This document shows, in pieces, positions 1 through 64,000 of a stretch of 64,000 nt of DNA. The notes beneath the pieces are model-generated. The model made no database searches. It was not told where the DNA came from and was given only the letters and a program-made list of their open reading frames with translations. The translations under genes and the position numbers were made by a program. Positions within the stretch are counted from its first letter, which is position 1. Each line of letters begins with the position of its first letter. This DNA is from Actinomycetes bacterium (lineage in GTDB: Bacteria; Actinomycetota; Acidimicrobiia; Acidimicrobiales; Ilumatobacteraceae), in contig JAKOUY010000023.1 in NCBI GenBank assembly GCA_029782355.1, positions 186,001 through 250,000 on the forward strand, written 5' to 3'.

Positions 1-235
1 GCGCCCGTTCCTGGCGTGGAGCAAGGTGCCCCCGGCGACGGGCGTGTTCGCCGTGGCCCTCGTGGTGCTCATGTTCGTCGCCCCGTTCGGCCTGGTCGGG
101 CTGTGGAACCGGATGGCCCGCCGCCTGGTTGCTATCGTGCCCACACCAGCCGGGTCGGCGGCGCCCACCGTGGCCGAGGAGCTTCCGGGACCGTTCGAGC
201 CGACCGACACGACAACTCCAGAGGGGGACGAATGA
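1..235 (+). CDS. ABC transporter permease, C-terminal end (partial)
   Basis: Only the last 77 or so codons are in the window (reading frame from position 2). They encode one hydrophobic membrane segment (GVFAVALVVLMFVAPFGLVG) followed by an arginine-containing cytoplasmic end and an acidic, threonine- and proline-rich tail. The stop codon overlaps the start of the next gene (ATGA at 232-235), which encodes a Leu/Ile/Val-type substrate-binding protein. This fits a LivH/LivM-type permease of a branched-chain amino acid or related ABC importer. The family call rests mostly on the neighbour, because too little of this protein is visible to identify it alone. Confidence 0.6.
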   Translation, partial: RPFLAWSKVPPATGVFAVALVVLMFVAPFGLVGLWNRMARRLVAIVPTPAGSAAPTVAEELPGPFEPTDTTTPEGDE

Positions 236-1575
236 CCAACAAGCGAGCCTCGTTCATGGCCATCGGCGGTGCCTGCGCGGCGCTGCTGCTGGGTGGGACC
301 ATCACCGCGTCGGCGACCACGCCGCCCACCACACCGGCAGGCGGCAGTGCCGCTGGCGGTGCGGCGGGCTCGGGTTGGGCGGTGACCACCGACGACTGCG
401 TCGACCCCGCCGCGGCCACCGAGAAGATCACCGGTGACGTCATGGTCGGATCGATCATGCCGCTCAGCGGCGGCGGCCCGGCCATCCTGTTCGCTCCGGT
501 CAAGGACGGGTTCGCCGCTGCCATCGAGTACGCCGACGAGACGAAGGTCCTGGGCGATCAGAAGATCGGTCTGCAGATCCAGGACGACCAGTACAAGGCC
601 GAGCTGACCCCGGGAGCGCTCACCAAGCTGCTCGATGCCAAGGTCCACGTCATTTCCGGTGTGATCGGCACGCCGAACAACGAGGCCATCCGCCAGACGT
701 TGAACGACAACTGCATCCCGCAGCTGAACAACCTGACGGGATCGCCACAGTGGGGCGAGAGCAAGGACTTCCCCTGGACCACCGGCGCCCTGGTGCCCTA
801 CGACATCGAGACCAAGGCGTACGTCGCCGATCTGGTCAAGCAGTTCCCCAACGGCGCCAAGGTCGCCCTGTACTACGTGGACACCGACTTCGGCAAGGTC
901 TACGCCGACACGTTGAAGGCCATTGCGGCTGACAACAAGATCGAGATCGTCGACGAGCAGACCGTCGGCCCGGAGGACAACACTCCGCCGACCTCGCAGG
1001 CGACGTCGATCGCCTCGAAGAAGCCGGACGCCATCATCGCCGCTCCCCTCGGCCTCGGGTGCGGGACGTTCTTGAAGGAGATCGCCGCCAAGACCGCGGC
1101 GGACACGTCGTGGAAGCCGCGCACCTACGTCACCGCCACCTGCGCCAGCCCGTTGCTGATGGCCGCAGCCGGTGCCGCGGCGGACGGCATGATCACCTCG
1201 ACCAACCTGCTGAACGTCGCCGATCCGGCCAATGCGTCCAACCCGGCGGTCAAGACGTACCTGGACTACATGAAGAAGATCAACTTCCAGGGCGACGTCA
1301 CCGTGGCCTCCACGGGATGGACCGTCGGTGAGGTGACCGTGGCCATCCTGGCCCAGGCGGCGAAGTCACCCGACGGGCTGACCCGGGCCTCGATCCTCAA
1401 CGCCGCCCGGAACCTGCACTACCACGCCTCGCTGGCCCGTCCCGGCATCGACTACGTCACCAACGGCGACGCCGATCCGTACCCGGCACAGTCGCTGGTG
1501 CTCCAGCAGTTCTCCTCGGCATCGGGGACCTTCACCGACCTCGGCCCGGTGGTCACCCAGTTCGAGACGAAGTAA
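232..1575 (+). CDS. ABC transporter substrate-binding protein (LivK-like, periplasmic-binding type 1)
   Basis: A 447-residue exported solute-binding protein of the branched-chain amino acid/amide importer family. It starts MTNKRAS and has a hydrophobic signal segment (about residues 8-30) with no convincing lipobox, then an alanine/glycine/proline-rich linker. The mature domain begins near residue 70 with VGSIMPLSGGG, the usual first strand of this fold, followed by alternating strand-helix segments ending in QFETK. It captures a small ligand outside the membrane and hands it to the permease encoded just upstream, with which it overlaps by 4 nt. The ligand cannot be told from sequence. A perfect GC-rich hairpin follows the stop codon. 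Confidence 0.88.
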   Translation: MTNKRASFMAIGGACAALLLGGTITASATTPPTTPAGGSAAGGAAGSGWAVTTDDCVDPAAATEKITGDVMVGSIMPLSGGGPAILFAPVKDGFAAAIEYADETKVLGDQKIGLQIQDDQYKAELTPGALTKLLDAKVHVISGVIGTPNNEAIRQTLNDNCIPQLNNLTGSPQWGESKDFPWTTGALVPYDIETKAYVADLVKQFPNGAKVALYYVDTDFGKVYADTLKAIAADNKIEIVDEQTVGPEDNTPPTSQATSIASKKPDAIIAAPLGLGCGTFLKEIAAKTAADTSWKPRTYVTATCASPLLMAAAGAAADGMITSTNLLNVADPANASNPAVKTYLDYMKKINFQGDVTVASTGWTVGEVTVAILAQAAKSPDGLTRASILNAARNLHYHASLARPGIDYVTNGDADPYPAQSLVLQQFSSASGTFTDLGPVVTQFETK

Positions 1576-1587
1576 CCCCGTCCACGG

Positions 1588-1633
1588 ACGCGACACGGGC
1601 CCGCTCCCTCCCGGGGGCGGGCCCGTGTCGCGT
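1588..1633. terminator. Bidirectional hairpin terminator between convergent genes
   Basis: A perfect 17-bp stem (1588-1604 paired with 1617-1633) closes a 12-nt loop. It lies between two convergent genes ending at 1575 (+) and 1645 (-). There is no T-tract, as is common for strong GC-rich hairpins in actinobacteria. Confidence 0.8.
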
Positions 1634-1644
1634 GGTCGGCAGGC

Positions 1645-2004
1645 TCAGGTGCCGGGCGTCGCCGTGGTGCCGCCGGTCGGGGTGGTCTCACCCGTCGGGG
1701 TCGACCCACCGTTGGCACCGACCTTCTCGGCCGAGGTGACCAGGAACGACTTCGAACCGGTGATCTCCACGCCGAAGGTGTAGGCCACCCCGTTGGCGTC
1801 CTTGCCCGTGCAGGTGAAGGTCTGTCCCTTCTCGACCTTGGCCGGCTTCTCGCACGACGACTCGACGATCTTGACGCCCAGCTTCTGCTCGACCTCCTTG
1901 CCGCGGAGGAAGGAGGCGGCCGTCTTCTGGAAGTCGGTCGTGTCGGCGCCGCAGGCGGTGAGTCCGAGGGTGCCGAGGGCGGCAATGGTCAACAGTTTCT
2001 TCAC
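1645..2004 (-). CDS. DUF4333-type lipoprotein
   Basis: A 119-residue secreted lipoprotein. It has a short signal peptide with lipobox LTAC (lipidated Cys at about residue 18), then a compact domain with two further cysteines (in SSCEKP and FTCTGK) and a threonine-, glycine- and proline-rich tail. The pattern of a Cys-Pro turn, a second Cys, and FTC.G.DANG..Y.F matches DUF4333, a small actinobacterial surface family of unknown function. The start is GTG at 2004 with a GAAAGGA ribosome site 9 nt upstream (2014-2020). It stands alone and converges on the ABC transporter genes. Confidence 0.75.
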   Translation of the reverse strand: MKKLLTIAALGTLGLTACGADTTDFQKTAASFLRGKEVEQKLGVKIVESSCEKPAKVEKGQTFTCTGKDANGVAYTFGVEITGSKSFLVTSAEKVGANGGSTPTGETTPTGGTTATPGT

Positions 2005-2023
2005 GTGGAGGAGTCCTTTCCGG

Positions 2024-2950
2024 TCAGGAGGCCGTCCCAGCGTAGCCAGCGGTGAGGGAACCGTGGCGGCGAACCTCGCCGGCGCGGCGAAGGACGTCCC
2101 AGCTCATCAGGCCCAGGCCGCACCACACGAGGGAGAAGCCGACGACCTTGGCCCACGACAGGCCCTCGTCATAGGCCAGCCAGCCGAGCAGGAAGTTGAT
2201 GGTCGGGACGATGTACTGCATCGGCCCCAGCACGGTCAGCGGCAGGCGCTTGGCGGCGTAGGCGAAGCACATGAGCGGAACCACCGTGGCCGGACCGGTC
2301 AGCGCGACGAGGACCAGCTGGATCCCCGTGGCGGTGTGCGGGATGCTGTCGGACCGGGCGGCGAGGGCCACGGCCAGGAGCGCCGCGGGGACGGTCAGGA
2401 CGAACGTCTCGGCGGCCATGCTCTGCACCGGTGACAGCGGGACCTGCCGCTTCAGGTAGCCGTAGGAGGTCCAGCTGGCGGCGATGAACAGCGCCAACCA
2501 GGGCACCCGCCCGTACGACGCCGTCAGCACGGCGATGGCCGCGACGGCCAGGACGACGGCGGCCACCTGTGCCCGGCGGATCCGCTCGTGGAGGACCAGC
2601 ACGCCGACGGCCATCGTGCCGAGCGGGGCCATGAAGTACCCGAGCGCAGTCTCCAGGACGTGGTCGTGGACCACGGCCCACACGTAGGAGGTCCAGTTGA
2701 CGGTGAGCAGCAGCGAGGCGAGAACCACCCGCCGGCGAGTCGATGGCACGGCCATTGCGGAGCGCAGCGGGCTCCAGCCACGCACCAACGCCACCACGAT
2801 CGCCATGACCACACCCGAGCAGACCACCCGCCAACCGATCAGCTCGAACGCCTGGAAGTGATGCAGCTGTTTCCAGAAGACGGTCAGCAACCCCCACACG
2901 ACGTAGGTCAGCAGGCCGACGGTCAGACCCTGACGGAACTGCTGGTTCAC
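2024..2950 (-). CDS. rarD: RarD-type EamA family transporter
   Basis: A 308-residue integral membrane protein with about ten hydrophobic segments in two repeats, as in the drug/metabolite transporter (EamA) superfamily. The N-terminus (QGLTVGLLTYVVWGLLTVFWKQL) and PMQYIVPTINFLLGW near the end are typical of RarD, a family linked historically to chloramphenicol sensitivity; its substrate is not established. The open frame runs much further upstream, but that part overlaps the pgl and pgi genes. I chose GTG 2950 because an AGGGTGG ribosome-binding-like stretch lies just upstream and the length then fits the family. Confidence 0.85.
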   Translation of the reverse strand: MNQQFRQGLTVGLLTYVVWGLLTVFWKQLHHFQAFELIGWRVVCSGVVMAIVVALVRGWSPLRSAMAVPSTRRRVVLASLLLTVNWTSYVWAVVHDHVLETALGYFMAPLGTMAVGVLVLHERIRRAQVAAVVLAVAAIAVLTASYGRVPWLALFIAASWTSYGYLKRQVPLSPVQSMAAETFVLTVPAALLAVALAARSDSIPHTATGIQLVLVALTGPATVVPLMCFAYAAKRLPLTVLGPMQYIVPTINFLLGWLAYDEGLSWAKVVGFSLVWCGLGLMSWDVLRRAGEVRRHGSLTAGYAGTAS

Positions 2951-2989
2951 GACGGTCCACCCTACGGTCACCTCCGGCGGACCGCGGGC

Positions 2990-2995
2990 TACATT
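2990..2995 (+). promoter_or_regulatory. -10 element TACATT of pgl (predicted leaderless)
   Basis: TACATT ends 7 nt before GTG 3003. It supports that GTG over the TTG at 2994, which lies inside the element. Confidence 0.5.
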
Positions 2996-3002
2996 GCCGG
3001 CG

Positions 3003-3668
3003 GTGGAGCTGCACGTCACCGACTCCGCCGAGGCCGCCGCCTCGGTGGCCGCCGATCTCGTCGCCCGAACGCTGGCCGGTGCCGTGGCCCGCCGGGGGAG
3101 GGCGTCGGTGGCGTTCAGCGGGGGGACGACCCCGGCGGCGATGCTGGCCGACCTCGCCGGCCGCGACCTGCCGTGGGCGGCCATCGACGTGTTCCAAGTC
3201 GACGAGCGGATCGTCCCCGACGGTGATCCGCGGCGCAACGCCGGCCTGCTCGATGTGCTCCCGGTGCCGCCGGCGCGACGGCACCTGATGCCCGTGACTG
3301 CCGCTCGCCTGGCCGCAGCGGCCCGCCGGTACGCCGCTCGCCTACCCGAGCGACTCGATGTCGTCCACCTCGGCCTCGGCGACGACGGGCACACCGCCTC
3401 GTGGCCACCCGGCGATCCGGTGGTCGAGGAGTCCGAGGGCGTGGCCCTGTGCGGTGAGTTCAACGGAACCCGGCGGATGACCATCACACCCGGTGTGGTG
3501 AACCGGGCACGCCGCCGCCTGGTGCTGGCCGCCGGGCCGGCCAAGGCCGACCCGTTGGCCGGCTGGTTGCTGCACCGCACCGCGCTGCCCATCTGCCGCG
3601 TCCACCGCACCGGCACGGTGGTGGTGGTCGATCGGGCGGCCGCGTCCGCCCTGCCGGCCCCGCAGTAG
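3003..3668 (+). CDS. pgl: 6-phosphogluconolactonase
   Basis: A 221-residue cytosolic enzyme that hydrolyses 6-phosphogluconolactone to 6-phosphogluconate, the second step of the oxidative pentose phosphate pathway. The sequence carries the family landmarks: [13 protein letters not shown] at the N-terminus, VAFSGGTTP (sugar-phosphate binding), [11 protein letters not shown], and [17 protein letters not shown] with the catalytic histidine. It is followed 10 nt later by glucose-6-phosphate isomerase on the same strand, so both act on hexose-phosphate metabolism, although pgi also has its own -10 element. Confidence 0.92.
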
Positions 3669-3671
3669 CGT
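3666..3671 (+). promoter_or_regulatory. -10 element TAGCGT of pgi (predicted leaderless)
   Basis: TAGCGT includes the pgl stop codon and ends 7 nt before GTG 3679. Confidence 0.4.
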
Positions 3672-3678
3672 CGGCACC

Positions 3679-5280
3679 GTGGATCTGACCCAGCATCCGG
3701 CGTGGCGGGCGATGGCCGCCCTGACGCCCCCCGCTCACCTGCGCCAGCTGTTCGCCGACGACCCGGGACGTGCCGGCCGCTACCGGGTCGACGCTGCCGG
3801 CCTGCGAATCGACTACTCCAAGCACCAGATCGACGACCGGATCCTGGCGGCGCTGGTCGAGGTGGCCCGTGCCGCCGAGGTCGAGGCACGGCGCGAGGCG
3901 ATGTTCTCCGGCCAGCCGATCAACGTCACCGAACGCCGCGCCGTGCTGCACACGGCCCTGCGCGCCCGCCCGGACGCCGACATCCGCGTCGACGGACAGC
4001 CGGTGATGCCGGAGGTGACCGAGACCCTCTCCGCCATGTCCCGCTTCGCCGACGCGGTTCGCTCCGGCCAGTGGACCGGGGCCACCGGCCAGCGGATCCG
4101 CACGGTGGTGAACATCGGCATCGGCGGCAGCGACCTCGGGCCGGCGATGGCCTACCTCGCCACCGAAGCGTTCGGCCGGACCGACCTGGCCTGCCGCTTC
4201 GTCAGCAACGTCGATGGGGCCGACATCGCCACCAACCTCGCCGATCTCGACCCGGCGACGACGCTGTTCGTGATCAGCTCGAAGACCTTCACCACCATCG
4301 AGACCCTGACCAACGCCCACCAGGCTCGCCGCTGGCTGGTCGGCTCGCTCGGCGACGACGCCGTCGGCAAGCACTTCGTCGCCGTCAGCACCAATGCGGC
4401 CAAGGTGGCCGAGTTCGGCATCGACACCGCCAACATGTTCGGCTTCTGGGACTGGGTCGGTGGGCGCTACTCGGTCGACTCGGCCATCGGTCTGTCGCTG
4501 ATGGTCAGCATCGGACCGGACGGCTTCGCCGAGTTCCTGTCCGGGTTTCGGGCCCTCGACGACCACTTCCGCCACGCCCCGCTGGAGGTCAACGCCCCGG
4601 TCATCGTGGCCATGCTCGGCGTGTGGTACGCCAACGTGCTCGGCGCCGAGAGCAAGGCGATCCTGCCCTACGCCCACGAGCTGCGCCGCTTCCCGGCCTA
4701 CCTGCAGCAGCTCGACATGGAGTCCAACGGCAAGAGCGTCCGCCTCGACGGCGAGCCGGTGCGGACCACCACCGGGCCGATCATCTGGGGCGAACCGGGC
4801 ACCAACGGCCAGCACGCCTTCTACCAGCTGCTCCACCAGGGCACCCGCCTGGTGCCGATCGACTTCATCGGCTTCGCCCAGCCGAACCACGACCTGTTCG
4901 ACCAGCACGACCTGCTGATGGCCAACCTGTTCGCCCAGGGCGAGGCCCTGGCCTTCGGCAAGACCCTCGATGAGGTGGTCGCCGAGGGCATCTCCGCCGA
5001 CCAGCAGCCGCACCGGGTGTTCCCCGGCAACCGGCCGAGCACCACGATCCTGGCTCGCCGGCTGACCCCCGCTGTGCTCGGGCAGCTCATCGCCCTGTAC
5101 GAGCACGTCGTGTTCGTCCAGGGCTGCGTGTGGGGCGTGAACAGCTTCGACCAGTGGGGGGTCGAGCTGGGCAAGGCCCTGGCCAACCGGATCACCCCGG
5201 AACTGACCACCGACGCCGCCCCGGCGCACGACTCGTCGACCAACGGGCTGATCGAGTGGTACCGCGCCGAGCGGCACGGG

Positions 5281-5289
<9 letters not shown>
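3679..5289 (+). CDS. pgi: Glucose-6-phosphate isomerase
   Basis: A 536-residue cytosolic enzyme interconverting glucose 6-phosphate and fructose 6-phosphate. The length is normal for the family. Diagnostic segments are visible in order: [16 protein letters not shown]-type phosphate site (here [14 protein letters not shown]), [27 protein letters not shown] with the catalytic glutamate, and the signature [14 protein letters not shown] near the C-terminus with the active-site lysine. It follows pgl closely and converges, with a 9-nt overlap, on the methyltransferase gene of the opposite strand. Confidence 0.97.
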
Positions 5290-6534
<1,245 letters not shown>

Positions 6535-6541
6535 CGGCCAC

Positions 6542-6547
6542 AGGGTA
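6542..6547 (-). promoter_or_regulatory. -10 element TACCCT of the RlmI-like gene (predicted leaderless)
   Basis: Read on the minus strand, TACCCT ends 7 nt before ATG 6534. Confidence 0.5.
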
Positions 6548-6593
6548 GGGCCGACGCCGGCCGCTCGGCGGCGAGTGCGGTCGATCACCTCGG

Positions 6594-6599
6594 TACGCT
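6594..6599 (+). promoter_or_regulatory. -10 element TACGCT of pafB (predicted leaderless)
   Basis: TACGCT ends 6 nt before GTG 6606. Confidence 0.5.
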
Positions 6600-6605
6600 G
6601 CACGC

Positions 6606-7529
6606 GTGACGGACGCCTTGGAGCGGATCACCAACCTGTTGGCGCTCCTCCTGGAGACCCGCCGCCCGCTCACCGCCGAGCAGATCGCCAACGAACTGGC
6701 CGGGCAGTACCCCACCAACCCGGCGGCACTGCGCGGGGCGTTCGAGCGGGACAAGGCGGTGCTCCGTGATGTCGGGGTGCCGATCCGCACCGAGGTGCTG
6801 AGCGGCGCCGACGCCGGCAAGACCGGCTACACCATCGATCGGGCGCACTACGAGCTCGCCGACCTCCGCCTGACCGACGACGAGCAGCACGCCCTGCAGC
6901 TGGCGGTGGCGATGACCCGCCAGAGCCAGGCCGAGTACGGCCTGTTCAAGCTCGGCGGCGCCCCGGAAGCCGACACCCTGGTCAACTCCTACGTCCCGGA
7001 GCTGGCCGAGCTCCCGGCGTTGCGTGAAGCGGTGGCGGAGCGCTGCGAGATCCGCTTCGTGTACCACGACACCCCTCGCCGGCTGTGGCCCTACGGCCTG
7101 CTGCTGCGCACCGGCAACTGGTACGTCGTCGGCCACGACGTCGACCACGGCGCCCAGCGCACGTACCGCGTGGACCGGATCCAGGGAGCGGTCGAGGTCG
7201 GCGCGCCGCAGCAGTTCCGGCGCCCTCCCGGCTTCACCGCCGCGGCGGCGTTCCCGGCGGACCCCAAGGCGATCGGTGCCGACGCCGACGCCACGGCGCT
7301 GGTGCGCTTCGACGCCAGCCGCGCCGGGTTCGTCCGTCACAGCCTCGGCCCGGACGCCGTGGTCGCCCACGGGGACGACGGGTCGGTGGTGGTCGAGGTG
7401 GCCTGCGCCAATCTCGACGCCTTTCGCGCCTGGTTGTTCGCCTGGGGGACGCACGCCGTCGTGGTCGGCCCACCGGCCGTGAGGGACGGGGTGGTCCAGT
7501 GGCTCACCGACCTGGCGGCCGCGCCGTGA
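6606..7529 (+). CDS. pafB: PafB-type HTH-WYL transcriptional regulator
   Basis: A 307-residue DNA-binding regulator. The N-terminal winged helix (ALERITNLLALLLETRRPLTAEQIA) is followed by a WYL domain (residues about 140-210, IRFVYHDT...RRLWPYGLLLRTGNWYVVGHD..RTYRVDRI) and a C-terminal WCX extension. PafB and PafC act together in mycobacteria as the LexA-independent DNA-damage transcription activator, with the WYL domain as the signal receiver; that role is inferred by homology. The next gene starts GTG inside its stop codon (overlap 7526-7529), so the two are translationally coupled. Unlike in mycobacteria, no pafA or tat genes flank the pair. Confidence 0.85.
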   Translation: MTDALERITNLLALLLETRRPLTAEQIANELAGQYPTNPAALRGAFERDKAVLRDVGVPIRTEVLSGADAGKTGYTIDRAHYELADLRLTDDEQHALQLAVAMTRQSQAEYGLFKLGGAPEADTLVNSYVPELAELPALREAVAERCEIRFVYHDTPRRLWPYGLLLRTGNWYVVGHDVDHGAQRTYRVDRIQGAVEVGAPQQFRRPPGFTAAAAFPADPKAIGADADATALVRFDASRAGFVRHSLGPDAVVAHGDDGSVVVEVACANLDAFRAWLFAWGTHAVVVGPPAVRDGVVQWLTDLAAAP

Positions 7530-8470
7530 GCGCCAAGCCGGGACCGCGCCGCTCGGCCGACCGCCTCCGCCGCCTGCTGGTGATGCTGCCATGGCTGATG
7601 GAGCGCGGCGAGGCGCCGGTGGCCGAGATGGCCGAGCACTTCGACGTCAGCGAGTCCGAGCTGGTCCGTGATCTCGAACTGGCGGCGGTGTGCGGGCTGC
7701 CACCGTTCATCGACGAGATGATCGACGTGTTCATCGACGAGGGCGTGGTCTACGCCGGCGTGCCCCGGCTGTTCACCCGGCCGTTGCGGTTGACCGCGCC
7801 GGAGGGGTTCGCCCTGGTGGCCGCCGGGCGGGCCGCCCTGCAGCTGCCCGGCGCCGACCGCCGTGGCGCCCTGGCCCGCGCCCTGGACAAGTTGGCCGCG
7901 GTGCTCGGCGACGACGGGCTGATCGTCGATCAGCCGGCGCCGCCGCTGGTCGGCGAGCTGGCCGCCGCGGCCGAGCGCGGCGAGCGACTGCGCATCGAAC
8001 ACTGGTCACCGACGCGCGCCGGGGCCAGCACCCGCGAGATCACGCCGCGAGCCGTCTTCGCCGACCGTGGATCGTGGTACGTCGTGGCCGACGATCACGA
8101 GCGCGGCGAGCAGCGCACCTTTCGCATCGATCGGATCGAGCACGTCGAGCACACCGGCCGGACCGGGGAGCTCCGCCCCGTGGCGGTGCCCGATTCGCCG
8201 CGCTGGTTCGCCGACTCCGACCTGCCGGTCGCCGTCCTCGAGTTGGATGTCGCCGACGAACGCCTCGTCGAGCAGTTCCCGGTGGAGCACCGCCACCTCG
8301 ACGGCGAGCGCCTGACGATCACCCTGCGGGTGACGACCGAGGAGTGGCTGGCCGCCCTGCTGCTGCGGCTCGGGAGGCGGGCCGTGGTGCGCCGGCCGGA
8401 GGCATGGGTCGGGTTGCGCCAGCGCGCCGCCGCCGACCTGCTGGCGGGCTACGCCCGACCGACCGGCTGA
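7526..8470 (+). CDS. pafC: PafC-type HTH-WYL transcriptional regulator
   Basis: A 314-residue partner of PafB with the same domain order: winged helix (RLRRLLVMLPWLMERGEAPVAEMAEHFDVSE), a WYL domain (about residues 150-210, LRIEHWSPTRAG...PRAVFADRGSWYVVADD..RTFRIDRIEHVE) and a WCX tail. In several actinobacteria PafB and PafC form a heterodimer or are fused; here they are separate genes coupled by a GTGA overlap. Its last 22 nt overlap the end of the convergent exonuclease gene. Confidence 0.85.
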   Translation: MSAKPGPRRSADRLRRLLVMLPWLMERGEAPVAEMAEHFDVSESELVRDLELAAVCGLPPFIDEMIDVFIDEGVVYAGVPRLFTRPLRLTAPEGFALVAAGRAALQLPGADRRGALARALDKLAAVLGDDGLIVDQPAPPLVGELAAAAERGERLRIEHWSPTRAGASTREITPRAVFADRGSWYVVADDHERGEQRTFRIDRIEHVEHTGRTGELRPVAVPDSPRWFADSDLPVAVLELDVADERLVEQFPVEHRHLDGERLTITLRVTTEEWLAALLLRLGRRAVVRRPEAWVGLRQRAAADLLAGYARPTG

Positions 8471-9045
8471 CGCACGCCGGCCAGCTGATCGGTCGAGGTG
8501 ATCCCGGCAGCGGCGAGCAGATGGGGGAGGATCGCCGCCGTGGCATCGGCGTCGGCCATGGCGTCGTGTGGGCGAACCAGCTCGACGCCGTAGCGCCGGC
8601 ACAGCTCACCGAGGCGGTGGGAGAGCTGCCGATCGGGATCCAGCCGGCGGGAGAGTTGCAGCGTGCACACCGCCGTGTCCACCGGCAGGGCCACGTTCGC
8701 CCGCCGCGCTGCCTTGGCGAGGAAGGCGATGTCGAAGGGAGCGTTGTGGGCGACGAACTGGGCACCGTCGAGTCGCCGGGCGACCTCGACCAGGACATCG
8801 GCGGCTGCCGGGGCTCGCCGCAGCTGGCGGCGGGAGATCCCATGGATGTGCCGGGGACCGACCCGGAACCACCACCGGGAACGGGGCCGGACCAGGCTGG
8901 CGTAGCGGTCGACCGGCCTGCCGTCGCCGGTGACCACCACGACGCCCACCTGCAACAAGTGGTCACGGCGGATGGACAGGCCGGACGTCTCGACGTCGAC
9001 GATGGCGAACGTGGTGCTGGCCAGGTCGCTCGACACGTTCGCCAT
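8449..9045 (-). CDS. DnaQ-like DEDDh 3'-5' exonuclease
   Basis: A 198-residue exonuclease domain protein of the DNA polymerase III epsilon family. The three Exo motifs are intact: FAIVDVETSGL (Exo I, D and E), FVAHNAPFDIAFL (Exo II) and HDAMADADAT (Exo III, H and D). It is a free-standing domain without a polymerase or UvrC-like fusion, so it could serve proofreading, repair or RNA turnover. It starts at ATG 9045 and diverges from the hydrolase gene at 9110. Confidence 0.87.
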   Translation of the reverse strand: MANVSSDLASTTFAIVDVETSGLSIRRDHLLQVGVVVVTGDGRPVDRYASLVRPRSRWWFRVGPRHIHGISRRQLRRAPAAADVLVEVARRLDGAQFVAHNAPFDIAFLAKAARRANVALPVDTAVCTLQLSRRLDPDRQLSHRLGELCRRYGVELVRPHDAMADADATAAILPHLLAAAGITSTDQLAGVRQPVGRA

Positions 9046-9109
9046 GGTATGCCGGGGGTCTCACGCGGTTGATCCGGGACGGCGGACCCGGTGGTGGCAC
9101 ACTGGTGGT

Positions 9110-10009
9110 GTGACCACGAGCTTCTCCGAGCGGTCGGTGACGTTGCACGGGCGGCAGGTCACCTATCGCCGTGGCGGCGCCGGGCCGGCGGTGGTCCTGA
9201 TCCACGGCCTGGCCGGCAACTCGGCCACCTGGCGGCTGGTCATGCCGGCCCTGACCGAGCACTTCGACGTGATCGCCCCCGACCTGCTGGGTCACGGGCA
9301 CTCCGCCCACCCGCTCGGCGACTACTCGTTGGGCGCGCATGCCAGCGGCGTGCGCGACCTGCTGGCGGTGCTCGGCGTCCGCAGCGCCACCATCGTCGGG
9401 CACTCGTTCGGCGGTGGGGTGGCCATGCAGCTGGCGTACCAGCACCCGGAGCTCTGTGATCGGCTGGTCCTGGTGGGGTCGGGGGGCCTGGGCAGGGAGG
9501 TCAGCCTGTTGCTGCGGCTGTGCACCCTGCCGATCGCCGACCGGTTGATGCCGCTGGTGTTCTCGCCGACCCTCGCCGCCGGCGGTCGTTCGGCGTCGAA
9601 GTACCTGCGCCGCCGCGGACTGTCGTCGCCCATGGTCGGCGAGTACCTGCGGGCCTACAGCTCACTGGCCGCGGCCCAGAACCGCAAGGGGTTCGTGCGC
9701 ACGATGCGCACCGTGATCGACCCTCGCGGCCAGACGGTGTCGGCGCTCGATCGGCTCTACCTGGCCGCCCACCTCCCGGCCCTGATCGTGTGGGGCGAGC
9801 GTGACGGCATCATCCCGGTCCGCCATGCCGACGCCGCCCACGAGGCCATCCCGGGCAGCCGGTTGGAGATCCTGGCCGGCAGCGGCCACTTCCCGCACAT
9901 CGACCAGCCGGCCGTGTTCGTCGCCGCGCTCGAGGACTTCATCGCCACCACGGTCGCCGGCGGGGCGCAGCGTCGTTCGCTGAGCGACGCCCTGCGTCAC
10001 GCGTCGTAA
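9110..10009 (+). CDS. Alpha/beta hydrolase
   Basis: A 299-residue alpha/beta-hydrolase. The oxyanion-hole motif VVLIHGLAGN, the nucleophile elbow GHSFGG (Ser99), the acid region IVWGERDGIIP and the catalytic histidine in GSGHFPHIDQP are all present in the correct order, so it should be active. A lid region lies between about residues 135 and 200. The substrate is unknown; the layout is like carboxylesterases, epoxide hydrolases and C-C hydrolases. The start is GTG 9110; a longer frame would run back through the intergenic region and the exonuclease gene. Confidence 0.85.
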   Translation: MTTSFSERSVTLHGRQVTYRRGGAGPAVVLIHGLAGNSATWRLVMPALTEHFDVIAPDLLGHGHSAHPLGDYSLGAHASGVRDLLAVLGVRSATIVGHSFGGGVAMQLAYQHPELCDRLVLVGSGGLGREVSLLLRLCTLPIADRLMPLVFSPTLAAGGRSASKYLRRRGLSSPMVGEYLRAYSSLAAAQNRKGFVRTMRTVIDPRGQTVSALDRLYLAAHLPALIVWGERDGIIPVRHADAAHEAIPGSRLEILAGSGHFPHIDQPAVFVAALEDFIATTVAGGAQRRSLSDALRHAS

Positions 10010-10023
10010 GCGCCGCCGCCGGC

Positions 10024-11418
10024 CTACAGCAGTTCGGCGGCCAGGCTGGCCACCTCGCTGCGTTCGCACGCCGTGAGGGTGACGTGGCCGAAGCAGGGCT
10101 GCCCAGCGAAGGCCTGGATCAGGATCGCCAGGGCGTTGTTCGACTCGCCGAGGTATGGCGCGTCGATCTGGGTCGTGTCGCCGGTGAACACCACCTTGGT
10201 GTCCTCGCCGACCCGGGTCAGCACGGTCTTCAGCGTCGTCGGTTCCAGGTTCTGGGCCTCGTCCACGACGACGAACTGGCGGTGCAGGCTGCGGCCACGC
10301 AGGAACGTCACCGACTCGAGCGACAACTGGTTGCGACCGACGAGTTCGTCGACCAAGCGGTGGGCGTCGACCGCGCTGCGACGGTCGGTCAGGGCGACGA
10401 TGGCGTCGTGGATGGCCGACATCCACGGGTCGAGCTTCTCGTCCAAGCCGCCGGGGAGGAAGCCGACGTCGGCCCGGCCGACCGGAACGAGCGGGCGGTA
10501 CACGGCGAGGCGCTCGAACATCCGCCGCTCGACGACCTGCTCGAGTCCGGCGGCGATGGCCAGCAGGGTCTTGCCCGTACCAGCCCGCCCGTCGAGGGCG
10601 ACGACGCTGACGGTCGGGTCCATCAGCAGGTCGAGGGCGAAGCGCTGCTCCTTGGACCTCGGTCGCAGTCCCCAGGCCTCGGGGGCGCTGTGCCCGAGGG
10701 TGACCAGGTCGGGCCCTCGCCGGCGGGCCAGGGCGGACTGCGACCCGTTGCGCAGCACCGCGTATCCGTTCTCCTGCGGAGCGAGCGCGCCGAGCCGCGT
10801 CGCGGTGATCCGGCCGGCGGCGTAGATCTCGTCGACGACGGTCTCGTCGGTCTCGACGGTGGTCCACCCGGGATCGCCGAGGTGGCTCGGTGCCCCGCTG
10901 GGTCGGTGCTCGCGGGCCTGCAGCCCCAGATGGGCTGCCTTGATCCGCAGGGCGGCGTCGTTGGAGACCACCTCGACCAGGTGCCGGTGGAGGGCCTGGC
11001 CGAGGGCCGCGCCGATGATCCGGTTGTCCTCCTTGTCCGGGTCGAGGCCGTGCTCGATGAGCAGGTGCCGCTGCACCCCGTTGATCTCGATGCGCACCGT
11101 GGCACCGCCGACGTCGACCCCCACCGGGGTCGGATCGGCCAGTGATCCACCGGCGCGGATCCGCAGCTCCTCCAGCGTCCGCAGGGCCTGGCGAGCGGCT
11201 CGGCCGACGTCGTCGAGGCGGGCCTTCAGTCCGTCGAGCTCCTCGATCACGGTCAGCGGGATGACCACGTCGCTGCGGTCGAATCCGGTCACGCACCCGG
11301 GGTCGGCGATCAGCACCGACGTGTCCAGCACCAACGTGCACCGCAGTGAGGACTTGGCACCACCTCGCAGGTCGCCCGCAGGCGTGGGGCGGGCAGGTGC
11401 GGGCAGCAGCTCGGTCAC
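10024..11418 (-). CDS. PIN-PhoH family ATPase/ribonuclease (PhoH2-like)
   Basis: A 464-residue two-domain cytosolic protein. The N-terminal PIN nuclease domain (about residues 28-165) shows LVLDTSVLIADP, a glutamate in VIEELDGLK and VSNDAALRIKA with acidic metal ligands. The C-terminal PhoH P-loop ATPase (about 225-450) has Walker A GRAGTGKTLLA, Walker B FVVVDEAQN and sensor-like VVFTGDTTQID. PhoH2 proteins of mycobacteria are reported to be ATP-dependent RNA helicases with RNase activity. Start GTG 11418 has a GGAG ribosome site upstream. It diverges from the transketolase-like gene. Confidence 0.88.
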   Translation of the reverse strand: MTELLPAPARPTPAGDLRGGAKSSLRCTLVLDTSVLIADPGCVTGFDRSDVVIPLTVIEELDGLKARLDDVGRAARQALRTLEELRIRAGGSLADPTPVGVDVGGATVRIEINGVQRHLLIEHGLDPDKEDNRIIGAALGQALHRHLVEVVSNDAALRIKAAHLGLQAREHRPSGAPSHLGDPGWTTVETDETVVDEIYAAGRITATRLGALAPQENGYAVLRNGSQSALARRRGPDLVTLGHSAPEAWGLRPRSKEQRFALDLLMDPTVSVVALDGRAGTGKTLLAIAAGLEQVVERRMFERLAVYRPLVPVGRADVGFLPGGLDEKLDPWMSAIHDAIVALTDRRSAVDAHRLVDELVGRNQLSLESVTFLRGRSLHRQFVVVDEAQNLEPTTLKTVLTRVGEDTKVVFTGDTTQIDAPYLGESNNALAILIQAFAGQPCFGHVTLTACERSEVASLAAELL

Positions 11419-11576
11419 GGGCGCTCCAATCAGTGGGTGCGTCGGGTGGTTCCGTCGTGGCGCAACGCCCCCGTTGTAGTTCGCCGGGCCGGCCGGGCGG
11501 TGGATCCCTCGGGCATCCGTCCGGGACGCGCCGCCCGGGTCTCGGCGGGCCTGGCGCGCTCTGGCATCCTGAGCAG

Positions 11577-13892
11577 GTGACCGACCTGGAGACCTTGGAC
11601 TCGATCCAGCGGCGGGTGCTGTGGCTGGCCGTGCGGATGATCGACCATGCCAACCATGGACGCCCGCCGGGGGAGATCAAGGTCGGCGGCCACCAGGCGT
11701 CGTCGGCGTCGATGGTCTCGATCATGACCGCGCTGTGGTTCGGTCATCTCACCGGTCAGGACAAGGTGGCGGTCAAGCCGCACGCCTCGCCCGTCTACCA
11801 CGCCATCAAGTACCTGACGGGCGAGCTGGACCGCTCGTACCTGACCCGCCTGCGCCAGGCCGGCGGGCTGCAGGCCTATCCCAGTCGGACCAAGGACCCT
11901 GACGTCGCCGACTTCTCCACCGGATCCGTGGGGCTCGGCGTCGTCGCCCCGCTGTTCGCCGCGGCCGCCCGCCGGTACGTGGACTCGCACCGCGGCGGCT
12001 CCACCGGCGTCCCGGCCCGGTTCATCGCCCTGGCCGGCGACGCCGAGCTGGACGAGGGCAACATCTGGGAGGCGATCACCGACCCGGCCCTGCAGGGGCT
12101 CGGCAACGTGATGTGGGTGGTGGACACCAACCGCCAGAGCCTCGACCGCGTCGTGCCCGAGCAGAAGATCAAGAAGTTGATGGAGGTCTTCGCCGGCGTC
12201 GGCTGGCACGTGGTCGAGGCCAAGTACGGCTCGCTGCTCCAGGCGGCCTTCGCCCGACCAGGCGGCGAGGCGCTGCGCCGACATCTCGACGGCATGTCCA
12301 ACGAGGCCTACCAGTCGCTGTTCGCCGTGGACGGTCCGGCGTTGCGCCAGCGGCTGCTCGACGGTGCCGATGCCGCGCTGCTCCGACTCACCGGCGAGTA
12401 CGACGACGCCGGGCTGGCCGCGCTGGTCCAGAACCTCGGTGGTCACGACCTCGGCCTGCTGATCGATGCCTATCGAGCCTGCGACCGGGTCGTCGATCGT
12501 CCCAGCGTGGTCTTCGCCTACACGGTGAAGGGGTGGGGCCTGCCCATCGCCGGTGACCCGCTGAACCATGCCGCGCTGCTGTCGGCAGCCCAGGTCGACG
12601 AGCTGCGTGACCGGCTCGGGCTGCCGGTCGACGGCGAGTGGGACCGCTTCGACCCGACCACGCCCGAGGGGCGGCGCTGCGCCGGCCTCGGGGGCGAGTT
12701 GAACAACCGGCCGGTGACGTCGCGACCGGTCGTGGCCGTGCCGGTGGGGGTCGGTGGGGACCCGGGAAGCCGGCCGGTGAGCACGCAGGAGACCTTCGGC
12801 CGGCTGCTCGTGCGCCTCGGCGAGCGCCCGGAGGTGGCCGAGCGTCTGGTCACCACGTCGCCCGACGTCAGCGTCAGCACCGGCCTGGGCGGATGGATCA
12901 ACAAGATGGGAGTGTTCCACCCGGAGCAGCAGCCCGACTTCCTGGGCGAGGACCGCCTGCTGCGCTGGAAGCAGTCGGCCGCAGGTCGGCACGTCGAGCT
13001 GGGGATCAGCGAGATGAACCTGTTCCTGCTGCTGCACGCGCTGGGCGTGGCCCACGAGTTGCACGGCCACCACCTCCTGCCGGTGGGCACGGTGTACGAC
13101 CCGTTCGTCTGCCGCGGTCTCGATGCGTTGATCTATGCCCTGTACAACGGTGCCCGTTTCGTCGTCGCCGGCACGCCGGCCGGTGTGACGCTGGCACCGG
13201 AGGGTGGTGCCCACCAGAGCACGATCACCCCGTCGATCGGCCTCGAGCTGCCCGGGCTGACCTATGCCGAGCCGGCGTACGCCACGGCGCTGGACTGGCT
13301 GCTGTGCGACGGGTTGCGCCGGCTGTCCGACGCCGATGGCACCAGCCTGTACCTCCGGCTGTCGACTCGCCCGATCGACCAATCGCCGTTCGCCGCGGCG
13401 CGCGACCGGTTGGGGGAGGATCGGTTGCGTGCCGACGTGCTGGCCGGTGCCTACCGCCTCGGGGAGCCGCCGGGTGGCGCGGCCGATGTCGTGCTGGCCA
13501 CCTGCGGGCCGGTGGTGCCCGAGGTGCTGGCCGCCGCCCGCCAGCTCGACGACGAGGGAGTCGGCGCGCTGGTGCTCGACCTGACCAGTCCGGACCGGCT
13601 CTACCGGGGCTGGCGCGGCGACCTGCGCGACGCCAGCCGATCGGCTCGCCGAGCCGTGGGCGACCACCACCTGGCCGCAGTTCTGGCTCCCTCCGAGCGC
13701 AAGCTGCCCATCGTCACGATCCATGATGCGGCCAGCCATCACCTGGCTTGGCTCGGCGGGGTGTTCGGCGCTCCGGTCCTGCCGGTCGGCGTGGACGAGT
13801 TCGGTCAGTCGGGGACGATTGCCGATCTCTACCGGATCTTCGATCTCTCCGCCGACCAGATCGTCAACGCCGCGCTGGTCGCCCTCGCGTGA
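11577..13892 (+). CDS. Transketolase / pyruvate dehydrogenase E1-like thiamine diphosphate enzyme
   Basis: A 771-residue thiamine-diphosphate enzyme. The N-terminal half holds the cofactor motif (ALAGDAELDEGNIWEAI, ending VVDTNRQSLDR), which resembles the homodimeric E1 of the pyruvate dehydrogenase complex (AceE) more than classical transketolase. The middle pyrimidine-binding domain has STGLGGWINKMG and LGISEMNLFLLLHALG with the conserved glutamate, and the C-terminal transketolase domain follows (VLATCGPVVPEVLAAA). It is about 110 residues shorter than AceE and no lipoyl partner genes are near, so whether it works in a complex or alone is open. Start GTG 11577. Confidence 0.78.
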   Translation: MTDLETLDSIQRRVLWLAVRMIDHANHGRPPGEIKVGGHQASSASMVSIMTALWFGHLTGQDKVAVKPHASPVYHAIKYLTGELDRSYLTRLRQAGGLQAYPSRTKDPDVADFSTGSVGLGVVAPLFAAAARRYVDSHRGGSTGVPARFIALAGDAELDEGNIWEAITDPALQGLGNVMWVVDTNRQSLDRVVPEQKIKKLMEVFAGVGWHVVEAKYGSLLQAAFARPGGEALRRHLDGMSNEAYQSLFAVDGPALRQRLLDGADAALLRLTGEYDDAGLAALVQNLGGHDLGLLIDAYRACDRVVDRPSVVFAYTVKGWGLPIAGDPLNHAALLSAAQVDELRDRLGLPVDGEWDRFDPTTPEGRRCAGLGGELNNRPVTSRPVVAVPVGVGGDPGSRPVSTQETFGRLLVRLGERPEVAERLVTTSPDVSVSTGLGGWINKMGVFHPEQQPDFLGEDRLLRWKQSAAGRHVELGISEMNLFLLLHALGVAHELHGHHLLPVGTVYDPFVCRGLDALIYALYNGARFVVAGTPAGVTLAPEGGAHQSTITPSIGLELPGLTYAEPAYATALDWLLCDGLRRLSDADGTSLYLRLSTRPIDQSPFAAARDRLGEDRLRADVLAGAYRLGEPPGGAADVVLATCGPVVPEVLAAARQLDDEGVGALVLDLTSPDRLYRGWRGDLRDASRSARRAVGDHHLAAVLAPSERKLPIVTIHDAASHHLAWLGGVFGAPVLPVGVDEFGQSGTIADLYRIFDLSADQIVNAALVALA

Positions 13893-13919
13893 CACGGGGT
13901 GCGAGGGCCGAGCCGACCG

Positions 13920-13939
13920 GTTGTTGCATTTGCAACAAC
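13920..13939. promoter_or_regulatory. Perfect 9-bp inverted repeat upstream of the HU gene
   Basis: GTTGTTGCA, a TT spacer, and TGCAACAAC form a near-perfect palindrome 94 nt before the HU start. The 2-nt spacer makes an RNA hairpin unlikely, so it looks like a dimeric repressor or activator site. The core TTGCA..TGCAA recalls the half-sites of Fur-family regulators, but I cannot assign a protein. Confidence 0.5.
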
Positions 13940-13984
13940 GAGGATGCTTGAAAACGATGCGTCGAACCTGTTCGCTTATGTCCC

Positions 13985-13999
13985 GTAACGACTCGTTAC
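13985..13999. promoter_or_regulatory. Second palindrome upstream of HU
   Basis: GTAACGA-C-TCGTTAC is a perfect 7-bp inverted repeat with one central base, 33 nt before the HU start. A shorter palindrome, CGAAC-CT-GTTCG, lies at 13963-13974. Confidence 0.45.
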
Positions 14000-14032
14000 T
14001 CGACAACAGGTGCCTGGAGGTACATCGTCACA

Positions 14033-14317
14033 ATGACCAAAGCAGAACTGATTGAAGCAGTAGCCAAGTCGGCCGGGGTTTCCAAGGCCGACGCCGATCG
14101 CACGATCGGTGCCTTCTTCGACACCGTCGTGGCGACGGCGAAGAAGGGTGGCAAGGTGGCGTGGCCCGGGTTCGGCTCCTTCTCGACCTCGAAGTCCAAG
14201 GCTCGCACCGGTCGCAACCCGCAGACCGGCGCGGCGGTGAAGATCGCCGCCTCGACCCGGATGAAGTTCACCTCGAGCACCACGCTCAAGGCCGCGCTCA
14301 ACAAGAAGAAGAAGTAA
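14033..14317 (+). CDS. hup: HU-type histone-like DNA-binding protein
   Basis: A 94-residue HU/IHF family nucleoid protein: MTKAELIEAVAKSAGVSKADADRTI helical body, then the DNA-bending arm with KVAWPGFGSFSTSKSKARTGRNPQTG and a final helix with NKKKK. It dimerises and bends DNA. In mycobacteria and streptomycetes the same core can be fused to a long lysine/alanine/proline tail (HupB, HupS); here the core ends normally and the tail is a separate gene 31 nt downstream. The upstream 140 bp hold three palindromes. A TGGAGG ribosome site lies at 14015-14020. Confidence 0.93.
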   Translation: MTKAELIEAVAKSAGVSKADADRTIGAFFDTVVATAKKGGKVAWPGFGSFSTSKSKARTGRNPQTGAAVKIAASTRMKFTSSTTLKAALNKKKK

Positions 14318-14333
14318 CCACAAGGAATCCACG

Positions 14334-14339
14334 AAAGGA
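14334..14339 (+). promoter_or_regulatory. Ribosome binding site AAAGGA choosing ATG 14349
   Basis: AAAGGA lies 9 nt before ATG 14349 but only 3 nt before the in-frame ATG 14343, so 14349 is the better start of the AAPAKK gene. Confidence 0.6.
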
Positions 14340-14348
14340 CACATGATC

Positions 14349-14621
14349 ATGGCAACGAAGAAGGCCGCTCCGGCCAAGAAGGCCGCTCCGGCCAAGAAGG
14401 CTGCCCCGGCGAAGAAGGCTGCCCCGGCGAAGAAGGCCGCTCCGGCCAAGAAGGCTGCCCCGGCCAAGAAGGCTGCCCCGGCGAAGAAGGCTGCTCCGGC
14501 GAAGAAGGCTGCTCCGGCGAAGAAGGCTGCCCCGGCGAAGAAGGCTGCCCCGGCCAAGAAGGCTGCTCCGGCCAAGAAGGCTGCCCCGGCCAAGAAGGCT
14601 GCTCCGGCCAAGAAGAAGTAG
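14349..14621 (+). CDS. Stand-alone histone H1-like tail protein, 14 x AAPAKK
   Basis: A 90-residue protein made of MATKK, fourteen exact AAPAKK hexapeptides and a final K. Nothing else is in it. The composition matches the basic tails of actinobacterial HupB and eukaryotic H1, so it should be disordered, strongly positive and DNA-binding. It has its own ribosome site and lies in another frame than HU, 31 nt after the HU stop, so it is probably co-transcribed with HU and supplies the tail as a separate chain. Function is inferred from composition and position only. A 12-bp hairpin terminator follows. Confidence 0.75.
   Translation: MATKKAAPAKKAAPAKKAAPAKKAAPAKKAAPAKKAAPAKKAAPAKKAAPAKKAAPAKKAAPAKKAAPAKKAAPAKKAAPAKKAAPAKKK
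14364..14615 (+). repeat. 18-bp tandem repeat, 14 copies, coding for AAPAKK
   Basis: Fourteen 18-bp units differ only at third codon positions (gcc/gct, ccg/ccc, gcc/gcg). The synonymous variation shows selection on the peptide. Copy number may vary by slippage or recombination between strains. Confidence 0.9.
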
Positions 14622-14646
14622 TCGACGCTCGTCGACCGTACGGCAT

Positions 14647-14674
14647 GGTGGGGCGGGGTCGACCCCGCCCCACC
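14647..14674. terminator. Hairpin terminator after the HU/tail genes
   Basis: A perfect 28-bp palindrome gives a 12-bp GC-rich stem with a TCGA loop. No T-tract follows. Confidence 0.7.
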
Positions 14675-14692
14675 GTCGCGTCCGGCGCCGGG

Positions 14693-14698
14693 TAAGGT
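14693..14698 (+). promoter_or_regulatory. -10 element TAAGGT (predicted leaderless)
   Basis: TAAGGT ends 6 nt before ATG 14705. Confidence 0.5.
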
Positions 14699-14704
14699 CC
14701 GCCC

Positions 14705-15499
14705 ATGGAGACCATCTGCCGGGATCTCGCAGCCGAAACCGCGGAACTGGATCGGCTGGTGGCCGGGCTCGACGAGAGCGCCTGGCGCACGCCCACCCCG
14801 GCGGATGGATGGGACGTGGCCGACCAGATCAGCCATCTGTGGTTCTTCGATCAACGCGCCGCCCAGGCCCTCACCGACCCGGACGCCTTCCGCAACGAGG
14901 CCGACCGGTTGCTGGCGACCGGGAGGACGACGGAGGTCTCGGTCGAACCCGGCCGGGCGATGTCGGGCAGCGAGCTGCTCGCCAGCTGGCGCGCCGGCCG
15001 CCAGCAGCTCATCGACGCGGCGCGCCCCGTCGACCCGAAGCGGCGCGTCCCGTGGTACGGGCCGACGATGTCGGCGATGTCCTGCCTGACCGCCCGGCTG
15101 ATGGAGACCTGGGCGCACGGCATCGACGTGGCCGACGCCCTGGGCGACACCGTGCCGGCGACGGCGCGGCTCCGTCACGTCGCCCACCTCGGCGTCCACG
15201 CCCGACCGTTCTCCTACATGCTCCACGGGCTGGAAGTTCCCACCGATCCGGTGTTCGTCGACCTCGACGGGCCCGACGGCGAGGTCTGGACCTGGGGGGA
15301 GCCTGGTCCGGATCGGGTCGTCGGACCGGCGCTCGACTTCTGCCTCGTGGTCACCCAGCGGCGCAACGTCGCCGACACCGCCCTGGAGGTCACCGGCGAC
15401 GCCGTCCAATGGATGCAGATCGCCCAGGCCTTCGCCGGCGGCCCGGGGACGGGCCGGCCACCCGCCGGTGGCTCGCGGCCGGCTACAGATCCGTCATGA
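14705..15499 (+). CDS. TIGR03084-like protein, mycothiol-dependent maleylpyruvate isomerase family
   Basis: A 264-residue protein of the MDMPI/DinB-like helical-bundle superfamily. The N-terminal domain has the usual PTPADGWDVADQISHLWFFDQRAA with the metal-ligand histidine, and the motif LTARLMETWAHGIDVADALG with the second histidine. The C-terminal part is a small alpha/beta domain. Members are metal-binding proteins found in mycothiol-making actinobacteria; most have no known reaction, so I infer only metal and perhaps thiol dependence. The 3' end overlaps by 17 nt the end of the PIG-L gene on the other strand. Confidence 0.75.
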   Translation: METICRDLAAETAELDRLVAGLDESAWRTPTPADGWDVADQISHLWFFDQRAAQALTDPDAFRNEADRLLATGRTTEVSVEPGRAMSGSELLASWRAGRQQLIDAARPVDPKRRVPWYGPTMSAMSCLTARLMETWAHGIDVADALGDTVPATARLRHVAHLGVHARPFSYMLHGLEVPTDPVFVDLDGPDGEVWTWGEPGPDRVVGPALDFCLVVTQRRNVADTALEVTGDAVQWMQIAQAFAGGPGTGRPPAGGSRPATDPS

Positions 15500-16253
15500 G
15501 GTGGAAGGCCTCCGCCGCGGCCAGTCCGTAGGGGGCCCCGAGGACGGCCAGCCCGTCGCTGATCCGCCGATCGAAGTCGGCGAGCTGGGCTTCGTCGCTG
15601 GCCAGCATCGTGCTCTCGAACTGGCTGCGGTGGGCATGCAGCGCGGCGAGCTTGGCGGCGAGGTCGTCGGCGGACACCGCTTCGACGTGGTTGACCTGGT
15701 CGGCCTCGAACAGGAGGAGGGCGCCGGGACGGTGGTGGGCGACGCCCAGATCGGGGAAGAAGTGCGGATCGCGCGCCGCGACGACGGCGTCGCACAGCAA
15801 CTGCCCGGCGGCGCGATGGTCCGGGTGCAGGCGGTACCGCTTCCACGGGTCGTGGCCCAGCACGACAGCCGGGCGCAGCCGTCGGATCACCTCGACCACC
15901 CGGCGACACAGATCCGGGGTGACGCGCAGCTCGCCGTCGACCTGGTCGAGGAACTCGACGGACCCGGCGCTCGGGCCACACAGCACTCGGGCGGCCGCCT
16001 GCTGCTCGGCGCGGCGGGTCGCCGCCAGGGAGACGAGATCGGCCGTCGGATCCCACGTGCCCTTCGATCCGTCCGTGCAGATGAGGTGGTGGACGGCGCA
16101 TCCCTGGCGGGCCCACTTGGCCAGCGTGCCCCCGGCACCGAACTCGATGTCGTCGGGGTGGGCGCCGACGGCCAGCGCCGAGGGCGGGCAGGGGAACGAG
16201 GAGCCGACCTCGCCCGTCGCCGTGGGCGGCTGGCCGGGTGTGTTGGCGCTCAC
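15483..16253 (-). CDS. PIG-L/LmbE family zinc deacetylase (MshB/Mca-like)
   Basis: A 256-residue zinc-dependent N-acetylglucosamine deacetylase-type protein. The zinc motif AHPDDIEFGAGGT (His, Asp, Asp) and the third ligand region RYRLHPDHRAAG are intact. The family includes MshB (GlcNAc-Ins deacetylase of mycothiol synthesis), Mca, and antibiotic deacetylases; length and motifs do not decide among them. Its GTG start at 16253 overlaps the stop of cofC (GTGA), so it is translated from the cofC transcript. This link between a PIG-L enzyme and F420 synthesis is unusual. Confidence 0.83.
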   Translation of the reverse strand: MSANTPGQPPTATGEVGSSFPCPPSALAVGAHPDDIEFGAGGTLAKWARQGCAVHHLICTDGSKGTWDPTADLVSLAATRRAEQQAAARVLCGPSAGSVEFLDQVDGELRVTPDLCRRVVEVIRRLRPAVVLGHDPWKRYRLHPDHRAAGQLLCDAVVAARDPHFFPDLGVAHHRPGALLLFEADQVNHVEAVSADDLAAKLAALHAHRSQFESTMLASDEAQLADFDRRISDGLAVLGAPYGLAAAEAFHLMTDL

Positions 16254-16834
16254 GGGAGCGTGACCGAGCCGAGCAGCGGATGGGCCAGGTCGGCCGGGCG
16301 GTCGACGTCGAGTGCCAGGCGCCGGTCACGGCGCACGTGCACCGAGCAGTTCGAGGCGATCGCCGCCGCAAGGTGATGGTGGAAGCTCGCCGGCCCGTAG
16401 GCCACGGCGATCGGCGACGGCAGGGGCACGGCGAGGACGTTGGTGCCGTCGTCGAAGCGGTCGGGGACGAGGGTGACCGCGCCGGGTCGTGCCAGGCCGG
16501 CGAGGCCGTTGGCCAGGGGGAGGTCGCTGTGGGCCACCACGGCGTGGTCGTAGCCGTGACCGGCGAGATCGGTCAGGGCGGCCTGGACGGCACCGTTCAG
16601 CCCGGCGCCCGGCATCCAGACCACCTTGGCCCCGTTCGCCGTGGCGAAGTGGGCGACCTCGTCGTCGTCGCACACGACGTAGCGGTCCAGCGGGTCGGCG
16701 GCATCCAGGACCCGCCCGGCCATCCAGCGGGCCAGCGCAGCGCGCCGTTGCGGGTCGATGGTGCCGGCCAGGCGAGCCTTTGCCGCCCGGAAGGCCTTGA
16801 TCGGCACGACGAGCGCAGACTGCACGAGGTGCAT
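16250..16834 (-). CDS. fbiD: CofC/FbiD-type guanylyltransferase of coenzyme F420 synthesis
   Basis: A 194-residue nucleotidyltransferase that makes the activated three-carbon unit (phosphoenolpyruvyl- or phospholactyl-guanosine diphosphate) used to build F420. Visible motifs are ALVVPIKAFRAAKARLAG (nucleotide loop), YVVCDDDEVAHFA, GLNGAVQAAL, AVVAHSDLPLANG and LVPDRFDDGTNVLAVP. In actinobacteria the FbiD form uses phosphoenolpyruvate. I prefer ATG 16834 to GTG 16843 because MHLVQSALVVPIKAF matches the usual family N-terminus. It is first in a two-gene unit with the PIG-L gene. Confidence 0.86.
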   Translation of the reverse strand: MHLVQSALVVPIKAFRAAKARLAGTIDPQRRAALARWMAGRVLDAADPLDRYVVCDDDEVAHFATANGAKVVWMPGAGLNGAVQAALTDLAGHGYDHAVVAHSDLPLANGLAGLARPGAVTLVPDRFDDGTNVLAVPLPSPIAVAYGPASFHHHLAAAIASNCSVHVRRDRRLALDVDRPADLAHPLLGSVTLP

Positions 16835-16844
16835 CGTAGGCACC

Positions 16845-16850
16845 TACGCT
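16845..16850 (+). promoter_or_regulatory. -10 element TACGCT (predicted leaderless)
   Basis: TACGCT ends 6 nt before GTG 16857. The start of cofC lies only 22 nt away on the other strand. Confidence 0.5.
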
Positions 16851-16856
16851 CGCACC

Positions 16857-18005
16857 GTGACGGTGATCGGGATCCTCGGCGGGACCTGCCGCGCCGAGGT
16901 CGACGGCTGCGGCAACGTGCAGCGCGCCGACCGCAGCCGCCTCGGCTGGTACGTCGCCGCAGAGGATCGCTGGCACCGCCCGGCGGACGAGCCGACGGTG
17001 CGTCAACGGCGAGTCCAGGGCACGCCTGTGGTGGAGACCAAGCTGCGCATCCCCGGCGGTGACGCCGTCCAGCGGGTGTGGTGCACCGCCGACGGCGGCG
17101 GCCTCGTCATGGTCGACGTGCACAACGGATCCCCCGTGGCGATGGCGGTGGCGTTCGACCGGGGCGACATCTGGCTGCCGCGTGGCGGTGGCGCGCCGGT
17201 TGCCGGCATCGCCCTGCCCGCCGACGCCGTGGCCGTCCCGGTCGGGCACGCCGCCAGCGGGCGGATCGCCTGGCCACTCGATCCCCGACGCCGGGGTTCC
17301 GGCTCCGTCCCCGCCGACGCCACGGCGGACGCCGCGGTGCGCGGCTGGCTGCGCTTCGCCGAACGTGGTTCACGCCTCGAGCTGGCGGATCCGGCGTTGG
17401 TCGATGCGGTGGTCGCTGCCCGCTGCGACCTGGCCCTGGCCGACGACCCCGGCTCCGCCGACGACGGCGAGGCACTCGTGGCCGCCGGCCAGCTCGCCGC
17501 GCTCGGCCTGGTCGATCGGCTCGATGTCGCGGACATCGCCGGGCGGGTCGAGCGAGTGCTGCGCGCCGGCGCTCCGACCTGGCTCGGGCGAACCGGTCTC
17601 GACGGTGCCGCCGTCGCGCTTGCTGCGCTCGGCGAGCGGCGGGCGCTGGCCGACCTGGCCGCCGCCGTGGGGCACCTGGGACGGCCGCCCTCCGCCCCCG
17701 AACGGGCTCCGACCGGCATCGCCGTGGTCCCGTGGGCGGAGCGCCGGCTGGTGGGCACCGACGGGTCGCTGCTCCCGGGCGGGTTCGACCCGGCCTGGCT
17801 CGGTGCACCGATCGAGGCCCACGGCGTCCCCGTCGGGGCGAGCCGGGTGTCGGTGGCCGTGCGCTGGCACGGTGCCCGCCCGGCCGTGCTCTGGGAGGTC
17901 GACGGGCCGCCCGTGCGCCTCAGTTCGCCGGTCGTCGCTCCGGGTTGGAGCACCACCGAGGCCCGTGGCGAAACCCTGTGGCCGGCGCCACCCGCCGGTG
18001 TGTGA
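16857..18005 (+). CDS. Hypothetical protein coupled to a C69 hydrolase
   Basis: A 382-residue soluble protein I do not recognise. It has no signal peptide or membrane segment. The first third is rich in beta-type sequence (TKLRIPGGDAVQRVWCTADGGGLVMVDVHN), with an alanine/leucine-rich helical middle (about 165-280) and a return to beta-type sequence at the end (SRVSVAVRWHGARPAVLWEVDG). The architecture, beta domain then helical repeats, is loosely like enzymes of carbohydrate metabolism, but no catalytic motif stands out. The downstream C69 gene starts 8 nt before its stop codon, so the two products are made together. Confidence 0.7.
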   Translation: MTVIGILGGTCRAEVDGCGNVQRADRSRLGWYVAAEDRWHRPADEPTVRQRRVQGTPVVETKLRIPGGDAVQRVWCTADGGGLVMVDVHNGSPVAMAVAFDRGDIWLPRGGGAPVAGIALPADAVAVPVGHAASGRIAWPLDPRRRGSGSVPADATADAAVRGWLRFAERGSRLELADPALVDAVVAARCDLALADDPGSADDGEALVAAGQLAALGLVDRLDVADIAGRVERVLRAGAPTWLGRTGLDGAAVALAALGERRALADLAAAVGHLGRPPSAPERAPTGIAVVPWAERRLVGTDGSLLPGGFDPAWLGAPIEAHGVPVGASRVSVAVRWHGARPAVLWEVDGPPVRLSSPVVAPGWSTTEARGETLWPAPPAGV

Positions 18006-18900
18006 CTGCCTGGTCGCCCTGCCGCCGGCCACGGGTGGGGCGACGCTCTTCGCCAAGAACAGCGACCGTCCGCCGGACGAGACGATGGTGACGGAACGGC
18101 TCGGTCCGCGGTCCGCCGAGCGATGGACGCGCACCACCCACCTCGACGTGTCCGGCCACGACCGAGCGACGATCCCGTGCTGGCTGACCCGCCCGGCGTG
18201 GTCGTGGGGTGCCGAGCACGGGGTCAACGCGGCCGGCGTGGCCGCCGGCAACGAGGCGATCTACACCACCCTCGATCCACGATCGGCCGCCCCGGCGCTG
18301 ACCGGGCTGGACCTCGTCCGCCTGGTGCTCGAGCGCGCCGAGCGCGCCGAGGACGCCGTCGCCCTGGTGGTCGACCTGCTCGACCGCTACGGGCAGGGTG
18401 GCACCGGCCACGATCCGGCCGGTCGGCGAGGCCCCAAGGCGTACTGGAGCAGCCTGCTGGTCGCCGATCCGCAGCGGGCCTACGTGATCGAGACGTCGGG
18501 ACGAGACCTCGCCGTCGAGCAGGTCGCCGAGGTCCGGGCGATCAGCAACCGGACAACCATCCCGGACTTCGATGCCCGCCACCGCCATCCGCGCCAGCCC
18601 GTCGAGCGGCTGGTGGACCCGCGCTGGCACGCCTCCCAGCGGGTGCTCGCCGAGCGGCCGGTGACCGTCGAGGGTCTGGCCGACCACCTCCGCACCCACG
18701 AGGCCGCCGAACCAGGGTGGAGCGTGTGCATGCACGTCGACGGGATCGAGGTGACCACCGCCTCGATGATCGCCGAGCTGCGCGGCGATGGCCCGCAGCG
18801 GATCCACTGGCTGCTCGGTTCCCCGTGCCAGGCGAGCTACTCGACCATCGAGCTTCCCGGTTCGGCGGGCCCCGTCGCGCCGGTCGGCGGGCGGCCGTAA
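17998..18900 (+). CDS. Secernin-like peptidase C69 family hydrolase
   Basis: A 300-residue N-terminal-nucleophile hydrolase. The N-terminus MCDCLVALPPATGG...FAKNSDRPPDE is the hallmark of secernin/dipeptidase A type C69 proteins: after removal of Met, Cys2 becomes the nucleophile. Further conserved parts are WGAEHGVNAAGVAAGNEAI and AYVIETSGRDLAVEQV...AISNRTTI. Family members are dipeptidases or amidases; the substrate here is unknown. Start GTG 17998 overlaps the upstream gene by 8 nt and is fixed by the need for Cys at position 2. Confidence 0.82.
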   Translation: MCDCLVALPPATGGATLFAKNSDRPPDETMVTERLGPRSAERWTRTTHLDVSGHDRATIPCWLTRPAWSWGAEHGVNAAGVAAGNEAIYTTLDPRSAAPALTGLDLVRLVLERAERAEDAVALVVDLLDRYGQGGTGHDPAGRRGPKAYWSSLLVADPQRAYVIETSGRDLAVEQVAEVRAISNRTTIPDFDARHRHPRQPVERLVDPRWHASQRVLAERPVTVEGLADHLRTHEAAEPGWSVCMHVDGIEVTTASMIAELRGDGPQRIHWLLGSPCQASYSTIELPGSAGPVAPVGGRP

Positions 18901-18903
18901 CCT
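18898..18903 (+). promoter_or_regulatory. -10 element TAACCT of selD (predicted leaderless)
   Basis: TAACCT includes the stop codon of the preceding gene and ends 8 nt before ATG 18912. Confidence 0.4.
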
Positions 18904-18911
18904 GGCGGGCG

Positions 18912-19925
18912 ATGAGCGGTCCGACGATGGAGGGTGCGCCGCTGCGGCTGACGGAATGGACGTCCTGCGGTGGCTGCGCCGCCAAGTTCGGGGCCTCGCT
19001 GCTGACGGGCCTGCTCGGCGAGTTCCCGGGCGGTGCCGATCCGGCGCTGCTGGTCGGCTTGGCTCCCTTCGACGACGCCGCCATCTACCGGTTGACCGAC
19101 GATCTGGCACTGGTCTCCACCACCGACTTCTTCCCCCCACTGGTCGACGATCCGGCCGACTTCGGCGCCATTGCCGCGGCCAACGCGTGCAGTGACGTGT
19201 TCGCCATGGGCGGACGGGTGGCGGTGGCGATCAACGTCGCGGCGTTCCCCGAACACTTCCCGCACCACGCCATCGCCACCATCTTCGCCAGCGCCGCCGA
19301 CGTGGTGGCCGAGGCGGGTGGGTCGGTGGCAGGAGGCCACACCATCCGCAACCCGGAGCCGATCTTCGGGCTCGCCGTGCAGGGTCTGGTTCACCCGGAC
19401 CGGGTGTTACGCAAGGGCGGTGCCCGGCCGGGCGACATCGCCGTGCTGGGCAAGCCGCTCGGGACCGGCCTGGTGCTGGCCGGGGGTACGGATGCCGAGC
19501 GCCGGGCCGCCGTGAGCGGGATGCGCCAGCTCAACCGCGTACCGGCCGAGCAGCTCGCCGCCGTCGGTGCCGCGGCCCACGCGGTCACCGACGTGACCGG
19601 CTTCGGCCTGGCCGGGCACGGCTGGGAGATGGCCGAGCGCAGCGGCCTCCAGCTGCACCTCGCCACGGAGACGTTGCCGGCCTATCCGGGCGCCCGCCAG
19701 GCGGCAGGACGCGGGGTGCGCACCGGTGGTGACGCCCGCAACCGTGACTACCTGGCCGGACACCTCCGCTCGACCGCCGAGCCGACGGGCGAGGCGCTGT
19801 GCTTCGATCCGCAGACATCCGGTGGGCTGCTGGCCGCCGTCGAGCCGGCCGCCGTGGCGGACCTCGACGGGTTCACCGTGGTCGGCGAGTTCGTCGCCGG
19901 CCCGCCGGGCCTCGTCCTGCGCTGA
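18912..19925 (+). CDS. selD: Selenide, water dikinase
   Basis: A 337-residue ATP-dependent enzyme making selenophosphate, the selenium donor for selenocysteine and 2-selenouridine tRNA. The active-site segment TSCGGCAAK carries Cys22 and Lys25, which align with the essential Cys17 and Lys20 of E. coli SelD. Other family parts are TTDFFPPLVDDP, SDVFAMGG, VAGGHTIRNPEP and DVTGFGLAGHGWEMA. It is a cysteine form, not a selenoprotein. No selA, selB, selC or ybbB-type gene is in the window. A TTA leucine codon, rare in this GC content, is at 19407-19409. The rnhB start overlaps its stop (TGATG). Confidence 0.93.
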   Translation: MSGPTMEGAPLRLTEWTSCGGCAAKFGASLLTGLLGEFPGGADPALLVGLAPFDDAAIYRLTDDLALVSTTDFFPPLVDDPADFGAIAAANACSDVFAMGGRVAVAINVAAFPEHFPHHAIATIFASAADVVAEAGGSVAGGHTIRNPEPIFGLAVQGLVHPDRVLRKGGARPGDIAVLGKPLGTGLVLAGGTDAERRAAVSGMRQLNRVPAEQLAAVGAAAHAVTDVTGFGLAGHGWEMAERSGLQLHLATETLPAYPGARQAAGRGVRTGGDARNRDYLAGHLRSTAEPTGEALCFDPQTSGGLLAAVEPAAVADLDGFTVVGEFVAGPPGLVLR

Positions 19926-20608
19926 TGGTCAGCGCGGCCCGACGTCCGCCCAACCGCTCGCTCGAGCGGGAGCTGCTGGCCGACGGTCACCAGTGCGTCG
20001 TCGGCATCGACGAGGTCGGCCGCGGGGCGTGGGCCGGTCCGCTGGTGGTCGGCGCCGCTGTGCTCCCGCTGGACCGCCGGGTCAACGGGGTGCGCGACTC
20101 CAAGCTGCTCACCGAGGGGGCCCGCGAGCACCTGTTCCAGCGGATCGCCAGTTGGTGCACCACCTGGGCGGTGGGCGAGGCCAGCCAGGCGGAGTGCGAC
20201 GAACTGGGCATGGCCGAGGCCCAGCGGGTGGCAGCCCGGCGGGCGATCCAGGCCCTCGCCGTGCGTCCGGACGTGGCGGTGGTGGACGGCACGTGGGACT
20301 TCGTCGGCGACGCCGTCGAGCGTGTCGTCACCCGGGTCAAGGCCGATCGCACCTGCCTGCCGGTGGCCGCGGCAAGCGTGCTGGCCAAGGTCAGCCGCGA
20401 TCGGTGGATGCGCCAGATGGCCGAGCACTACCCGTTGTGGGGGTTCGAGGCCAACAAGGGCTACCCGTGCCACCATCATCGGGCGGCGCTCTGCGCCCAT
20501 GGCCCGTCGGCCATCCACCGCCGCACCTGGGTGTTCATGGACCACTACGTCCCGTGGGCGGGCGTTCCGCGGCTGCCACCCGCCGGCAGCCAGATCGCCC
20601 TGTTCTGA
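19925..20608 (+). CDS. rnhB: Ribonuclease HII
   Basis: A 227-residue enzyme that cuts RNA in RNA-DNA hybrids and removes misincorporated ribonucleotides. Catalytic acidic residues are visible in VVGIDEVGRGAWAGPLVVGA (D, E) and in VVDGTWDF, with the conserved KADRTCLPVAAASVLAKVSRDRWM and GYPCHHHRAAL that resemble KADAxxxxIAAASIxAKVxRD and GYxTxxH of the family. ATG 19925 overlaps the selD stop by one base, so it is probably co-translated. Its last 74 nt overlap the 3' end of the cystathionine gamma-synthase gene on the other strand. Confidence 0.94.
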   Translation: MVSAARRPPNRSLERELLADGHQCVVGIDEVGRGAWAGPLVVGAAVLPLDRRVNGVRDSKLLTEGAREHLFQRIASWCTTWAVGEASQAECDELGMAEAQRVAARRAIQALAVRPDVAVVDGTWDFVGDAVERVVTRVKADRTCLPVAAASVLAKVSRDRWMRQMAEHYPLWGFEANKGYPCHHHRAALCAHGPSAIHRRTWVFMDHYVPWAGVPRLPPAGSQIALF

Positions 20609-21761
20609 CCGATCCGCCGAGGGCCTGCTCGAGGTCGGCGACCAGGTCGTCGGGGTGCTCGATCCCGACCGACAGCCGGATCAGGTTGTCCGGGACCTCC
20701 AGCGGCGAGCCGGCCGCCGAGGCGTGGGTCATCCGTGCCGGGTGCTCGATCAGGCTCTCCACCGCCCCGAGCGACTCGGCGAGGGTGAACAGCTCCGTGC
20801 GCGCCACGATGTCCATGGCCCGCGCCGCCCCGCCGCGAACGGTGAAGCTGACCATGCCACCGAAGTCGTTCATCTGCTTGGCTGCCGCAGCGTGGCCCGG
20901 GTGATCGGGGAGCTGCGGGTAGTAGACCCGCTCGACCGACGGGTGCCCGACCAGCAGATCGACGACCGCCCGGGCGTTGCTGCAGTGTCGCTCCATGCGC
21001 AGCGCCAGGGTCTTCACCCCGCGCAGGGTGAGGTAGCAGTCGAAGGGCGCCGGCACCGCCCCGGCCGCGTTCTGGGTGAAGCGCAACCGCTCGGCCAGCG
21101 AGTCGTCGTCGACGGCGACGAACCCGCCGACCACGTCGCTGTGCCCGCCCAGGTACTTGGTCGCCGAGTGCACCACCACGTCGGCGCCGAGGGTGAGCGG
21201 CTGCTGGAGCGCCGGGGTGGCGAAGGTGTTGTCGACCACGACCAGCGCCCCGTGCCGGTGGGCCAGTGCGGCGACGGCCTCGATGTCGACGCAACGGAGC
21301 AGGGGGTTGGTGGGCGTCTCCAGCCAGACCATCGCCGTGTCCGCCGGCCAGTCGGCCGCGAGGGCATCGACGTCGAGCAGATCGACGGCGCTCCAGGGCA
21401 GAGCGGTGTGCACCCGGGAGATCAACCGGAACGTGCCACCGTAGGCATCGTTGCCCAGCAGCACCCGCCCGCCGGGCGCCAGCAGGCGGAGGATGTTGTC
21501 CTCGGCCGCCAACCCGCTGGCGAACGACAGCCCGTGGCCGGCCCGCTCCAGCGCGGCGACGCACGTCTCCAGGGCCGTGCGCGTCGGGTTGCCGCTGCGG
21601 CTGTACTCGTAGCCCTGGTGCTGGCCGACGGCGTGCTGGCGGAAGGTGGTGGACAGGGAGATCGGGGTCACCACGGCGCCGGTGGCGGGGTCGGCCTCCT
21701 GGCCGACGTGGATCGCCTGGGTCTCGAACGCCCAGCCGAGTTGTGCGGCGCGCTCACCCAC
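20535..21761 (-). CDS. Cystathionine gamma-synthase/gamma-lyase
   Basis: A 408-residue PLP enzyme of the Cys/Met metabolism family. Substrate and cofactor motifs are intact: YEYSRSGNPTR, ASGLAAEDN, WLETPTNPLL, VVDNTFATP and SATKYLGGHSD with the PLP lysine (Lys202). The family covers cystathionine gamma-synthase (MetB) and gamma-lyase. The gene starts inside the end of the cystathionine beta-synthase gene (8-nt overlap), so the pair probably runs reverse transsulfuration, from homocysteine to cysteine, which favours the lyase role. The last 30 residues extend past the usual end and overlap rnhB by 74 nt. Confidence 0.87.
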   Translation of the reverse strand: MGERAAQLGWAFETQAIHVGQEADPATGAVVTPISLSTTFRQHAVGQHQGYEYSRSGNPTRTALETCVAALERAGHGLSFASGLAAEDNILRLLAPGGRVLLGNDAYGGTFRLISRVHTALPWSAVDLLDVDALAADWPADTAMVWLETPTNPLLRCVDIEAVAALAHRHGALVVVDNTFATPALQQPLTLGADVVVHSATKYLGGHSDVVGGFVAVDDDSLAERLRFTQNAAGAVPAPFDCYLTLRGVKTLALRMERHCSNARAVVDLLVGHPSVERVYYPQLPDHPGHAAAAKQMNDFGGMVSFTVRGGAARAMDIVARTELFTLAESLGAVESLIEHPARMTHASAAGSPLEVPDNLIRLSVGIEHPDDLVADLEQALGGSVRTGRSGCRRVAAAERPPTGRSGP

Positions 21762-23166
21762 GGGCAGCCTCCTCGAAGTAGCGCAGCAGGTCGCTGCGGG
21801 TCAGCACGCTGAGCGGGCGGCCGCCGGACAGCACCAGCAGGGCCGGCGCCGAGGCCAGCCGTTCGACGGCCAACGTCATCGGCTGGCCGGCCCCGATGGT
21901 GGGCAGCTTCGGACCCATGATCTGCTCCACCGGGGCGTCGAGCAGGTGCGGATCGGCGGCGATCGCCGCCATCAGGTGGAGTTCGTCGACCGCCCCGCTC
22001 ACCTCGGCGGCGGCGAACGGTGGGGTGTTCTTGCACACCGGGAGCTGGCTGATGCCGTTGGCCTGCATCAGGTCCACCGCCCGGCGGACGGAGTCCGCCG
22101 GGTTGACGTAGAGCAGCGACGGCGTCGTCCGGCTGGCGGCGAGGACGGCGGACACGCACTCCGAGCACTCCTGGAGGAACCCGTAGCCCGCCATCCAGCC
22201 GTCGTCGAACACCCGCGACAGGTAGCCGCGCCCGGAGTCCGGGTTGAGCACCACGACGATGTCCTCCGGCTGGGCCCGCTGGGCCACCTGGATGGCTGCC
22301 GCCACCGCCAGGCCGCCCGACCCGCCGATCAGGATGCCCTCCACCTGGCTGACCTGGCGAGCCGTCAGGAAGCTCTGCTCGTCGCTGATCGGGATGACCT
22401 CGTCGTACACCGTCGGATCCCATGCGGCCGGGAAGAAGTCCTCGCCGACGCCCTCGACGAGGTACGGCCGGCCGGCACCGCCGGAGAACACCGAGGCGTC
22501 CGGGTCGGCGGCGATCACCCGCACCGCCGGGTTGCGCGACTTCAGGTACCGGGCCGTCCCGGTGATGGTGCCGCACGTCCCCGCGCCGGCGACGAAGTGG
22601 GTGATCCGTCCACCCGTCTGCTCCCACAGCTCCGGTCCGGTGGTCTGCTGGTGGGCCAGCGGGTTGTTCGGATTGGCGTACTGGTTGGGGCGAAAGGCGT
22701 TGCGCTCACGGGTCAGGCGCTCGGCGACGCGGTAGTAGCTCTGGGGATCCTCCGGGGCGACGGCGACCGGGCAGACCACGACCTCGGCACCGTAGGCCCG
22801 CAACAGGCTGACCTTCTCCGGAGCGACCTTGTCGGTCATGACGAACACGCAGCGGTAGCCGCGTTGGGCGGCCACGATGGCCAGGCCGACCCCGGTGTTC
22901 CCGCTGGTGGGCTCGACGATCGTCCCGCCCGGTTGCAGCGACCCGTCGCGTTCGGCGGCCAGGATCATCTCCAGAGCCGGGCGGTCCTTGGACGAGCCGC
23001 CCGGGTTGGTGGTCTCCATCTTCATCGCCAGCACGCACGCCAGGCCGTAGCGCTCGCTGATCTGGCGCAATCGGACCAGCGGCGTGTTGCCGATGGTGTC
23101 GAGGACGCTGTCGGCGATCTGCGTGCCGTGCAGCCGGGTGTCGGTCGAGTCGTCGCCCCAGGGCAT
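21754..23166 (-). CDS. cbs: Cystathionine beta-synthase
   Basis: A 470-residue fold-type II PLP enzyme that condenses serine (or acetylserine) with homocysteine. The catalytic domain (1-320) has TIGNTPLVRL, ETTNPGGSSKDRPAL with the PLP lysine Lys60, EPTSGNTGVGLA and GAGTCGTITG. Two CBS domains fill the C-terminus (about 340-465; TPSLLYVNPADSVRRAVDLM and VLTRSDLLRYFEEA), as in actinobacterial enzymes that may sense adenosyl compounds. It is the first gene of the transsulfuration pair and has a -10 element 8 nt before ATG 23166. Confidence 0.92.
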   Translation of the reverse strand: MPWGDDSTDTRLHGTQIADSVLDTIGNTPLVRLRQISERYGLACVLAMKMETTNPGGSSKDRPALEMILAAERDGSLQPGGTIVEPTSGNTGVGLAIVAAQRGYRCVFVMTDKVAPEKVSLLRAYGAEVVVCPVAVAPEDPQSYYRVAERLTRERNAFRPNQYANPNNPLAHQQTTGPELWEQTGGRITHFVAGAGTCGTITGTARYLKSRNPAVRVIAADPDASVFSGGAGRPYLVEGVGEDFFPAAWDPTVYDEVIPISDEQSFLTARQVSQVEGILIGGSGGLAVAAAIQVAQRAQPEDIVVVLNPDSGRGYLSRVFDDGWMAGYGFLQECSECVSAVLAASRTTPSLLYVNPADSVRRAVDLMQANGISQLPVCKNTPPFAAAEVSGAVDELHLMAAIAADPHLLDAPVEQIMGPKLPTIGAGQPMTLAVERLASAPALLVLSGGRPLSVLTRSDLLRYFEEAARG

Positions 23167-23174
23167 AGGGCGCG

Positions 23175-23180
23175 AGGGTA
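23175..23180 (-). promoter_or_regulatory. -10 element TACCCT of cbs (predicted leaderless)
   Basis: On the minus strand TACCCT ends 8 nt before ATG 23166. Confidence 0.45.
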
Positions 23181-23182
23181 GA

Positions 23183-23776
23183 TCAGCTGACGGTGATGTC
23201 CACCGTCTGGCCGCGCGCCGCGTGACTGTTCGGCCCGGCGCCGAGGTTGCAGATCAGCACGTACTTGCCAGGCTTGAGGTCGATCGTCAGGGAGGCGGTC
23301 TGCCCGCTGTCGAGCCGGCTGGTCCGCCCGATGATGTTCGCCGCGCCCAACTTGGTCTCGTCCACGGCCCCGTTGGACTGGTGGGGGAGCGAGGCGTAGG
23401 AGTCGCCCCGGAAGACGGCGAACTCGTGGATCCGCTGGCCGGCGTTGGTCACGTTGAACGTCACCGTTCCGGCCCGAACGGTGGCATCCGGTGTGATCGT
23501 GAACTCGGCCAGCTTGATCCCGACCGTCTCCGCGGCATTCCCTCCGGCCGTCGCAGTGGCGCCGGTGGTGGCAGCTGCCCCGGTGGTCGCCGCAACGGTG
23601 ATCGGTGCCACCTGGGTGCCCGCCGCGGTGGTGGACTGCGACGCGGTCCCCGGCCCGGGTGTGGTCGCCGTCCGGGCCGTGGTGCCGGCCGACGACGTCG
23701 TGTCGTCCGAACATGCCACGGCGAGCGAACCGAGCGAGACGAGCACGGCAATCGAGGACACGAGGCGGCGACCCAT
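23183..23776 (-). CDS. Cupredoxin-like lipoprotein with a Gln axial ligand
   Basis: A 197-residue lipoprotein. The signal peptide ends in lipobox LAVAC (Cys22), followed by a Thr/Ala-rich linker to about residue 85 and a cupredoxin beta-sandwich. Type 1 copper ligands are predicted as His117 (RIHEF), Cys176 (LICNL), His185 (NSHAARG) and, at the place of the usual axial Met, Gln190. The spacing H-x4-Q matches H-x4-M of plastocyanin-like proteins, and Gln is the axial ligand in stellacyanins. It would act as an envelope electron carrier or copper protein. Copper binding is inferred, not shown. Confidence 0.75.
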   Translation of the reverse strand: MGRRLVSSIAVLVSLGSLAVACSDDTTSSAGTTARTATTPGPGTASQSTTAAGTQVAPITVAATTGAAATTGATATAGGNAAETVGIKLAEFTITPDATVRAGTVTFNVTNAGQRIHEFAVFRGDSYASLPHQSNGAVDETKLGAANIIGRTSRLDSGQTASLTIDLKPGKYVLICNLGAGPNSHAARGQTVDITVS

Positions 23777-23783
23777 CCGGGAG

Positions 23784-23789
23784 AGCGTA
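23784..23789 (-). promoter_or_regulatory. -10 element TACGCT of the cupredoxin gene (predicted leaderless)
   Basis: On the minus strand TACGCT ends 7 nt before ATG 23776. Confidence 0.5.
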
Positions 23790-23816
23790 GTCGGCGCGGC
23801 GCGCCAGGTGAGTCGC

Positions 23817-23822
23817 TACATT
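23817..23822 (+). promoter_or_regulatory. -10 element TACATT (predicted leaderless)
   Basis: TACATT ends 7 nt before GTG 23830. Confidence 0.5.
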
Positions 23823-23829
23823 CCCCACC

Positions 23830-24306
23830 GTGGAGACCGTCTTCAACCTGCCGGCGCACGTGTTCTTCGTGCACGCCCCGCTCGTGCTCGTCCCCCTCGT
23901 CGCCGTCGGCTGCATCGTCCTGGCGGTCCGTCCGCGCTGGCAGGAGCGGGCCAACCCGTGGCTGCTCGGTGCGGCGGTGGTCGCCTTCGGCACCGTGCTG
24001 GCTGCCACCCAGAGTGGGGAGGCCTTCGACAGAGCGCTGCGGCGCAACCCCAACTTCGACGTCAGCGTCCGGCGCCACGCCGATCTGGCCGACACCACCC
24101 AGGTGATCACCTTCGTGATGGTCGCGCTGCTCGCCGTGGCGGTGGGGTCGGTGTGGTGGTCTCGCCGCAGCGAGCGACCGGTCTCGCCGGCCGTGCTGCG
24201 CGGCCTGTCGGCGGCTGCAGCGCTGGTCGGCGTGCTGGCCACCATCTGGATGGTCCGCACCGGCCACGAGGGTGCCCACCTAGTCTGGCAGGGAGTGCTC
24301 AAGTAG
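23830..24306 (+). CDS. DUF2231-type membrane protein
   Basis: A 158-residue protein with four hydrophobic segments (about 8-32, 45-62, 92-110, 126-146). The start ETVFNLPAHVFFVHAPLVLVPL, with HxxxVHxP, and the HADLADT segment between the second and third membrane helices match the DUF2231 family, whose members sit in the membrane and sometimes carry conserved histidines suited to haem or metals. No reaction is known. It is divergent from the cupredoxin gene and 49 nt upstream of the SWIM operon, which has its own -10 element. Confidence 0.75.
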   Translation: METVFNLPAHVFFVHAPLVLVPLVAVGCIVLAVRPRWQERANPWLLGAAVVAFGTVLAATQSGEAFDRALRRNPNFDVSVRRHADLADTTQVITFVMVALLAVAVGSVWWSRRSERPVSPAVLRGLSAAAALVGVLATIWMVRTGHEGAHLVWQGVLK

Positions 24307-24342
24307 AAGGGGGCGCCAGGAGATCGCGTCGCACCCCTCCGC

Positions 24343-24348
24343 TACGGT
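24343..24348 (+). promoter_or_regulatory. -10 element TACGGT of the SWIM-MoxR-VWA operon (predicted leaderless)
   Basis: TACGGT ends 7 nt before GTG 24356, the first gene of the five-gene operon. It is the only promoter-like element I see for these genes. Confidence 0.5.
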
Positions 24349-24355
24349 CGGGCGG

Positions 24356-25726
24356 GTGAGCGGTCCGGTGGTGTGGCAGGTCGAGCAGATCGCCGCGGTG
24401 GCTCCCTCGGCGGCGGCCTACGCCGCCGCCCAGCCCCTGGCGGTGGCGTCGCGGTGGTCCGGGACCGGGGTCGACGATCAGGCGCTGTGGGGTCGCTGCG
24501 GTGGGTCGGGGGCCGAGCCGTACGACGTGTTCGTCGACCACGTCGCTGCCCGCTTCGCCTGCTCGTGCCCCAGCCGGCAGGTGCCCTGCAAGCACGCCGT
24601 CGCCCTGCTGCTGGTGTGGGCACGCGGTGGCGTCGCCGCAGGGGTTCGCTCGGCAGCCGTCGACGAGTGGGTCCGCCGTGGCACGGCCGTTGTCGCCCGC
24701 CCGGACGAGGTCCGCCCGGCGCTCCCGGATCCGCAGGGATTGGTGGCCGTCACGGCCGATCCACCTGCTCCGCAGCGCGGTGACCGCGACGAGCGCGTCG
24801 CCCGGATGCGCGCCGGATTGGTCGAGCTGCGCCGCTGGCTCGGCGACCGGATGCGCACCGGGCTGTCCGACCCGGCGATGGCCCGCTTCGACACGTGGGA
24901 TCGCCTCGCCGCCCGGCTGGTCGATGCGCAGGTCGGCGGACTGGCCAACCGGGTCCGGCGGGTCGCCGGATTGGCCGGGGCCTCCGCCGACTGGCACCAG
25001 CAGGTCCTCGCCGAGTTGGGGATCCTCGACCTGCTGGCCGAAGCCGGGTTGCGGTTGGGTGAGCTCCCCGACGACCTCGCCGATTCGGTCGCCGTCGCGC
25101 TCGGGTGGCAGATCCGCCAGGCCAGCATCCTCGCCGGCGTTCCGGACACCGACCGGTGGCAGGTGCTCGGGCGCAGCGACACCCGGGAGGACCGCATCGA
25201 GGTCCGCCGGCTGTGGCTGCGCGGCGTGCAGTCCGGCGCGTGGGCCATGCTGCTGTCCTTCGCCGCCTACGGCCAGTCGCTGGACGGCTCCCTGCCGGTC
25301 GGTGCCGTGATCGATGGGGACCTGTACCGCTATCCGGGCCGATTGCGGTTGCGGGCCCTGCTCGGGTTGAGTTGCGGGGCACCGCAGTGGGGCGGTCCGC
25401 CGTCGGCCGTCACCGTCGCTCACGCCGTCGAGGAGGTCGGCCGCCAGGTCGCCGCCGAGCCGTGGATCGACCGGGTGCCGGTGTGCGTCGTGGCGGCCGT
25501 CGCCCCGGCTGCGGGGCGCTGGTGGCTCGTCGACGATCGCTCGATGGTGCCGCTCGATGCGCCCGGCGCCGTGGTGGCCACCCTCGCTGCGGCGGGGTCC
25601 GGTGAGATGGTCCCGACCACCTGCGAGTGGACGGCCAACGGGTTCGTCCCGCTCACCGTGCACCTCGCCGACCGGCACATCGACGTCGGTCGAGTGGCCG
25701 ACGCCTCGTTCGTGGGGGCGGCATGA
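24356..25726 (+). CDS. SWIM zinc-finger protein of the MoxR/VWA operon
   Basis: A 456-residue protein with a SWIM zinc-binding motif near the N-terminus: Cys69-x-Cys71, Cys78-x-His80 (FACSCPSRQVPCKHAVALL), the CxCx6CxH form. The rest (about 130-450) is helical with a final beta-type part and no known catalytic motif. SWIM modules bind DNA or protein. E. coli YehQ, also a SWIM protein, lies beside a MoxR and a VWA gene, and the same grouping here suggests a homologous role. The stop overlaps the next start (ATGA at 25723), so all five genes appear translationally coupled. Confidence 0.8.
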   Translation: MSGPVVWQVEQIAAVAPSAAAYAAAQPLAVASRWSGTGVDDQALWGRCGGSGAEPYDVFVDHVAARFACSCPSRQVPCKHAVALLLVWARGGVAAGVRSAAVDEWVRRGTAVVARPDEVRPALPDPQGLVAVTADPPAPQRGDRDERVARMRAGLVELRRWLGDRMRTGLSDPAMARFDTWDRLAARLVDAQVGGLANRVRRVAGLAGASADWHQQVLAELGILDLLAEAGLRLGELPDDLADSVAVALGWQIRQASILAGVPDTDRWQVLGRSDTREDRIEVRRLWLRGVQSGAWAMLLSFAAYGQSLDGSLPVGAVIDGDLYRYPGRLRLRALLGLSCGAPQWGGPPSAVTVAHAVEEVGRQVAAEPWIDRVPVCVVAAVAPAAGRWWLVDDRSMVPLDAPGAVVATLAAAGSGEMVPTTCEWTANGFVPLTVHLADRHIDVGRVADASFVGAA

Positions 25727-26517
25727 TCCAGCAGCACTGGGAGGAGCTGACCGCCGTCGCCCTGCTGGGAACGGACCGTCGCCCGCCACCGCCGGTGCCG
25801 GCGGGCCATCTGGCCGATCTCCTCGCCGACCTTGCCGCCCGGCACCCCGCGGCCGACCGCGCCGAGGTCCTGCTGCACCAGGTTGCCGCCACGACGGTGC
25901 TGCGCCGGGCAGCGCGCCTGCCCCGTCCGGCCACCGTCGCCCCGGCCGTTGTGGACCACGACTCGCGCCCGCCGACACCACCCGGTGCCGAGGGCGACTT
26001 CCGGCGGATCACCGCCGAGTTCCCGGCCATCGTCGGGGAGTGGCTGGAGGCCGTAGCGGCCGGCGGCTGGCGGCTCGGCGCCGAGCTGGTCGTGCCCGTC
26101 CTCGTGCACACGCGCCGCGATCCGACCCTGGCCGAGCTCGCCCACCGCGTCGCCGGGCCGGTGGCCGCCTGGCTCGTCCAGACCTGGCCCGGACTGGCGC
26201 CGCGGCCCGCCGGGCGCCGACCTGCTCCAACGGACGATCCGCTGCCGGTCACGCCGGAGCTCGCCGTGGTGTGTGGCCGCCCACCGGGGGACTGCGCCGC
26301 GGCGCTGGCGGCCATGTTCCGGGCCGGCACCGTCAGCACCGCCCAGCGAGCCATGCTGATCAACCTCGTGGCCCGGTTGCCACGGCCGTCCCTGCTGCCC
26401 GTGGCTAGGGCCCTCGACACGGTCGACGGCTCGCCGGCCGTCCTCGGGTTGGCCGCCCACCTCGCCGCGCTGGCCCGGCTGCGTCAGCGGGCCCTCACCG
26501 AACTGGACCCCCGATGA
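25723..26517 (+). CDS. DUF5691-like protein of the MoxR/VWA operon
   Basis: A 264-residue soluble protein. It opens with WEELTAVALLGTDRRPPP, the usual start of DUF5691 proteins that are seen beside SWIM and MoxR genes, and continues as an arginine/alanine-rich helical protein without recognisable catalytic residues. It has no signal peptide. ATG 25723 overlaps the SWIM stop and its own stop overlaps the MoxR start (ATGA at 26514). Family membership is my recollection of the N-terminal motif, and function is unknown. Confidence 0.65.
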   Translation: MIQQHWEELTAVALLGTDRRPPPPVPAGHLADLLADLAARHPAADRAEVLLHQVAATTVLRRAARLPRPATVAPAVVDHDSRPPTPPGAEGDFRRITAEFPAIVGEWLEAVAAGGWRLGAELVVPVLVHTRRDPTLAELAHRVAGPVAAWLVQTWPGLAPRPAGRRPAPTDDPLPVTPELAVVCGRPPGDCAAALAAMFRAGTVSTAQRAMLINLVARLPRPSLLPVARALDTVDGSPAVLGLAAHLAALARLRQRALTELDPR

Positions 26518-27632
26518 TCGATCCGCCTGAGCCCACCTCCCCCGCGGTGCTGCGCCCGCACGCCGAGCAGCAGTACGCCGCCGAGTTGGCCGCCCTGGCC
26601 GCAGCGGACACCCGCCCCCGTCCGACCACCTGGCGGCTCTCACCGTGGGCCGTGGTCACCTATGTCCTCGGCGGCACGCTGGCGGACGGGACGGTGATCA
26701 CCCCGAAGTACGTCGGCCAGCGGCGCCTGGTGGAGATCGCCGTGGCCACCCTGGTCACCGATCGAGCCCTGCTCCTGCTCGGCGTGCCCGGCACGGCCAA
26801 GACGTGGCTCAGCGAGCACCTCGCTGCGGCCATCAGCGGTGACTCCACGCTGCTGGTCCAGGGGACGGCGGGGACTGCCGAGGAGGCGCTGCGCTACGGC
26901 TGGAACTACGCCCGGCTGCTGGCCGAGGGACCGTCACCGGCGGCGCTGGTCGAGAGCCCGGTGCTGCGAGCCATGCGCCGCGGCTCGATCGTGCGCGTCG
27001 AGGAGCTGACCCGTATGCCGGGCGACGTGCAGGACGCCCTCGTCACGGTGCTCAGCGAGAAGACGCTGCCGATCCACGAGCTGGGCAGCGAGGTCCAGGC
27101 TGCGCCGGGCTTCAACCTGATCGCCACTGCCAACGACCGCGATCGCGGCGTCAACGATCTCTCCGCCGCCCTGCGGCGGCGGTTCAACACGGTCGTGCTC
27201 CCCCTGCCGGCCGATGCCGACGAGGAGGTCGGCATCGTCGCCCGGCGGGTGGCCGAGCTCGGCGAGTCGCTGCACTGGCCCGTGGCCCCTGCCGGCAGCG
27301 AGGAGATCCGCCGGGTGGTCACCGTGTTCCGGGAACTGCGCGCCGGGCGCACCGCCGACGGGATGACCGCCCTGAAGGTGCCGAGCGGTTCGCTGAGCAC
27401 GGCCGAGGCCATCTCGGTGGTGTCCAGCGGGCTGGCGCTCGCCGCCCACTTCGGGTCCGGCCGGCTGACCGACGACGACCTCGCCGCCGGCGTGGTCGGG
27501 GCGGTCGTCAAGGATCCGGTCCAGGACCGCATCGCCTGGAACGAGTACCTCGAGGCCGTCGTCCGCCACCGTGCCGAGTGGGGAGCGTTCTACGACGCCT
27601 GCCGGGCGCTGGACGGGGGCAGCGGCGGGTGA
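26514..27632 (+). CDS. MoxR-family AAA+ ATPase (YehL-like)
   Basis: A 372-residue AAA+ ATPase. Walker A is GVPGTAKT (residues 90-97), the Walker B region is IVRVEELTRMPGDVQDALVTVLSEK, sensor 1 is LIATANDRDRGVNDLSAALRRRFN including the arginine-finger region. MoxR ATPases work with VWA proteins as chaperones that remodel or insert metals in protein complexes. Walker B ends in EE rather than the common DE, as in part of this subfamily. The gene is coupled on both sides (ATGA and GTGA), and the VWA partner is two genes downstream. Confidence 0.9.
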   Translation: MIDPPEPTSPAVLRPHAEQQYAAELAALAAADTRPRPTTWRLSPWAVVTYVLGGTLADGTVITPKYVGQRRLVEIAVATLVTDRALLLLGVPGTAKTWLSEHLAAAISGDSTLLVQGTAGTAEEALRYGWNYARLLAEGPSPAALVESPVLRAMRRGSIVRVEELTRMPGDVQDALVTVLSEKTLPIHELGSEVQAAPGFNLIATANDRDRGVNDLSAALRRRFNTVVLPLPADADEEVGIVARRVAELGESLHWPVAPAGSEEIRRVVTVFRELRAGRTADGMTALKVPSGSLSTAEAISVVSSGLALAAHFGSGRLTDDDLAAGVVGAVVKDPVQDRIAWNEYLEAVVRHRAEWGAFYDACRALDGGSGG

Positions 27633-29809
27633 TCCACCGGTTCGGCATCCGCCATCACGGGCCGGGTTCGGCTCGTTCGGTGGTCGCCGCGCTGGACGAG
27701 GTCCAGCCCGACGTGGTCGCCGTGGAGTTGCCGGCGGACACGGAGCGAGCCCTGGCGTGGGTGGCGGCCGCCGACCTCGAGCCACCGGTGGCATTGCTCG
27801 GCCACGTCGTCGGGCAGCCCCATCGGGCGGCCTTCCTGCCCCTGGCCGAGTTCAGCCCGGAATGGCAGGCCATGCGCTGGGCCGCGGCGCATCAGCGCCG
27901 GGTGATCCCCATCGATCTGTCGCTCGCCCACCTGCTGGCCGGTGACGAGCCGGCGCTGCTCGACGAGCAGGCCCCCGTCGACCCGCTGGGCGAGTTGGCC
28001 GCCGCGGCGGGCGACGCCGATGCCGAGCGGTGGTGGGACGACGTCGTCGAGCATCGCGGTGGCGGGCTGGCGGCCTTCGATGCGGTGGCCGAGGCGATGA
28101 CGGCGGTGCGCGCCGGCCGAGACATCGGCTGGCTGGACGCCCGCCGGGAGGCCGCCATGCGCCAGGCGCTGCGGGCGGTGTGCACCGAGGCGCCGACGGT
28201 GGCGGTGGTCTGCGGAGCGTGGCACGTTCCCGCGCTGGGTGAGCCGTGGCCGCCGGCCAGGCAGGACGCCGCGCTGCTGCGCGGCCTCCCGAAGGTCAAG
28301 GTGGGCATCAGCTGGGTGCCGTGGAGCCATCGTCGCCTGGCGGCCGCGTCCGGGTACGGAGCCGGTGTGGTCAGCCCAGGGTGGTACGCCCACGTCTTCG
28401 CCCATCCCGGCGATCACGGGCGGGCCCGATGGTTCGTCCAGGCCGCCCGACTGCTGCGCTCGAGAGGCATGCAGGCGTCGCCCGACCACCTCATCGCCGC
28501 CACTCGCGCCGCGGTGTCGCTGGCTGCGCTGCGCGCCCGGCCGGCACCGGGGCTGGCCGAGGTGCTCGATGCAGCGGAGGCGGTGATGGCCGGGAGCGGG
28601 GGGATCGGCCTGATCGTCGACCAGTTGGTCGTCGGCGATGCCATCGGCTCGGTCCCGGCCGACGCTCCGCAGGTGCCGCTGGCCGCCGACATCAACGCCA
28701 CGATGCGCACGCTGCGGCTGAAACCGGGCAGCGGCCCGACCGTCGAGCTGGATCTCCGCACCGCGTCCGGGCGCGGTCGCTCCGTGTTCCTCCATCGGTT
28801 GCGGGCGCTCGGGGTGCGCTGGGGCACGGTCGCCGAGGGCCGTGGCTCGTCGGGGACGTTCCGCGAGACGTGGACGCTGTCGTGGCATCCCGAGTTCGCC
28901 ATCCAGGTGGTCGAGGCCGCCGCGGCCGGCACCACGGTGGCCGCCGCGGCCGCCGCCCGGCTCACCGAGGCGGTGGCGGCCGCCACGGCCCCGGCCGACC
29001 TGATCGCCTGCCTGGAGGACGCGCTGCTGGCGGATCTGCCCGGTGTCGTCGAGCCGGCGGTGGCCCGCCTCGCCGACGCCGCCGCCGGGGACCCCGACGT
29101 GAACCAGGTGATGGACGCAGTGGTGCCGCTGGCCCGCACGCTGCGCTACGGCGATGTGCGCGCCACGCAGGTCGCGTCGCTGCGCGTCGCCTTCGACGGG
29201 CTGGTCGTGCGAGTCCTGGCCGGCGCGGTTGCCGCCTGTCGCGGCCTCGACGAGGACCACGCTGCGGCGATGGTCGAGCGGCTCGCTGCGGTGCAGGGCG
29301 CCCTGGCCTTGATCGACCATCCCGCCCGCGGCCTGGCCTGGCCGGCCGTGCTGGCCGAGCTGGCTGGGCGCAGCGACGCGCACGGGCTGATCGCCGGGCG
29401 GGCGACGCGCTTGCTGCACGATGCCGACACCTGGGTGGCCGACGAGGTGCGCGGGTCGTTCTCCCGGGCGCTGTCCGTCGGCACCGCCCCGTCGCGTGGC
29501 GCGGCGTTCGTCGAGGGGTTCCTCGCTGGCAGTGGCACGGTGCTGCTGCATGACCGAGCCCTGCTGGAGCTGATCGACGACTGGCTGTGCGGGCTGACGG
29601 CCGATGCCTTCCAGAACACCGTCGCCTTGCTGCGCCGGACGTTCGGCGGGTTCGCCCCGGCCGAACGCCGCCAGCTCGGCGAGTTGCTCCGCCGGGGTTC
29701 GCTGGAGCGCGCCGACGCGTTCGCCGACGACCTCGACCCCGTCACGGCAACCCGGGCGATGGAGACCGTGCGATGGATGCTGGGCGCCACGCCGGCGGAT
29801 CGCTCATGA
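27629..29809 (+). CDS. DUF5682 protein (YehM-like) with a predicted TraB/EreA-type N-terminal domain
   Basis: A 726-residue soluble protein. The first 300 residues show the order of motifs typical of the TraB/TIKI/erythromycin-esterase fold: GIRHHGPGSAR (GxxH, His9), PDVVAVELPADTERAL (Glu33, Arg40), VIPIDLS (Asp96) and VCGAWHVPAL (His199). That could form a metal or hydrolase site. The remainder is helical, rich in alanine and leucine. E. coli YehM belongs to the same family and also lies between a MoxR and a VWA gene. The fold assignment is my inference from motif order. Start GTG 27629 overlaps the MoxR stop. Confidence 0.72.
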   Translation: MIHRFGIRHHGPGSARSVVAALDEVQPDVVAVELPADTERALAWVAAADLEPPVALLGHVVGQPHRAAFLPLAEFSPEWQAMRWAAAHQRRVIPIDLSLAHLLAGDEPALLDEQAPVDPLGELAAAAGDADAERWWDDVVEHRGGGLAAFDAVAEAMTAVRAGRDIGWLDARREAAMRQALRAVCTEAPTVAVVCGAWHVPALGEPWPPARQDAALLRGLPKVKVGISWVPWSHRRLAAASGYGAGVVSPGWYAHVFAHPGDHGRARWFVQAARLLRSRGMQASPDHLIAATRAAVSLAALRARPAPGLAEVLDAAEAVMAGSGGIGLIVDQLVVGDAIGSVPADAPQVPLAADINATMRTLRLKPGSGPTVELDLRTASGRGRSVFLHRLRALGVRWGTVAEGRGSSGTFRETWTLSWHPEFAIQVVEAAAAGTTVAAAAAARLTEAVAAATAPADLIACLEDALLADLPGVVEPAVARLADAAAGDPDVNQVMDAVVPLARTLRYGDVRATQVASLRVAFDGLVVRVLAGAVAACRGLDEDHAAAMVERLAAVQGALALIDHPARGLAWPAVLAELAGRSDAHGLIAGRATRLLHDADTWVADEVRGSFSRALSVGTAPSRGAAFVEGFLAGSGTVLLHDRALLELIDDWLCGLTADAFQNTVALLRRTFGGFAPAERRQLGELLRRGSLERADAFADDLDPVTATRAMETVRWMLGATPADRS

Positions 29810-30996
29810 GCCGGGTCAGCGAGTGGGAGCGTGACCGCCGCTGGCGACTGGTCCTCGGCGCCGAGGCGGAGGACGCCGACGGCCAGCGCGCCGCGGCGGC
29901 CGGGTTGTCGGTCGACGACCGTCGGCTGGACGGTGCTCTCGGAGCGCTCTACGACCAGCGCCCCGCCGGCAGCGGGCGATCGCGCGGCGGGGGGCTGGGT
30001 GCCTCGAAGCCAGCCGTGGCCCGCTGGTTGGGCGACATCCGCCGCTACTTCCCGGCGTCGGTGGTCCAGGTGTTGCAGCGCGACGCGATCGAGCGTCTCG
30101 ACCTCCGCCAGTTGCTGTTCGAGCCGGAGCTGCTCGCCGGCGTGCAGCCCGACGTGCACCTCGCCGCCCTGCTGGTCGAGCTCAACCGGCTGTTGCCCGA
30201 CGAGACCCGGGCGACCGCTCGCCAGGTGGTCCGCACGGTCGTCGACCAGCTCACCGAGCGCCTGGCCGAGCGCACCCGCCAGGCCACGTTGGGCGCGCTG
30301 GCCCGGTCGCAGCGATCGCGCCGGCCACGCCCGGCCGACATCGACTGGTTGCACACGGTGCAGGCCAACCTGGCCCACTATCAGCCGCAGTACCGCACGG
30401 TGATCCCGGAGCGCCTGGTCGGGTACGGCCGCCGGCAGCGCAGCCTGGCCCGTGATGTGGTGGTGGCCATCGACCAGAGCGGGAGCATGGCCGACTCGGT
30501 GGTCTACGCCGGCGTGTTCGGCTCGGTGCTCGCCGCACTGCCCGCCCTGCGAACCGCCGTGATCGGCTTCGACACCGAGGTCACCGACCTCACGGCGCTG
30601 GCGGCCGATCCGGTGGACGTCCTGTTCGGGGTGCAGCTCGGCGGAGGCACCGACATCGCCCGCGCCCTCGGCTACTGCCAGCAGCTGGTCACCCGGCCCA
30701 CCGAGACCGTCGTGGTCCTGGTCTCCGACCTGTTCGAGGGTGGCGATGTCCGGCTGCTCGAGGCCCGCGCCGCCGCGCTGGTGCGCGCCGGCGTGACCGT
30801 CGTGGCCCTGGTGACGCTGAGCGACGACGGTGCGCCGGCGTACGACCACGGCCAGGTCCAGCGCTTCGCCGCGCTGGGCATCCCCAGCCTGGCGTGCACG
30901 CCGGATGCCTTCCCGGACCTGTTCGCCGCGGCGCTCGAGCGGCGGGAGCTGATCGGGTGGGCGGACGCTCGACCAGGCGTCGTCGCCGTGCACTGA
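29806..30996 (+). CDS. VWA-domain protein of the MoxR operon (YehP-like)
   Basis: A 396-residue protein with a long helical N-terminal region (about 1-210) and a C-terminal von Willebrand A domain. The metal-ion-dependent adhesion site is complete: DQSGS (Asp223, Ser225, Ser227), the threonine in GGGTDIARAL and the aspartate in LVSDLFEGG. VWA proteins of this type bind partners through the metal and act with MoxR ATPases. There is no signal peptide, so it acts inside the cell. It is the last gene of the coupled operon, starting in the DUF5682 stop (ATGA). Confidence 0.88.
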   Translation: MSRVSEWERDRRWRLVLGAEAEDADGQRAAAAGLSVDDRRLDGALGALYDQRPAGSGRSRGGGLGASKPAVARWLGDIRRYFPASVVQVLQRDAIERLDLRQLLFEPELLAGVQPDVHLAALLVELNRLLPDETRATARQVVRTVVDQLTERLAERTRQATLGALARSQRSRRPRPADIDWLHTVQANLAHYQPQYRTVIPERLVGYGRRQRSLARDVVVAIDQSGSMADSVVYAGVFGSVLAALPALRTAVIGFDTEVTDLTALAADPVDVLFGVQLGGGTDIARALGYCQQLVTRPTETVVVLVSDLFEGGDVRLLEARAAALVRAGVTVVALVTLSDDGAPAYDHGQVQRFAALGIPSLACTPDAFPDLFAAALERRELIGWADARPGVVAVH

Positions 30997-31038
30997 CCGG
31001 ATCTCGCCCCGGCTCAGGATGCCCGGTCGGGCCGCCGG

Positions 31039-31737
31039 TCAGGGCAGCTGAGCCAGGAAGGTCTCGACCCGATCGACCACGATCAAGCGGTCCAGGGCGA
31101 GCGAGGCCGCCCGCTGGCGGGCTTCGGGCGTCTCGCCGATGGCGAAGGCGCTGACCTCGAACGGGCCGGGCGCGGCCTGTCGAGCCGTGTCCAGCAGTTC
31201 GGCGGCGCGCGGGTGGTCGAGGCGGACGTTGAGACCGTCGGCGTGCCGCCCGGCCAACTCGGCCAGCGCGGTGGAGTTGGCCCCGACGATCACGGGCACC
31301 GTGGTGGCGGCGCGCAGGGCCTCGATCTGGGCGATGACGGCGCGGTGTCGATCGGCCGGGTCGGCGGCCAGGGGGATGCCGGCGGACTCGTGCTCGGCGG
31401 CCCAGCGGGTCCCGGGGGCCGCGCCGGCGCCGAGCCCGGCGATGACCCGCCCGCCGCTGATCTGCTGGGCGGTGGCCACCGACAGCGCCAAGACGGCTGC
31501 GTGGCGATTGGCCACGTTGGCCACCAGCGTGCCCAGACCGATGGTGGTCGTCGCCGCGGCCAGCGCACCGAGCGTGGTGCACAGCTCGAGCATCGGGGCG
31601 TCGGCGTTCAGCGTGGCGGCCTGCAGGTGATCGAAGAGCCAGATGGTGCCGAACCCGCGCTGCTCGGCGGCGCGCCCGGCCTCCACCAGCCCAGCCCAGC
31701 CGCGCCCCGACGGCAGGAACTGGACGTCGATCAGCAC
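31039..31737 (-). CDS. LLM-class F420-dependent oxidoreductase (short form)
   Basis: A 232-residue bacterial-luciferase-like protein. Typical parts are MLIDVQFLPSGRGW..LVEAGRAAEQRGFGTIWLFDHL, LGALAAATTTIGLGTLVAN and SGGRVIAGLGAGA. Such enzymes use F420 (some use FMN), and the cofC gene in this window fits F420. It is shorter than the usual 280-340 residues, mainly in the C-terminal barrel, though the end looks natural. The start is GTG 31737 with TAGCCT 6 nt upstream. It is the third of three minus-strand genes with the amidohydrolase and enoyl-CoA hydratase. Confidence 0.78.
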   Translation of the reverse strand: MLIDVQFLPSGRGWAGLVEAGRAAEQRGFGTIWLFDHLQAATLNADAPMLELCTTLGALAAATTTIGLGTLVANVANRHAAVLALSVATAQQISGGRVIAGLGAGAAPGTRWAAEHESAGIPLAADPADRHRAVIAQIEALRAATTVPVIVGANSTALAELAGRHADGLNVRLDHPRAAELLDTARQAAPGPFEVSAFAIGETPEARQRAASLALDRLIVVDRVETFLAQLP

Positions 31738-31743
31738 CCGTCG

Positions 31744-31749
31744 AGGCTA
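31744..31749 (-). promoter_or_regulatory. -10 element TAGCCT of the LLM gene (predicted leaderless)
   Basis: On the minus strand TAGCCT ends 6 nt before GTG 31737. Confidence 0.45.
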
Positions 31750-32952
31750 CGCCGGTTGCAGACCGCGGAGCAGCGCGTCGTTGGGATGCTCGGGCAACGT
31801 CGTCAGCGGCTCGGCCAGTTCCTCGACGGTCGGCCCGATCCGTGCCGCCAGGGGCGCCAGCTTGTCGAGGTCGAAGCGGTACAGCGAGGCGGCGTTCTCG
31901 GCCAGCAGCTTGCGCAGGTCGGCCTCGCTCCACCCGGGGAACACCTGGCGGAGGTGCTCGCGGGTGAACGGGAAGGTGCCCTCGTCGTGCGGGTAGTCGC
32001 TGCCCCACATGAACCGGTCACGGTCCATCGAGGCGATCACCGCGGCGTCGGCCGGACCGGGCTGGCTGACGCCCATCCACACGTTCTGGGCGAAGTAGTC
32101 GCTGGCGTCCTGGCGCAGCTTGTTGCCCTCGGTGTAGCGGATCTCGCCCGTGGCGCCGGTGTCACGGATCTGGCGGATGACCTTGTCGAGCCGCTCGAGC
32201 AGTTCCGGCACCCAGTGGCAGCCGGTCTCGGTGATCACCAGGCGCAGCTTGGGGAACCGCTCGAGAACCCCGCCGAGGATCAGGTGGGTGAGCGGTCGTT
32301 GCGAGTACCAGCCGACCTCGGTGATGTACAGGAGCATGCTGAACGGGTAGCTGCCGTAGTCCGGTGCGCCCGTGCCCCCGTGGATGTTGATCGGGACCTC
32401 GTTGTCCTCGAGCAGCTTCCACAGCGGGTCGTAGCCGGGGTCGTACAGCGGCTTGACGTAGCCCAGCTCCGGGCCGACGTTGGGCAGCAGGACCCCGCCG
32501 CGCAGGTCGTGGTCGATGATCCACTGGGCGTCGGCGAGGGCGTCGTCGACGTCGTTCAGGAAGATCTGGCCGATCCCGGCGCGCCGCTCCGGACACTCGG
32601 CCACGAAGTCGACCAGCCAGCGGTTGTGGGCGCGGATGCCTGCCAGGCGATGGGCGTAGTCCTCCGGCTTGGGTGGGCCGGCGAACAACACGAAGCTGGG
32701 GAAGAACGGCGGCACCGTGTTGGGAAAGACCACTTCGCCGACGACGCCGTCGGCCTCCTGCTCGCGCCACCGCTGCTCGCTGTCCCAGTTGCGGGTCCGC
32801 CGGTCGTCCTTGAGGTCCTTGAACGGGTTGCGGTACCGGCCGCGCCAGGTGTCGAAGTCCTCGACGTACCGGGGGTCGAGGTAGCTGCGGTAGTCGGCAT
32901 GGCTCCCGCCGGCGTGCGAGTCGGCGGTGATGATCGTGTAGTGGCTACTCAC
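31747..32952 (-). CDS. Amidohydrolase family metal-dependent hydrolase
   Basis: A 401-residue TIM-barrel hydrolase of the amidohydrolase-2 family. The N-terminal IITADSHAGGS corresponds to the first metal motif (D-x-H), VPINIHGGTGAPDYGSYP to the barrel-strand histidine, and FMWGSDYPHDEGTFP to the catalytic aspartate. The family includes decarboxylases and ring hydrolases acting on aromatic and lactone substrates. Start GTG 32952 overlaps the stop of the enoyl-CoA hydratase gene by 8 nt, so the two probably serve one degradative route, perhaps of an acyl-CoA or aromatic acid. A second, different member is at 54887. Confidence 0.82.
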   Translation of the reverse strand: MSSHYTIITADSHAGGSHADYRSYLDPRYVEDFDTWRGRYRNPFKDLKDDRRTRNWDSEQRWREQEADGVVGEVVFPNTVPPFFPSFVLFAGPPKPEDYAHRLAGIRAHNRWLVDFVAECPERRAGIGQIFLNDVDDALADAQWIIDHDLRGGVLLPNVGPELGYVKPLYDPGYDPLWKLLEDNEVPINIHGGTGAPDYGSYPFSMLLYITEVGWYSQRPLTHLILGGVLERFPKLRLVITETGCHWVPELLERLDKVIRQIRDTGATGEIRYTEGNKLRQDASDYFAQNVWMGVSQPGPADAAVIASMDRDRFMWGSDYPHDEGTFPFTREHLRQVFPGWSEADLRKLLAENAASLYRFDLDKLAPLAARIGPTVEELAEPLTTLPEHPNDALLRGLQPA

Positions 32953-33802
32953 TGGTGGTCTCCCGGCTGTGCGTGGTGCGGTAGTCGCCGAAGGGGGCAT
33001 CGCGCTCCTGCAGGGCGGCGGTCAGGCCCTTGGTGCGCGAGGTCTCGACGAAGTCCTGGAGCGATGGCAGCATCGTGCCCAGCGCGCACAGCTCGGTGCC
33101 GACGCGCACGCCCGTGCGGATGCCCATCACCTCCATCTGGCGATGGACGACGCGCTTGTTCAGCTGCACCAGGTCGGTGGGCAGCGAGGCGATGGCCGCA
33201 GCCACCTTCAGCACCTCGTCCTCCAGCTGGTCGGCGGGGAAGGCCCGGTTGGCCCAGCCCTTCTCGACGCACTCGGTCCCGCTCAACGAGACGCCGGTCA
33301 GCATCATCTCCATCGCCGTGCGCATGCCCACCGTCCACGGATGGAAGTGCTGGTCGGCCACGCCGAAGCGCACGGCCGGATAGCCCATCTGGGCGTCCTC
33401 GGCCATGTACACCAGGTCGCAGCAGTTGGCCAGTTCGCTGCCGCCGGCCAGGCAATACCCGTGGACCTGGGCGATCACCGGTTTGCCGAGATCCCAGATG
33501 CGCGTCCACCCGTCGACGACGTGGCGCGGCCAGTGGCCCATGCCGGCCGAGGTGTGCCACGGCTCCTCCATCCCGACGTTGCCGCCGCCGAGCTCGTAGC
33601 CGGCGCAGAACGTCGGCCCGGCACCGCGCAGGATCATGACGCGCACCTCGTCGTCGCGGTCGCCGTCGACGAGCGCCTGCATGATCTCGCCGCGCAGTTC
33701 GTGGTTGAGGGCGTTGCGTTTCTCCGGCCGGTTCAGCGTCACCCGGCGCACGCCCGGGCTGGGGTCGTCGATCAGGGTCCACCTGCGTTCCATGAGGCCC
33801 AT
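32945..33802 (-). CDS. Enoyl-CoA hydratase/isomerase family protein
   Basis: A 285-residue crotonase-fold protein. VTLNRPEKRNALNHELRGEI, GAGPTFCAGYELGG (oxyanion hole) and VIAQVHGYCLAGGSELANCCDLVYMAEDAQMGYP are classic. The second catalytic glutamate position of true hydratases is not clear, so isomerase, hydrolase or other acyl-CoA chemistry is possible. ATG 33802 and ATG 33793 are both possible starts with no clear ribosome site. It is first in the unit with the amidohydrolase and diverges from glgA. Confidence 0.83.
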   Translation of the reverse strand: MGLMERRWTLIDDPSPGVRRVTLNRPEKRNALNHELRGEIMQALVDGDRDDEVRVMILRGAGPTFCAGYELGGGNVGMEEPWHTSAGMGHWPRHVVDGWTRIWDLGKPVIAQVHGYCLAGGSELANCCDLVYMAEDAQMGYPAVRFGVADQHFHPWTVGMRTAMEMMLTGVSLSGTECVEKGWANRAFPADQLEDEVLKVAAAIASLPTDLVQLNKRVVHRQMEVMGIRTGVRVGTELCALGTMLPSLQDFVETSRTKGLTAALQERDAPFGDYRTTHSRETTSE

Positions 33803-33854
33803 TGTTGATGCGTCGGGCACCCCGGCGACGAACCGGCCGTGGGAGACTGTGCCC

Positions 33855-35264
33855 ATGGCCAACCGTTCGACCCCCCGAATCCTGTTCGCCACCGCCGAAC
33901 TGGCACCGCTCGCCCGAGTCGGTGGCCTCGCCGCCGCCTCGGCCGGCATCGTCGGGGAGCTGCGCCGCCAGGGTGTGGAGGTCGAGTTGGTGGTCCCGGA
34001 CTACTTCGGGACCCCGCTGGAGGACGAGGAGGTCCGCCCGATCACCCACATCCCCCAGTGGTTCCAGCCGGCGTACGCCCGGCGAGGCACGCTGCCGGGC
34101 GTCGGACAGATCACCCTGGTGGAGACGTTGGGCATCCGCAAGCCGCACCCGTACACCGACCAGTGGGGCAACGGCTGGTTCGACAACGACGCCCGGTTCA
34201 TCGGCTTCGGCGCGGCGGTCGCCGCTCTGTGCGAAGCCTCGTCGCCCGACATCCTGCACCTCAACGACTGGCACACCAGCGCGGCCCCGGCGTATCTGTG
34301 GCCGGCGCCGCCCACCGTGCTCACCATCCACACCCTCGGCTATCAGGGGCGAACGAACTCCAACTGGACCTTCGGGTTCTGGCACTGGTGGGAGCGCTAC
34401 CTGCACGGCGGCGACTGCAACCTGCTGGCCGGCGGCATCCGCTCGGCCGACCTGGTGGTCGCCGTCAGCCCGAACTACGCCCGGGAGATCCTCGAACCGG
34501 ACATGGGCTTCGGCCTCGACGGGATCCTGCGCGACAAGGGCGACCGCCTCGTCGGCATCCTCAACGGCATCGACACGGCCGAGTGGGACCCGTCGACCGA
34601 TGCCCACCTGCCGCGCCGCTTCGACGTCGACTCGCTCGCCGATCGAGCCGCCAGCCGGGCCGAGGTGTTCCGCCGATTCGAGCTGTCGCCGACCGATGGT
34701 GCCCTGGTGACGGTGGTGAGCCGCCTGGTCCACCAGAAGGGCATCGACCTGCTGCTGCCGCTCGCCGGCCAGCTCGCCGAGCGCGGTGCCCGCCTGGCCA
34801 TCCTCGGGAGCGGCGAGCGTGGCCTGGTCGACGCCATCCAGTCGACGGCAACCGGGCACGCCGGCGTCGTCGGCTTCGTCGACGGCTACGACGAGACCCT
34901 GGCCCACCAGCTGTTCGCCGGTGCCGATCTGTTCGCCATGCCCAGCCGGTTCGAGCCATGCGGCCTGGCCCAGATGCAGGCGATGCGCTACGGCGCCCTG
35001 CCGCTGGTGACCGACGTCGGCGGGTTGCGCGACACCGTCGTGGATGCCGCCCTGGCCGCGTCCACCGGGTTCGTCGCCCCCGCCGTCTCGACCGAGGCGT
35101 TGGCGGCGACGCTCGATCGGGCCCTCGGGGTGGTCGCCGACGAGCGCCGGCGGACGGCCATGCAACGACGCGGCATGGCGATCGACTGGTCGTGGTCGGC
35201 GCCGGTCGCCGAGCACCTGGCGTGGTACGAACGGCTGATGTCCGCGACGGGCACCAGCGCGTAA
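33855..35264 (+). CDS. glgA: Glycogen synthase, GT5-type
   Basis: A 469-residue glucosyltransferase that extends alpha-1,4-glucan from ADP-glucose. The N-terminus RILFATAELAPLARVGGLAAASAG replaces the standard KxGGLADV with RVGGLAAA, so the usual ADP-glucose-binding lysine of the motif is Arg here. HLNDWHTSAAPAYL, TIHTLGYQG, LVVAVSPNYAREI, GILNGIDTAEWDP, SRLVHQKGIDLLLPL and MPSRFEPCGLAQMQAMRYGALPLV are all in family order. It lies 10 nt upstream of glgC. The product is glycogen, or maltosyl precursors in actinobacteria that use the GlgE route. Confidence 0.9.
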   Translation: MANRSTPRILFATAELAPLARVGGLAAASAGIVGELRRQGVEVELVVPDYFGTPLEDEEVRPITHIPQWFQPAYARRGTLPGVGQITLVETLGIRKPHPYTDQWGNGWFDNDARFIGFGAAVAALCEASSPDILHLNDWHTSAAPAYLWPAPPTVLTIHTLGYQGRTNSNWTFGFWHWWERYLHGGDCNLLAGGIRSADLVVAVSPNYAREILEPDMGFGLDGILRDKGDRLVGILNGIDTAEWDPSTDAHLPRRFDVDSLADRAASRAEVFRRFELSPTDGALVTVVSRLVHQKGIDLLLPLAGQLAERGARLAILGSGERGLVDAIQSTATGHAGVVGFVDGYDETLAHQLFAGADLFAMPSRFEPCGLAQMQAMRYGALPLVTDVGGLRDTVVDAALAASTGFVAPAVSTEALAATLDRALGVVADERRRTAMQRRGMAIDWSWSAPVAEHLAWYERLMSATGTSA

Positions 35265-35267
35265 CGT
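35262..35267 (+). promoter_or_regulatory. -10 element TAACGT of glgC (predicted leaderless)
   Basis: TAACGT includes the glgA stop codon and ends 7 nt before ATG 35275. Confidence 0.35.
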
Positions 35268-35274
35268 CGGGGGC

Positions 35275-36498
35275 ATGGCTCAACCGAACATCCTCGTCAT
35301 CGTCCTGGCCGGCGGGGAGGGTCGCCGCTTGGCCCCGCTCACCACCGATCGGGCCAAACCCGCGGTGCCCTTCGGTGGCGCCTACCGCATCATCGACTTC
35401 GTGTTGTCCAACTTCGCCAACTCGCGGATGCTGAAGATCGTCGTGCTCACCCAGTACAAGAGCCACAGCCTCGACCGGCACATCAGCCAGACCTGGCGAT
35501 TCTCCACGTTGCTCGGGAACTACGTGACGCCCGTGCCGGCGCAGATGCGCCGTGGCCCGCAGTGGTTCAGCGGTTCCGCCGACGCCATCTACCAGAACCT
35601 CAACCTGATCGCCGACGAGAAGCCCGACCTGGTGTGCGTCTTCGGGGCCGACCACATCTACCACATGGACGTCAACCAGATGGTCCAGGCCCACCTCGAC
35701 GCCAAGGCGGGGGTGACCGTCGCGGCCATCCCGGTGCCGATCGAGGAGGCGTCGGCCTTCGGCATCATCAAAGCCGGAACCGATGGGAAGATCCTCGAGT
35801 TCCTGGAGAAGCCGGCCGCACCGCCGGCCATGCCCGGCGATCCCACCAAGGCGCTGGCCTCGATGGGCAACTACGTGTTCAACACCCAGACGTTGATCGA
35901 CGTGGTCACCCCGGGCGGGCTCGACGACGTGCCGACCGACATCGGCGGCCACGTCATCCCGGCGCTGACGCTGGCCGGCGAGGCGCACATGTACGACTTT
36001 TCGACGAACGTCGTGCCCGGCCAGAACCCCCACGAACGCGGCTACTGGCGCGACGTCGGCTCGCTCGACGCGTACTACGACGCCAACATGGACCTGCTGG
36101 CTCCCGTCCCGCTGTTCAGCCTGTACAACACGCAGTGGCCGGTGTACTCGATCCCGTTGCCGCTGCCGCCGGCCAAGGTGGCCTACAGCTATGGCGGCGA
36201 CGTCTCGATGGTCAACAACAGCCTGCTGTGCTCGGGGTCGATCGTGGCCGGCGGTCGGGTGGATCACAGCGTGGTCAGCTCGGACGTGTTCATCGACGGC
36301 ACTGCCGAGGTCACCGAGTCGATCCTGTTTCCCGGCGTGCGGGTCGGGCACGGAGCCCGGCTGCGGCGATGTGTGATCGACAAGAACGTGGTGATCCCGC
36401 CCGGGTACCGCATCGGTCATGACCCGGGCAGCGACGCCCAGTTCACCCGCAGCGATCGGGGCGTGGTGGTGGTCGACAAGGGGCGGATCCTGCAGTAG
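35275..36498 (+). CDS. glgC: Glucose-1-phosphate adenylyltransferase
   Basis: A 407-residue enzyme forming ADP-glucose from ATP and glucose 1-phosphate, the committed step of bacterial glycogen synthesis. Signature motifs are LAGGEGRRLAPLTTDRAKPAVPFGG, YRIIDFVLSNFANS, GPQWFSGSADAIYQN, VFGADHIYHMD and EKP, with a C-terminal left-handed beta-helix of hexapeptide repeats. Length is normal. It directly follows glgA, its metabolic partner, and is followed by the hsp20 control region. Confidence 0.96.
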   Translation: MAQPNILVIVLAGGEGRRLAPLTTDRAKPAVPFGGAYRIIDFVLSNFANSRMLKIVVLTQYKSHSLDRHISQTWRFSTLLGNYVTPVPAQMRRGPQWFSGSADAIYQNLNLIADEKPDLVCVFGADHIYHMDVNQMVQAHLDAKAGVTVAAIPVPIEEASAFGIIKAGTDGKILEFLEKPAAPPAMPGDPTKALASMGNYVFNTQTLIDVVTPGGLDDVPTDIGGHVIPALTLAGEAHMYDFSTNVVPGQNPHERGYWRDVGSLDAYYDANMDLLAPVPLFSLYNTQWPVYSIPLPLPPAKVAYSYGGDVSMVNNSLLCSGSIVAGGRVDHSVVSSDVFIDGTAEVTESILFPGVRVGHGARLRRCVIDKNVVIPPGYRIGHDPGSDAQFTRSDRGVVVVDKGRILQ

Positions 36499-36510
36499 GA
36501 AAATCCTCAA

Positions 36511-36533
36511 AGTTGAGTTGATAACGCTCAACT
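36511..36533. promoter_or_regulatory. HAIR-like operator upstream of hsp20 (candidate HspR site)
   Basis: AGTTGAG and CTCAACT are 7-bp inverted repeats separated by 9 bp. The HspR-associated inverted repeat is CTTGAG-N9-CTCAAG, so core and spacing agree apart from the outer C-G pair. Another CTCAA half-site is at 36506-36510. The operator covers the predicted -35 hexamer TTGATA. Confidence 0.65.
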
Positions 36534-36546
36534 AATCATGTAGAAC
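36518..36546 (+). promoter_or_regulatory. Promoter of hsp20
   Basis: TTGATA (36518-36523) and TAGAAC (36541-36546) are 17 bp apart. The -35 sits inside the HAIR-like repeat, which would allow repression by HspR. Confidence 0.5.
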
Positions 36547-36576
36547 TTCAGTCAGAGAACTTCCTCACCACACCAC

Positions 36577-36584
36577 AAGGAGGT
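36577..36584 (+). promoter_or_regulatory. Strong ribosome binding site of hsp20
   Basis: AAGGAGGT lies 6 nt before ATG 36591. It is an almost complete Shine-Dalgarno sequence, stronger than others in the window. Confidence 0.8.
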
Positions 36585-36590
36585 CGAACG

Positions 36591-37157
36591 ATGGCTGTCG
36601 TTCGGTACACCCGCAACCCTGATTCCCTGGATCGGATCTTCGATCAGCTGACGTCGAACTGGTTCGCCTCGGCGGCCCCCGTTCGCCGGACTGCCGCTCC
36701 CAGCGTGTCCGCCGACGTTCGCGACGGCAACCTGGAGATCTCCGTCGATCTGCCCGGCGTCCCGCAGGATGCCGTGTCGATCGAAGTCATCGACCGAGCC
36801 CTGACCATCCGGGTCGAGCACCACACCGATCGCAGCCAGCTGAGCTGGGCCCGTTCGGTGCGTTTGGACCGCTCGCTCGATGCCGAGCGGACCACCGCCC
36901 GCTACGACCACGGCCGCCTGACGGTGACGGTGCCCGCGGCCCCGAAGCCCGAGCCGAAGGTGGTCAAGGTGGAGATCGTCGGCCCAGCCGGCGAGCCGTC
37001 CACCCCGGCCATCGACACCTCGTCGGCCGAGGCCGGATCGGCCAGTGCGACCCCCGCCGCCAAGGCGGCCAAGGCCCCGAAGGCCAAGGCGGCGGCGAAG
37101 GTGGCGAGCAAGGCCGACAGCAAGTCCACGCCAGCCGACTCGGCCCCCACCGCCTGA
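36591..37157 (+). CDS. Hsp20/alpha-crystallin small heat-shock protein with a basic A/K-rich tail
   Basis: A 188-residue small heat-shock protein. The alpha-crystallin domain (about residues 38-120) has VSADVRDGNLEISVDLPGVPQDAVSIEVIDRALTIRVEHH and ends YDHGRLTVTVP. After the domain comes an unusual 50-residue tail with alternating Ala and Lys (AAKAAKAPKAKAAAKVASKADSK), much like the AAPAKK protein and HupB tails. The core holds unfolded proteins; the tail could bind nucleic acid or keep complexes soluble, which is inference. Expression is probably heat-inducible through the HAIR-like operator. Confidence 0.88.
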   Translation: MAVVRYTRNPDSLDRIFDQLTSNWFASAAPVRRTAAPSVSADVRDGNLEISVDLPGVPQDAVSIEVIDRALTIRVEHHTDRSQLSWARSVRLDRSLDAERTTARYDHGRLTVTVPAAPKPEPKVVKVEIVGPAGEPSTPAIDTSSAEAGSASATPAAKAAKAPKAKAAAKVASKADSKSTPADSAPTA

Positions 37158-37202
37158 TCAGCGTGTCAGGCGCGCCGTCCCGGCGCATCCGTCCCCAACC
37201 CT

Positions 37203-37232
37203 GAGGGCCCCGGCACCATCCCCGGGGCCCTC
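37203..37232. terminator. Hairpin terminator after hsp20
   Basis: Perfect 11-bp stem (37203-37213 with 37222-37232) and an 8-nt loop, 46 bp after the hsp20 stop. Confidence 0.75.
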
Positions 37233-37271
37233 ACCGCGCCCCCGCACCAAGCCCGACGCGCCACCGCACCA

Positions 37272-37296
37272 ACCCCACCCCACCCCACCCCACCCC
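37272..37296 (-). repeat. (ACCCC)5, a G-quadruplex-prone tract on the minus strand
   Basis: Five ACCCC units give five GGGG runs separated by single T on the minus strand, the strand of ychF. More CCCC runs follow to about 37350. Confidence 0.7.
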
Positions 37297-37390
37297 GTCG
37301 CACCCCGACCCCCCACCGTCCGACCCCGGACCCCGACCCCGGACCCCCGCCTCGAGCCCTCCGGGCAGGCATCTCGTGCAAGATTCAGCG

Positions 37391-37438
37391 CCCATGGGCG
37401 CGCAAAGTGCCCGGTGCGCACGTTTCCGCTCCCATGTG
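37391..37438. repeat. REP-like inverted repeat, copy 1 (degenerate)
   Basis: Same 17-14-17 layout as copy 2 at 37484 but with four mismatches between the arms. The left arm contains the palindrome GCGCCCATGGGCGC (37389-37402). Confidence 0.6.
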
Positions 37439-37483
37439 ACCGCCAGCGGTCACGTCGCATGACTCGCCGTGCAACGTTCTGTA

Positions 37484-37531
37484 CCCATGGGCGCGCAAAC
37501 TGTCCGGTGCGGATGTTTGCGCACCCATGGG
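37484..37531. repeat. REP-like inverted repeat, copy 2
   Basis: Left arm CCCATGGGCGCGCAAAC (37484-37500) and right arm GTTTGCGCACCCATGGG (37515-37531) pair over 17 bp with one mismatch, loop 14 nt. The pair of elements repeats at 93 bp, and a further half copy (CGCGCCCATGG) ends at 37587. Confidence 0.75.
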
Positions 37532-37682
37532 CGCGTGAGCGGTCACGCGTCGTCGTCGCACTGCGGTGTCAGCCTTCGCGCCCATGGTCTGTCGTGGGCG
37601 GTTGCCGTGATGCACGCTGACGCGCCAGCCCTCCGCTCCGGTTCGCAGCAAATGAAACCAACGGGTCGGTCGCCGAGCCCGC

Positions 37683-38771
37683 CTACACGTTGAAGCGGAA
37701 CTCCATGACGTCGCCGTCGGTGGGGTGGTAGTCCTTGCCTTCGATGCGGATCTTGCCGAGCTCCTTGGCCTTGGTCCACGACCCGATGTCGAGCAGTTCG
37801 TCCCAGTGGATCACCTCGGCCTTGATGAAGCCGCGCTGGAAGTCGGTGTGGATCCGCCCGGCGCACTCGGGGGCCGACGAGCCGGCGTAGAACGTCCATG
37901 CCCGGCTCTCCTTGTCGCCGGTGGTCAGGAAGGTGCGGAGGCCCAGCAGGTGGTAGGCGCTACGCACCATGCGGAACAGTGCGCCCTCGCCGAGCCCGAA
38001 GCCGTCGAGCATCTCGGCGCGCTCCGCCGGATCCTCGATGGCCGCGGCCTCGGCCTCCAACTGCACGCACATCCCGATGACCTCGACGTTGTCGCCGGCC
38101 GACTGGAACTCGGCGCGCACTCGTTCCTCGACGTCGGTGATGCGATCGAGCTCGGCCTCGCCGACGTTCACCACCGCCAGCACTAGCCGGTTGGTCAGCA
38201 GGAAGTACGGGCGCAGCGTGGCGCGGAAGTCCGCGCTGAGTCCGGCGCGATACAGCGGGGTTCCGGCGCTGAGCGCGTCGTACGCGGCCTGCAGTGCGTC
38301 AAGTTCACCGGCGGCGGCCTTGTCCAACTTGGCCTGACGGGTGGCCTGGTTGTACCGCTTCTCCACCGTCTCCAGATCGGCGAGGGCCAGCTCCAATTCG
38401 ACGATGCGCAGGTGTTCGAGCGGATCGTCGGGGCCGGGCACGTCGTCGTCGGCGAAGGCCCGCAGCACGAACACGATGGCGTCGACCTCACGGATGTTGG
38501 CCAGGAACTTGTTGCCCAGTCCCTCTCCCTTGGAGGCTCCCTCGACCAGTCCGCCGATGTCGACCACCTGTACGGCGGCGTGGACCACGTTGCGCGACTT
38601 GCTCATGGCGGCCAGGCGGTCGAGGCGCTCGTCGGGCACCTTGGCCACGCCGATGTTCGGATCCTTCGTGGCGAAGGCGTACGGCGCGGCCAGGGCCCCA
38701 CCTCCCGTGAGCGCGTTGTACAGCGAGCTCTTGCCCGCGTTGGGGAGGCCGACGAGACCGAAGCGTTCCAT
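37683..38771 (-). CDS. ychF: Redox-regulated ATPase YchF
   Basis: A 362-residue Obg-like P-loop protein that prefers ATP to GTP. GLVGLPNAGKSSLYNAL (Walker A), VVDIGGLVEGASKGEGLGNKFLANIREVDAI (switch II/G3), a coiled-coil insertion (about 130-200), and the C-terminal TGS domain (RTFLTTGDKESRAWTFYAGSSAPECAGRIHTDFQRGFIKAEV) ending EFRFNV are as expected. YchF binds ribosomes and modulates stress responses. Start ATG 38771; TAGCCT lies 12 nt upstream on the minus strand. Confidence 0.95.
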   Translation of the reverse strand: MERFGLVGLPNAGKSSLYNALTGGGALAAPYAFATKDPNIGVAKVPDERLDRLAAMSKSRNVVHAAVQVVDIGGLVEGASKGEGLGNKFLANIREVDAIVFVLRAFADDDVPGPDDPLEHLRIVELELALADLETVEKRYNQATRQAKLDKAAAGELDALQAAYDALSAGTPLYRAGLSADFRATLRPYFLLTNRLVLAVVNVGEAELDRITDVEERVRAEFQSAGDNVEVIGMCVQLEAEAAAIEDPAERAEMLDGFGLGEGALFRMVRSAYHLLGLRTFLTTGDKESRAWTFYAGSSAPECAGRIHTDFQRGFIKAEVIHWDELLDIGSWTKAKELGKIRIEGKDYHPTDGDVMEFRFNV

Positions 38772-38834
38772 ACCGAGTGGTCGAGGCTACCCGGGCCCTG
38801 CCGTCTAGGCTGCGCCGCCGTCCTCTGGGCGGGC

Positions 38835-40235
38835 ATGAAGTTCGTGTTCGGGACGGTGCTCGCCGTCGTCTGGCCGGTGGTGCCGGCCGCGGCCAATCGC
38901 CCGGTGGCGGTGCCGCCGGGTTGCGTCGCCTACGTCAGCTCGCCGGACGTCCCCGGCGACTATCGCTGCGGCGGGCTGTTCCTGCGCTACCACACCGGTG
39001 GCACGGCCCGGGCGAACGGCAGGCTGTGGGCCGGGCGGTGGCTGTACCGAGGTGTCGACGGCGCGCTGCGCGTGGGCAGTTGCACCTTCAACCGGGGCAT
39101 CCACCCGACGATCAACAGCCCGGCCCGGCCGGTGGGTCAGGATCTCCCGAACGATCCCGGGGGCTGGAAGTCGGGCTACCTGGCGTGGCGCTATCAGCAC
39201 GCCAACGCCCTGACGTACGCCGGGTTGTGGGCCGTGTTCCACTACTACGCGTTGGACGCTGCCGGATCGGGCGTGTCCGATGATCCGGGTGCGCCGCTGG
39301 TGCCCTCGCTGTCGCGCATCGCCGAACTCGGCGGACGCAGCGATGTCGAGCAGCGCGCCAAGCAGCTCGATGCCGAGGCTCGACGCCTGGCCGGGCCGTG
39401 GGTGCTGTCGGTGGAGGTGGCCGACGGGTCGGTAACGGTCGAGGTCCGGGTGGCGGATCGAGGCGTGCCCGGGGTTCGGGTCGACCTGCACGGCGACGGA
39501 TGGCGGACGGCGGCAACCACGGGACCCGACGGACGGGCGACGGTGGCGGCCGGGGGCGCCGGCACGGTCACAGCCACCGCCCAGTCACCTGGACCGGCAG
39601 CGTTCGTCCGTGGACGGCCGGCGTGGGGCGAGTTGGCTCAGACGCTCCTGACCGTCGGGCCGACGATCCCGTTGTCCGCCACCGGGGAAGGGCCGGCGCC
39701 AACGACGACGGAGGCACCGACGACGACGACGGAGGCACCCACGACGACGACGGAGGCACCGACGACCACGGAGGCACCCACCACCACGACCGATGCACCG
39801 ACCACCACGACGACCGAGGCGCCGACGACCACCGATGCACCGACGACCACCACGACCGGGGCACCGACGACCACGACCGAGGCCGCGACGACGACTGCGG
39901 CCCCGACGACCACAACCGATGCCCCGACGACCACCACCGATGCCCCGACCACGACGACGACAACTGCGACCGGACCTGCCACCACCACGACCGCCCCGAC
40001 GACCACCACCACGACCGCAGCGCCATCGACGACGACCACCACCCTCGTGCCGGGCAACCCGGCCACCACCGCTCCGGTCCCGCCGGTCGTCGTGGTCGGC
40101 GGCGGGCCGGTGCTGCCGCGAACGGGCGGCGATCTCCGACTGGCGTACTGGGCCACTGGCGTACTGGTGGGTGGCATCGGGTTGGTCGGTTCGCTGCGCC
40201 GGCGGCTCCGGCCCGCCCGTCGACCCTGGTCGTAG
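38835..40235 (+). CDS. Sortase-anchored surface protein with a threonine-rich stalk
   Basis: A 466-residue exported protein. It has a signal peptide (about 1-21, ending PAAA), a globular domain (22-280) with Cys residues (PPGCVAY, YRCGG, VGSCTF) and a beta-type module RVDLHGDGWRTAATTGPDGRATV, a stalk of TTTEAP/TTTDAP repeats (about 290-405), and a cell-wall sorting signal: LPRTG at 427-431, a hydrophobic segment and a final arginine cluster. A sortase would link it to peptidoglycan. The globular part is not recognised. It is divergent from ychF. Confidence 0.82.
   Translation: MKFVFGTVLAVVWPVVPAAANRPVAVPPGCVAYVSSPDVPGDYRCGGLFLRYHTGGTARANGRLWAGRWLYRGVDGALRVGSCTFNRGIHPTINSPARPVGQDLPNDPGGWKSGYLAWRYQHANALTYAGLWAVFHYYALDAAGSGVSDDPGAPLVPSLSRIAELGGRSDVEQRAKQLDAEARRLAGPWVLSVEVADGSVTVEVRVADRGVPGVRVDLHGDGWRTAATTGPDGRATVAAGGAGTVTATAQSPGPAAFVRGRPAWGELAQTLLTVGPTIPLSATGEGPAPTTTEAPTTTTEAPTTTTEAPTTTEAPTTTTDAPTTTTTEAPTTTDAPTTTTTGAPTTTTEAATTTAAPTTTTDAPTTTTDAPTTTTTTATGPATTTTAPTTTTTTAAPSTTTTTLVPGNPATTAPVPPVVVVGGGPVLPRTGGDLRLAYWATGVLVGGIGLVGSLRRRLRPARRPWS
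39701..40045 (+). repeat. Threonine-rich coding repeat (TTTEAP/TTTDAP type)
   Basis: About 345 bp of imperfect repeats of ACG/ACC-rich codons encode the extended, probably glycosylated stalk of the LPRTG protein. Length may vary between strains. Confidence 0.85.
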
Positions 40236-40238
40236 ACT
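40233..40238 (+). promoter_or_regulatory. -10 element TAGACT of the PHP gene (predicted leaderless)
   Basis: TAGACT includes the stop codon of the preceding gene and ends 6 nt before ATG 40245. Confidence 0.4.
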
Positions 40239-40244
40239 GGCCGG

Positions 40245-41249
40245 ATGACCCCGGTCGAGGCGCTGGAACGTGTGGTCCACTGCCTCGACCGAGCCCACGA
40301 GACCGGTTTCAAGGCCAAGGCATTCGTCCGGGCGCTGGAGGTGGTCCGGGCCACGCCGATCGAGGAGCTCCAACGGTTGGCCCGTCGGGACGAGCTGACC
40401 ACGCTGGATGGCATCGGCGACTCCACCGCGGCGATCATCGAGGGCGCGTTGCGCGGCGAGCGCCCGGCCTATCTCGACGGGCTGGAGGCCGCCACCCAGG
40501 TTCCGCTCACCGACGACGGCGCCCGGTACCGCCAGGCCTTGCGCGGCGATCTCCACCTGCACAGCCGGTGGAGCGACGGCAGCGCGACGATCGAGTCGAT
40601 GGCTCGCACGGCGGCCGACCTCGGCCATGAGTACATGGTGCTCACCGACCACTCCCCGCGCCTGACCGTGGCCCACGGGTTGAGCGCCGAGCGGCTCGCT
40701 CGCCAGGTGGAGGACGTGGCCGAGCTGAACGTCCGCCTGGCACCGTTCCGGATCCTGACCGGCATCGAAGTCGACATCCTCGAGGACGGGACGCTCGACC
40801 ACGGCGATGCGGTTCTCGCCGAACTCGACCTGGTGGTGGCCAGCGTGCACTCCAAGTTGCGCATGGATCGCCAGCCGATGACCGAGCGGATGGTCCGGGC
40901 CGTGGCCTCGCCGCACGTCGACGTCCTCGGGCACTGCACCGGGCGGATGATCGGCAAGCGGGATCCGTCGGCCTTCGACCCCGACTACGTGTTCGCCGCC
41001 TGCGCCACCTTCCACACCGCGGTCGAGATCAACTGCCGCCCGGAGCGACTGGATCCGCCGCGCCCGCTGCTGCAACTGGCCGTCGACCACGGCTGCTGGT
41101 TCTCGATCGACTCCGATGCCCATTCCACCGGTCAGCTGGAGTGGCAACCGCACGGCTGCAACCGAGCCGCCGAGGTGGGCGTGCCCCTCGAACGAGTGCT
41201 CAACACCATGCCGGCTGCGGAACTGCTCCGGTGGGTCGGACGATCCTGA
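40245..41249 (+). CDS. PHP-domain phosphoesterase with an HhH-type N-terminus (PolX-like fragment)
   Basis: A 334-residue protein. The N-terminal 80 residues resemble the helix-hairpin-helix part of family X polymerases (KAKAFVRALEVVRATP...LTTLDGIGDSTAAIIEGAL). From residue 100 there is a PHP domain with metal-binding motifs GDLHLHSRWSDG, VLTDHSPRLT, GIEVDILEDGTLD, ASVHSKLRM, HVDVLGHCTGRM and SIDSDAHST. It lacks the polymerase palm, so it looks like the C-terminal exonuclease part of PolX standing alone. Expected role: DNA end or 3'-phosphate processing in repair. Confidence 0.83.
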   Translation: MTPVEALERVVHCLDRAHETGFKAKAFVRALEVVRATPIEELQRLARRDELTTLDGIGDSTAAIIEGALRGERPAYLDGLEAATQVPLTDDGARYRQALRGDLHLHSRWSDGSATIESMARTAADLGHEYMVLTDHSPRLTVAHGLSAERLARQVEDVAELNVRLAPFRILTGIEVDILEDGTLDHGDAVLAELDLVVASVHSKLRMDRQPMTERMVRAVASPHVDVLGHCTGRMIGKRDPSAFDPDYVFAACATFHTAVEINCRPERLDPPRPLLQLAVDHGCWFSIDSDAHSTGQLEWQPHGCNRAAEVGVPLERVLNTMPAAELLRWVGRS

Positions 41250-41253
41250 CCGC

Positions 41254-41259
41254 TAGCCT
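41254..41259 (+). promoter_or_regulatory. -10 element TAGCCT of the bL37-like gene
   Basis: TAGCCT ends 9 nt before ATG 41269. Confidence 0.4.
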
Positions 41260-41268
41260 GGATGCCCT

Positions 41269-41355
41269 ATGTCGAAGAAGACCAAGAAGCGCAAGGCCCG
41301 CATGCGCCGCTCGAAGGCCAACCACGGCAAGCGCCCGAACATGGGCCGGGGCTGA
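41269..41355 (+). CDS. Ribosomal protein bL37-like (28 residues)
   Basis: A very short, highly basic protein: MSKKTKKRKARMRRSKAN then HGKRPNMGRG. The ending KANHGKRPN is, from memory, the conserved end of the small actinobacterial 50S protein bL37 first seen in mycobacterial ribosome structures. The basic first half also fits an rRNA-binding peptide. It has its own -10 element and lies between two unrelated genes. Length fits the family (about 24 residues in mycobacteria). Confidence 0.75.
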   Translation: MSKKTKKRKARMRRSKANHGKRPNMGRG

Positions 41356-41384
41356 CCCGACCGTTCGGTCCGATTGGTCCGAGG

Positions 41385-42317
41385 TCACTCGACCTCGTCG
41401 ACATCGCCGCCGTCCAGGTACTGGCGGCCCTCGGCGCAGTCACTCGCCAGCTGGCACCACCGGCACGTCGGCCCGGCGCGGCGCCCTGGCTGGTGACCCT
41501 CTCGGCGAAGCTGGACGATGCGGTGGATGCCGTCCAGGGTGCGCTGCACGGCGGCGCGCAGGACTCCTTCGGTGACCTCCTCGACCATCGGCTCGGCCGA
41601 ATCGAGGTAGAAGGTCGCCAGCTTCCGTGGCGGCACGTGCCAGACCAGTGACTCGACGAGGGCGTAGAAGCGCAGATCCTCGCGATGACGTGGGGTCACC
41701 CGGCCGGTCTTCAGGTCGACGATCACCCGCCGACTCTCCTGACCCTCGATCTTGCCGAGCGTCAGGTCGACGCGGGCGCGCAGCAGGATCGGGCCGTCGA
41801 CGGGGAACTGGGCGGCGGCCTCGGTCTTCGGATTCGAGCGCCAGTCCAGCGGCGGGAACGCCTCGGAGAAGTTGGTGACCCGCTCGACGGCGAAGCCACG
41901 CAGCTCTGCCTCGTCGCCGGGGCTCAGGCCGGCGATCCACCGCCCGAAGTGGTCGTCGCCATCGGCCAGGCGGGCCAGGGCGTCGTCCACGAGCGCCCGC
42001 GGCGTGGGCTCGCCACGCCAGTTGAGCATCAGCTGGATGGCCTTGTGAGCCACCTGGCCACGAGCGGCCGCCGGCGACCAGGCGAAGTCGTCCGGGACCA
42101 TGAAGTTGGCCTCGCACCCATGGACGGAGGCGAGGGTGTGCTTGGTGACGAAGAGCGTGTCGCCGTCGAGGCGGTCGGCGAAGTGGGCCAGCGCCTCCAG
42201 CATCGTCTCGCGCAGCTCGACGACGAGCTCAGGGTCGAAGACGAGCGGATCGGCGGAGCGACGGAGCAGGTCGAGGGTGCGCAGCTGCGCCGGGTTCAAC
42301 GTCGGGCCGTCGGCCAT
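41385..42317 (-). CDS. RecB-family PD-(D/E)XK nuclease with a predicted Fe-S cluster
   Basis: A 310-residue nuclease. Motifs are in family order: RGQVAHKAIQ (His), KTEAAAQFPVDGPILLRARVDLTLG (acidic metal ligand), RVIVDLKTGRV (D-x-K) and RFYALVESLVW. Four cysteines are placed as in Cas4/AddB-type Fe-S nucleases: Cys68 in the N-terminal part and Cys285, Cys288, Cys294 at the end. It is not beside CRISPR or helicase genes, so I expect a stand-alone DNA-end-processing nuclease. Start ATG 42317 with TAGGCT 7 nt upstream. Confidence 0.82.
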   Translation of the reverse strand: MADGPTLNPAQLRTLDLLRRSADPLVFDPELVVELRETMLEALAHFADRLDGDTLFVTKHTLASVHGCEANFMVPDDFAWSPAAARGQVAHKAIQLMLNWRGEPTPRALVDDALARLADGDDHFGRWIAGLSPGDEAELRGFAVERVTNFSEAFPPLDWRSNPKTEAAAQFPVDGPILLRARVDLTLGKIEGQESRRVIVDLKTGRVTPRHREDLRFYALVESLVWHVPPRKLATFYLDSAEPMVEEVTEGVLRAAVQRTLDGIHRIVQLRREGHQPGRRAGPTCRWCQLASDCAEGRQYLDGGDVDEVE

Positions 42318-42324
42318 CGCCAGG

Positions 42325-42330
42325 AGCCTA
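42325..42330 (-). promoter_or_regulatory. -10 element TAGGCT of the Fe-S nuclease (predicted leaderless)
   Basis: On the minus strand TAGGCT ends 7 nt before ATG 42317. Confidence 0.5.
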
Positions 42331-42354
42331 CGGGGAGCGGCCGGAGGCCAGCCG

Positions 42355-42360
42355 TAGACT
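42355..42360 (+). promoter_or_regulatory. -10 element TAGACT (predicted leaderless)
   Basis: TAGACT ends 7 nt before ATG 42368. Confidence 0.5.
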
Positions 42361-42367
42361 GGCGCAG

Positions 42368-43075
42368 ATGTCCTCCCGCTCGCGTGCCGTGGCGGCCGTC
42401 CTGGCCGTCCTGGCTGCGGTCGTGCCGTTGCTGGTGTCGCTCGTCCACGCCGGCTCGGCGGCCGGGCCGGCCCCGACGGTGAGCACCACCACCACCACGA
42501 CGAGCTCGACCACGTCCACCACGCGTGCCCCCTTCACCAAACTCTCCGTGCCGGCGGCCACCTCCCCCTCCGAGCCACGCATGACACCGTCGAGCGAACC
42601 GGACACCGTGAGCACGAAGGCCACCACGCTCGAACCCGCCGCGTCCGGAACGCTCGACCCGCACTGCGCGGCGCACGGCCACTCGGCGCTGGTCGATCGC
42701 AAGCGGCAGCGGACCTGGCTGTGCACCGACGGGCGGCGCGGCCCGGAGATGCCGGCGACGACGGCGTGGAGCATGCCCGATCCGGGCACCTACCACGTCT
42801 ACGCCAAGGATCTCAATGCCACCAGCACGTTCGGCGGCCACTTCAGCCGGATGACCCACTTCGTGGCCTTCAGCTACGGCAAGCGCACCAAGGCGCGCGT
42901 CGCCTTCCACTCCTTGCCGGTCCTGAACAACGGGCAGTTCGTGCAGCCGCTCGACTCGGTGGGCGATCTTCGCCAGCGCGGCGAGTCCAACGGGTGCATC
43001 CGTGTCCGTCCCGACGACGCGGTGGCGATCTGGGATCACCTCGCCATCGGCGACGCGGTGATCGTGCTCAACTAG
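42368..43075 (+). CDS. L,D-transpeptidase (YkuD domain)
   Basis: A 235-residue exported enzyme that makes 3-3 cross-links in peptidoglycan or anchors proteins. After a signal segment (about 7-29) comes a Ser/Thr-rich linker to about residue 95, then the YkuD domain. The catalytic region holds His181 (FHSLP) and Cys210 in SNGCIRV, with the final DHLAIGDAVIVLN. It converges with an 8-nt overlap on a beta-lactamase-like gene that is in turn coupled to a second L,D-transpeptidase. Confidence 0.87.
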   Translation: MSSRSRAVAAVLAVLAAVVPLLVSLVHAGSAAGPAPTVSTTTTTTSSTTSTTRAPFTKLSVPAATSPSEPRMTPSSEPDTVSTKATTLEPAASGTLDPHCAAHGHSALVDRKRQRTWLCTDGRRGPEMPATTAWSMPDPGTYHVYAKDLNATSTFGGHFSRMTHFVAFSYGKRTKARVAFHSLPVLNNGQFVQPLDSVGDLRQRGESNGCIRVRPDDAVAIWDHLAIGDAVIVLN

Positions 43076-44600
43076 CGCGAGGGAGCTGGGCCAGCTCGGC
43101 GACCTGGGTCAGGAAGGTGCGGATCAGCTGCTCACCGCTGCTGGCGGCCACCGTGCTGGCCAGGACGGTGACGGTGTACCCGTTGGGCATGGTGAGCACG
43201 AAGTTGCGGGCGCTCTCGATCGTTCCGGTGTGCCCCCAGGCGGCGTTGAAGATCATCAGCCCCAGCCCGTACCGCCAGTCCGGCGTGCGGGTGTCCAGGC
43301 CGCTGGGGGTCCGCCGGCGCTTGGCAGATTCCGCCGACAGCAGGTCGGTGCCGGCCGGGGTGCGCAACGAGGCCAGCCGGGCCAAGTCGTCGGCGGACAT
43401 CGCCCACCCGCCCGCCGGACCGAGTGCCTCCATGTACCAGCGGTCCTGGCCGACCTGGTAGATGGCATCGCCGGGATCCATCTCCGTGGTCTTCATGAAC
43501 TTGGCGGTGGTGATGCCCATCGGTTGGAGCACCAGCCGGTGGATGGCCGCCTGGTAGTCCTCGCCCGTGACCTTCTCGATCAGTCGGCCGAGCAGGGTGA
43601 AGTTGGCGTTGCTGTAGGCGAACACGGTGCCGGGTGGGGTCATCAGGGCCGCGCCAGCGGCCCGCTCGGCAGTGGAGCGCCAGTCGATGTCGGTCCCGAA
43701 GAACGTGTCGCGCAGCTTCTGCACACCCGAGCTGTGGTTGAGCAACTCGCGGATGGTGACGGTGGCGAACTGCGCGTCGGCGGGCTGCTCGGCAGGGGTC
43801 CAGTAGTGAACGAGCGGCAGGTCGATGTCGATGACCCCGTCGTCCGCCAGGCGCATGACGGCGATGGCGGTGATCAGCTTGCTGATGCTGGCCAGGCGGA
43901 AGCGGGACGTCTCCGTGAGCGTGGTGCCGTTGACGTCCTTGCCGTGGACGTAGGACCCGACGAGTTGGCCGTTCTTGGCGATGGCCACGCTGATGCCGTC
44001 GGCGGCGCCGTAGCGCTCGGCGGCTCGCTTGGCGAAGTCGTCGAGGACCTGCTGTTCGGCGTCGGTGATGCCCGGCGCGGTGCGGACCCCGTCGCGCGCC
44101 GGACCGGGGAGCCCGATGCTCGGCGTGGTGACCTGCGTTGTGGTCGTCGGGTTGGTGGTCGAGGTCGACGTCGACGTCGACGTGCTCGCCGCGGCTGCGG
44201 AGCCAGCCGGGGTGCTGTTCGACGATGACGTGCTGGTCGGGGATGGCGCCGACGAGCCCGCGGGTGACGAGGTGGTGGTACTCGTGGAGCTGCCTGACCC
44301 GCCCGATCCGGCGGTCGGCGCGTTGGTGCCGGGCGTTGCGGTTCCCGTCGGTGTCGGGACCGTGCCGGTGATGGACGAGATGGTCCCGGCACCGGACGTG
44401 GGGAACGCGGCGGTCGGCTGACTGGGTGCCGACAGCGGGGTGAGGGTGCTCGGCGAACCCGAGGTGACGGTGGGGCCGTCGATGGCCGACGATCCGGACT
44501 GGCCCGTTCTCGGTGGACCGGAGGTGGCCCGTTCGGTCGTGCAGCCGGCAGCGATCAGGGCGAGGGCGAGCCACGCGGCTCGTCGCCCGCTGCGACTCAC
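43068..44600 (-). CDS. Serine beta-lactamase-like lipoprotein
   Basis: A 510-residue exported protein. A signal peptide with lipobox IAAGC (Cys about residue 18) precedes a 130-residue Ser/Thr/Gly/Pro-rich linker and a class C beta-lactamase/DD-peptidase type domain. Active-site motifs are SISK (Ser238, Lys241), YSN (FAYSNANF) and HTG (WGHTGTIES). It may be a carboxypeptidase, esterase or beta-lactamase; membership of the serine hydrolase family is secure, the substrate is not. GTG 44600 overlaps the stop of the upstream L,D-transpeptidase gene, implying joint expression. Confidence 0.85.
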   Translation of the reverse strand: MSRSGRRAAWLALALIAAGCTTERATSGPPRTGQSGSSAIDGPTVTSGSPSTLTPLSAPSQPTAAFPTSGAGTISSITGTVPTPTGTATPGTNAPTAGSGGSGSSTSTTTSSPAGSSAPSPTSTSSSNSTPAGSAAAASTSTSTSTSTTNPTTTTQVTTPSIGLPGPARDGVRTAPGITDAEQQVLDDFAKRAAERYGAADGISVAIAKNGQLVGSYVHGKDVNGTTLTETSRFRLASISKLITAIAVMRLADDGVIDIDLPLVHYWTPAEQPADAQFATVTIRELLNHSSGVQKLRDTFFGTDIDWRSTAERAAGAALMTPPGTVFAYSNANFTLLGRLIEKVTGEDYQAAIHRLVLQPMGITTAKFMKTTEMDPGDAIYQVGQDRWYMEALGPAGGWAMSADDLARLASLRTPAGTDLLSAESAKRRRTPSGLDTRTPDWRYGLGLMIFNAAWGHTGTIESARNFVLTMPNGYTVTVLASTVAASSGEQLIRTFLTQVAELAQLPRAS

Positions 44601-45616
44601 AACACGACGACCGGCGTCCCGACCGTTGCCCACGCCCAGGTGAAATCGGCATCGAGCGGGGCTTGGCGCTGGCAGCCACCCGAGAGGCGAGTGCCCAGCT
44701 CGTCCTCGGACTGGTAGACCGAGCCGTCCGATCGGTGGCGGGGGATCTGATGGAAGCCGATGGCGCCCTTCACGGTGTCCAGCCAGCGGACCATCTTGTA
44801 GAGGAACGCCTTGCCGTTCCAGGCGGTGGTGACCGCCGAGCGGCTGTAGACCTTGTGCACGCCGGGTGTCTCGTTGTTGTACTTGCTGCCCGAGACCAGC
44901 CACGAGCGGACGGTGCGACCCTTGGCATCGATGGCCCAGACCCGCTGCTGGGCCCGGCTGTAGACCAGCCGGCGGCCGGAGCCGCTGTTGTCCGGCACGG
45001 GCGGGGCGCTGGCTCCGGCGCTCGCCACCGAGGAGAGCGGGAACCCGGCGAGGTCCTTGGCGCCGGCCTTGGGCTTGGGCGTGCGGACCACCTGGGAGGC
45101 CTCGTCCGGCCAGATGCCCAGCTTGAGCCCGGTCTCCCGGCCGGCGATCCCGTCGACGAACATGTCCTTGTCGGTCTGCAGCTTGCGAACGGCGGCGACG
45201 GTGGATCCGCCGTAGACCCCGTCGAGCGGACCGGTGTAGTACCCGGCGTGGGTCAGCGCCTTCTGCAGGCAGCTGACGTTGGAGCCCTTCGAGCCGGGCC
45301 CGATCGACCGCTCGGTGAGCACGCAGCCTTCCTCGTTCCCGGCGGACGCTGCACTGGTGTCGTTCGTGCCACCGGTGCCGGCCGTGGCCGGGTCGGCGGG
45401 GTCGGCCACGGTGGGGCTGGTGTTGCCGGACGCGAGGGCATCCGTGGCGTCGTTGCCCGCCTCGGACAGATCCGCCGAGTCGATGACCGTCTCGCGGGTC
45501 ACCTGGGCGCCCGACGCGCCCGACTTCCCACCGGTGGCGAAGAGGAACCCGCCGCCCAGCAAAGCGACGGCCAGGGCGGCGACCAGTCCGACTTGACGAG
45601 TTTCGTGGTGCTTCAT
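44597..45616 (-). CDS. L,D-transpeptidase with a peptidoglycan-binding domain
   Basis: A 339-residue protein. An N-terminal membrane anchor (about 9-29) is followed by an Ala/Thr/Asp-rich spacer, a PG-binding-1 domain (about 105-165; SIGPGSKGSNVSCLQKALTHAGYYTGPLDG, with two Cys) and a divergent YkuD domain (about 210-339). The catalytic region reads LSGGCQRQ, with Cys315 and Arg317 in the place of the common SxGCxR. It lies upstream of and overlaps the beta-lactamase-like lipoprotein gene, so the two likely remodel cell-wall stems together. Confidence 0.8.
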   Translation of the reverse strand: MKHHETRQVGLVAALAVALLGGGFLFATGGKSGASGAQVTRETVIDSADLSEAGNDATDALASGNTSPTVADPADPATAGTGGTNDTSAASAGNEEGCVLTERSIGPGSKGSNVSCLQKALTHAGYYTGPLDGVYGGSTVAAVRKLQTDKDMFVDGIAGRETGLKLGIWPDEASQVVRTPKPKAGAKDLAGFPLSSVASAGASAPPVPDNSGSGRRLVYSRAQQRVWAIDAKGRTVRSWLVSGSKYNNETPGVHKVYSRSAVTTAWNGKAFLYKMVRWLDTVKGAIGFHQIPRHRSDGSVYQSEDELGTRLSGGCQRQAPLDADFTWAWATVGTPVVVL

Positions 45617-45751
45617 CGCGTCCAGGGAACGACGCCGGCGGGCGTCTGGGGTGGGGGAGGTGACCGCTCAACCCTACCAGTGGGGTGTGGCGCGATCCCG
45701 GCACCCTCCGGCCCCGGGAACCGTGTCACACCGTTCCGCGAAGCTCGAGAC

Positions 45752-46075
45752 ATGCGTTCCCACTCGTCCGCCGTCGACTTTGCTCAGGTCGCCCGACTGC
45801 TGGCGTCCACGGCCCGCCAGCACGGGTTCGTGGCGCCGTCCTTCCGCTCCCCACCACGCCTGGTGGGCGTCGATCGCACGGTGCGACGATTCGCCGGAGG
45901 CACAGCCACGGTGGCGGTGGCGGTTCGGGGCCGCCCGTGGGCCGCCGTGGTCGCCGACATGGTCGAGGGTGTGGTGGTCGCCAACCGGCTGACTCCGCCG
46001 GTGGCCGATCGGCTGCGCGCCGACTTGTGGTCCGCAGTCGCCCCGACCGCCGGTCAGATCCCCCACGTGGCCTGA
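45752..46075 (+). CDS. Hypothetical protein, 107 residues
   Basis: A small soluble protein I do not recognise. It has an N-terminal helix (VDFAQVARLLASTARQHG), an arginine-rich turn, a beta-type middle (TATVAVAVRGRPWAAVVADMV) and a C-terminal helix. Codon use is like the neighbours and the start ATG 45752 is clear, so it is probably real. It ends 27 nt before tRNA-Leu. Its upstream TGTCACA does not have the matching downstream CGTC of ECF41 promoters. Confidence 0.6.
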   Translation: MRSHSSAVDFAQVARLLASTARQHGFVAPSFRSPPRLVGVDRTVRRFAGGTATVAVAVRGRPWAAVVADMVEGVVVANRLTPPVADRLRADLWSAVAPTAGQIPHVA

Positions 46076-46086
46076 GCCGTGCGTCG

Positions 46087-46092
46087 TATGCT
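46087..46092 (+). promoter_or_regulatory. -10 element TATGCT of tRNA-Leu
   Basis: TATGCT ends 10 nt before the first base of the mature tRNA. No good -35 is seen. Confidence 0.5.
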
Positions 46093-46102
46093 CGCTCGAC
46101 TG

Positions 46103-46186
46103 GCCCGGGTGGTGGAATTGGCAGACACGGGGGGCTTAAACCCCCCTTCCCGCGAGGGAGTGCGGGTTCGAGTCCCGCCCCGGGCA
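46103..46186 (+). tRNA. tRNA-Leu (anticodon UAA)
   Basis: A class II tRNA. The acceptor stem is GCCCGGG/CCCGGGC (46103-46109 with 46179-46185), the anticodon stem is five G-C pairs, and the loop CTTAAAC carries anticodon TAA (46137-46139). A long variable arm (around 46147-46161) and T-arm GCGGG-TTCGAGT-CCCGC follow, with discriminator A46186. CCA is not encoded. It reads UUA, a codon that is rare in this GC-rich genome; one such codon occurs in selD. Confidence 0.95.
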
Positions 46187-46295
46187 CACGCGCTGAGTAG
46201 GGACCATCGGGGTCGGCGGAGCGTCCCACGCCTCGAGAACGCCAACCCGGTGTGTGAGGACACGAGTAGTCGGTCCCGCAGCAGGCCCGGCGCAC

Positions 46296-46828
46296 CTACC
46301 AGTGCAGCGTCGGCCAAGCGGGTGGGAAGCCGAACCCGGTCACGATTTCGTTCTCGCCGACGTGCATCCGACTCAGTCGGTCGAAAGGGTTCGCGTAGTA
46401 CGAGACCTCGCTGCGGGGATATCACGCGGACCGCGCGTGCGCGTGATCGAAACGACGTCAGCTGTCCACGGCTTGCTCTGGTCGGCGAACTCGCGCTCCC
46501 ACTGTTCGACCAGGGTGATGTCATTCGGTCGGATCGTCTGCTCGTAGCGATCGGCGAGAAGGAGTAGGCGGTCGAGAAGATGATGCTCCAGAACTGTCCT
46601 CGTCACGGCCAGTGCGGGTGGGAACAAGCGAGACTCCGACAGCAGCAGTGCAGCGCGAAGATGCGCAGTGAGATCCTCGGAGCGGTCAGCGAACTGCATG
46701 TGCTGCATCCAGACACTCCCTCCCTGAGCAGGCTGCAAGAGGCTCGAGGCGGCCCCGACGAGCTCGAGCATGTCGAACGCCACGCTGGCGAGCGTTCGAT
46801 GCTCCCTCCGGAGACACTGGTCCGTCAT
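46296..46828 (-). pseudogene. Frameshifted hypothetical gene next to tRNA-Leu
   Basis: Reading from ATG 46828, about 135 residues make a credible helical protein (LRAALLLSESRLFPPALAVTRTVLEHHLLDRLLLL...) and then the frame ends soon after in low-quality residues at 46373. In another frame the protein plainly continues (SEVSYYANPFDRLSRMHVGENEIVTGFGFPPAWPTLHW) to a stop at 46296. One inserted or lost base near 46405-46425 would join them into about 177 residues. I do not recognise the family. It is either a pseudogene or a sequence error. Confidence 0.65.
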
Positions 46829-47081
46829 TCGTCCAGCATGACGCTCTCAGCGACCTACTCCGCAGTACTGCCTTCGCTTGTCGGGACGGCGATGACCGTG
46901 CCGTAGCGGTCTCGGGTGAATCGAGGTATGTGGACTCCTTCCCAGGCGCCTCAACACCCCTCACGTTCGGTGTCCGTCTACCAGAGGACGCTCCAACTTC
47001 CTCTCCGCGTGGAGGTGGGGTTCGACCCCTGGGAACCGGTCGAGCCGGAAGACCCCCTTGGGTCGGATCTAAGTTGGGCGC

Positions 47082-47897
47082 GTGCAACCGTGTGCGCTTC
47101 GTCCGAGTGCGGACTTCGAGGACGTACCGATCGAGTGGAGGGCCCTTCCCGGCCAACGGATGCCGAACGGTCAACCCGCTGTCTTCCGATCAATCCCGCA
47201 CGCCAATATGGCACTCCGGCTGGCATATCAGCTCCACGTCGAGGCCAATCCCCGCCGCCCAGTGGAACTGCTGATCGACATCTACCAGCAGAGCTTCGAT
47301 CGCTTCGTACAGCACGGCGAGGACATGCGCCAAGTTGTCGAAGCGCTAGATGACAGTGCCGTCGCCGCCTCGGCTCGATGGAATCAGATTGATCAGCACG
47401 CGGTGGACGCAGCCTTTCGTGACGTGATCTGCGAGCGTGAGCCGATCCACGGGATCAATGTCGCGACGCTCGCCCTCACGCACTATGCGCCACAATGGAA
47501 CACGGCCAGGCGCAGCCCAGCCGAGGACCGTGATCGGCCGCTGCGACCGTCAGATAACAACGCTGCTTGGGATCGGTCCGGTGGTCGCTGCAGCGGGTGC
47601 GGGACGCGCACGATCCGGCACTCGCAACGTGAGCGACTGCATCGGGTGATGATGGCCCATCAACATCTCTTTCGCCGTGAGCCGGTTTACCGCCAGTACA
47701 ACGGGGTCGAAGCTCCGCTGTGGCCACAGGTGACCATTGCCGCCAAGGGCGTGGCCGATCACGTCGAGGCTCGCTCCCACGGAGGTCGCACCACTGAGGC
47801 CAATCTGGTCAACGTGTGCGCTGGATGCAACTATGGACGGAACCACGTTGCGCTGGAGTTCTTCGGCGCCCCGGCGTACGAGTGCCGGGCCCGATGA
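47082..47897 (+). CDS. HNH endonuclease domain protein
   Basis: A 271-residue protein. The N-terminal 150 residues are helical and unassigned. The C-terminal part is an HNH nuclease: Cys pair CSGCGTRT, then ADHVEARSHGGRTTEANLVNVCAGCNYGRN with the catalytic His, the GG-N arrangement and a second CxxC, so a zinc-stabilised HNH fold. It could act in restriction, mobility or DNA processing. Base composition is less GC-rich than nearby genes. The start GTG 47082 is the best supported by protein content. The next gene overlaps by ATGA. Confidence 0.75.
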   Translation: MQPCALRPSADFEDVPIEWRALPGQRMPNGQPAVFRSIPHANMALRLAYQLHVEANPRRPVELLIDIYQQSFDRFVQHGEDMRQVVEALDDSAVAASARWNQIDQHAVDAAFRDVICEREPIHGINVATLALTHYAPQWNTARRSPAEDRDRPLRPSDNNAAWDRSGGRCSGCGTRTIRHSQRERLHRVMMAHQHLFRREPVYRQYNGVEAPLWPQVTIAAKGVADHVEARSHGGRTTEANLVNVCAGCNYGRNHVALEFFGAPAYECRAR

Positions 47898-48376
47898 GCG
47901 TCGGCGACACCATTGCCACCGCGGCCAACGTGGCTACCGCTGCAGGCGTGCTCGCCGCCGGATGGCAGTTGCGCCTCACTCGTCGGCAGATGAAACTGGC
48001 GTTCGAACGTACCTTTGTCGATCGGTACGAGGGCATCGCGGCGCGGATTCCTCTTTCGCTGCTGCTGGGGTCCGTCGACGCCGTTACCGACTCTGGCGCA
48101 ACCGAACGAGCCTTGTTCGACTACTTCGAACTCTGCGAAGAGGAGTGCTACTACCGACTCACCGGCCGTGTGTCGAAGGAATCATGGTGCGACTGGTGGG
48201 AAGGGATTTCCCTCAACATGCGACGGCCGGGGATCCGCAGTGCCTGGGAGTCGCTGAACGAGCAGATGACGATAACGAAGGGATCGAACGAAGTCCGTCG
48301 CGAGCAGTTCACGCTGCTACGTGACGGAGTCGCCGCACTCGATGCAGGACGTAAGTACGACCCCTCGGAGTCGTGA
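47894..48376 (+). CDS. Small membrane-anchored hypothetical protein
   Basis: A 160-residue protein starting MSVGDTIATAANVATAAGVLAAGWQLRLTRRQMKLAFERTFVDRYEGI: one N-terminal membrane segment and then a soluble helical domain with several Trp, Cys and Glu residues (YFELCEEECYYRL). The layout is like small signalling or defence-associated membrane proteins, but I cannot name a family. ATG 47894 overlaps the HNH gene stop (ATGA), so both are probably made together. Confidence 0.65.
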   Translation: MSVGDTIATAANVATAAGVLAAGWQLRLTRRQMKLAFERTFVDRYEGIAARIPLSLLLGSVDAVTDSGATERALFDYFELCEEECYYRLTGRVSKESWCDWWEGISLNMRRPGIRSAWESLNEQMTITKGSNEVRREQFTLLRDGVAALDAGRKYDPSES

Positions 48377-49105
48377 CGCGGCGGGGGTCGCTCAGAATGT
48401 TGTGGACCGAAGCCTTCAGCGTTCACATCTCCTTGTTCGGACACGACACAACCCTCGACCGACAACTGAGCGAGAGGGAAGCTGAGTCGGCGGGTTAGAC
48501 CCGTACGTCAGAACTGCCGGGACGGCGAAGACCCCGAGGGCATGCGGATGCTCGGACCGCATGATGAGCGTCGTCATCAGCCCGCTGGCGACGAATTGAC
48601 GCGTCTGCGACCCGAAGCCAACTCGGCTTCATTGAGCCGGAAAGTGAGGTCTCCTCGGCGGCGGGTTCGTCCGGAGCACCCTTCTCTTCGATCAACAGGT
48701 GGGTGCCACCCAGCTCTGCTTCGACGTCGACTCCGTGCTCTCGGGCCGCCGTGTCAGCGACACGACGAACCTTCCACCGCAGACCTGCGAGGTGGGCACC
48801 AACCGCTGCTTGGGCAGTGCCCCGGGAGAGGCCGAGACCAATTCGTTCAAGGTTGGGAACGCGCCGTCCCTGGGGTCGAAGCATGTGGCTCGTTTGGCCA
48901 TCGTCGCAACGGTCGACGGCGCGTACGCCCACTCACGTTGGGTGAGCCGCTCGACGACATCCGATGGGCAGACGTCCACGCGGCCGGAACGTTCCATCTC
49001 CGCAATGATGGACAGGATCTCCTCGCGGGCGGTCACCACCGGCAACCTTCTGTGACACGCAGCGACATCGGGCCGGCTGACGATCGACCGCAATGGCTTC
49101 GCAGA
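48377..49105. other. Stretch without an intact gene
   Basis: No complete gene is visible between the small membrane protein and the secreted protein at 49106. Most of it is the broken minus-strand gene described at 48420-49036. Confidence 0.6.
48420..49036 (-). pseudogene. Decayed HTH plus nuclease-like gene with several frameshifts
   Basis: From GTG 49036 the frame encodes a credible winged-helix domain (TAREEILSIIAEMERSGRVDVCPSDVVERL...). Near 48853 it slips: NLERIGLGL in the next frame is the natural continuation. That frame carries HGVDVEAELGGTHLLIEEKG, with the D..ExK pattern of PD-(D/E)XK nucleases. Near 48620 the frame shifts again (GSQTRQFVASGLMTTLIMRSEHPHALGVFAVPAVLTYGSN), and probably once more near 48465. 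The 3' boundary is uncertain. Confidence 0.6.
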
Positions 49106-50488
49106 TCAGTTGCACAGAGCCGGGCGGTAGTCCTGGTGGCCTCGGCCCGGCTGGCAGGCGTTCGACCACTCGATCCGCTGCACCCGGAATCCCGGCTGGT
49201 CGACCGCGAGGTGCACCACGAGTCGCCTGCCGTAGACCGAATCGTCGAGCAGACCCTCGGTCGTGACGGTGACGACGGTGGACGTGCCCTCGGGCGGGCC
49301 TTGCTCGATCGTTCGTAGTTCGGCGGGTGACGACGGCGTGCCGGCCACAGCGTTGGCCACGGCGACTGGGCTCGTGCCCCACGGCCAGACGTCGGCCTGG
49401 CCTGACGACGGCCAGGTGATGCGGTCGAGGAAGTCGTCGAGACCGACCGCCGTGGCCGTCCCCGATGCCAAGTCGATGCGCAGCCGGCCATCCCAGCCGT
49501 TTGGATGAGTGTCGAACGGAGCCAGGCGAGCGAACGAGTCGCCGTTCGGCACCAACACGGTGCCCTGCGGTTCGAGCACCAGCGACCCGTCGAGATCAGG
49601 CCAACGCAACGGCAGCTCGACGCTGACCACCGAGCCGTCTCGCCACCCGCGGAACAGCTCGGTGCGCATCCGACCGGTTGTCTCCGAGTACGCAGCGATG
49701 AACCCACCGTCGAACGTGGGGAGCACGGCACTGCTCCCCGGCTGTTCGGCGACAACGCGCCGATGGATGAGGGTCCACTGCCCATTGCCTGCGCGAACCA
49801 CGCTCTGCGCATCGTCGAAGGAGCCCGCCGCCATCGGGGAGGGCGTCGAGCCGGCGCGGTCGACCCACGGGACTGCCGGCGCGTGAGCCGGTTCAGGTCG
49901 CGGCCCCAGGTCGTGCCATCCGCTGACGAGCAGGCCGGTCGGGCCGGTCAAGACGTCGGCGTCGGCCGTCGCCAGCGCTGTGGGAAAGCGCCGGATGACC
50001 CGGCCCACGTCATCCGGTGACAACGAGACGGCGAGGACATCGGAGGCGGTCGGGACGGGGTTGTCGAGCGCCAGGTAGACGACGTCGTCGGGGCCGGCGG
50101 CGAGCAACGAGGCGTCGACGTACTGGGTCGGCAGCACGAAGGTCACGGTTCCGGCGTCCTCACGCCGCTCGCGGGTGATGCGGCGGGACAACGGGTCATA
50201 GCTGACCGGGATCCCGTCGGGACCGATGGCCAGCTCGGTGCAGCGGCGCTGGCTCATCTGCTGCTGCTGCCACCACACGTCGCCGCACGACCGACGGATG
50301 CCCGCTCCCTCCCAGGCCCATCCGGCAAGTGCACTGGCGGTGTCCGGTCCGCTGTTCGGCGTCGGAACCGTCGAGTCCGTCGCTGGCGCGCTCGTGGCCC
50401 CCGCCCACCGTTCGCCGTTGAGCAGTGCCACCAGCCCTGCGGTCAGCAGCAGGCGCCGCACAACCCGACCACCCACGAGCGAGGTCAT
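49106..50488 (-). CDS. Secreted protein of unknown function
   Basis: A 460-residue exported protein with an N-terminal signal sequence (VVRRLLLTAGLVALL, then an Ala/Ser/Pro-rich segment). The mature part has four main cysteines (SCGDVWW, RRCTEL, NACQPG and the final LCN), which suits two disulphides, and repeating strand-like segments with VLPTFDGGFIAAYSE and GSLVLEPQGTVLVPNGDSFARL that look like a beta-propeller. I do not recognise a family. It diverges from the FAD oxidoreductase gene across 153 bp containing the ECF41-type promoter. Confidence 0.7.
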   Translation of the reverse strand: MTSLVGGRVVRRLLLTAGLVALLNGERWAGATSAPATDSTVPTPNSGPDTASALAGWAWEGAGIRRSCGDVWWQQQQMSQRRCTELAIGPDGIPVSYDPLSRRITRERREDAGTVTFVLPTQYVDASLLAAGPDDVVYLALDNPVPTASDVLAVSLSPDDVGRVIRRFPTALATADADVLTGPTGLLVSGWHDLGPRPEPAHAPAVPWVDRAGSTPSPMAAGSFDDAQSVVRAGNGQWTLIHRRVVAEQPGSSAVLPTFDGGFIAAYSETTGRMRTELFRGWRDGSVVSVELPLRWPDLDGSLVLEPQGTVLVPNGDSFARLAPFDTHPNGWDGRLRIDLASGTATAVGLDDFLDRITWPSSGQADVWPWGTSPVAVANAVAGTPSSPAELRTIEQGPPEGTSTVVTVTTEGLLDDSVYGRRLVVHLAVDQPGFRVQRIEWSNACQPGRGHQDYRPALCN

Positions 50489-50549
50489 CGCTCCATTCTG
50501 ATTCGGATCCCCGACCCAGTCCGGTCAGGTCACGGATGCGAGTCCATCG

Positions 50550-50569
50550 CCCACGCCTCCTGGCGTGGG
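50550..50569. promoter_or_regulatory. Perfect 8-bp hairpin in the divergent intergenic region
   Basis: CCCACGCC-TCCT-GGCGTGGG lies between the divergent secreted-protein and oxidoreductase genes, 37 bp before the ECF41-type promoter. It could be an operator or a leader hairpin. Confidence 0.4.
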
Positions 50570-50605
50570 TTGCGGGCCATATCCTCAGGCGCCGCACCAG
50601 CGGCG

Positions 50606-50632
50606 TGTCACACTTCCGGACCCTGGATCGTC
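50606..50632 (+). promoter_or_regulatory. ECF41-type promoter TGTCACA-N16-CGTC
   Basis: TGTCACA (50606-50612) and CGTC (50629-50632) are exactly 16 bp apart, the published ECF41 target pattern. The -10 ends 9 nt before ATG 50642, so the transcript should be leaderless or nearly so. The operon includes the sigma factor itself, which predicts autoactivation. Confidence 0.8.
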
Positions 50633-50641
50633 TGGGATCGC

Positions 50642-51901
50642 ATGACGACTCCTCCTGTCTATGTGGTCGGTGGTGGATTGGCCGGGTTGGCGGCAGCGGC
50701 GACGTCGGCCCGAGCAGGCCAGCGTGTGGTGCTGCTGGAGGCGGCGAGCGCGACCGGAGGGAGGGCGCGGTCGCGGGTGGTCGACGGGTACTCGCTCAAC
50801 ATCGGGCCGCACGCGCTCTACCGCGGCGGGGCAGCATGGCCGCTCCTGCGCTCACTGGGAGTCGAGCTGCGGTACGGCCGGCCGCGACTGGCGGCAACGA
50901 AGGTGCGGGTCGACGGCGAGGTCCGTCGCCTCGCCGACCTCGTCGCCATGCGGGTCCGCCAGCGCGGCCGCCTCCTGCGGCTCCTCGCCGGCCACGTTCC
51001 GCCCCCGGCGTCCGGGGCGAGCGCCGCGGAGTGGATCGCCGACCTTCTCGCGGACCCGGTCGCCCGCCGGATCGCAGCCGTCGTCGTGCGAACGGCGACG
51101 TACAGCGCCGACCTGGACGCGCTGGCGGCCGGAGCAGCCCACGGCCAGCTGGCTGCAGCCGGCCGCGGCGTGTGCTATCTCGCCGGAGGCTGGCAGTCGC
51201 TGGTCGACGCGCTCGCCGCCCGGCTGGGCGAGACCGGTGGCGAGGTGCGCTGTGGCGTGCCGGTGGCGGCCGTCGACCACGACGAGGGCGGCGTCGGCGT
51301 GGTGCGCCTCGTCGACGGGACCGAGTTGCCCGCGAACCGGGTGATCGTCGCCCTGGGAGACCCTCGGCAGACGTTGCGCATCCTCGGTGGCCCGGCAGCG
51401 GCACGGTTGGCGCCGGCAGTGGCGGCGATGACGCCGGTGCGCATGGCCCACCTCGACGTGGCCCTCCGGCCGGATCAGCCACGGCTCGCCAACGTCTTCT
51501 CGCTCGATGATCCGGTCTTCATCTCCGTGCCGAGCGATGTCGCCGCCGTCGCGCCGCACCACGGCATGGTCATCCAGGCCGGGCGGTACCTGCGCGCCGA
51601 CGACGAGCGCGCCGACCACCGCGGCGAGCTGGAGGCAGCGCTCGACGCGGCGCGGCCCGGCTGGCGAGACGACGTGGTCGATGTTCGCTACGTCCCGTCG
51701 TCGATGGTGGCCGGGGACCAGGCCAGGACGGCGACCGACGGGGCCCGCCGCCGAGTGGCCGCTGGCGAAGCCGGTGTCCCCGGTCTGGCCCTCGCCGGTG
51801 ACTGGGTCGGACCGGTCGGCCTGCTGGCCGACGCCTCGATCGCCTCCGGCGTCGCTGCCGCTGCGGCGGTGCTGGCGGCCCCGGTCCGGGCGCGAGCATG
51901 A
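50642..51901 (+). CDS. FAD-dependent oxidoreductase (amine oxidase/phytoene desaturase-like)
   Basis: A 419-residue flavoprotein. The N-terminal Rossmann motif YVVGGGLAGLAAAATSARAGQRVVLLEAASATGGRARS and the end PGLALAGDWVGPVGLLADASIASGVAAAAAVL are the FAD-binding parts of the NAD(P)/FAD amine-oxidase superfamily. Substrate unknown. It sits first in a unit with an ECF41 sigma factor (overlap ATGA at 51898), and genes for oxidoreductases are the typical partners and targets of ECF41. Start ATG 50642 follows the ECF41-type promoter. Confidence 0.85.
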   Translation: MTTPPVYVVGGGLAGLAAAATSARAGQRVVLLEAASATGGRARSRVVDGYSLNIGPHALYRGGAAWPLLRSLGVELRYGRPRLAATKVRVDGEVRRLADLVAMRVRQRGRLLRLLAGHVPPPASGASAAEWIADLLADPVARRIAAVVVRTATYSADLDALAAGAAHGQLAAAGRGVCYLAGGWQSLVDALAARLGETGGEVRCGVPVAAVDHDEGGVGVVRLVDGTELPANRVIVALGDPRQTLRILGGPAAARLAPAVAAMTPVRMAHLDVALRPDQPRLANVFSLDDPVFISVPSDVAAVAPHHGMVIQAGRYLRADDERADHRGELEAALDAARPGWRDDVVDVRYVPSSMVAGDQARTATDGARRRVAAGEAGVPGLALAGDWVGPVGLLADASIASGVAAAAAVLAAPVRARA

Positions 51902-52794
51902 CGAGCGTGACCGTCGGAGTGGATCGAGCACTCGACGACTTCGCCGCGGCCCGCCCCCGGCTCCTGGGCATCGCCTACCGCATGCTGGGAACCATGGTCG
52001 AAGCGGAGGACGTCGTCGGCGACGTCGCCGAGCGATGGTGGTCGACGGACCGGGCTGCGGTGAGCCAGCCGGAGGCCTGGCTGGTGGCCGTCACCGCCCG
52101 GCGGGCGATGGACGTGCTCCGCTCGGCACGCCGCCAACGCGAGCGCTATCGCGGCGAGTGGCTGCCCGAACCGGTCGCCGACGACGACCTCCCGCCCGTC
52201 GAGTCCGAACGACGCGACACGCTCGGTCTCGGGTTCCTGGTGCTGGTGGAGCGGCTGACGCCACTGGAGCGAGCGGTCCTCGTGCTCCACGACGGATTCG
52301 GCTACCGCCACCGGGAGATCGCCGAGGCACTCGGCCGCACCCCCTCGGCCTGCCGGCAGACGCTGAGCCGGGCGCGTCGTCAGGTGGCCGGTGCCCCCCA
52401 GCCGACGCGCGCTGCCGACAGCACTGCCCGGGCCGTCGTCGAGCGCTTCCTCGACGCCGTCGCCGCCGGGGACGTCAGCGTTGCACTGGCCTCGCTGTCG
52501 CCGGACGTGGTGCTGCGCAGCGACGGCGGCGGGGTCGTGCACGCGGCCATGCGCCCGGTTCGAGGGGCACGGGCGGTGTCCCGGCTGCTGATCAACCTGG
52601 CCAAGCGAACGCCAGCCGATCGGGTCATCCCGCTGGCGGTCAACGGGGTGCCGGGGATCCTGCTCGCCTCCGGCGCGCGGCGGGCCGTGCTGGCCTTCGA
52701 CGTGGTCGGCGAGACCATCGCCGGGGCGTACGTCATCGTCGCCCCGGCCAAGCTGGCCGGGATCACCGGCCGCCACCTCGGCGACCAGCAGTAG
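51898..52794 (+). CDS. ECF41-family sigma factor with a SnoaL-like C-terminal domain
   Basis: A 298-residue extracytoplasmic-function sigma factor. Region 2 (RLLGIAYRMLGTMVEAEDVVGDVAERWW) and region 4 (LTPLERAVLVLHDGFGYRHREIAEALGRTPSACRQTLSRARRQV) are clear. A C-terminal SnoaL-like domain (about 180-298) replaces the anti-sigma factor and controls activity in this group. ECF41 marks are present: WLPEP (residues 88-92) in the linker and DGGG (209-212). The distal NPDKL-like motif reads VAPAKL. No anti-sigma gene is near, as expected. It is coupled to the oxidoreductase gene. Confidence 0.9.
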   Translation: MTSVTVGVDRALDDFAAARPRLLGIAYRMLGTMVEAEDVVGDVAERWWSTDRAAVSQPEAWLVAVTARRAMDVLRSARRQRERYRGEWLPEPVADDDLPPVESERRDTLGLGFLVLVERLTPLERAVLVLHDGFGYRHREIAEALGRTPSACRQTLSRARRQVAGAPQPTRAADSTARAVVERFLDAVAAGDVSVALASLSPDVVLRSDGGGVVHAAMRPVRGARAVSRLLINLAKRTPADRVIPLAVNGVPGILLASGARRAVLAFDVVGETIAGAYVIVAPAKLAGITGRHLGDQQ

Positions 52795-52841
52795 GCGGTG
52801 ACCCGCCCGGTCCCGGCCGCGGGAGCTGACAAGCTGGTCCC

Positions 52842-53534
52842 ATGCCCGACAGCGTGGCTCTCCCCGCCTCCGATCGCGTCCGGCTTCGCCGCGGTGCCCA
52901 CCTCGGCCACTACGGACACGACGACGTGCTCGCCGTGCTCGACGCCGGGCTGGTGGCCCACGTTGGCGTCACCACGCCCGACGGACCGATGGTGCTGCCG
53001 ACGGCGTATGGGCACGATGGGAGCCGGCTCTACGTGCACGGCGCCGTCGCCAACGCCGCGCTGCGCGCCGCGGTCGGTCACGACGTGTGCGTCACGGTGA
53101 CCATCCTCGACGGCGTGATCTTCGGCCGCTCTGCCTTCCACAACTCCATGCAGTACCGCTCGGCGGTGATCCGCGGCACCGCCCGACCGATCACGGATCC
53201 CGCCGAGCAGCGACGGGCGCTGCAACTGATCTCCGATCACGTGGCGGCCAGCTGGGACTCCGCCCGCTCCGCCCACGACGCCGAGATCCGCCGGACGATG
53301 GTGGTGGCGGTCGAGCTGCTCGAGGCATCGGTCAAGATCCGCACCGGCGGCCCGATGGACGAACCCGAGGATGTCGACGGCCCGCACTGGGGCGGGCACG
53401 TGCCGATCCGCACCACCTTCGGTCACCTGGAGCCATCGCCCGATCTCCCCGACGGCATCGCCGCCCCCTGCTCGATCGCCGCGCTCGCGGGCAGCGACGT
53501 GCACCCGCGTGGGCCTCGCCCGGGACGCGGCTGA
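52842..53534 (+). CDS. Pyridoxamine 5'-phosphate oxidase family protein
   Basis: A 230-residue FMN-binding split-barrel protein: GHYGHDDVLAVLDAGLVAHVGVTTPDGPMVLPTAYGHDGSRLYVHGAVANAALRA is the usual flavin-binding first half, followed by a dimerising C-terminal half with SMQYRSAVIRGTARPI and HWGGHVPI. It is more likely an FMN, F420 or haem-binding reductase-like protein than true PdxH. It lies 47 nt downstream of the ECF41 gene on the same strand and may be part of the regulon, but no second ECF41 promoter is seen. Confidence 0.8.
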   Translation: MPDSVALPASDRVRLRRGAHLGHYGHDDVLAVLDAGLVAHVGVTTPDGPMVLPTAYGHDGSRLYVHGAVANAALRAAVGHDVCVTVTILDGVIFGRSAFHNSMQYRSAVIRGTARPITDPAEQRRALQLISDHVAASWDSARSAHDAEIRRTMVVAVELLEASVKIRTGGPMDEPEDVDGPHWGGHVPIRTTFGHLEPSPDLPDGIAAPCSIAALAGSDVHPRGPRPGRG

Positions 53535-53543
53535 TCGCGGCGT

Positions 53544-54347
53544 CTACGGCGTCGGCGTCTCGGCTGCGCTGGGACGCATCGGGTCGCCGGCACCGACCAC
53601 GGCCTGATCGATGTCCAGGCAGTTGCCGGTCATCATCCCGGAGTCGTCGGACAGCAGGAAGGCCACCGCATTGGCCACCTCCCACGGTTTGACCAGCCGG
53701 CCGAGGGGCATGGTTGCCTCCGCCGTCGCCAGCCAGTCCTCCGGCGAGCCGTCGTACACGGTCTGGGTGAGGTGCTCGGACTCGGTGTCCATCCACCCCG
53801 GGTTGACCTGGTTGACCCGGATCCGGTGGCGCATCAGGGCGAACGCCAGGTTCTTGGTCAGGATGGTCAGGGCGCCCTTGGTCATGCAGTAGGCGGTCAG
53901 CTTGGTCTGCCCGCCGTGCCCGGACGTGGAACCGATGTTGACGATCGAGCCGGGCGTGCCCTGGCGGACCATGGCTCGCGCCGCCGCCTGGATGAGCAGG
54001 TAGGGGGCCTTGGCGTTCAGGGCGAAGTGGGCGTCGATGTGCTCGGACGTGTCCTCCCAGATGGTCGCCCGCGACGTGCGCGCCGCCACGTTGACCACGC
54101 CGTGGACGCTGCCGAAGCGGGCCAGGCAGGCGTCCACCACCCGGGCCGGCGCCTCGGCCTCGGCCATGTCGGCCAGGACGAACACGGCAGGCGTGCCGGC
54201 CGCGGTCAACTCGCCGGCGAGTGACTCGCCGCGGTCGGCGGATCGTCCGGCCAGGACCAGGCCGGTGGACCGCCCGTCGGCGGCCAGTTTGCGGGCGACG
54301 GCCTCGCCGACCCCCTGGGTCCCGCCGTTGATGATCGTCACGCTCAC
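53544..54347 (-). CDS. Short-chain dehydrogenase/reductase
   Basis: A 267-residue NAD(P)-dependent SDR. The cofactor motif is INGGTQGVGEAVARKL (TGxxxGxG variant), with NVAA in place of NNAG, the catalytic Ser in NIGSTSGHGG, and YCMTK (YxxxK). PGWMDTESE and the final LLSDDSGMMTGNCLDID are typical. The Rossmann pattern suggests NADP preference but this is not firm. It overlaps the stop of the upstream NTF2-like gene by 4 nt (ATGA), so the two are co-translated. It converges on the split-barrel protein gene. Confidence 0.87.
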   Translation of the reverse strand: MSVTIINGGTQGVGEAVARKLAADGRSTGLVLAGRSADRGESLAGELTAAGTPAVFVLADMAEAEAPARVVDACLARFGSVHGVVNVAARTSRATIWEDTSEHIDAHFALNAKAPYLLIQAAARAMVRQGTPGSIVNIGSTSGHGGQTKLTAYCMTKGALTILTKNLAFALMRHRIRVNQVNPGWMDTESEHLTQTVYDGSPEDWLATAEATMPLGRLVKPWEVANAVAFLLSDDSGMMTGNCLDIDQAVVGAGDPMRPSAAETPTP

Positions 54348-54766
54348 GGGCGACCACCGACCTGGCCCGACCCGCCGGTCAGCGCGGCGCGCATCACCTC
54401 GTGGACGGCATTGATCGCCTGCAGCGGGCGGATCATCACCCGGAACTCGATGATCCGCCCCTCGGCGTTGGCCGTGATGATGTCCACACCGTTGACGTAC
54501 AGGCCGCCGATCACGGTCTCGAACTCGAGGACGGCGTGGGGCTCGGCCAGGACCTGCTTGGTGTAGCGGAACCGGGCGTCGCCCTCGCCGCCGGCGAGGG
54601 CGACGAGCGCAGCGCTCAGGTAGGCGGTGGTCAGGGCCTTGCCGCGCTGCGGAGTGAACACCACCGGCGAGACGAAGACGACCTCGTCGTCGAGCAGGCT
54701 GTCCAGTCCTCCGTCCAGCTCCCCGGCGAGGTGGCGGTGCCAGCGGGCGATGACGTCGTCGATCAT
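54344..54766 (-). CDS. SnoaL/NTF2-like protein
   Basis: A 140-residue protein of the cone-shaped NTF2-like fold (HRHLAGELDGGLDSLLDDEVVFVSPVVFTPQRGK...EFETVIGGLYVNGVDIITANAEGRIIEFRVMIRPLQAI). Members are small ligand-binding proteins, isomerases or cyclases; no catalytic residue can be assigned here. Start ATG 54766; the frame is open much further but overlaps the amidohydrolase on the other strand. It is the first gene of a pair with the SDR and may act on the same metabolite. Confidence 0.78.
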   Translation of the reverse strand: MIDDVIARWHRHLAGELDGGLDSLLDDEVVFVSPVVFTPQRGKALTTAYLSAALVALAGGEGDARFRYTKQVLAEPHAVLEFETVIGGLYVNGVDIITANAEGRIIEFRVMIRPLQAINAVHEVMRAALTGGSGQVGGRP

Positions 54767-54873
54767 CCGACCATCCTGGCAGTTCGGCGGCCGGGGATGG
54801 AGTGGGTCCAGCGACCGATCGTCGGCCGCACTGTCCGGCCGGCGCAGTCCTGGACGAGCCGGATCTCGTCTGA

Positions 54874-54889
54874 CATAGTGACTACTATG
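54874..54889. promoter_or_regulatory. Inverted repeat over the start codon of the amidohydrolase gene
   Basis: CATAGT-GACT-ACTATG is a perfect 6-bp inverted repeat ending in the ATG at 54887. Its place and size fit a repressor site of the TetR or MarR type, but it could be chance. Confidence 0.35.
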
Positions 54890-56026
54890 AGTCGGACCGC
54901 CCCCTCGGGCTCGGTCGATCGGCTGATCTCCGCCGACGACCACGTCAACATCTCCCACGAGTCCGTCAAGGCCCACCTGGCGAGCTCGTTGCACGGCGAG
55001 TACGACGCCGCCCTGGCGCGCTTCGCCGCCTCGATGGGTGCCACCCGCTCCGTGGCCGCCAACCAGCGGTGGCGCGCCCAGCAGGGCGAGGACCCGGACG
55101 CCCCGATCCGCGGCATGGGCCAGCAGGCCGGGGCCAACCGGGCCTTCGGCCGCCCGGGGCACACCGACCCGGTAGCCCGCCTGGCGGACATGGACCTCGA
55201 CGGGGTGCAGATCTCCTCCAGCTACTGCGAGGTCAGCGCCTTTCGATACCTCTACCTGCTGGAGCGGGGGGCGGCGGAAGCCACCCGGGCGTTCAACACC
55301 GCCCTGGCCGAGTTCGCCGCCACGGACCCGGCCCGGCTGGTCGTCTCCTCCCAGATCCCGATCGACGACATCGACGCGGCCTGCGCCGAGGTTCGCTGGG
55401 CGGCCGACAGCGGAGGCAAGTCGCTGCAACTCCCGGTGTTCCCGGCCGAGCTCGGCCAGGCCGACTACTGGGACGCCCGCTACGACCCGCTGTGGGCGAC
55501 GATCCAGGAGACCGGCCTGCCGATCTGCTGCCACATCGGCCTGAACACCCGGCTGGAGGACCTGGCGGTGCGCGACCCGACCCCGCAGAAGGGCGTCTTC
55601 GTCCCGATGGTCGGGCTGTCGAGCGGTGAGGCCCTCGGTATGTGGGTGCTGACCGGCATCTTCGAACGGTTCCCCGGGTTGCGTGTCGTGTTCGTCGAAC
55701 CGGGCCTCGGCTGGGTGTCGTGGTGGCTGTACCTGGTGGACGACATGGCCACCCGTCAGGGCTACGAGTTCCCCGGTCTGCGCGGCCTGCCGTCGGAGTA
55801 CTTCCGCCGCAACGTCGCCCTGACCTTCATCGACGAGCCCGACGCGGTGCGCCACGGTCGCGAGCGGCTGGGGATCGAGAACATCCTGTGGTCGAGCGAC
55901 TATCCGCACCCGGTCACCAGCTGGCCGCGCAGCCGGGAGGTGGTCGCCGAGATGTTCGCCGACGCCACCGACGAGGAACGCCGGCTGATCACCTCCGGCA
56001 ATGCGGCGCGCATCTGGAACCTCTGA
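54887..56026 (+). CDS. Amidohydrolase family metal-dependent hydrolase (second copy)
   Basis: A 379-residue amidohydrolase-2 protein. RLISADDHVNISH supplies the first metal ligand, PICCHIGLNTRL the strand-five histidine region, VVFVEPGLGWV and ILWSSDYPHPVTSWP the catalytic aspartate. It shares the family of the gene at 31747-32952 but differs widely in sequence. Probable action is hydrolysis or decarboxylation of an organic acid. It is divergent from the NTF2-SDR pair and could serve the same pathway. ATG 54887 is preferred; GTG 54878 is three codons earlier. Confidence 0.82.
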   Translation: MSRTAPSGSVDRLISADDHVNISHESVKAHLASSLHGEYDAALARFAASMGATRSVAANQRWRAQQGEDPDAPIRGMGQQAGANRAFGRPGHTDPVARLADMDLDGVQISSSYCEVSAFRYLYLLERGAAEATRAFNTALAEFAATDPARLVVSSQIPIDDIDAACAEVRWAADSGGKSLQLPVFPAELGQADYWDARYDPLWATIQETGLPICCHIGLNTRLEDLAVRDPTPQKGVFVPMVGLSSGEALGMWVLTGIFERFPGLRVVFVEPGLGWVSWWLYLVDDMATRQGYEFPGLRGLPSEYFRRNVALTFIDEPDAVRHGRERLGIENILWSSDYPHPVTSWPRSREVVAEMFADATDEERRLITSGNAARIWNL

Positions 56027-56056
56027 GCAGACGAGGGTCGGCCGGGCGGCGCGCAA

Positions 56057-56062
56057 TAGGGT
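56057..56062 (+). promoter_or_regulatory. -10 element TAGGGT of the GH3 operon (predicted leaderless)
   Basis: TAGGGT ends 7 nt before GTG 56070. Confidence 0.45.
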
Positions 56063-56069
56063 GCTCCCG

Positions 56070-58652
56070 GTGAGTCACCAACCCGGCCTCGGCCCGCGCA
56101 CGACCGAGCTGCTCCCCACCCTGACGCTGACCGAGAAGGCCGCCCTCAGCGCCGGCTCCGGGCTGTTCACCCTGGCCGGCGTTCCCCGCCTCGGCCTGCC
56201 GCCGTGGGGCAGCACCGACGGACCCAACGGGGCGCGCGGCTCGGCCATGCTGGGATCCGGTGAAGCCCAGGCCACCTGTGTGCCCTGCGGCTCGGCGCTC
56301 GGCGCCACGTGGGACGTCGACCTGGTCGAGTCGGTCGGCCGGCTGCTCGGAGCCGAGACGCGCACCAAGGCCTGCCGGGTGCTCCTGGCCCCGACGGTGA
56401 ACCTGCACCGCGCCCCCCAGGCCGGGCGCAACTTCGAGTGCTTCTCCGAGGACCCGTTGCTGTCCGGGTTGCTGGCCGCGGCCTACGTGCGCGGCGTGCA
56501 GTCCCAGGGTGTGATCACGACGGTGAAGCACTTCGTCGGCAACGAGACCGAGCTGAACCGGTACACCAGCAACTCGGTGATCGACGAGCGAGCCCTGCGC
56601 GAGCTGTACCTGGTGCCCTTCGAGCTGGCCGTGACCCGCGGCGGGGCACTCGGCATCATGACCTCGTACAACCGGCTCAACGGCCGCTACTGCACCGAGC
56701 AACGCTGGTTGCTCACCGACCTGCTGCGCGGCGAGTGGGGCTTCGAGGGGTTCGTCGTCACCGACTGGTTCGGCGCCCTGGACACGGTCGACTCGGCGAA
56801 CGCCGGGCTCGACCTGGAGATGCCCTTCGGCGACCGGGCGTTCGGGACCAAGCTGGCTGCCGCGGTCGGCGACGGACGGGTCGACGAGGCCGTGCTCGAC
56901 GGCCAGGCCGGACGGGTGCTGTCGACGTTCGAACGGATCGGGGCGTGGCACGACGAGCCGGTCGTGGAACGCTCGATCGACCTTCCCGAGCATCGCGACA
57001 CCGCCCGCCGAGCGGCCGTGGCGGCGACGGTGCTGCTGCGCAACGAGTCCGTCGACGGCATGCCGGCGCTGCCACTCGACATCGCCTCGCTTTCCTCGAT
57101 CGCCGTGATCGGACCGAACGCCGGCCGGGCACAGATCATGGGTGGCGGCTCGGCCAACCTGCGACCGTTCCATCGCACCACGCCGATCGACGCGATCCGC
57201 GCCAGGCTGGGCGATCGGGTCACCCTGAGCGTGGCCGAGGGCTGCTCGATCGCCAAGCTGGCGCCGTTGCTCAGCGGCGCGCAGACCGTTGCGCCGTCCG
57301 GCTTGGCGGGCTTCGACGTCGCCGTCTACGACAACCTCGAGTGGACCGGTGAACCGCTCGGTCACACCACCCGTGACACCAGCCGCCTGCTGTTCCTCGA
57401 CGAGCCGTTGACCGGGGTCAAGCGAGCCGGGTTCACGGCCACGGCCACCACGGAGTACCGCCCGCAGACCAGCGGTGAGCACACCTTCGAGTTCACCCAG
57501 ATCTCGCCGTGCCGCGCCCGCCTGGACGGTGAGGTGTTGTACGACGGCGTCGCCGAGCCGCCACACCGCGGCGGGACGGCCTTCTTCGGACTGGCCGGGC
57601 TCCCGGTCACCGCCACCCGCCGCCTGGAGGCCGGCCGTGGCTACCGACTCGAGGTCGACATCCTGGCCGTCGCCGGGGCACCGCTGCAGGGGCTCGACGT
57701 GCGCGTCACCCCACCCGGCTCGGCCGATCCGATGGCCGAGGCGGTGCGCGCCGCGGCGTCCGCCGACGTGGCCGTGGTCATCGTCGGCACCGACGAGGAC
57801 TGGGAGACCGAGGGCGAGGATCGGGCCTCGTTGTCGCTGCCCGGCGAGCAGGACGCGCTGATCGAGGCCGTCGCCGCGGCCAACCGGCGCACCGTGGTGG
57901 TGGTCAACACCGGTGCACCCGTGCTGATGCCGTGGGCCGGGCGGGTCGCCGCCGTGCTGCAGACCTGGTTCGGCGGCCAGGAGATGGCCGACGCCCTCGT
58001 CGACGTGCTGATCGGCGAGGCCGATCCCGGCGGCCGGCTGCCGACCACGGTGCCGACCTGCGTCGAGCACACCCCGGCGTTCGGCAACTTCCCCGGCGAC
58101 AACGACACGGTCACCTACGCCGAGAGCGTGCTCATGGGTTACCGCTGGTACGACACCCGCCGGCTGGCGGTGACCTACCCGTTCGGCCACGGCCTGTCGT
58201 ACACCACCTTCGACATCGGCCCGGTGTCGGTGTCATCCGCCGAGCTGACCCTCGACGAGCTCGCCGCGGGCTCGACGATCCGTGTCGAGGTGCCGGTGAC
58301 CAACACCGGCCGGCGTGCCGGCAGCCAGGTGGTCCAGCTCTACGTCCGACCGCACCAGGCTGGCCTGGTCCGCCCCGTCCAGGAGCTCAAGGCGTTCGCC
58401 AAGGTCCACCTGCAGCCCGGCGAGCGTGGCGTCGTCCACCTGGAGCTCGACCGCCGGTCCTTCGCCTACTGGGACCCGGCGCAGCCGGACTGGCCGGCGT
58501 TGCAGTCGCGGACAGCCCAGACGGTGCCCATGCTGCAGGCCGCGGCCCGGCGCACCGAACCCGGATGGACGGTCGATCCGGGCACCTACGACGCCGTCGT
58601 CGCCACCAGCTCCGCCGCGGCCCACGCGACGGTCACGCTGACCCTGACGTGA
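56070..58652 (+). CDS. Glycoside hydrolase family 3 beta-glucosidase-like enzyme with PA14 domain
   Basis: An 860-residue glycosidase without a signal peptide, so probably cytosolic. The (beta/alpha) domain includes GRNFECFSEDP, KHFVGNETELNR and GFEGFVVTDWFGALDTVDSANAGLDLEMP with the nucleophile Asp232. The second domain has VVIVGTDEDWETEGEDRASLSLPGEQ. A PA14 insertion (about 450-560; QTSGEHTFEFTQISPCRARLDG) usually shapes the active site towards short oligosaccharides. A fibronectin-III-like end (VPVTNTGRRAGSQVVQLYVRP) closes it. The MFS gene starts within its stop (GTGA), so they are one operon. Confidence 0.9.
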   Translation: MSHQPGLGPRTTELLPTLTLTEKAALSAGSGLFTLAGVPRLGLPPWGSTDGPNGARGSAMLGSGEAQATCVPCGSALGATWDVDLVESVGRLLGAETRTKACRVLLAPTVNLHRAPQAGRNFECFSEDPLLSGLLAAAYVRGVQSQGVITTVKHFVGNETELNRYTSNSVIDERALRELYLVPFELAVTRGGALGIMTSYNRLNGRYCTEQRWLLTDLLRGEWGFEGFVVTDWFGALDTVDSANAGLDLEMPFGDRAFGTKLAAAVGDGRVDEAVLDGQAGRVLSTFERIGAWHDEPVVERSIDLPEHRDTARRAAVAATVLLRNESVDGMPALPLDIASLSSIAVIGPNAGRAQIMGGGSANLRPFHRTTPIDAIRARLGDRVTLSVAEGCSIAKLAPLLSGAQTVAPSGLAGFDVAVYDNLEWTGEPLGHTTRDTSRLLFLDEPLTGVKRAGFTATATTEYRPQTSGEHTFEFTQISPCRARLDGEVLYDGVAEPPHRGGTAFFGLAGLPVTATRRLEAGRGYRLEVDILAVAGAPLQGLDVRVTPPGSADPMAEAVRAAASADVAVVIVGTDEDWETEGEDRASLSLPGEQDALIEAVAAANRRTVVVVNTGAPVLMPWAGRVAAVLQTWFGGQEMADALVDVLIGEADPGGRLPTTVPTCVEHTPAFGNFPGDNDTVTYAESVLMGYRWYDTRRLAVTYPFGHGLSYTTFDIGPVSVSSAELTLDELAAGSTIRVEVPVTNTGRRAGSQVVQLYVRPHQAGLVRPVQELKAFAKVHLQPGERGVVHLELDRRSFAYWDPAQPDWPALQSRTAQTVPMLQAAARRTEPGWTVDPGTYDAVVATSSAAAHATVTLTLT

Positions 58653-59836
58653 GCGACGACGCCGGGCCCGGCGAGCGGTCGCTGACCGCCGCCTACGTGG
58701 CCTACGCCTCGGTCGGCTGGTTCCTGTCGGGCATCGGTGCAGCACTCCCGGACCTGCGTCAGGCCCTCGGCGGGTGGGCCTCGGCCTATCCGGTCCTGCC
58801 CGGAGCGGTGATCCTGGCCAGCGCCCTGGTCGCCGTGCGCCGCCATCGCCGGGCCGAACCGCATCGGGCCCATGCCGAGGTGCTGCGCATCGGTGCGGGT
58901 GGGCTGGCCGCCGGCGCGGTGGTCATGGGGGTGACGCGGTGGCCGGCCATCGGCGTGCTCGGGGCCCTCGGGGCCAGCCTCGGTGGGGCGCTGCTGGTCC
59001 GCTACCTGCCGGGCGTGCTGGCCACCGCTGCACCCGACCGGCCGGCGCGGGCGATCATGCGGGCCAACGCCTGGTCCAGCCTGGGCGGGATCGCCTCGCC
59101 GGCGGTGATCGGCCTGACCATCGCGGTGGGCATCGGGTGGATGCCGGGCATGGCCGGACCGCTCGCCCTCGGTGCCGCCGTGGTCGTGGCGTCGCTCCGG
59201 CGCCACCGCCCGGACGGACCGGGACGGGAGGGAAGTCCTGCCGAGGGGAACCGCCCGGCGATCGGCTCGCCCGGCGACGGCGGGATCGGGGTCCTCCCGC
59301 CGCTGGCCACCTGGTGGCGGGCCTGGGCGGTGCTGTGCGTGGGCATCGTCGTCGAGTTCTGCTTCGCCTACTTCGCCGCCACCTACCTGCACGACGACAT
59401 CGGGCTGTCGACCGCGATGGCTGCGGCCTGCGCCGCCGTGTGGGGGATCGGCATGACCGCCGGGCGCTTCGTCGTCTCCCTGCGACGGCCACCGGCGACA
59501 CTCGCCGTGCCCATCGCCGTGCTGGCTGCCGGGTTCGTGCTGTTCTGGGGTTTCGCCACTCCCGCGGTCGCCGTGACCGGGGTGCTGGTCGCCGGGCTCG
59601 GCGCGGCGCCGATGTACCCGATGCGCGTCGATGCCCTGCTGCGCCACTTCCCGCACTCCCCGGACCAGGGCTCGGCACGTGCCGGCCTGGCCTCCGGCGC
59701 TGCGCTGGTGGGCGCCCCGGCGCTGATGATCGGCCTGCGCGCCGCGCTCGGGGTGCGCCGCGCCTACCTGGCCGTCCCGGTGCTGCTCGCCGTGCTGGCC
59801 GTGCTGGCCGGGGTGCAGCGGGACCCGGCGCGGTGA
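58649..59836 (+). CDS. MFS-type transporter
   Basis: A 395-residue membrane protein with about twelve hydrophobic segments and a central soluble loop (about 185-212) splitting two halves of six. It lacks a strict MFS signature, but the loops after helix 2 (ASALVAVRRHRRAEP) and layout fit the major facilitator superfamily. Its GTG start at 58649 overlaps the GH3 stop, so it probably imports the glycoside that the GH3 enzyme then cleaves. Substrate cannot be read from sequence. Confidence 0.75.
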   Translation: MSDDAGPGERSLTAAYVAYASVGWFLSGIGAALPDLRQALGGWASAYPVLPGAVILASALVAVRRHRRAEPHRAHAEVLRIGAGGLAAGAVVMGVTRWPAIGVLGALGASLGGALLVRYLPGVLATAAPDRPARAIMRANAWSSLGGIASPAVIGLTIAVGIGWMPGMAGPLALGAAVVVASLRRHRPDGPGREGSPAEGNRPAIGSPGDGGIGVLPPLATWWRAWAVLCVGIVVEFCFAYFAATYLHDDIGLSTAMAAACAAVWGIGMTAGRFVVSLRRPPATLAVPIAVLAAGFVLFWGFATPAVAVTGVLVAGLGAAPMYPMRVDALLRHFPHSPDQGSARAGLASGAALVGAPALMIGLRAALGVRRAYLAVPVLLAVLAVLAGVQRDPAR

Positions 59837-59850
59837 GCCACACTGGCGCG

Positions 59851-60828
59851 ATGACCGCTGCCGGACGCCCTGTGGTGTTCGTCGACCACCGCTTCCCGGC
59901 CGAGTACGCCGACCTGGTGGAGGGTCGGGCCGACCTGGTCGGGCTGGGCGGGGACGATGGCCTCGCCCGGGCCGACGGGTTGCTGGTGGGTGCGGCCCGG
60001 CGCTGGGACGGCCCGGCCCTCGACGCCGCGGCACGGGCTCGGGTGGTCTCCCGGATCGGCGTCGGCTACGACAATGTCGACGTGGGCGCGGCGAACGCCC
60101 GGCGGATCACGGTGTGCACCACCCCGTGGGCTCCGGCGGTGTCCACCGCCGAGCACGCCCTGGCACTGATCCTGGCGGTCACCAAGCGCCTGCCGGCACA
60201 GATCGAGCGGGCTCGTCGCGCCGAGCGCGCCGAGCCGGTGGGCCGGGCTCTCGAGCTCGACGGACGAACGCTCGGTCTGGTGGGACTCGGCCGGATCGCC
60301 AGCCGGGTGGCGGTGGCCGCCCAGGCCCTGGGCATGCGGGTCATCGCCCATGACCCGCTGCTGGACGCCTCGGCGGTGCCGGGCGTGGAGCTGGTCGATC
60401 TGGCCGCGCTGCTGGCCGGCGCCGACGTCGTCTCGCTGCACGCCCCGGCCCTGCCCGAGACCCACCACCTGATCGGCGCGCCAGCCCTGGCAGCGATGCG
60501 CACCGGGAGCTACCTGGTGAACTGCGCCCGCGGCAGCCTGGTGGACACCGACGCGCTGCTGGCAGCCCTGCAGTCCGGGCACCTCGCCGGAGCCGGCCTC
60601 GACGTGACCGAGCCCGAGCCGCTCCCGGCCGACCACCCGCTGCTGGCCCGCGCCGACGTGGTGGTCACCCCGCACGTCGCATCGAGCACGGTCGCCGGGC
60701 GGCGTCGCCTGTACCAGCACTCGATCGACAACCTGCTGGCCGTGCTCGCCGGCGGGCCGGCCGACGTGGTCGGCGAGCGGTTCCCGGCGCCGATCGACGA
60801 GATCCCCGACGAGAGGAGCATGCCGTGA
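59851..60828 (+). CDS. D-2-hydroxyacid dehydrogenase
   Basis: A 325-residue NAD-dependent dehydrogenase of the D-isomer-specific 2-hydroxyacid family. The NAD motif is LGLVGLGRIASRVAVAAQALGMRV; catalytic Arg lies in VNCARGSLVD, Glu in GLDVTEPEPLP and His in VTPHVASSTV. The substrate may be a 2-keto acid such as a sugar acid. ATG 59851 follows the MFS stop by 14 nt; the in-frame GTG 59833, which overlaps that stop, is an alternative start. The next gene overlaps by 4 nt. Confidence 0.87.
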   Translation: MTAAGRPVVFVDHRFPAEYADLVEGRADLVGLGGDDGLARADGLLVGAARRWDGPALDAAARARVVSRIGVGYDNVDVGAANARRITVCTTPWAPAVSTAEHALALILAVTKRLPAQIERARRAERAEPVGRALELDGRTLGLVGLGRIASRVAVAAQALGMRVIAHDPLLDASAVPGVELVDLAALLAGADVVSLHAPALPETHHLIGAPALAAMRTGSYLVNCARGSLVDTDALLAALQSGHLAGAGLDVTEPEPLPADHPLLARADVVVTPHVASSTVAGRRRLYQHSIDNLLAVLAGGPADVVGERFPAPIDEIPDERSMP

Positions 60829-61604
60829 GCAACCTGCGCGAGGTGTGGGCAGGGGGTGGTGAGACCCTCGGGCTGTGGCTGGCGAGCCCGAGCTTCGCCG
60901 TCGCCGAGATCGCCGCCCGCCAGCCGGTGGACTACGTGTGCGTCGACACCCAGCATGGGGTGATCGACTACCCCGACGTGGTCCGGATGGTCCAGACCAT
61001 CGAGCTGGCGGGTGGGACGCCGCTGGTCCGAGTGGCGTGGAACGAGCCGGGGGTCATCGGCAAGGTGCTGGACGCCGGTGCGCACGGCGTCGTCGTCCCG
61101 ATGGTCAACGACCCGAGCCAGGCCGCGGCGGTCGTCGCCGCGGCTCGGTATCCACCGGACGGGGCGCGCAGCTGGGGGCCGGTGATGGCCGGGATGCGCC
61201 ACGACGACAACCGGGCCTGGGCCGACGCGCACGTCGCCGTGATCCCGATGATCGAGACGGCCGAGGCGATCGCCCACCTGGACGAGATCCTGGCCGTGCC
61301 GGGGATCGACGCGGTGTACGTCGGTCCGGCCGACCTCGGTATCAGCCTGGGGCTCGGACCCTCCGGCAACGACGGGACGTCCGTGTTCGACGAGGCCCTG
61401 GCCGCGGTGGTGGCCGGCTGTGCCCGCCACGGCGTGGTCCCCGGCATCCACGCCACCGGCCCGTTGGTCGCTCGCCGCCGGGAGCAGGGCTTCCGGATGA
61501 TCACGGTCACCAGCGACCTGCTGGCCGTTCGAGCCGGGTTCGCCGCCGAGCTCGGCGCGGCCCGCGCCACGCCGAGCAGCGCCGGCGGTGCTCCCGTCTA
61601 CTGA
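60825..61604 (+). CDS. HpcH/HpaI-type aldolase
   Basis: A 259-residue class II pyruvate aldolase-type protein. VDYVCVDTQHGVIDYP, VRVAWNEPGVIGKVLDAGAHGVVVPMVNDPSQAAAVV and VIPMIETAEAIAHLDEILAVPGIDAVYVGPADLGISLG are the classic blocks with the metal-binding Glu and Asp. Such enzymes split 2-keto-3-deoxy sugar acids or 4-hydroxy-2-keto acids to pyruvate and an aldehyde. It overlaps the dehydrogenase gene (GTGA at 60825) and completes the GH3-MFS-dehydrogenase-aldolase operon. Confidence 0.9.
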   Translation: MSNLREVWAGGGETLGLWLASPSFAVAEIAARQPVDYVCVDTQHGVIDYPDVVRMVQTIELAGGTPLVRVAWNEPGVIGKVLDAGAHGVVVPMVNDPSQAAAVVAAARYPPDGARSWGPVMAGMRHDDNRAWADAHVAVIPMIETAEAIAHLDEILAVPGIDAVYVGPADLGISLGLGPSGNDGTSVFDEALAAVVAGCARHGVVPGIHATGPLVARRREQGFRMITVTSDLLAVRAGFAAELGAARATPSSAGGAPVY

Positions 61605-61625
61605 GCCGCGCCGAGTCGGTGGGCC

Positions 61626-61631
61626 TACCAT
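61626..61631 (+). promoter_or_regulatory. -10 element TACCAT (predicted leaderless)
   Basis: TACCAT ends 6 nt before ATG 61638. Confidence 0.45.
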
Positions 61632-61637
61632 CGGGTC

Positions 61638-62507
61638 ATGACCGCCCAACCGTTCACCCTTGATGCGCCGGACGGCACCCGTCTGGCCGCAACCCGCTAC
61701 GACGTCGACTCGCCGACCGCTGCCGTCATCGTCTGCCATGGCATGGGCGAGCACCAGGCGCGCTACGCCCGCTTCGCCGCGGCGCTGAACGACGCCGGGT
61801 ACGCGGTGTACACCTTCGACCAGCGCGGCCACGGTGACACGGCCGGCTCGGCGGAGCGCTTCGGCGACCTCGGCGACGCAGGCTGGCCGGGCCTGGTGAG
61901 CGACATCGGGACGGCGATCGCCACGGCGCGCGCCGAGCACCCGGGCGGACCGGTGGCGGTGTTCGGCCACAGCATGGGTTCGTTCGGCCTGCAGCAGTTC
62001 CTCCTCGATCACAGCGCCGATCTCGATGCCGCGGCGCTGTCGGGGACCACGGCGCTGGATCTCGTGGGTGCCGGCATCGACCCCTCCGCCGAGATGGACC
62101 TGAGCATGTTCAACGCCGCCTTCACGCCGGCCCGCACCGACTACGACTGGCTGAGCCGCGACGAGGCCGAGGTCGACGCCTACGTCGCCGATCCGCGCTG
62201 CGGCTTCGGGCTGAACCCCGCCGGGGTCGGCTCGATGGTCGCCAGGGCCGCCGACTTCGGCGATCCGGCGGCGCTGGCGGCGATCCGCCACGATCTGCCG
62301 ATCTACGTGTGCTCCGGCGATGCCGACCCGCTGGCCGGCGGGGGCGATCTCGTCCAGCTCGTCGGCCAGCGGTACCGCGACGCGGGGGTGACCGACGTCG
62401 AGGTCAAGCTGTACCCGGGCGGGCGCCACGAGGTGCTCAACGAGACCAACCGCGACGAGGTCACCGCCGACCTGATCGCCTGGCTGGACCGGGTGGTCGG
62501 CAGCTGA
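61638..62507 (+). CDS. Alpha/beta hydrolase, monoacylglycerol lipase-like
   Basis: A 289-residue serine hydrolase of the Hydrolase_4 (lysophospholipase/monoacylglycerol lipase) group. Motifs: VIVCHGMGEHQARYARFAAALNDAGYAVYTFDQRGHGDT, nucleophile elbow GHSMGS, acid in CSGDADPLA and catalytic His in YPGGRHEVLNE. No signal peptide is present. It likely hydrolyses glycerides or other esters. It has its own -10 element and converges on the sulfatase gene. Confidence 0.87.
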   Translation: MTAQPFTLDAPDGTRLAATRYDVDSPTAAVIVCHGMGEHQARYARFAAALNDAGYAVYTFDQRGHGDTAGSAERFGDLGDAGWPGLVSDIGTAIATARAEHPGGPVAVFGHSMGSFGLQQFLLDHSADLDAAALSGTTALDLVGAGIDPSAEMDLSMFNAAFTPARTDYDWLSRDEAEVDAYVADPRCGFGLNPAGVGSMVARAADFGDPAALAAIRHDLPIYVCSGDADPLAGGGDLVQLVGQRYRDAGVTDVEVKLYPGGRHEVLNETNRDEVTADLIAWLDRVVGS

Positions 62508-62532
62508 CGCCGACCATCGGTCGACGCGCCGT

Positions 62533-64000
62533 TCAGTCGCCGGCGAAGGCGGCGCGCACCGCGTCGGCGGCGTCGGGGCCGGCGGCCGGATTGCCGCTGC
62601 GCATCTCGACGCGGTGCAACGTGCCGGCGAACGGGAACGGGCAGGTGTAGTCGGCGCTGACGCTCAGGCCCTGATCGCGGCCGACGAACATCCCCAGCCC
62701 GGACGTCGACAGGTTCGGCAGGAACAGCACCGCCGGCTGGGGGGCCTCGGCGACGTCGGCGCCGTCCACCGACAGCACCACCCGGGCAGCCCGCCCAGGC
62801 TCGTAGCGCAGGCCGAGGGTGTGCGCCCCGGCGCGCAGCGGCTCGCCGGCCACCCGGACGGTCGCGCCGAACAGGGCGAAGGTGGCCACCGGGGCGCCGT
62901 CGAGGAGGTACCAGGCCCAGCCGCCGTGGTGGTCGCCGATCGCCGTGATCACGCCACCGGCACCCTCGCCGATCTCGACCTCGGCGGTCATCGAGAACCC
63001 GCCGAAGGTCACCGGCAGCTGGCTCTCGACCACGGCCGAGCCACCGGGGCGCAGCACCACGGAGTCGGGCGGGGCCAGCTCGCCGGGGTGCAGGTGGGCC
63101 AGCGAGGCGGGGAACTCGTAGAGCGGCAGGACCTGGTTGCGTCCGGCCTCGGCCCACCACAGCCGCTCCAGCTCGGCCACCTTCCCCGGCTGCTCGGCGG
63201 CCAGATCGTGGGCCTCGGAGAAGTCGGCGTCGAGGTCGTACAGCGACCACCGATCCGTGTCGAAGTCGTGGCTGCCGACGATGAACGACCGCTCGTCGAA
63301 CTGGTTGGCGACGTGATCGGTCACCGCCTTCCAGCCGTCGTGGTAGATGGCCCGCGACCCGCACATCTCGAAGTACTGGACATGGCGGTGAGCGCCGGCG
63401 TCGGGATCGGTGAAGCTGGTCAGCATGGAGCGCCCGTCGACGGGCTGCTGGGTGACCCCGTCGACCGAGTCCGGCGGAGCGATGCCCAGCGCGTCCAGCA
63501 CGGTCGGGTACAGGTCGATGGCGTGGCAGAACTGCTGGCGGATCGCACCGTGGTCGGTGATCCGCGCCGGCCAGCGGATCATCAGCGGGGTCCGCACCCC
63601 GCCCAGCCAGGCGTAGCGCTTCCACAGCTTGAACGGCGTGTTGCCGGCCCACGCCCAGCCGGAGGGGTAGTGGTTGTAGGAGTCGTGGGTGCCGATGACG
63701 TCGAGGCGCTGGACCATTTCGCTGACCGGCTGGCGCACGCCCATCCACGCCGCGGCCTCGTTGTTCGTCCCGTCCCGGCCGCCCTCGGCGCTGGCCCCGT
63801 TGTCCGACAGCACCATCACCAACGTGTCGTCGCTGAGGCCGCCCCGGTCGAGGTGGTCGAACAGCCGGCCGAGATGGTGGTCGGTGTGGGTGACGAACCC
63901 GGCGAACACCTCCATGTAGCGGGCGTAGAGGCGCCGTTCGTCGGTGGACAGCGACGACCACTCGGGCACCCATGGCGGACGCTCGGTGAGCTCGGTCCCA
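62533..64000 (-). CDS. Arylsulfatase-type sulfatase, C-terminal part (gene cut by window end)
   Basis: About 489 residues of the C-terminal part of a sulfatase; the start and the formylglycine site (CxPxR) lie beyond 64000. RPPWVPEWSSLSTDERRLYARYMEVFAGFVTHTDHHLGRL and VMVLSDNGASAEGGRDG are the usual mid-part, with WKRYAWLGGVRTPLMIRWP and the final small domain. It is like the long arylsulfatases of actinobacteria that hydrolyse alkyl or aryl sulfate esters. Frame continues to the last base of the window. Confidence 0.87.
   Translation of the reverse strand, partial: GTELTERPPWVPEWSSLSTDERRLYARYMEVFAGFVTHTDHHLGRLFDHLDRGGLSDDTLVMVLSDNGASAEGGRDGTNNEAAAWMGVRQPVSEMVQRLDVIGTHDSYNHYPSGWAWAGNTPFKLWKRYAWLGGVRTPLMIRWPARITDHGAIRQQFCHAIDLYPTVLDALGIAPPDSVDGVTQQPVDGRSMLTSFTDPDAGAHRHVQYFEMCGSRAIYHDGWKAVTDHVANQFDERSFIVGSHDFDTDRWSLYDLDADFSEAHDLAAEQPGKVAELERLWWAEAGRNQVLPLYEFPASLAHLHPGELAPPDSVVLRPGGSAVVESQLPVTFGGFSMTAEVEIGEGAGGVITAIGDHHGGWAWYLLDGAPVATFALFGATVRVAGEPLRAGAHTLGLRYEPGRAARVVLSVDGADVAEAPQPAVLFLPNLSTSGLGMFVGRDQGLSVSADYTCPFPFAGTLHRVEMRSGNPAAGPDAADAVRAAFAGD

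Follow-up and report, generated by a model that had tools for sequence, protein, structure and literature searches.

What does a tightly coupled operon of five genes, three of which encode proteins of the MoxR, DUF5682 and von Willebrand-like VWA families, do in an actinomycete of the family Ilumatobacteraceae? The genes lie in the window, i.e., the whole 64,000-nucleotide stretch of DNA that was analysed, where five co-directional open reading frames (ORFs) follow one another in the order SWIM, DUF5691, MoxR, DUF5682 and VWA (CoxE type), behind a possible promoter element:

24343..24348, + strand: TACGGT, a possible TANNNT -10 element, read from the sequence and weak
24356..25726, + strand: SWIM zinc-finger protein, 456 aa, likely an adaptor (Pfam SWIM, E-value 4.7e-5)
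25723..26517, + strand: DUF5691 protein, short form, 264 aa, with one unit of about 200 aa (Pfam, 2.2e-19)
26514..27632, + strand: MoxR AAA+ ATPase of the YehL subfamily, grouping with E. coli YehL (AAA_5, 6.8e-37)
27629..29809, + strand: DUF5682 protein, 726 aa, predicted TIKI-fold domain plus helical region (Pfam, 1.1e-219; model pLDDT 89.7)
29806..30996, + strand: VWA protein of the CoxE type, 396 aa, a putative MoxR co-chaperone (VWA_CoxE, 6.8e-48)

The four gene junctions overlap by ATGA, ATGA, GTGA and ATGA in order, and the DUF5682 ORF starts with GTG. ORF coordinates, overlaps and Pfam assignments all agree, which confirms the original prediction of a coupled five-gene unit. The single -10 element that it also claimed stands in part: TACGGT is the sole fit to the TANNNT pattern, but a sigma-70 scan of 24100-31200 returned zero sites, and the promoter evidence is weak. 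TACGGT lies 7 nt upstream of the GTG start of the SWIM gene, a spacing that would be compatible with leaderless transcription. Another ORF on the same strand terminates at 24306, 49 bases upstream of the SWIM gene start.

The arrangement was surveyed in the best 80 of at least 579 loci by score, and because only the best-scoring loci were included, the survey leans towards the window type (type A). In the survey, all five genes were close together in 70 of 82 loci from seven phyla, and 7 of the 12 loci without the full set were cut by contig ends; the possibility that the five genes rarely occur together in other genomes was thus not borne out. Since identical genes in identical order recur across distant phyla, the arrangement is far beyond chance. 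Within the same survey, the VWA gene was near MoxR in 78 of 82 loci, SWIM and DUF5691 were fused in 10 of 80, and any further gene family (families being counted without identification) adjoined the unit at 11 of 82 loci at most. Much of what recurs next to the unit at up to 11 of 82 loci is Streptomyces-group synteny. Of 41 relatives, 13 had DUF5691 above the cut-off, as did 18 of 296 genomes of the phylum, and DUF5682 was present in all of those 13 and in 18/18 of the latter; some cyanobacteria carry DUF5682 with no adjoining MoxR or VWA gene. Among plasmids, 31 of 72,556 records carry a relative. At least four architectures share MoxR, DUF5682 and VWA as their core and exchange the other partners; types B, C and D of these rest on 4, 3 and 4 loci, respectively. 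DUF5682 and VWA are fused in all three type C loci, which have a large conserved ORF upstream; the two of these ORFs searched with Pfam gave no match, and by profile the three together matched neither YehI nor SWIM nor DUF5691.

The likeness to the E. coli yeh genes suggested earlier was borne out by profile: YehL is AAA_5 (MoxR), YehM is DUF5682 (2.4e-98), YehP is VWA_CoxE and YehQ is SWIM. As in the window, these four families are clustered in yehI-yehL-yehM-yehP-yehQ, and the MoxR proteins belong to the same tree group. The two clusters differ in that DUF4132 (YehI) adjoins the E. coli genes and DUF5691 is absent from E. coli, whereas the window has DUF5691, and in that SWIM comes last in E. 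coli but first here. YehQ only barely matched the profile of window-type SWIM proteins, in a region confined to the surroundings of the zinc motif. The yehM gene is carried by 5284 of 5426 complete E. coli genomes (about 97%), with a median of one copy, and 2 of its 5291 places are on plasmids. E. coli strain DGF-298 has had yehI-yehQ removed (PMC10652928), and the cluster is dispensable there. No assigned role for the yeh cluster was found in the literature searched. The notion of an undescribed system holds for DUF5682 and DUF5691, neither of which any paper found in that literature names, but not for YehL, already a named MoxR subfamily (PMC3893208).

Two of the window's five proteins, SWIM and VWA, carry recognisable metal-site motifs:

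24560..24595, + strand: SWIM motif CxCx6CxH, read from the sequence
30472..30486, + strand: MIDAS motif DQSGS (DxSxS), read from the sequence

The CxC...CxH pattern was found in 73 of 76 SWIM rows, the remaining three being short or N-truncated ORFs, and DxSxS in 91 of 93 VWA rows. DUF5691 in the window covers positions 1-147 of the 491-position Pfam model, and many of the longer homologues hit the same profile twice.

The MoxR protein was claimed to be an intact ATPase, for which two motifs matter most:

26781..26804, + strand: Walker A, GVPGTAKT, read from the sequence; the pattern occurs in 89/90 MoxR rows
26988..27008, + strand: Walker B region, IVRVEEL, with EE replacing DE, by pattern match

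Walker A, the sensor-1 Asn (89/90 rows) and the Arg finger (88/90) uphold that claim, the last two by lax patterns that the window MoxR also matches; one row cut by a contig end (L106) fails all three, and another (L036) fails the Arg finger only. Walker B does not: the DE pattern was found in 0 of 90 rows, and a second pattern gave EE in 81 of 89, E. coli YehL included, the other eight being five "PE", two "AE" and one with no match. The one "PE" row inspected was an off-target match next to a visible EE. This group-wide EE weakens the description as a canonical ATPase, as far as motifs can tell, and leaves the kinship with YehL standing. In the MoxR tree, rows of all architectures, including E. 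coli YehL, group together with support of 93/92, slightly short of the program's mark and measured against an outgroup of only four other, long-branched MoxR-like rows from the window's genome; RavA was left out, as it gave no usable match.

For DUF5682, the "possible hydrolase" label can now be made specific:

27629..28363, + strand: putative TIKI/TraB-type hydrolase domain, residues 1-245 (fold, profile, residue signature)
27653..27658, + strand: H9-H10 of the first GxxH motif (GIRHH); 86/86 rows plus 9 dropped rows
27725..27727, + strand: E33, candidate partner of H9; 86/86 rows plus 9 dropped rows
28145..28147, + strand: R173, conserved basic residue; 86/86 rows plus 9 dropped rows
28223..28225, + strand: H199 of the second GxxH motif (GAWH); 86/86 rows, partly by construction
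28787..29806, + strand: helical solenoid-like part, residues 387-726 (DSSP of the model; ARM/HEAT-like matches)

The N-terminal third of DUF5682/YehM is, by sequence profile and predicted model, a domain of the TIKI/TraB/erythromycin-esterase type. A fold search with the full-length model gave no E-value below 0.001, the helical region having filled the match list; the N-domain was next folded by itself (pLDDT 87). In fold comparison the top 16 VIA rows then scored Z 9.7 to 5.8 and the next, unrelated row 5.2; the VIA scores of ChaN (8.7), HopBA1 (8.1), EreC (7.2), Bcr135 (6.7), PMT (6.5) and RRSP (5.8) are to be read with the tool's own guidance, by which a Z of 6-9 is middling. Foldseek matches were weak (best E-value 0.015), and a sequence search of solved structures (query A2) gave zero matches. 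Profile comparison with five TraB-type rows returned a probability of 95.6 (P 1.3e-8) over 200 columns, with controls at 0.6 or below; against all 24 TraB/GumN rows only a local alignment of 40 columns was obtained (85.6%, P 5.6e-6), and against GumN-type rows alone there was no real match (4.6). An earlier comparison with mostly type A rows had given P 0.0028 over 38 columns, and the signal became clearer after types B-D were added and rows were trimmed to the N-domain.

The residue signature points the same way. H9, E33, R173, G196 and H199 correspond to the TraB invariants H11, E35, R182, G207 and H210, with GxxH, Glu, Arg and GxxH in TraB order and spacing. Nine polar residues (H9, H10, E33, E78, D96, E141, R161, R173 and E174) are invariant in 86/86 rows, although the window row shares only 23-36% identity with types B-D. 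The 86 rows were cut at the motif G[AGC][WF]H, which makes the invariance of G196 and H199 partly one of construction; independently of that cut, H199 is invariant in 58 rows and in the nine dropped ones. These nine, type A rows missed by the end pattern, were checked separately and all keep the signature. With L030 excluded for its missing N-terminus, the His-Glu-Arg-His signature is present in every row that bears one. The Gly of the first GxxH is lost in all four type D and two type B rows, which retain the His.

We propose that the products of the operon form a dedicated remodelling machine of the MoxR-VWA kind, with a putative TIKI/TraB-superfamily hydrolase as its constant partner, and give this whole reading a probability of about 0.5. 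It builds on computed results: the five-gene unit and its inheritance as a unit, the predicted TIKI fold and the polar signature across four divergent architectures, and the DUF5682-VWA and SWIM-DUF5691 fusions. MoxR would form the ATPase ring, and VWA, through its MIDAS site, may bridge that ring to DUF5682, so that ATP turnover would load, open or release the hydrolase; the motor would act on DUF5682 and probably switch it. SWIM and DUF5691 may serve as adaptors that choose or present the substrate, and the enzyme would most likely hydrolyse a peptide bond, an ester bond or a similar linkage. The role is probably a conserved cellular function, dispensable in the cases seen, and not phage defence. 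In its boldest form, which we hold only tentatively and think rather doubtful, the system would be an ATP-driven hydrolytic machine, even an ATP-dependent protease, in which MoxR ring and VWA linker feed a solenoid-borne TIKI-fold peptidase while exchangeable adaptors (SWIM/DUF5691 or DUF4132/SWIM) set the substrate. Such a machine, if real, would occur in no fewer than seven phyla and belong to the core genome of E. coli.

The motor might instead be a maturation factor that places a metal or cofactor in a client, like CoxD-CoxE or NorQ-NorD, with DUF5682 as that client or as a ChaN-like metal or haem carrier rather than a free-standing hydrolase. The CoxE type of the VWA protein, the known work of MoxR families in complex maturation and cofactor insertion (PMC3893208, PMC11432383) and the haem binder ChaN among the fold matches all speak for it; we nevertheless regard it as improbable, as the invariant DUF5682 residues occupy the catalytic positions of TIKI hydrolases and no other family, in the count made without identification, recurs beside the unit beyond the 11 of 82 surveyed loci given above, though a client need not adjoin. 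A pure chaperone scaffold, in which a catalytically dead TIKI domain holds partners while another protein chosen by SWIM/DUF5691 is remodelled, seems to us unlikely: PMT shows that TIKI domains may lack the catalytic motif (PMC6254334), and about half of DUF5682 resembles helical solenoids in the predicted model, as a scaffold might, but nine polar residues unchanged in 86/86 rows at such low identity would be unusual for a dead enzyme. An anti-phage conflict system like the MoxR-vWA ternary ones, for which four such systems proposed in PMC7159879 and a MoxR score barely over the bpMoxR cut-off (28.3 vs 27) could be cited, is very unlikely because yehM is near-universal in E. coli, at one copy and hardly ever on plasmids, because PADLOC gave no system match (only two weak ATPase matches on MoxR, E 0.008-0.009) and because scanning viral contigs by pattern turned up no relative; Pfam, moreover, detected no FtsH, propeller, effector, VMAP or iSTAND domain in the five proteins, in a library that may not hold VMAP/iSTAND models.

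Returning to the motor-driven hydrolase, what is new here is YehM as a putative TIKI-fold hydrolase and a MoxR-DUF5682-VWA core with exchangeable partners. An operon of "function unknown" becomes testable, since it now offers a concrete active site for mutagenesis and a complex for purification. If the reading is true, MoxR-VWA motors gain a hydrolase output and the TIKI superfamily gains a motor-driven branch.

Among known systems, the TIKI superfamily (TraB/PrgY, EreC, ChaN, HopBA1, RRSP) has its core fold in common with the predicted DUF5682 N-domain, and TraB also the GxxH-E-R-GxxH signature. In contrast to that superfamily, DUF5682 continues into a helical solenoid-like region, and its gene context ties it to an AAA+ motor. 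It also differs from Ere and RRSP, lacking the ExH glutamate: RRSP needs a Glu two before the first His, within a 2His/2Glu motif (PMC6254334), whereas residue 7 of the window protein is Ile. RavA-ViaA, CoxD-CoxE and NorQ-NorD each pair a MoxR ATPase with a VWA partner, as here (PMC3893208, PMC7159879, PMC11432383); scored with the profile built for this MoxR group, RavA reached no meaningful value (4 bits), and CoxD and NorQ are likened by description only. The MoxR-vWA ternary systems of PMC7159879 likewise combine MoxR, VWA and a third constant component, which is VMAP, iSTAND, FtsH or a beta-propeller there and DUF5682 here; unlike those proposed conflict systems, the MoxR-DUF5682-VWA unit belongs to the E. 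coli core genome.

Five co-directional ORFs occupy positions 24356-30996 of the window, with junction overlaps of ATGA, ATGA, GTGA and ATGA, in agreement with the coupled operon of the original prediction, and Pfam matches to SWIM, DUF5691, AAA_5, DUF5682 and VWA_CoxE bore out the proposed gene identities. An NCBIfam search of the operon proteins gave zero families above the cut-off, and a PADLOC search of the operon gave zero system matches. The ATPase motifs claimed to be intact were found so except for Walker B, which reads EE across this MoxR group. The -10 element claimed before the first gene proved weak, and a sigma-70 scan found no site there; the sole promoter-like element noted was:

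24343-24348, TACGGT, TANNNT-like

A 158-aa hydrophobic-looking ORF on the same strand (23830-24306) ends 49 bases upstream of the operon. The window DUF5691 protein (25723-26517) is short, with a single DUF5691 unit, and covers model positions 1-147 of 491 (Pfam); in the 12 other relatives with a match the model was covered only as far as position 113-210. Many full-length DUF5691 proteins matched a profile of about 200 positions twice, the second copy down to 1e-20, and by sequence DUF5691 looks like a tandem duplication.

We found that the five genes co-occur elsewhere. A one-genome-per-species scan gave at least 579 stretches encoding DUF5682 relatives; the best 80 of these, with flanks up to 10 kb, plus E. 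coli and the window, made 82 loci that were searched with iterated profiles. Among these 82 loci (best 80 of at least 579, plus two), SWIM was present in 71, DUF5691 in 72, MoxR in 77 and VWA in 78, and all five genes, as the original prediction expected, in 70. As judged from ORF positions, 61 of the 70 have the window order on one strand, 10 of them with SWIM and DUF5691 in a single frame, and in nine, from Streptomyces and close genera, SWIM and DUF5691 are reversed. Seven of the 12 incomplete loci end at a contig end (L029, L030, L035, L053, L056, L102 and L106); the other five, E. coli and the cyanobacterial loci L039, L043, L062 and L063, are missing a gene where the region is visible, and in L043 and L062 the upstream side is truncated as well. 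DUF5691 lies elsewhere in the assembly in three of these four cyanobacterial genomes. The DUF5682 gene of these cyanobacteria sits away from most other genes of the unit. The surveyed loci span seven phyla (Actinomycetota, Cyanobacteriota, Verrucomicrobiota, Planctomycetota, Bacteroidota, Pseudomonadota and Chloroflexota), and Deinobacterium, of an eighth, has matches to both DUF5691 and DUF5682.

A reverse test from DUF5691, independent of DUF5682 as starting point, covered 41 relatives and 296 Actinomycetota genomes. DUF5691 was above the cut-off in 13 of the 41 and 18 of the 296, and DUF5682 was present in every one; counts are given instead of a P-value because the genomes are not independent. 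In three genomes (G088, G188 and G221) DUF5691 was below the cut-off (E 1e-4 to 8e-4) and DUF5682 was absent. DUF5682 occurred without DUF5691 in two relatives (G032 and G040) and three Actinomycetota genomes (G160, G238 and G292): G040 and G160 carry type B systems and G238 types C and D, as defined below, the DUF5682 contig of G292 has only 4,385 bases, and the G032 match is weak and partial.

Gene architectures of DUF5682 loci
Type A: SWIM-DUF5691-MoxR-DUF5682-VWA; the window
Type B: DUF4132-MoxR-DUF5682-VWA; E. coli, L149-L151
Type C: MoxR, then a DUF5682-VWA fusion, with a large ORF upstream; L152, L153, L158
Type D: VWA-MoxR-DUF5682; L154-L157

Within type B, the E. coli and L149 genes were assigned to DUF4132 by Pfam, and those of L150 and L151 from their similarity to YehI. 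Downstream of the type B core lies a SWIM gene in E. coli, a YehQ relative with no Pfam SWIM match in L151, and a weak YehQ match in L150. The large conserved ORF before the type C MoxR gene lies at:

L152, 1387-7458
L153, 2451-7523
L158, 13258-18144

Measured stop to stop, these ORFs encode 1629-2024 aa with 44-71% identity among the three loci and a conserved LPDPTDRN stretch in the C-terminal part; Pfam gave no match for the two searched. Types A, C and D occur together in each of two large Actinomycetota genomes, G063 and G195 (L152-L155, L019, L023), and three DUF5682 systems within one genome suggest different substrates. In a MoxR tree, rows of all types clustered (93/92) against four other MoxR-like rows from the window's genome. 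The outgroup branches of this tree are long, neither type A nor type B forms a single clade, and RavA was not placeable. Because of the four architectures and this grouping, we regard MoxR, DUF5682 and VWA as the core and the other genes as variable, with the four cyanobacterial loci as exceptions. The window's genome also has at least two further adjacent AAA_5 and VWA_CoxE pairs (C13:36538-38432, L177/L180; C19:95449-97079, L169/L183), distant in sequence from the operon's MoxR group.

The N-terminal domain of DUF5682 resembles the TraB branch of the TIKI superfamily. Six positions (G8, H11, E35, R182, G207 and H210) are invariant in an alignment of 24 TraB/GumN rows, and their counterparts in DUF5682 are G6, H9, E33, R173, G196 and H199 at almost equal spacing. 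Across 86 rows of types A-D, H9, H10, E33, E78, D96, E141, R161, R173, E174, G196 and H199 are invariant, G196 and H199 partly by construction since the rows were trimmed at that motif, even though the window row shares no more than 23-36% identity with rows of types B-D. Nine type A rows missed by the trimming also retain GxxHH, the Glu, REAxM and GAxH, and H199 is invariant in a separate 58-row alignment. Profile comparison with five TraB-type rows gave 95.6% (P 1.3e-8, 200 columns), with control profiles of MoxR, VWA, SWIM and DUF5691 at 0.6% or less; all 24 TraB/GumN rows gave a local alignment of 40 columns only (85.6%), and GumN-type rows alone gave no profile alignment (4.6%). The second Glu of Ere and RRSP is absent from DUF5682, and the likeness is therefore placed with the TraB branch.

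The full-length DUF5682 model (pLDDT 89.7) has an alpha/beta N-terminal domain followed by a mostly helical region, of which residues 387-726 match ARM/HEAT-like solenoids in the predicted model. For the N-domain (residues 1-245) modelled separately (pLDDT 87), the top Foldseek matches were a Tetrahymena complex IV subunit, HopBA1 and EreC, with weak E-values of 0.015-0.047. VIA-align gave 16 rows at Z 9.7-5.8, the following, unrelated row being at Z 5.2: three Tetrahymena complex IV entries, of which the mitochondrial subunit PDB 7w5z_E was the top match, ChaN, HopBA1, EreC, Bcr135 and similar proteins named for succinoglycan biosynthesis, PMT and RRSP. TIKI-superfamily folds include PMT, HopBA1, Bcr135, ChaN and RRSP, and Ere enzymes have a mechanism in common with that superfamily (PMC6254334).

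The occurrence pattern is probably not that of a mobile defence island. The E. coli DUF5682 gene yehM was found in 5284 of 5426 genomes, at a median of one place and plasmid-borne at 2 of 5291 places; 31 of 72,556 plasmid records have a relative, and no relative turned up when viral contigs were scanned by pattern. The system is dispensable where this was seen: yehI-yehQ are missing from E. coli DGF-298 (PMC10652928), and in the window's own family 13 of the 25 genomes carry the system (2.4-6.2 Mb), the 12 others comprising 11 of 1.5-2.8 Mb and one of 4.2 Mb that is 76% complete. An annotated IS5-family transposase lies within the yehM match of E. coli NZ_CP137737.1, another sign of dispensability.

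The DUF5682-VWA fusion suggests that these two proteins are in contact, and the SWIM-DUF5691 fusion suggests that this pair functions as one adaptor. In the simplest mechanism, an ATP-driven ring would act via VWA upon the putative TIKI hydrolase, to which the adaptors would deliver substrate; ring, contacts, chemistry and substrate are all features that we infer.

In a literature search that covered only a minority of subscription papers, no paper named DUF5682 or DUF5691; prior notice of the system may exist elsewhere. In PMC10910872, the words MoxR, SWIM and vWA were found in other contexts. The main text on MoxR-vWA ternary systems (PMC7159879) has none of TraB, SWIM, YehL and YehP; four such systems are already published there, and YehL is already published as a MoxR subfamily (PMC3893208; PMC11432383). 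Known MoxR ATPases with their VWA partners remodel or mature protein complexes (PMC3893208; PMC7159879; PMC11432383).
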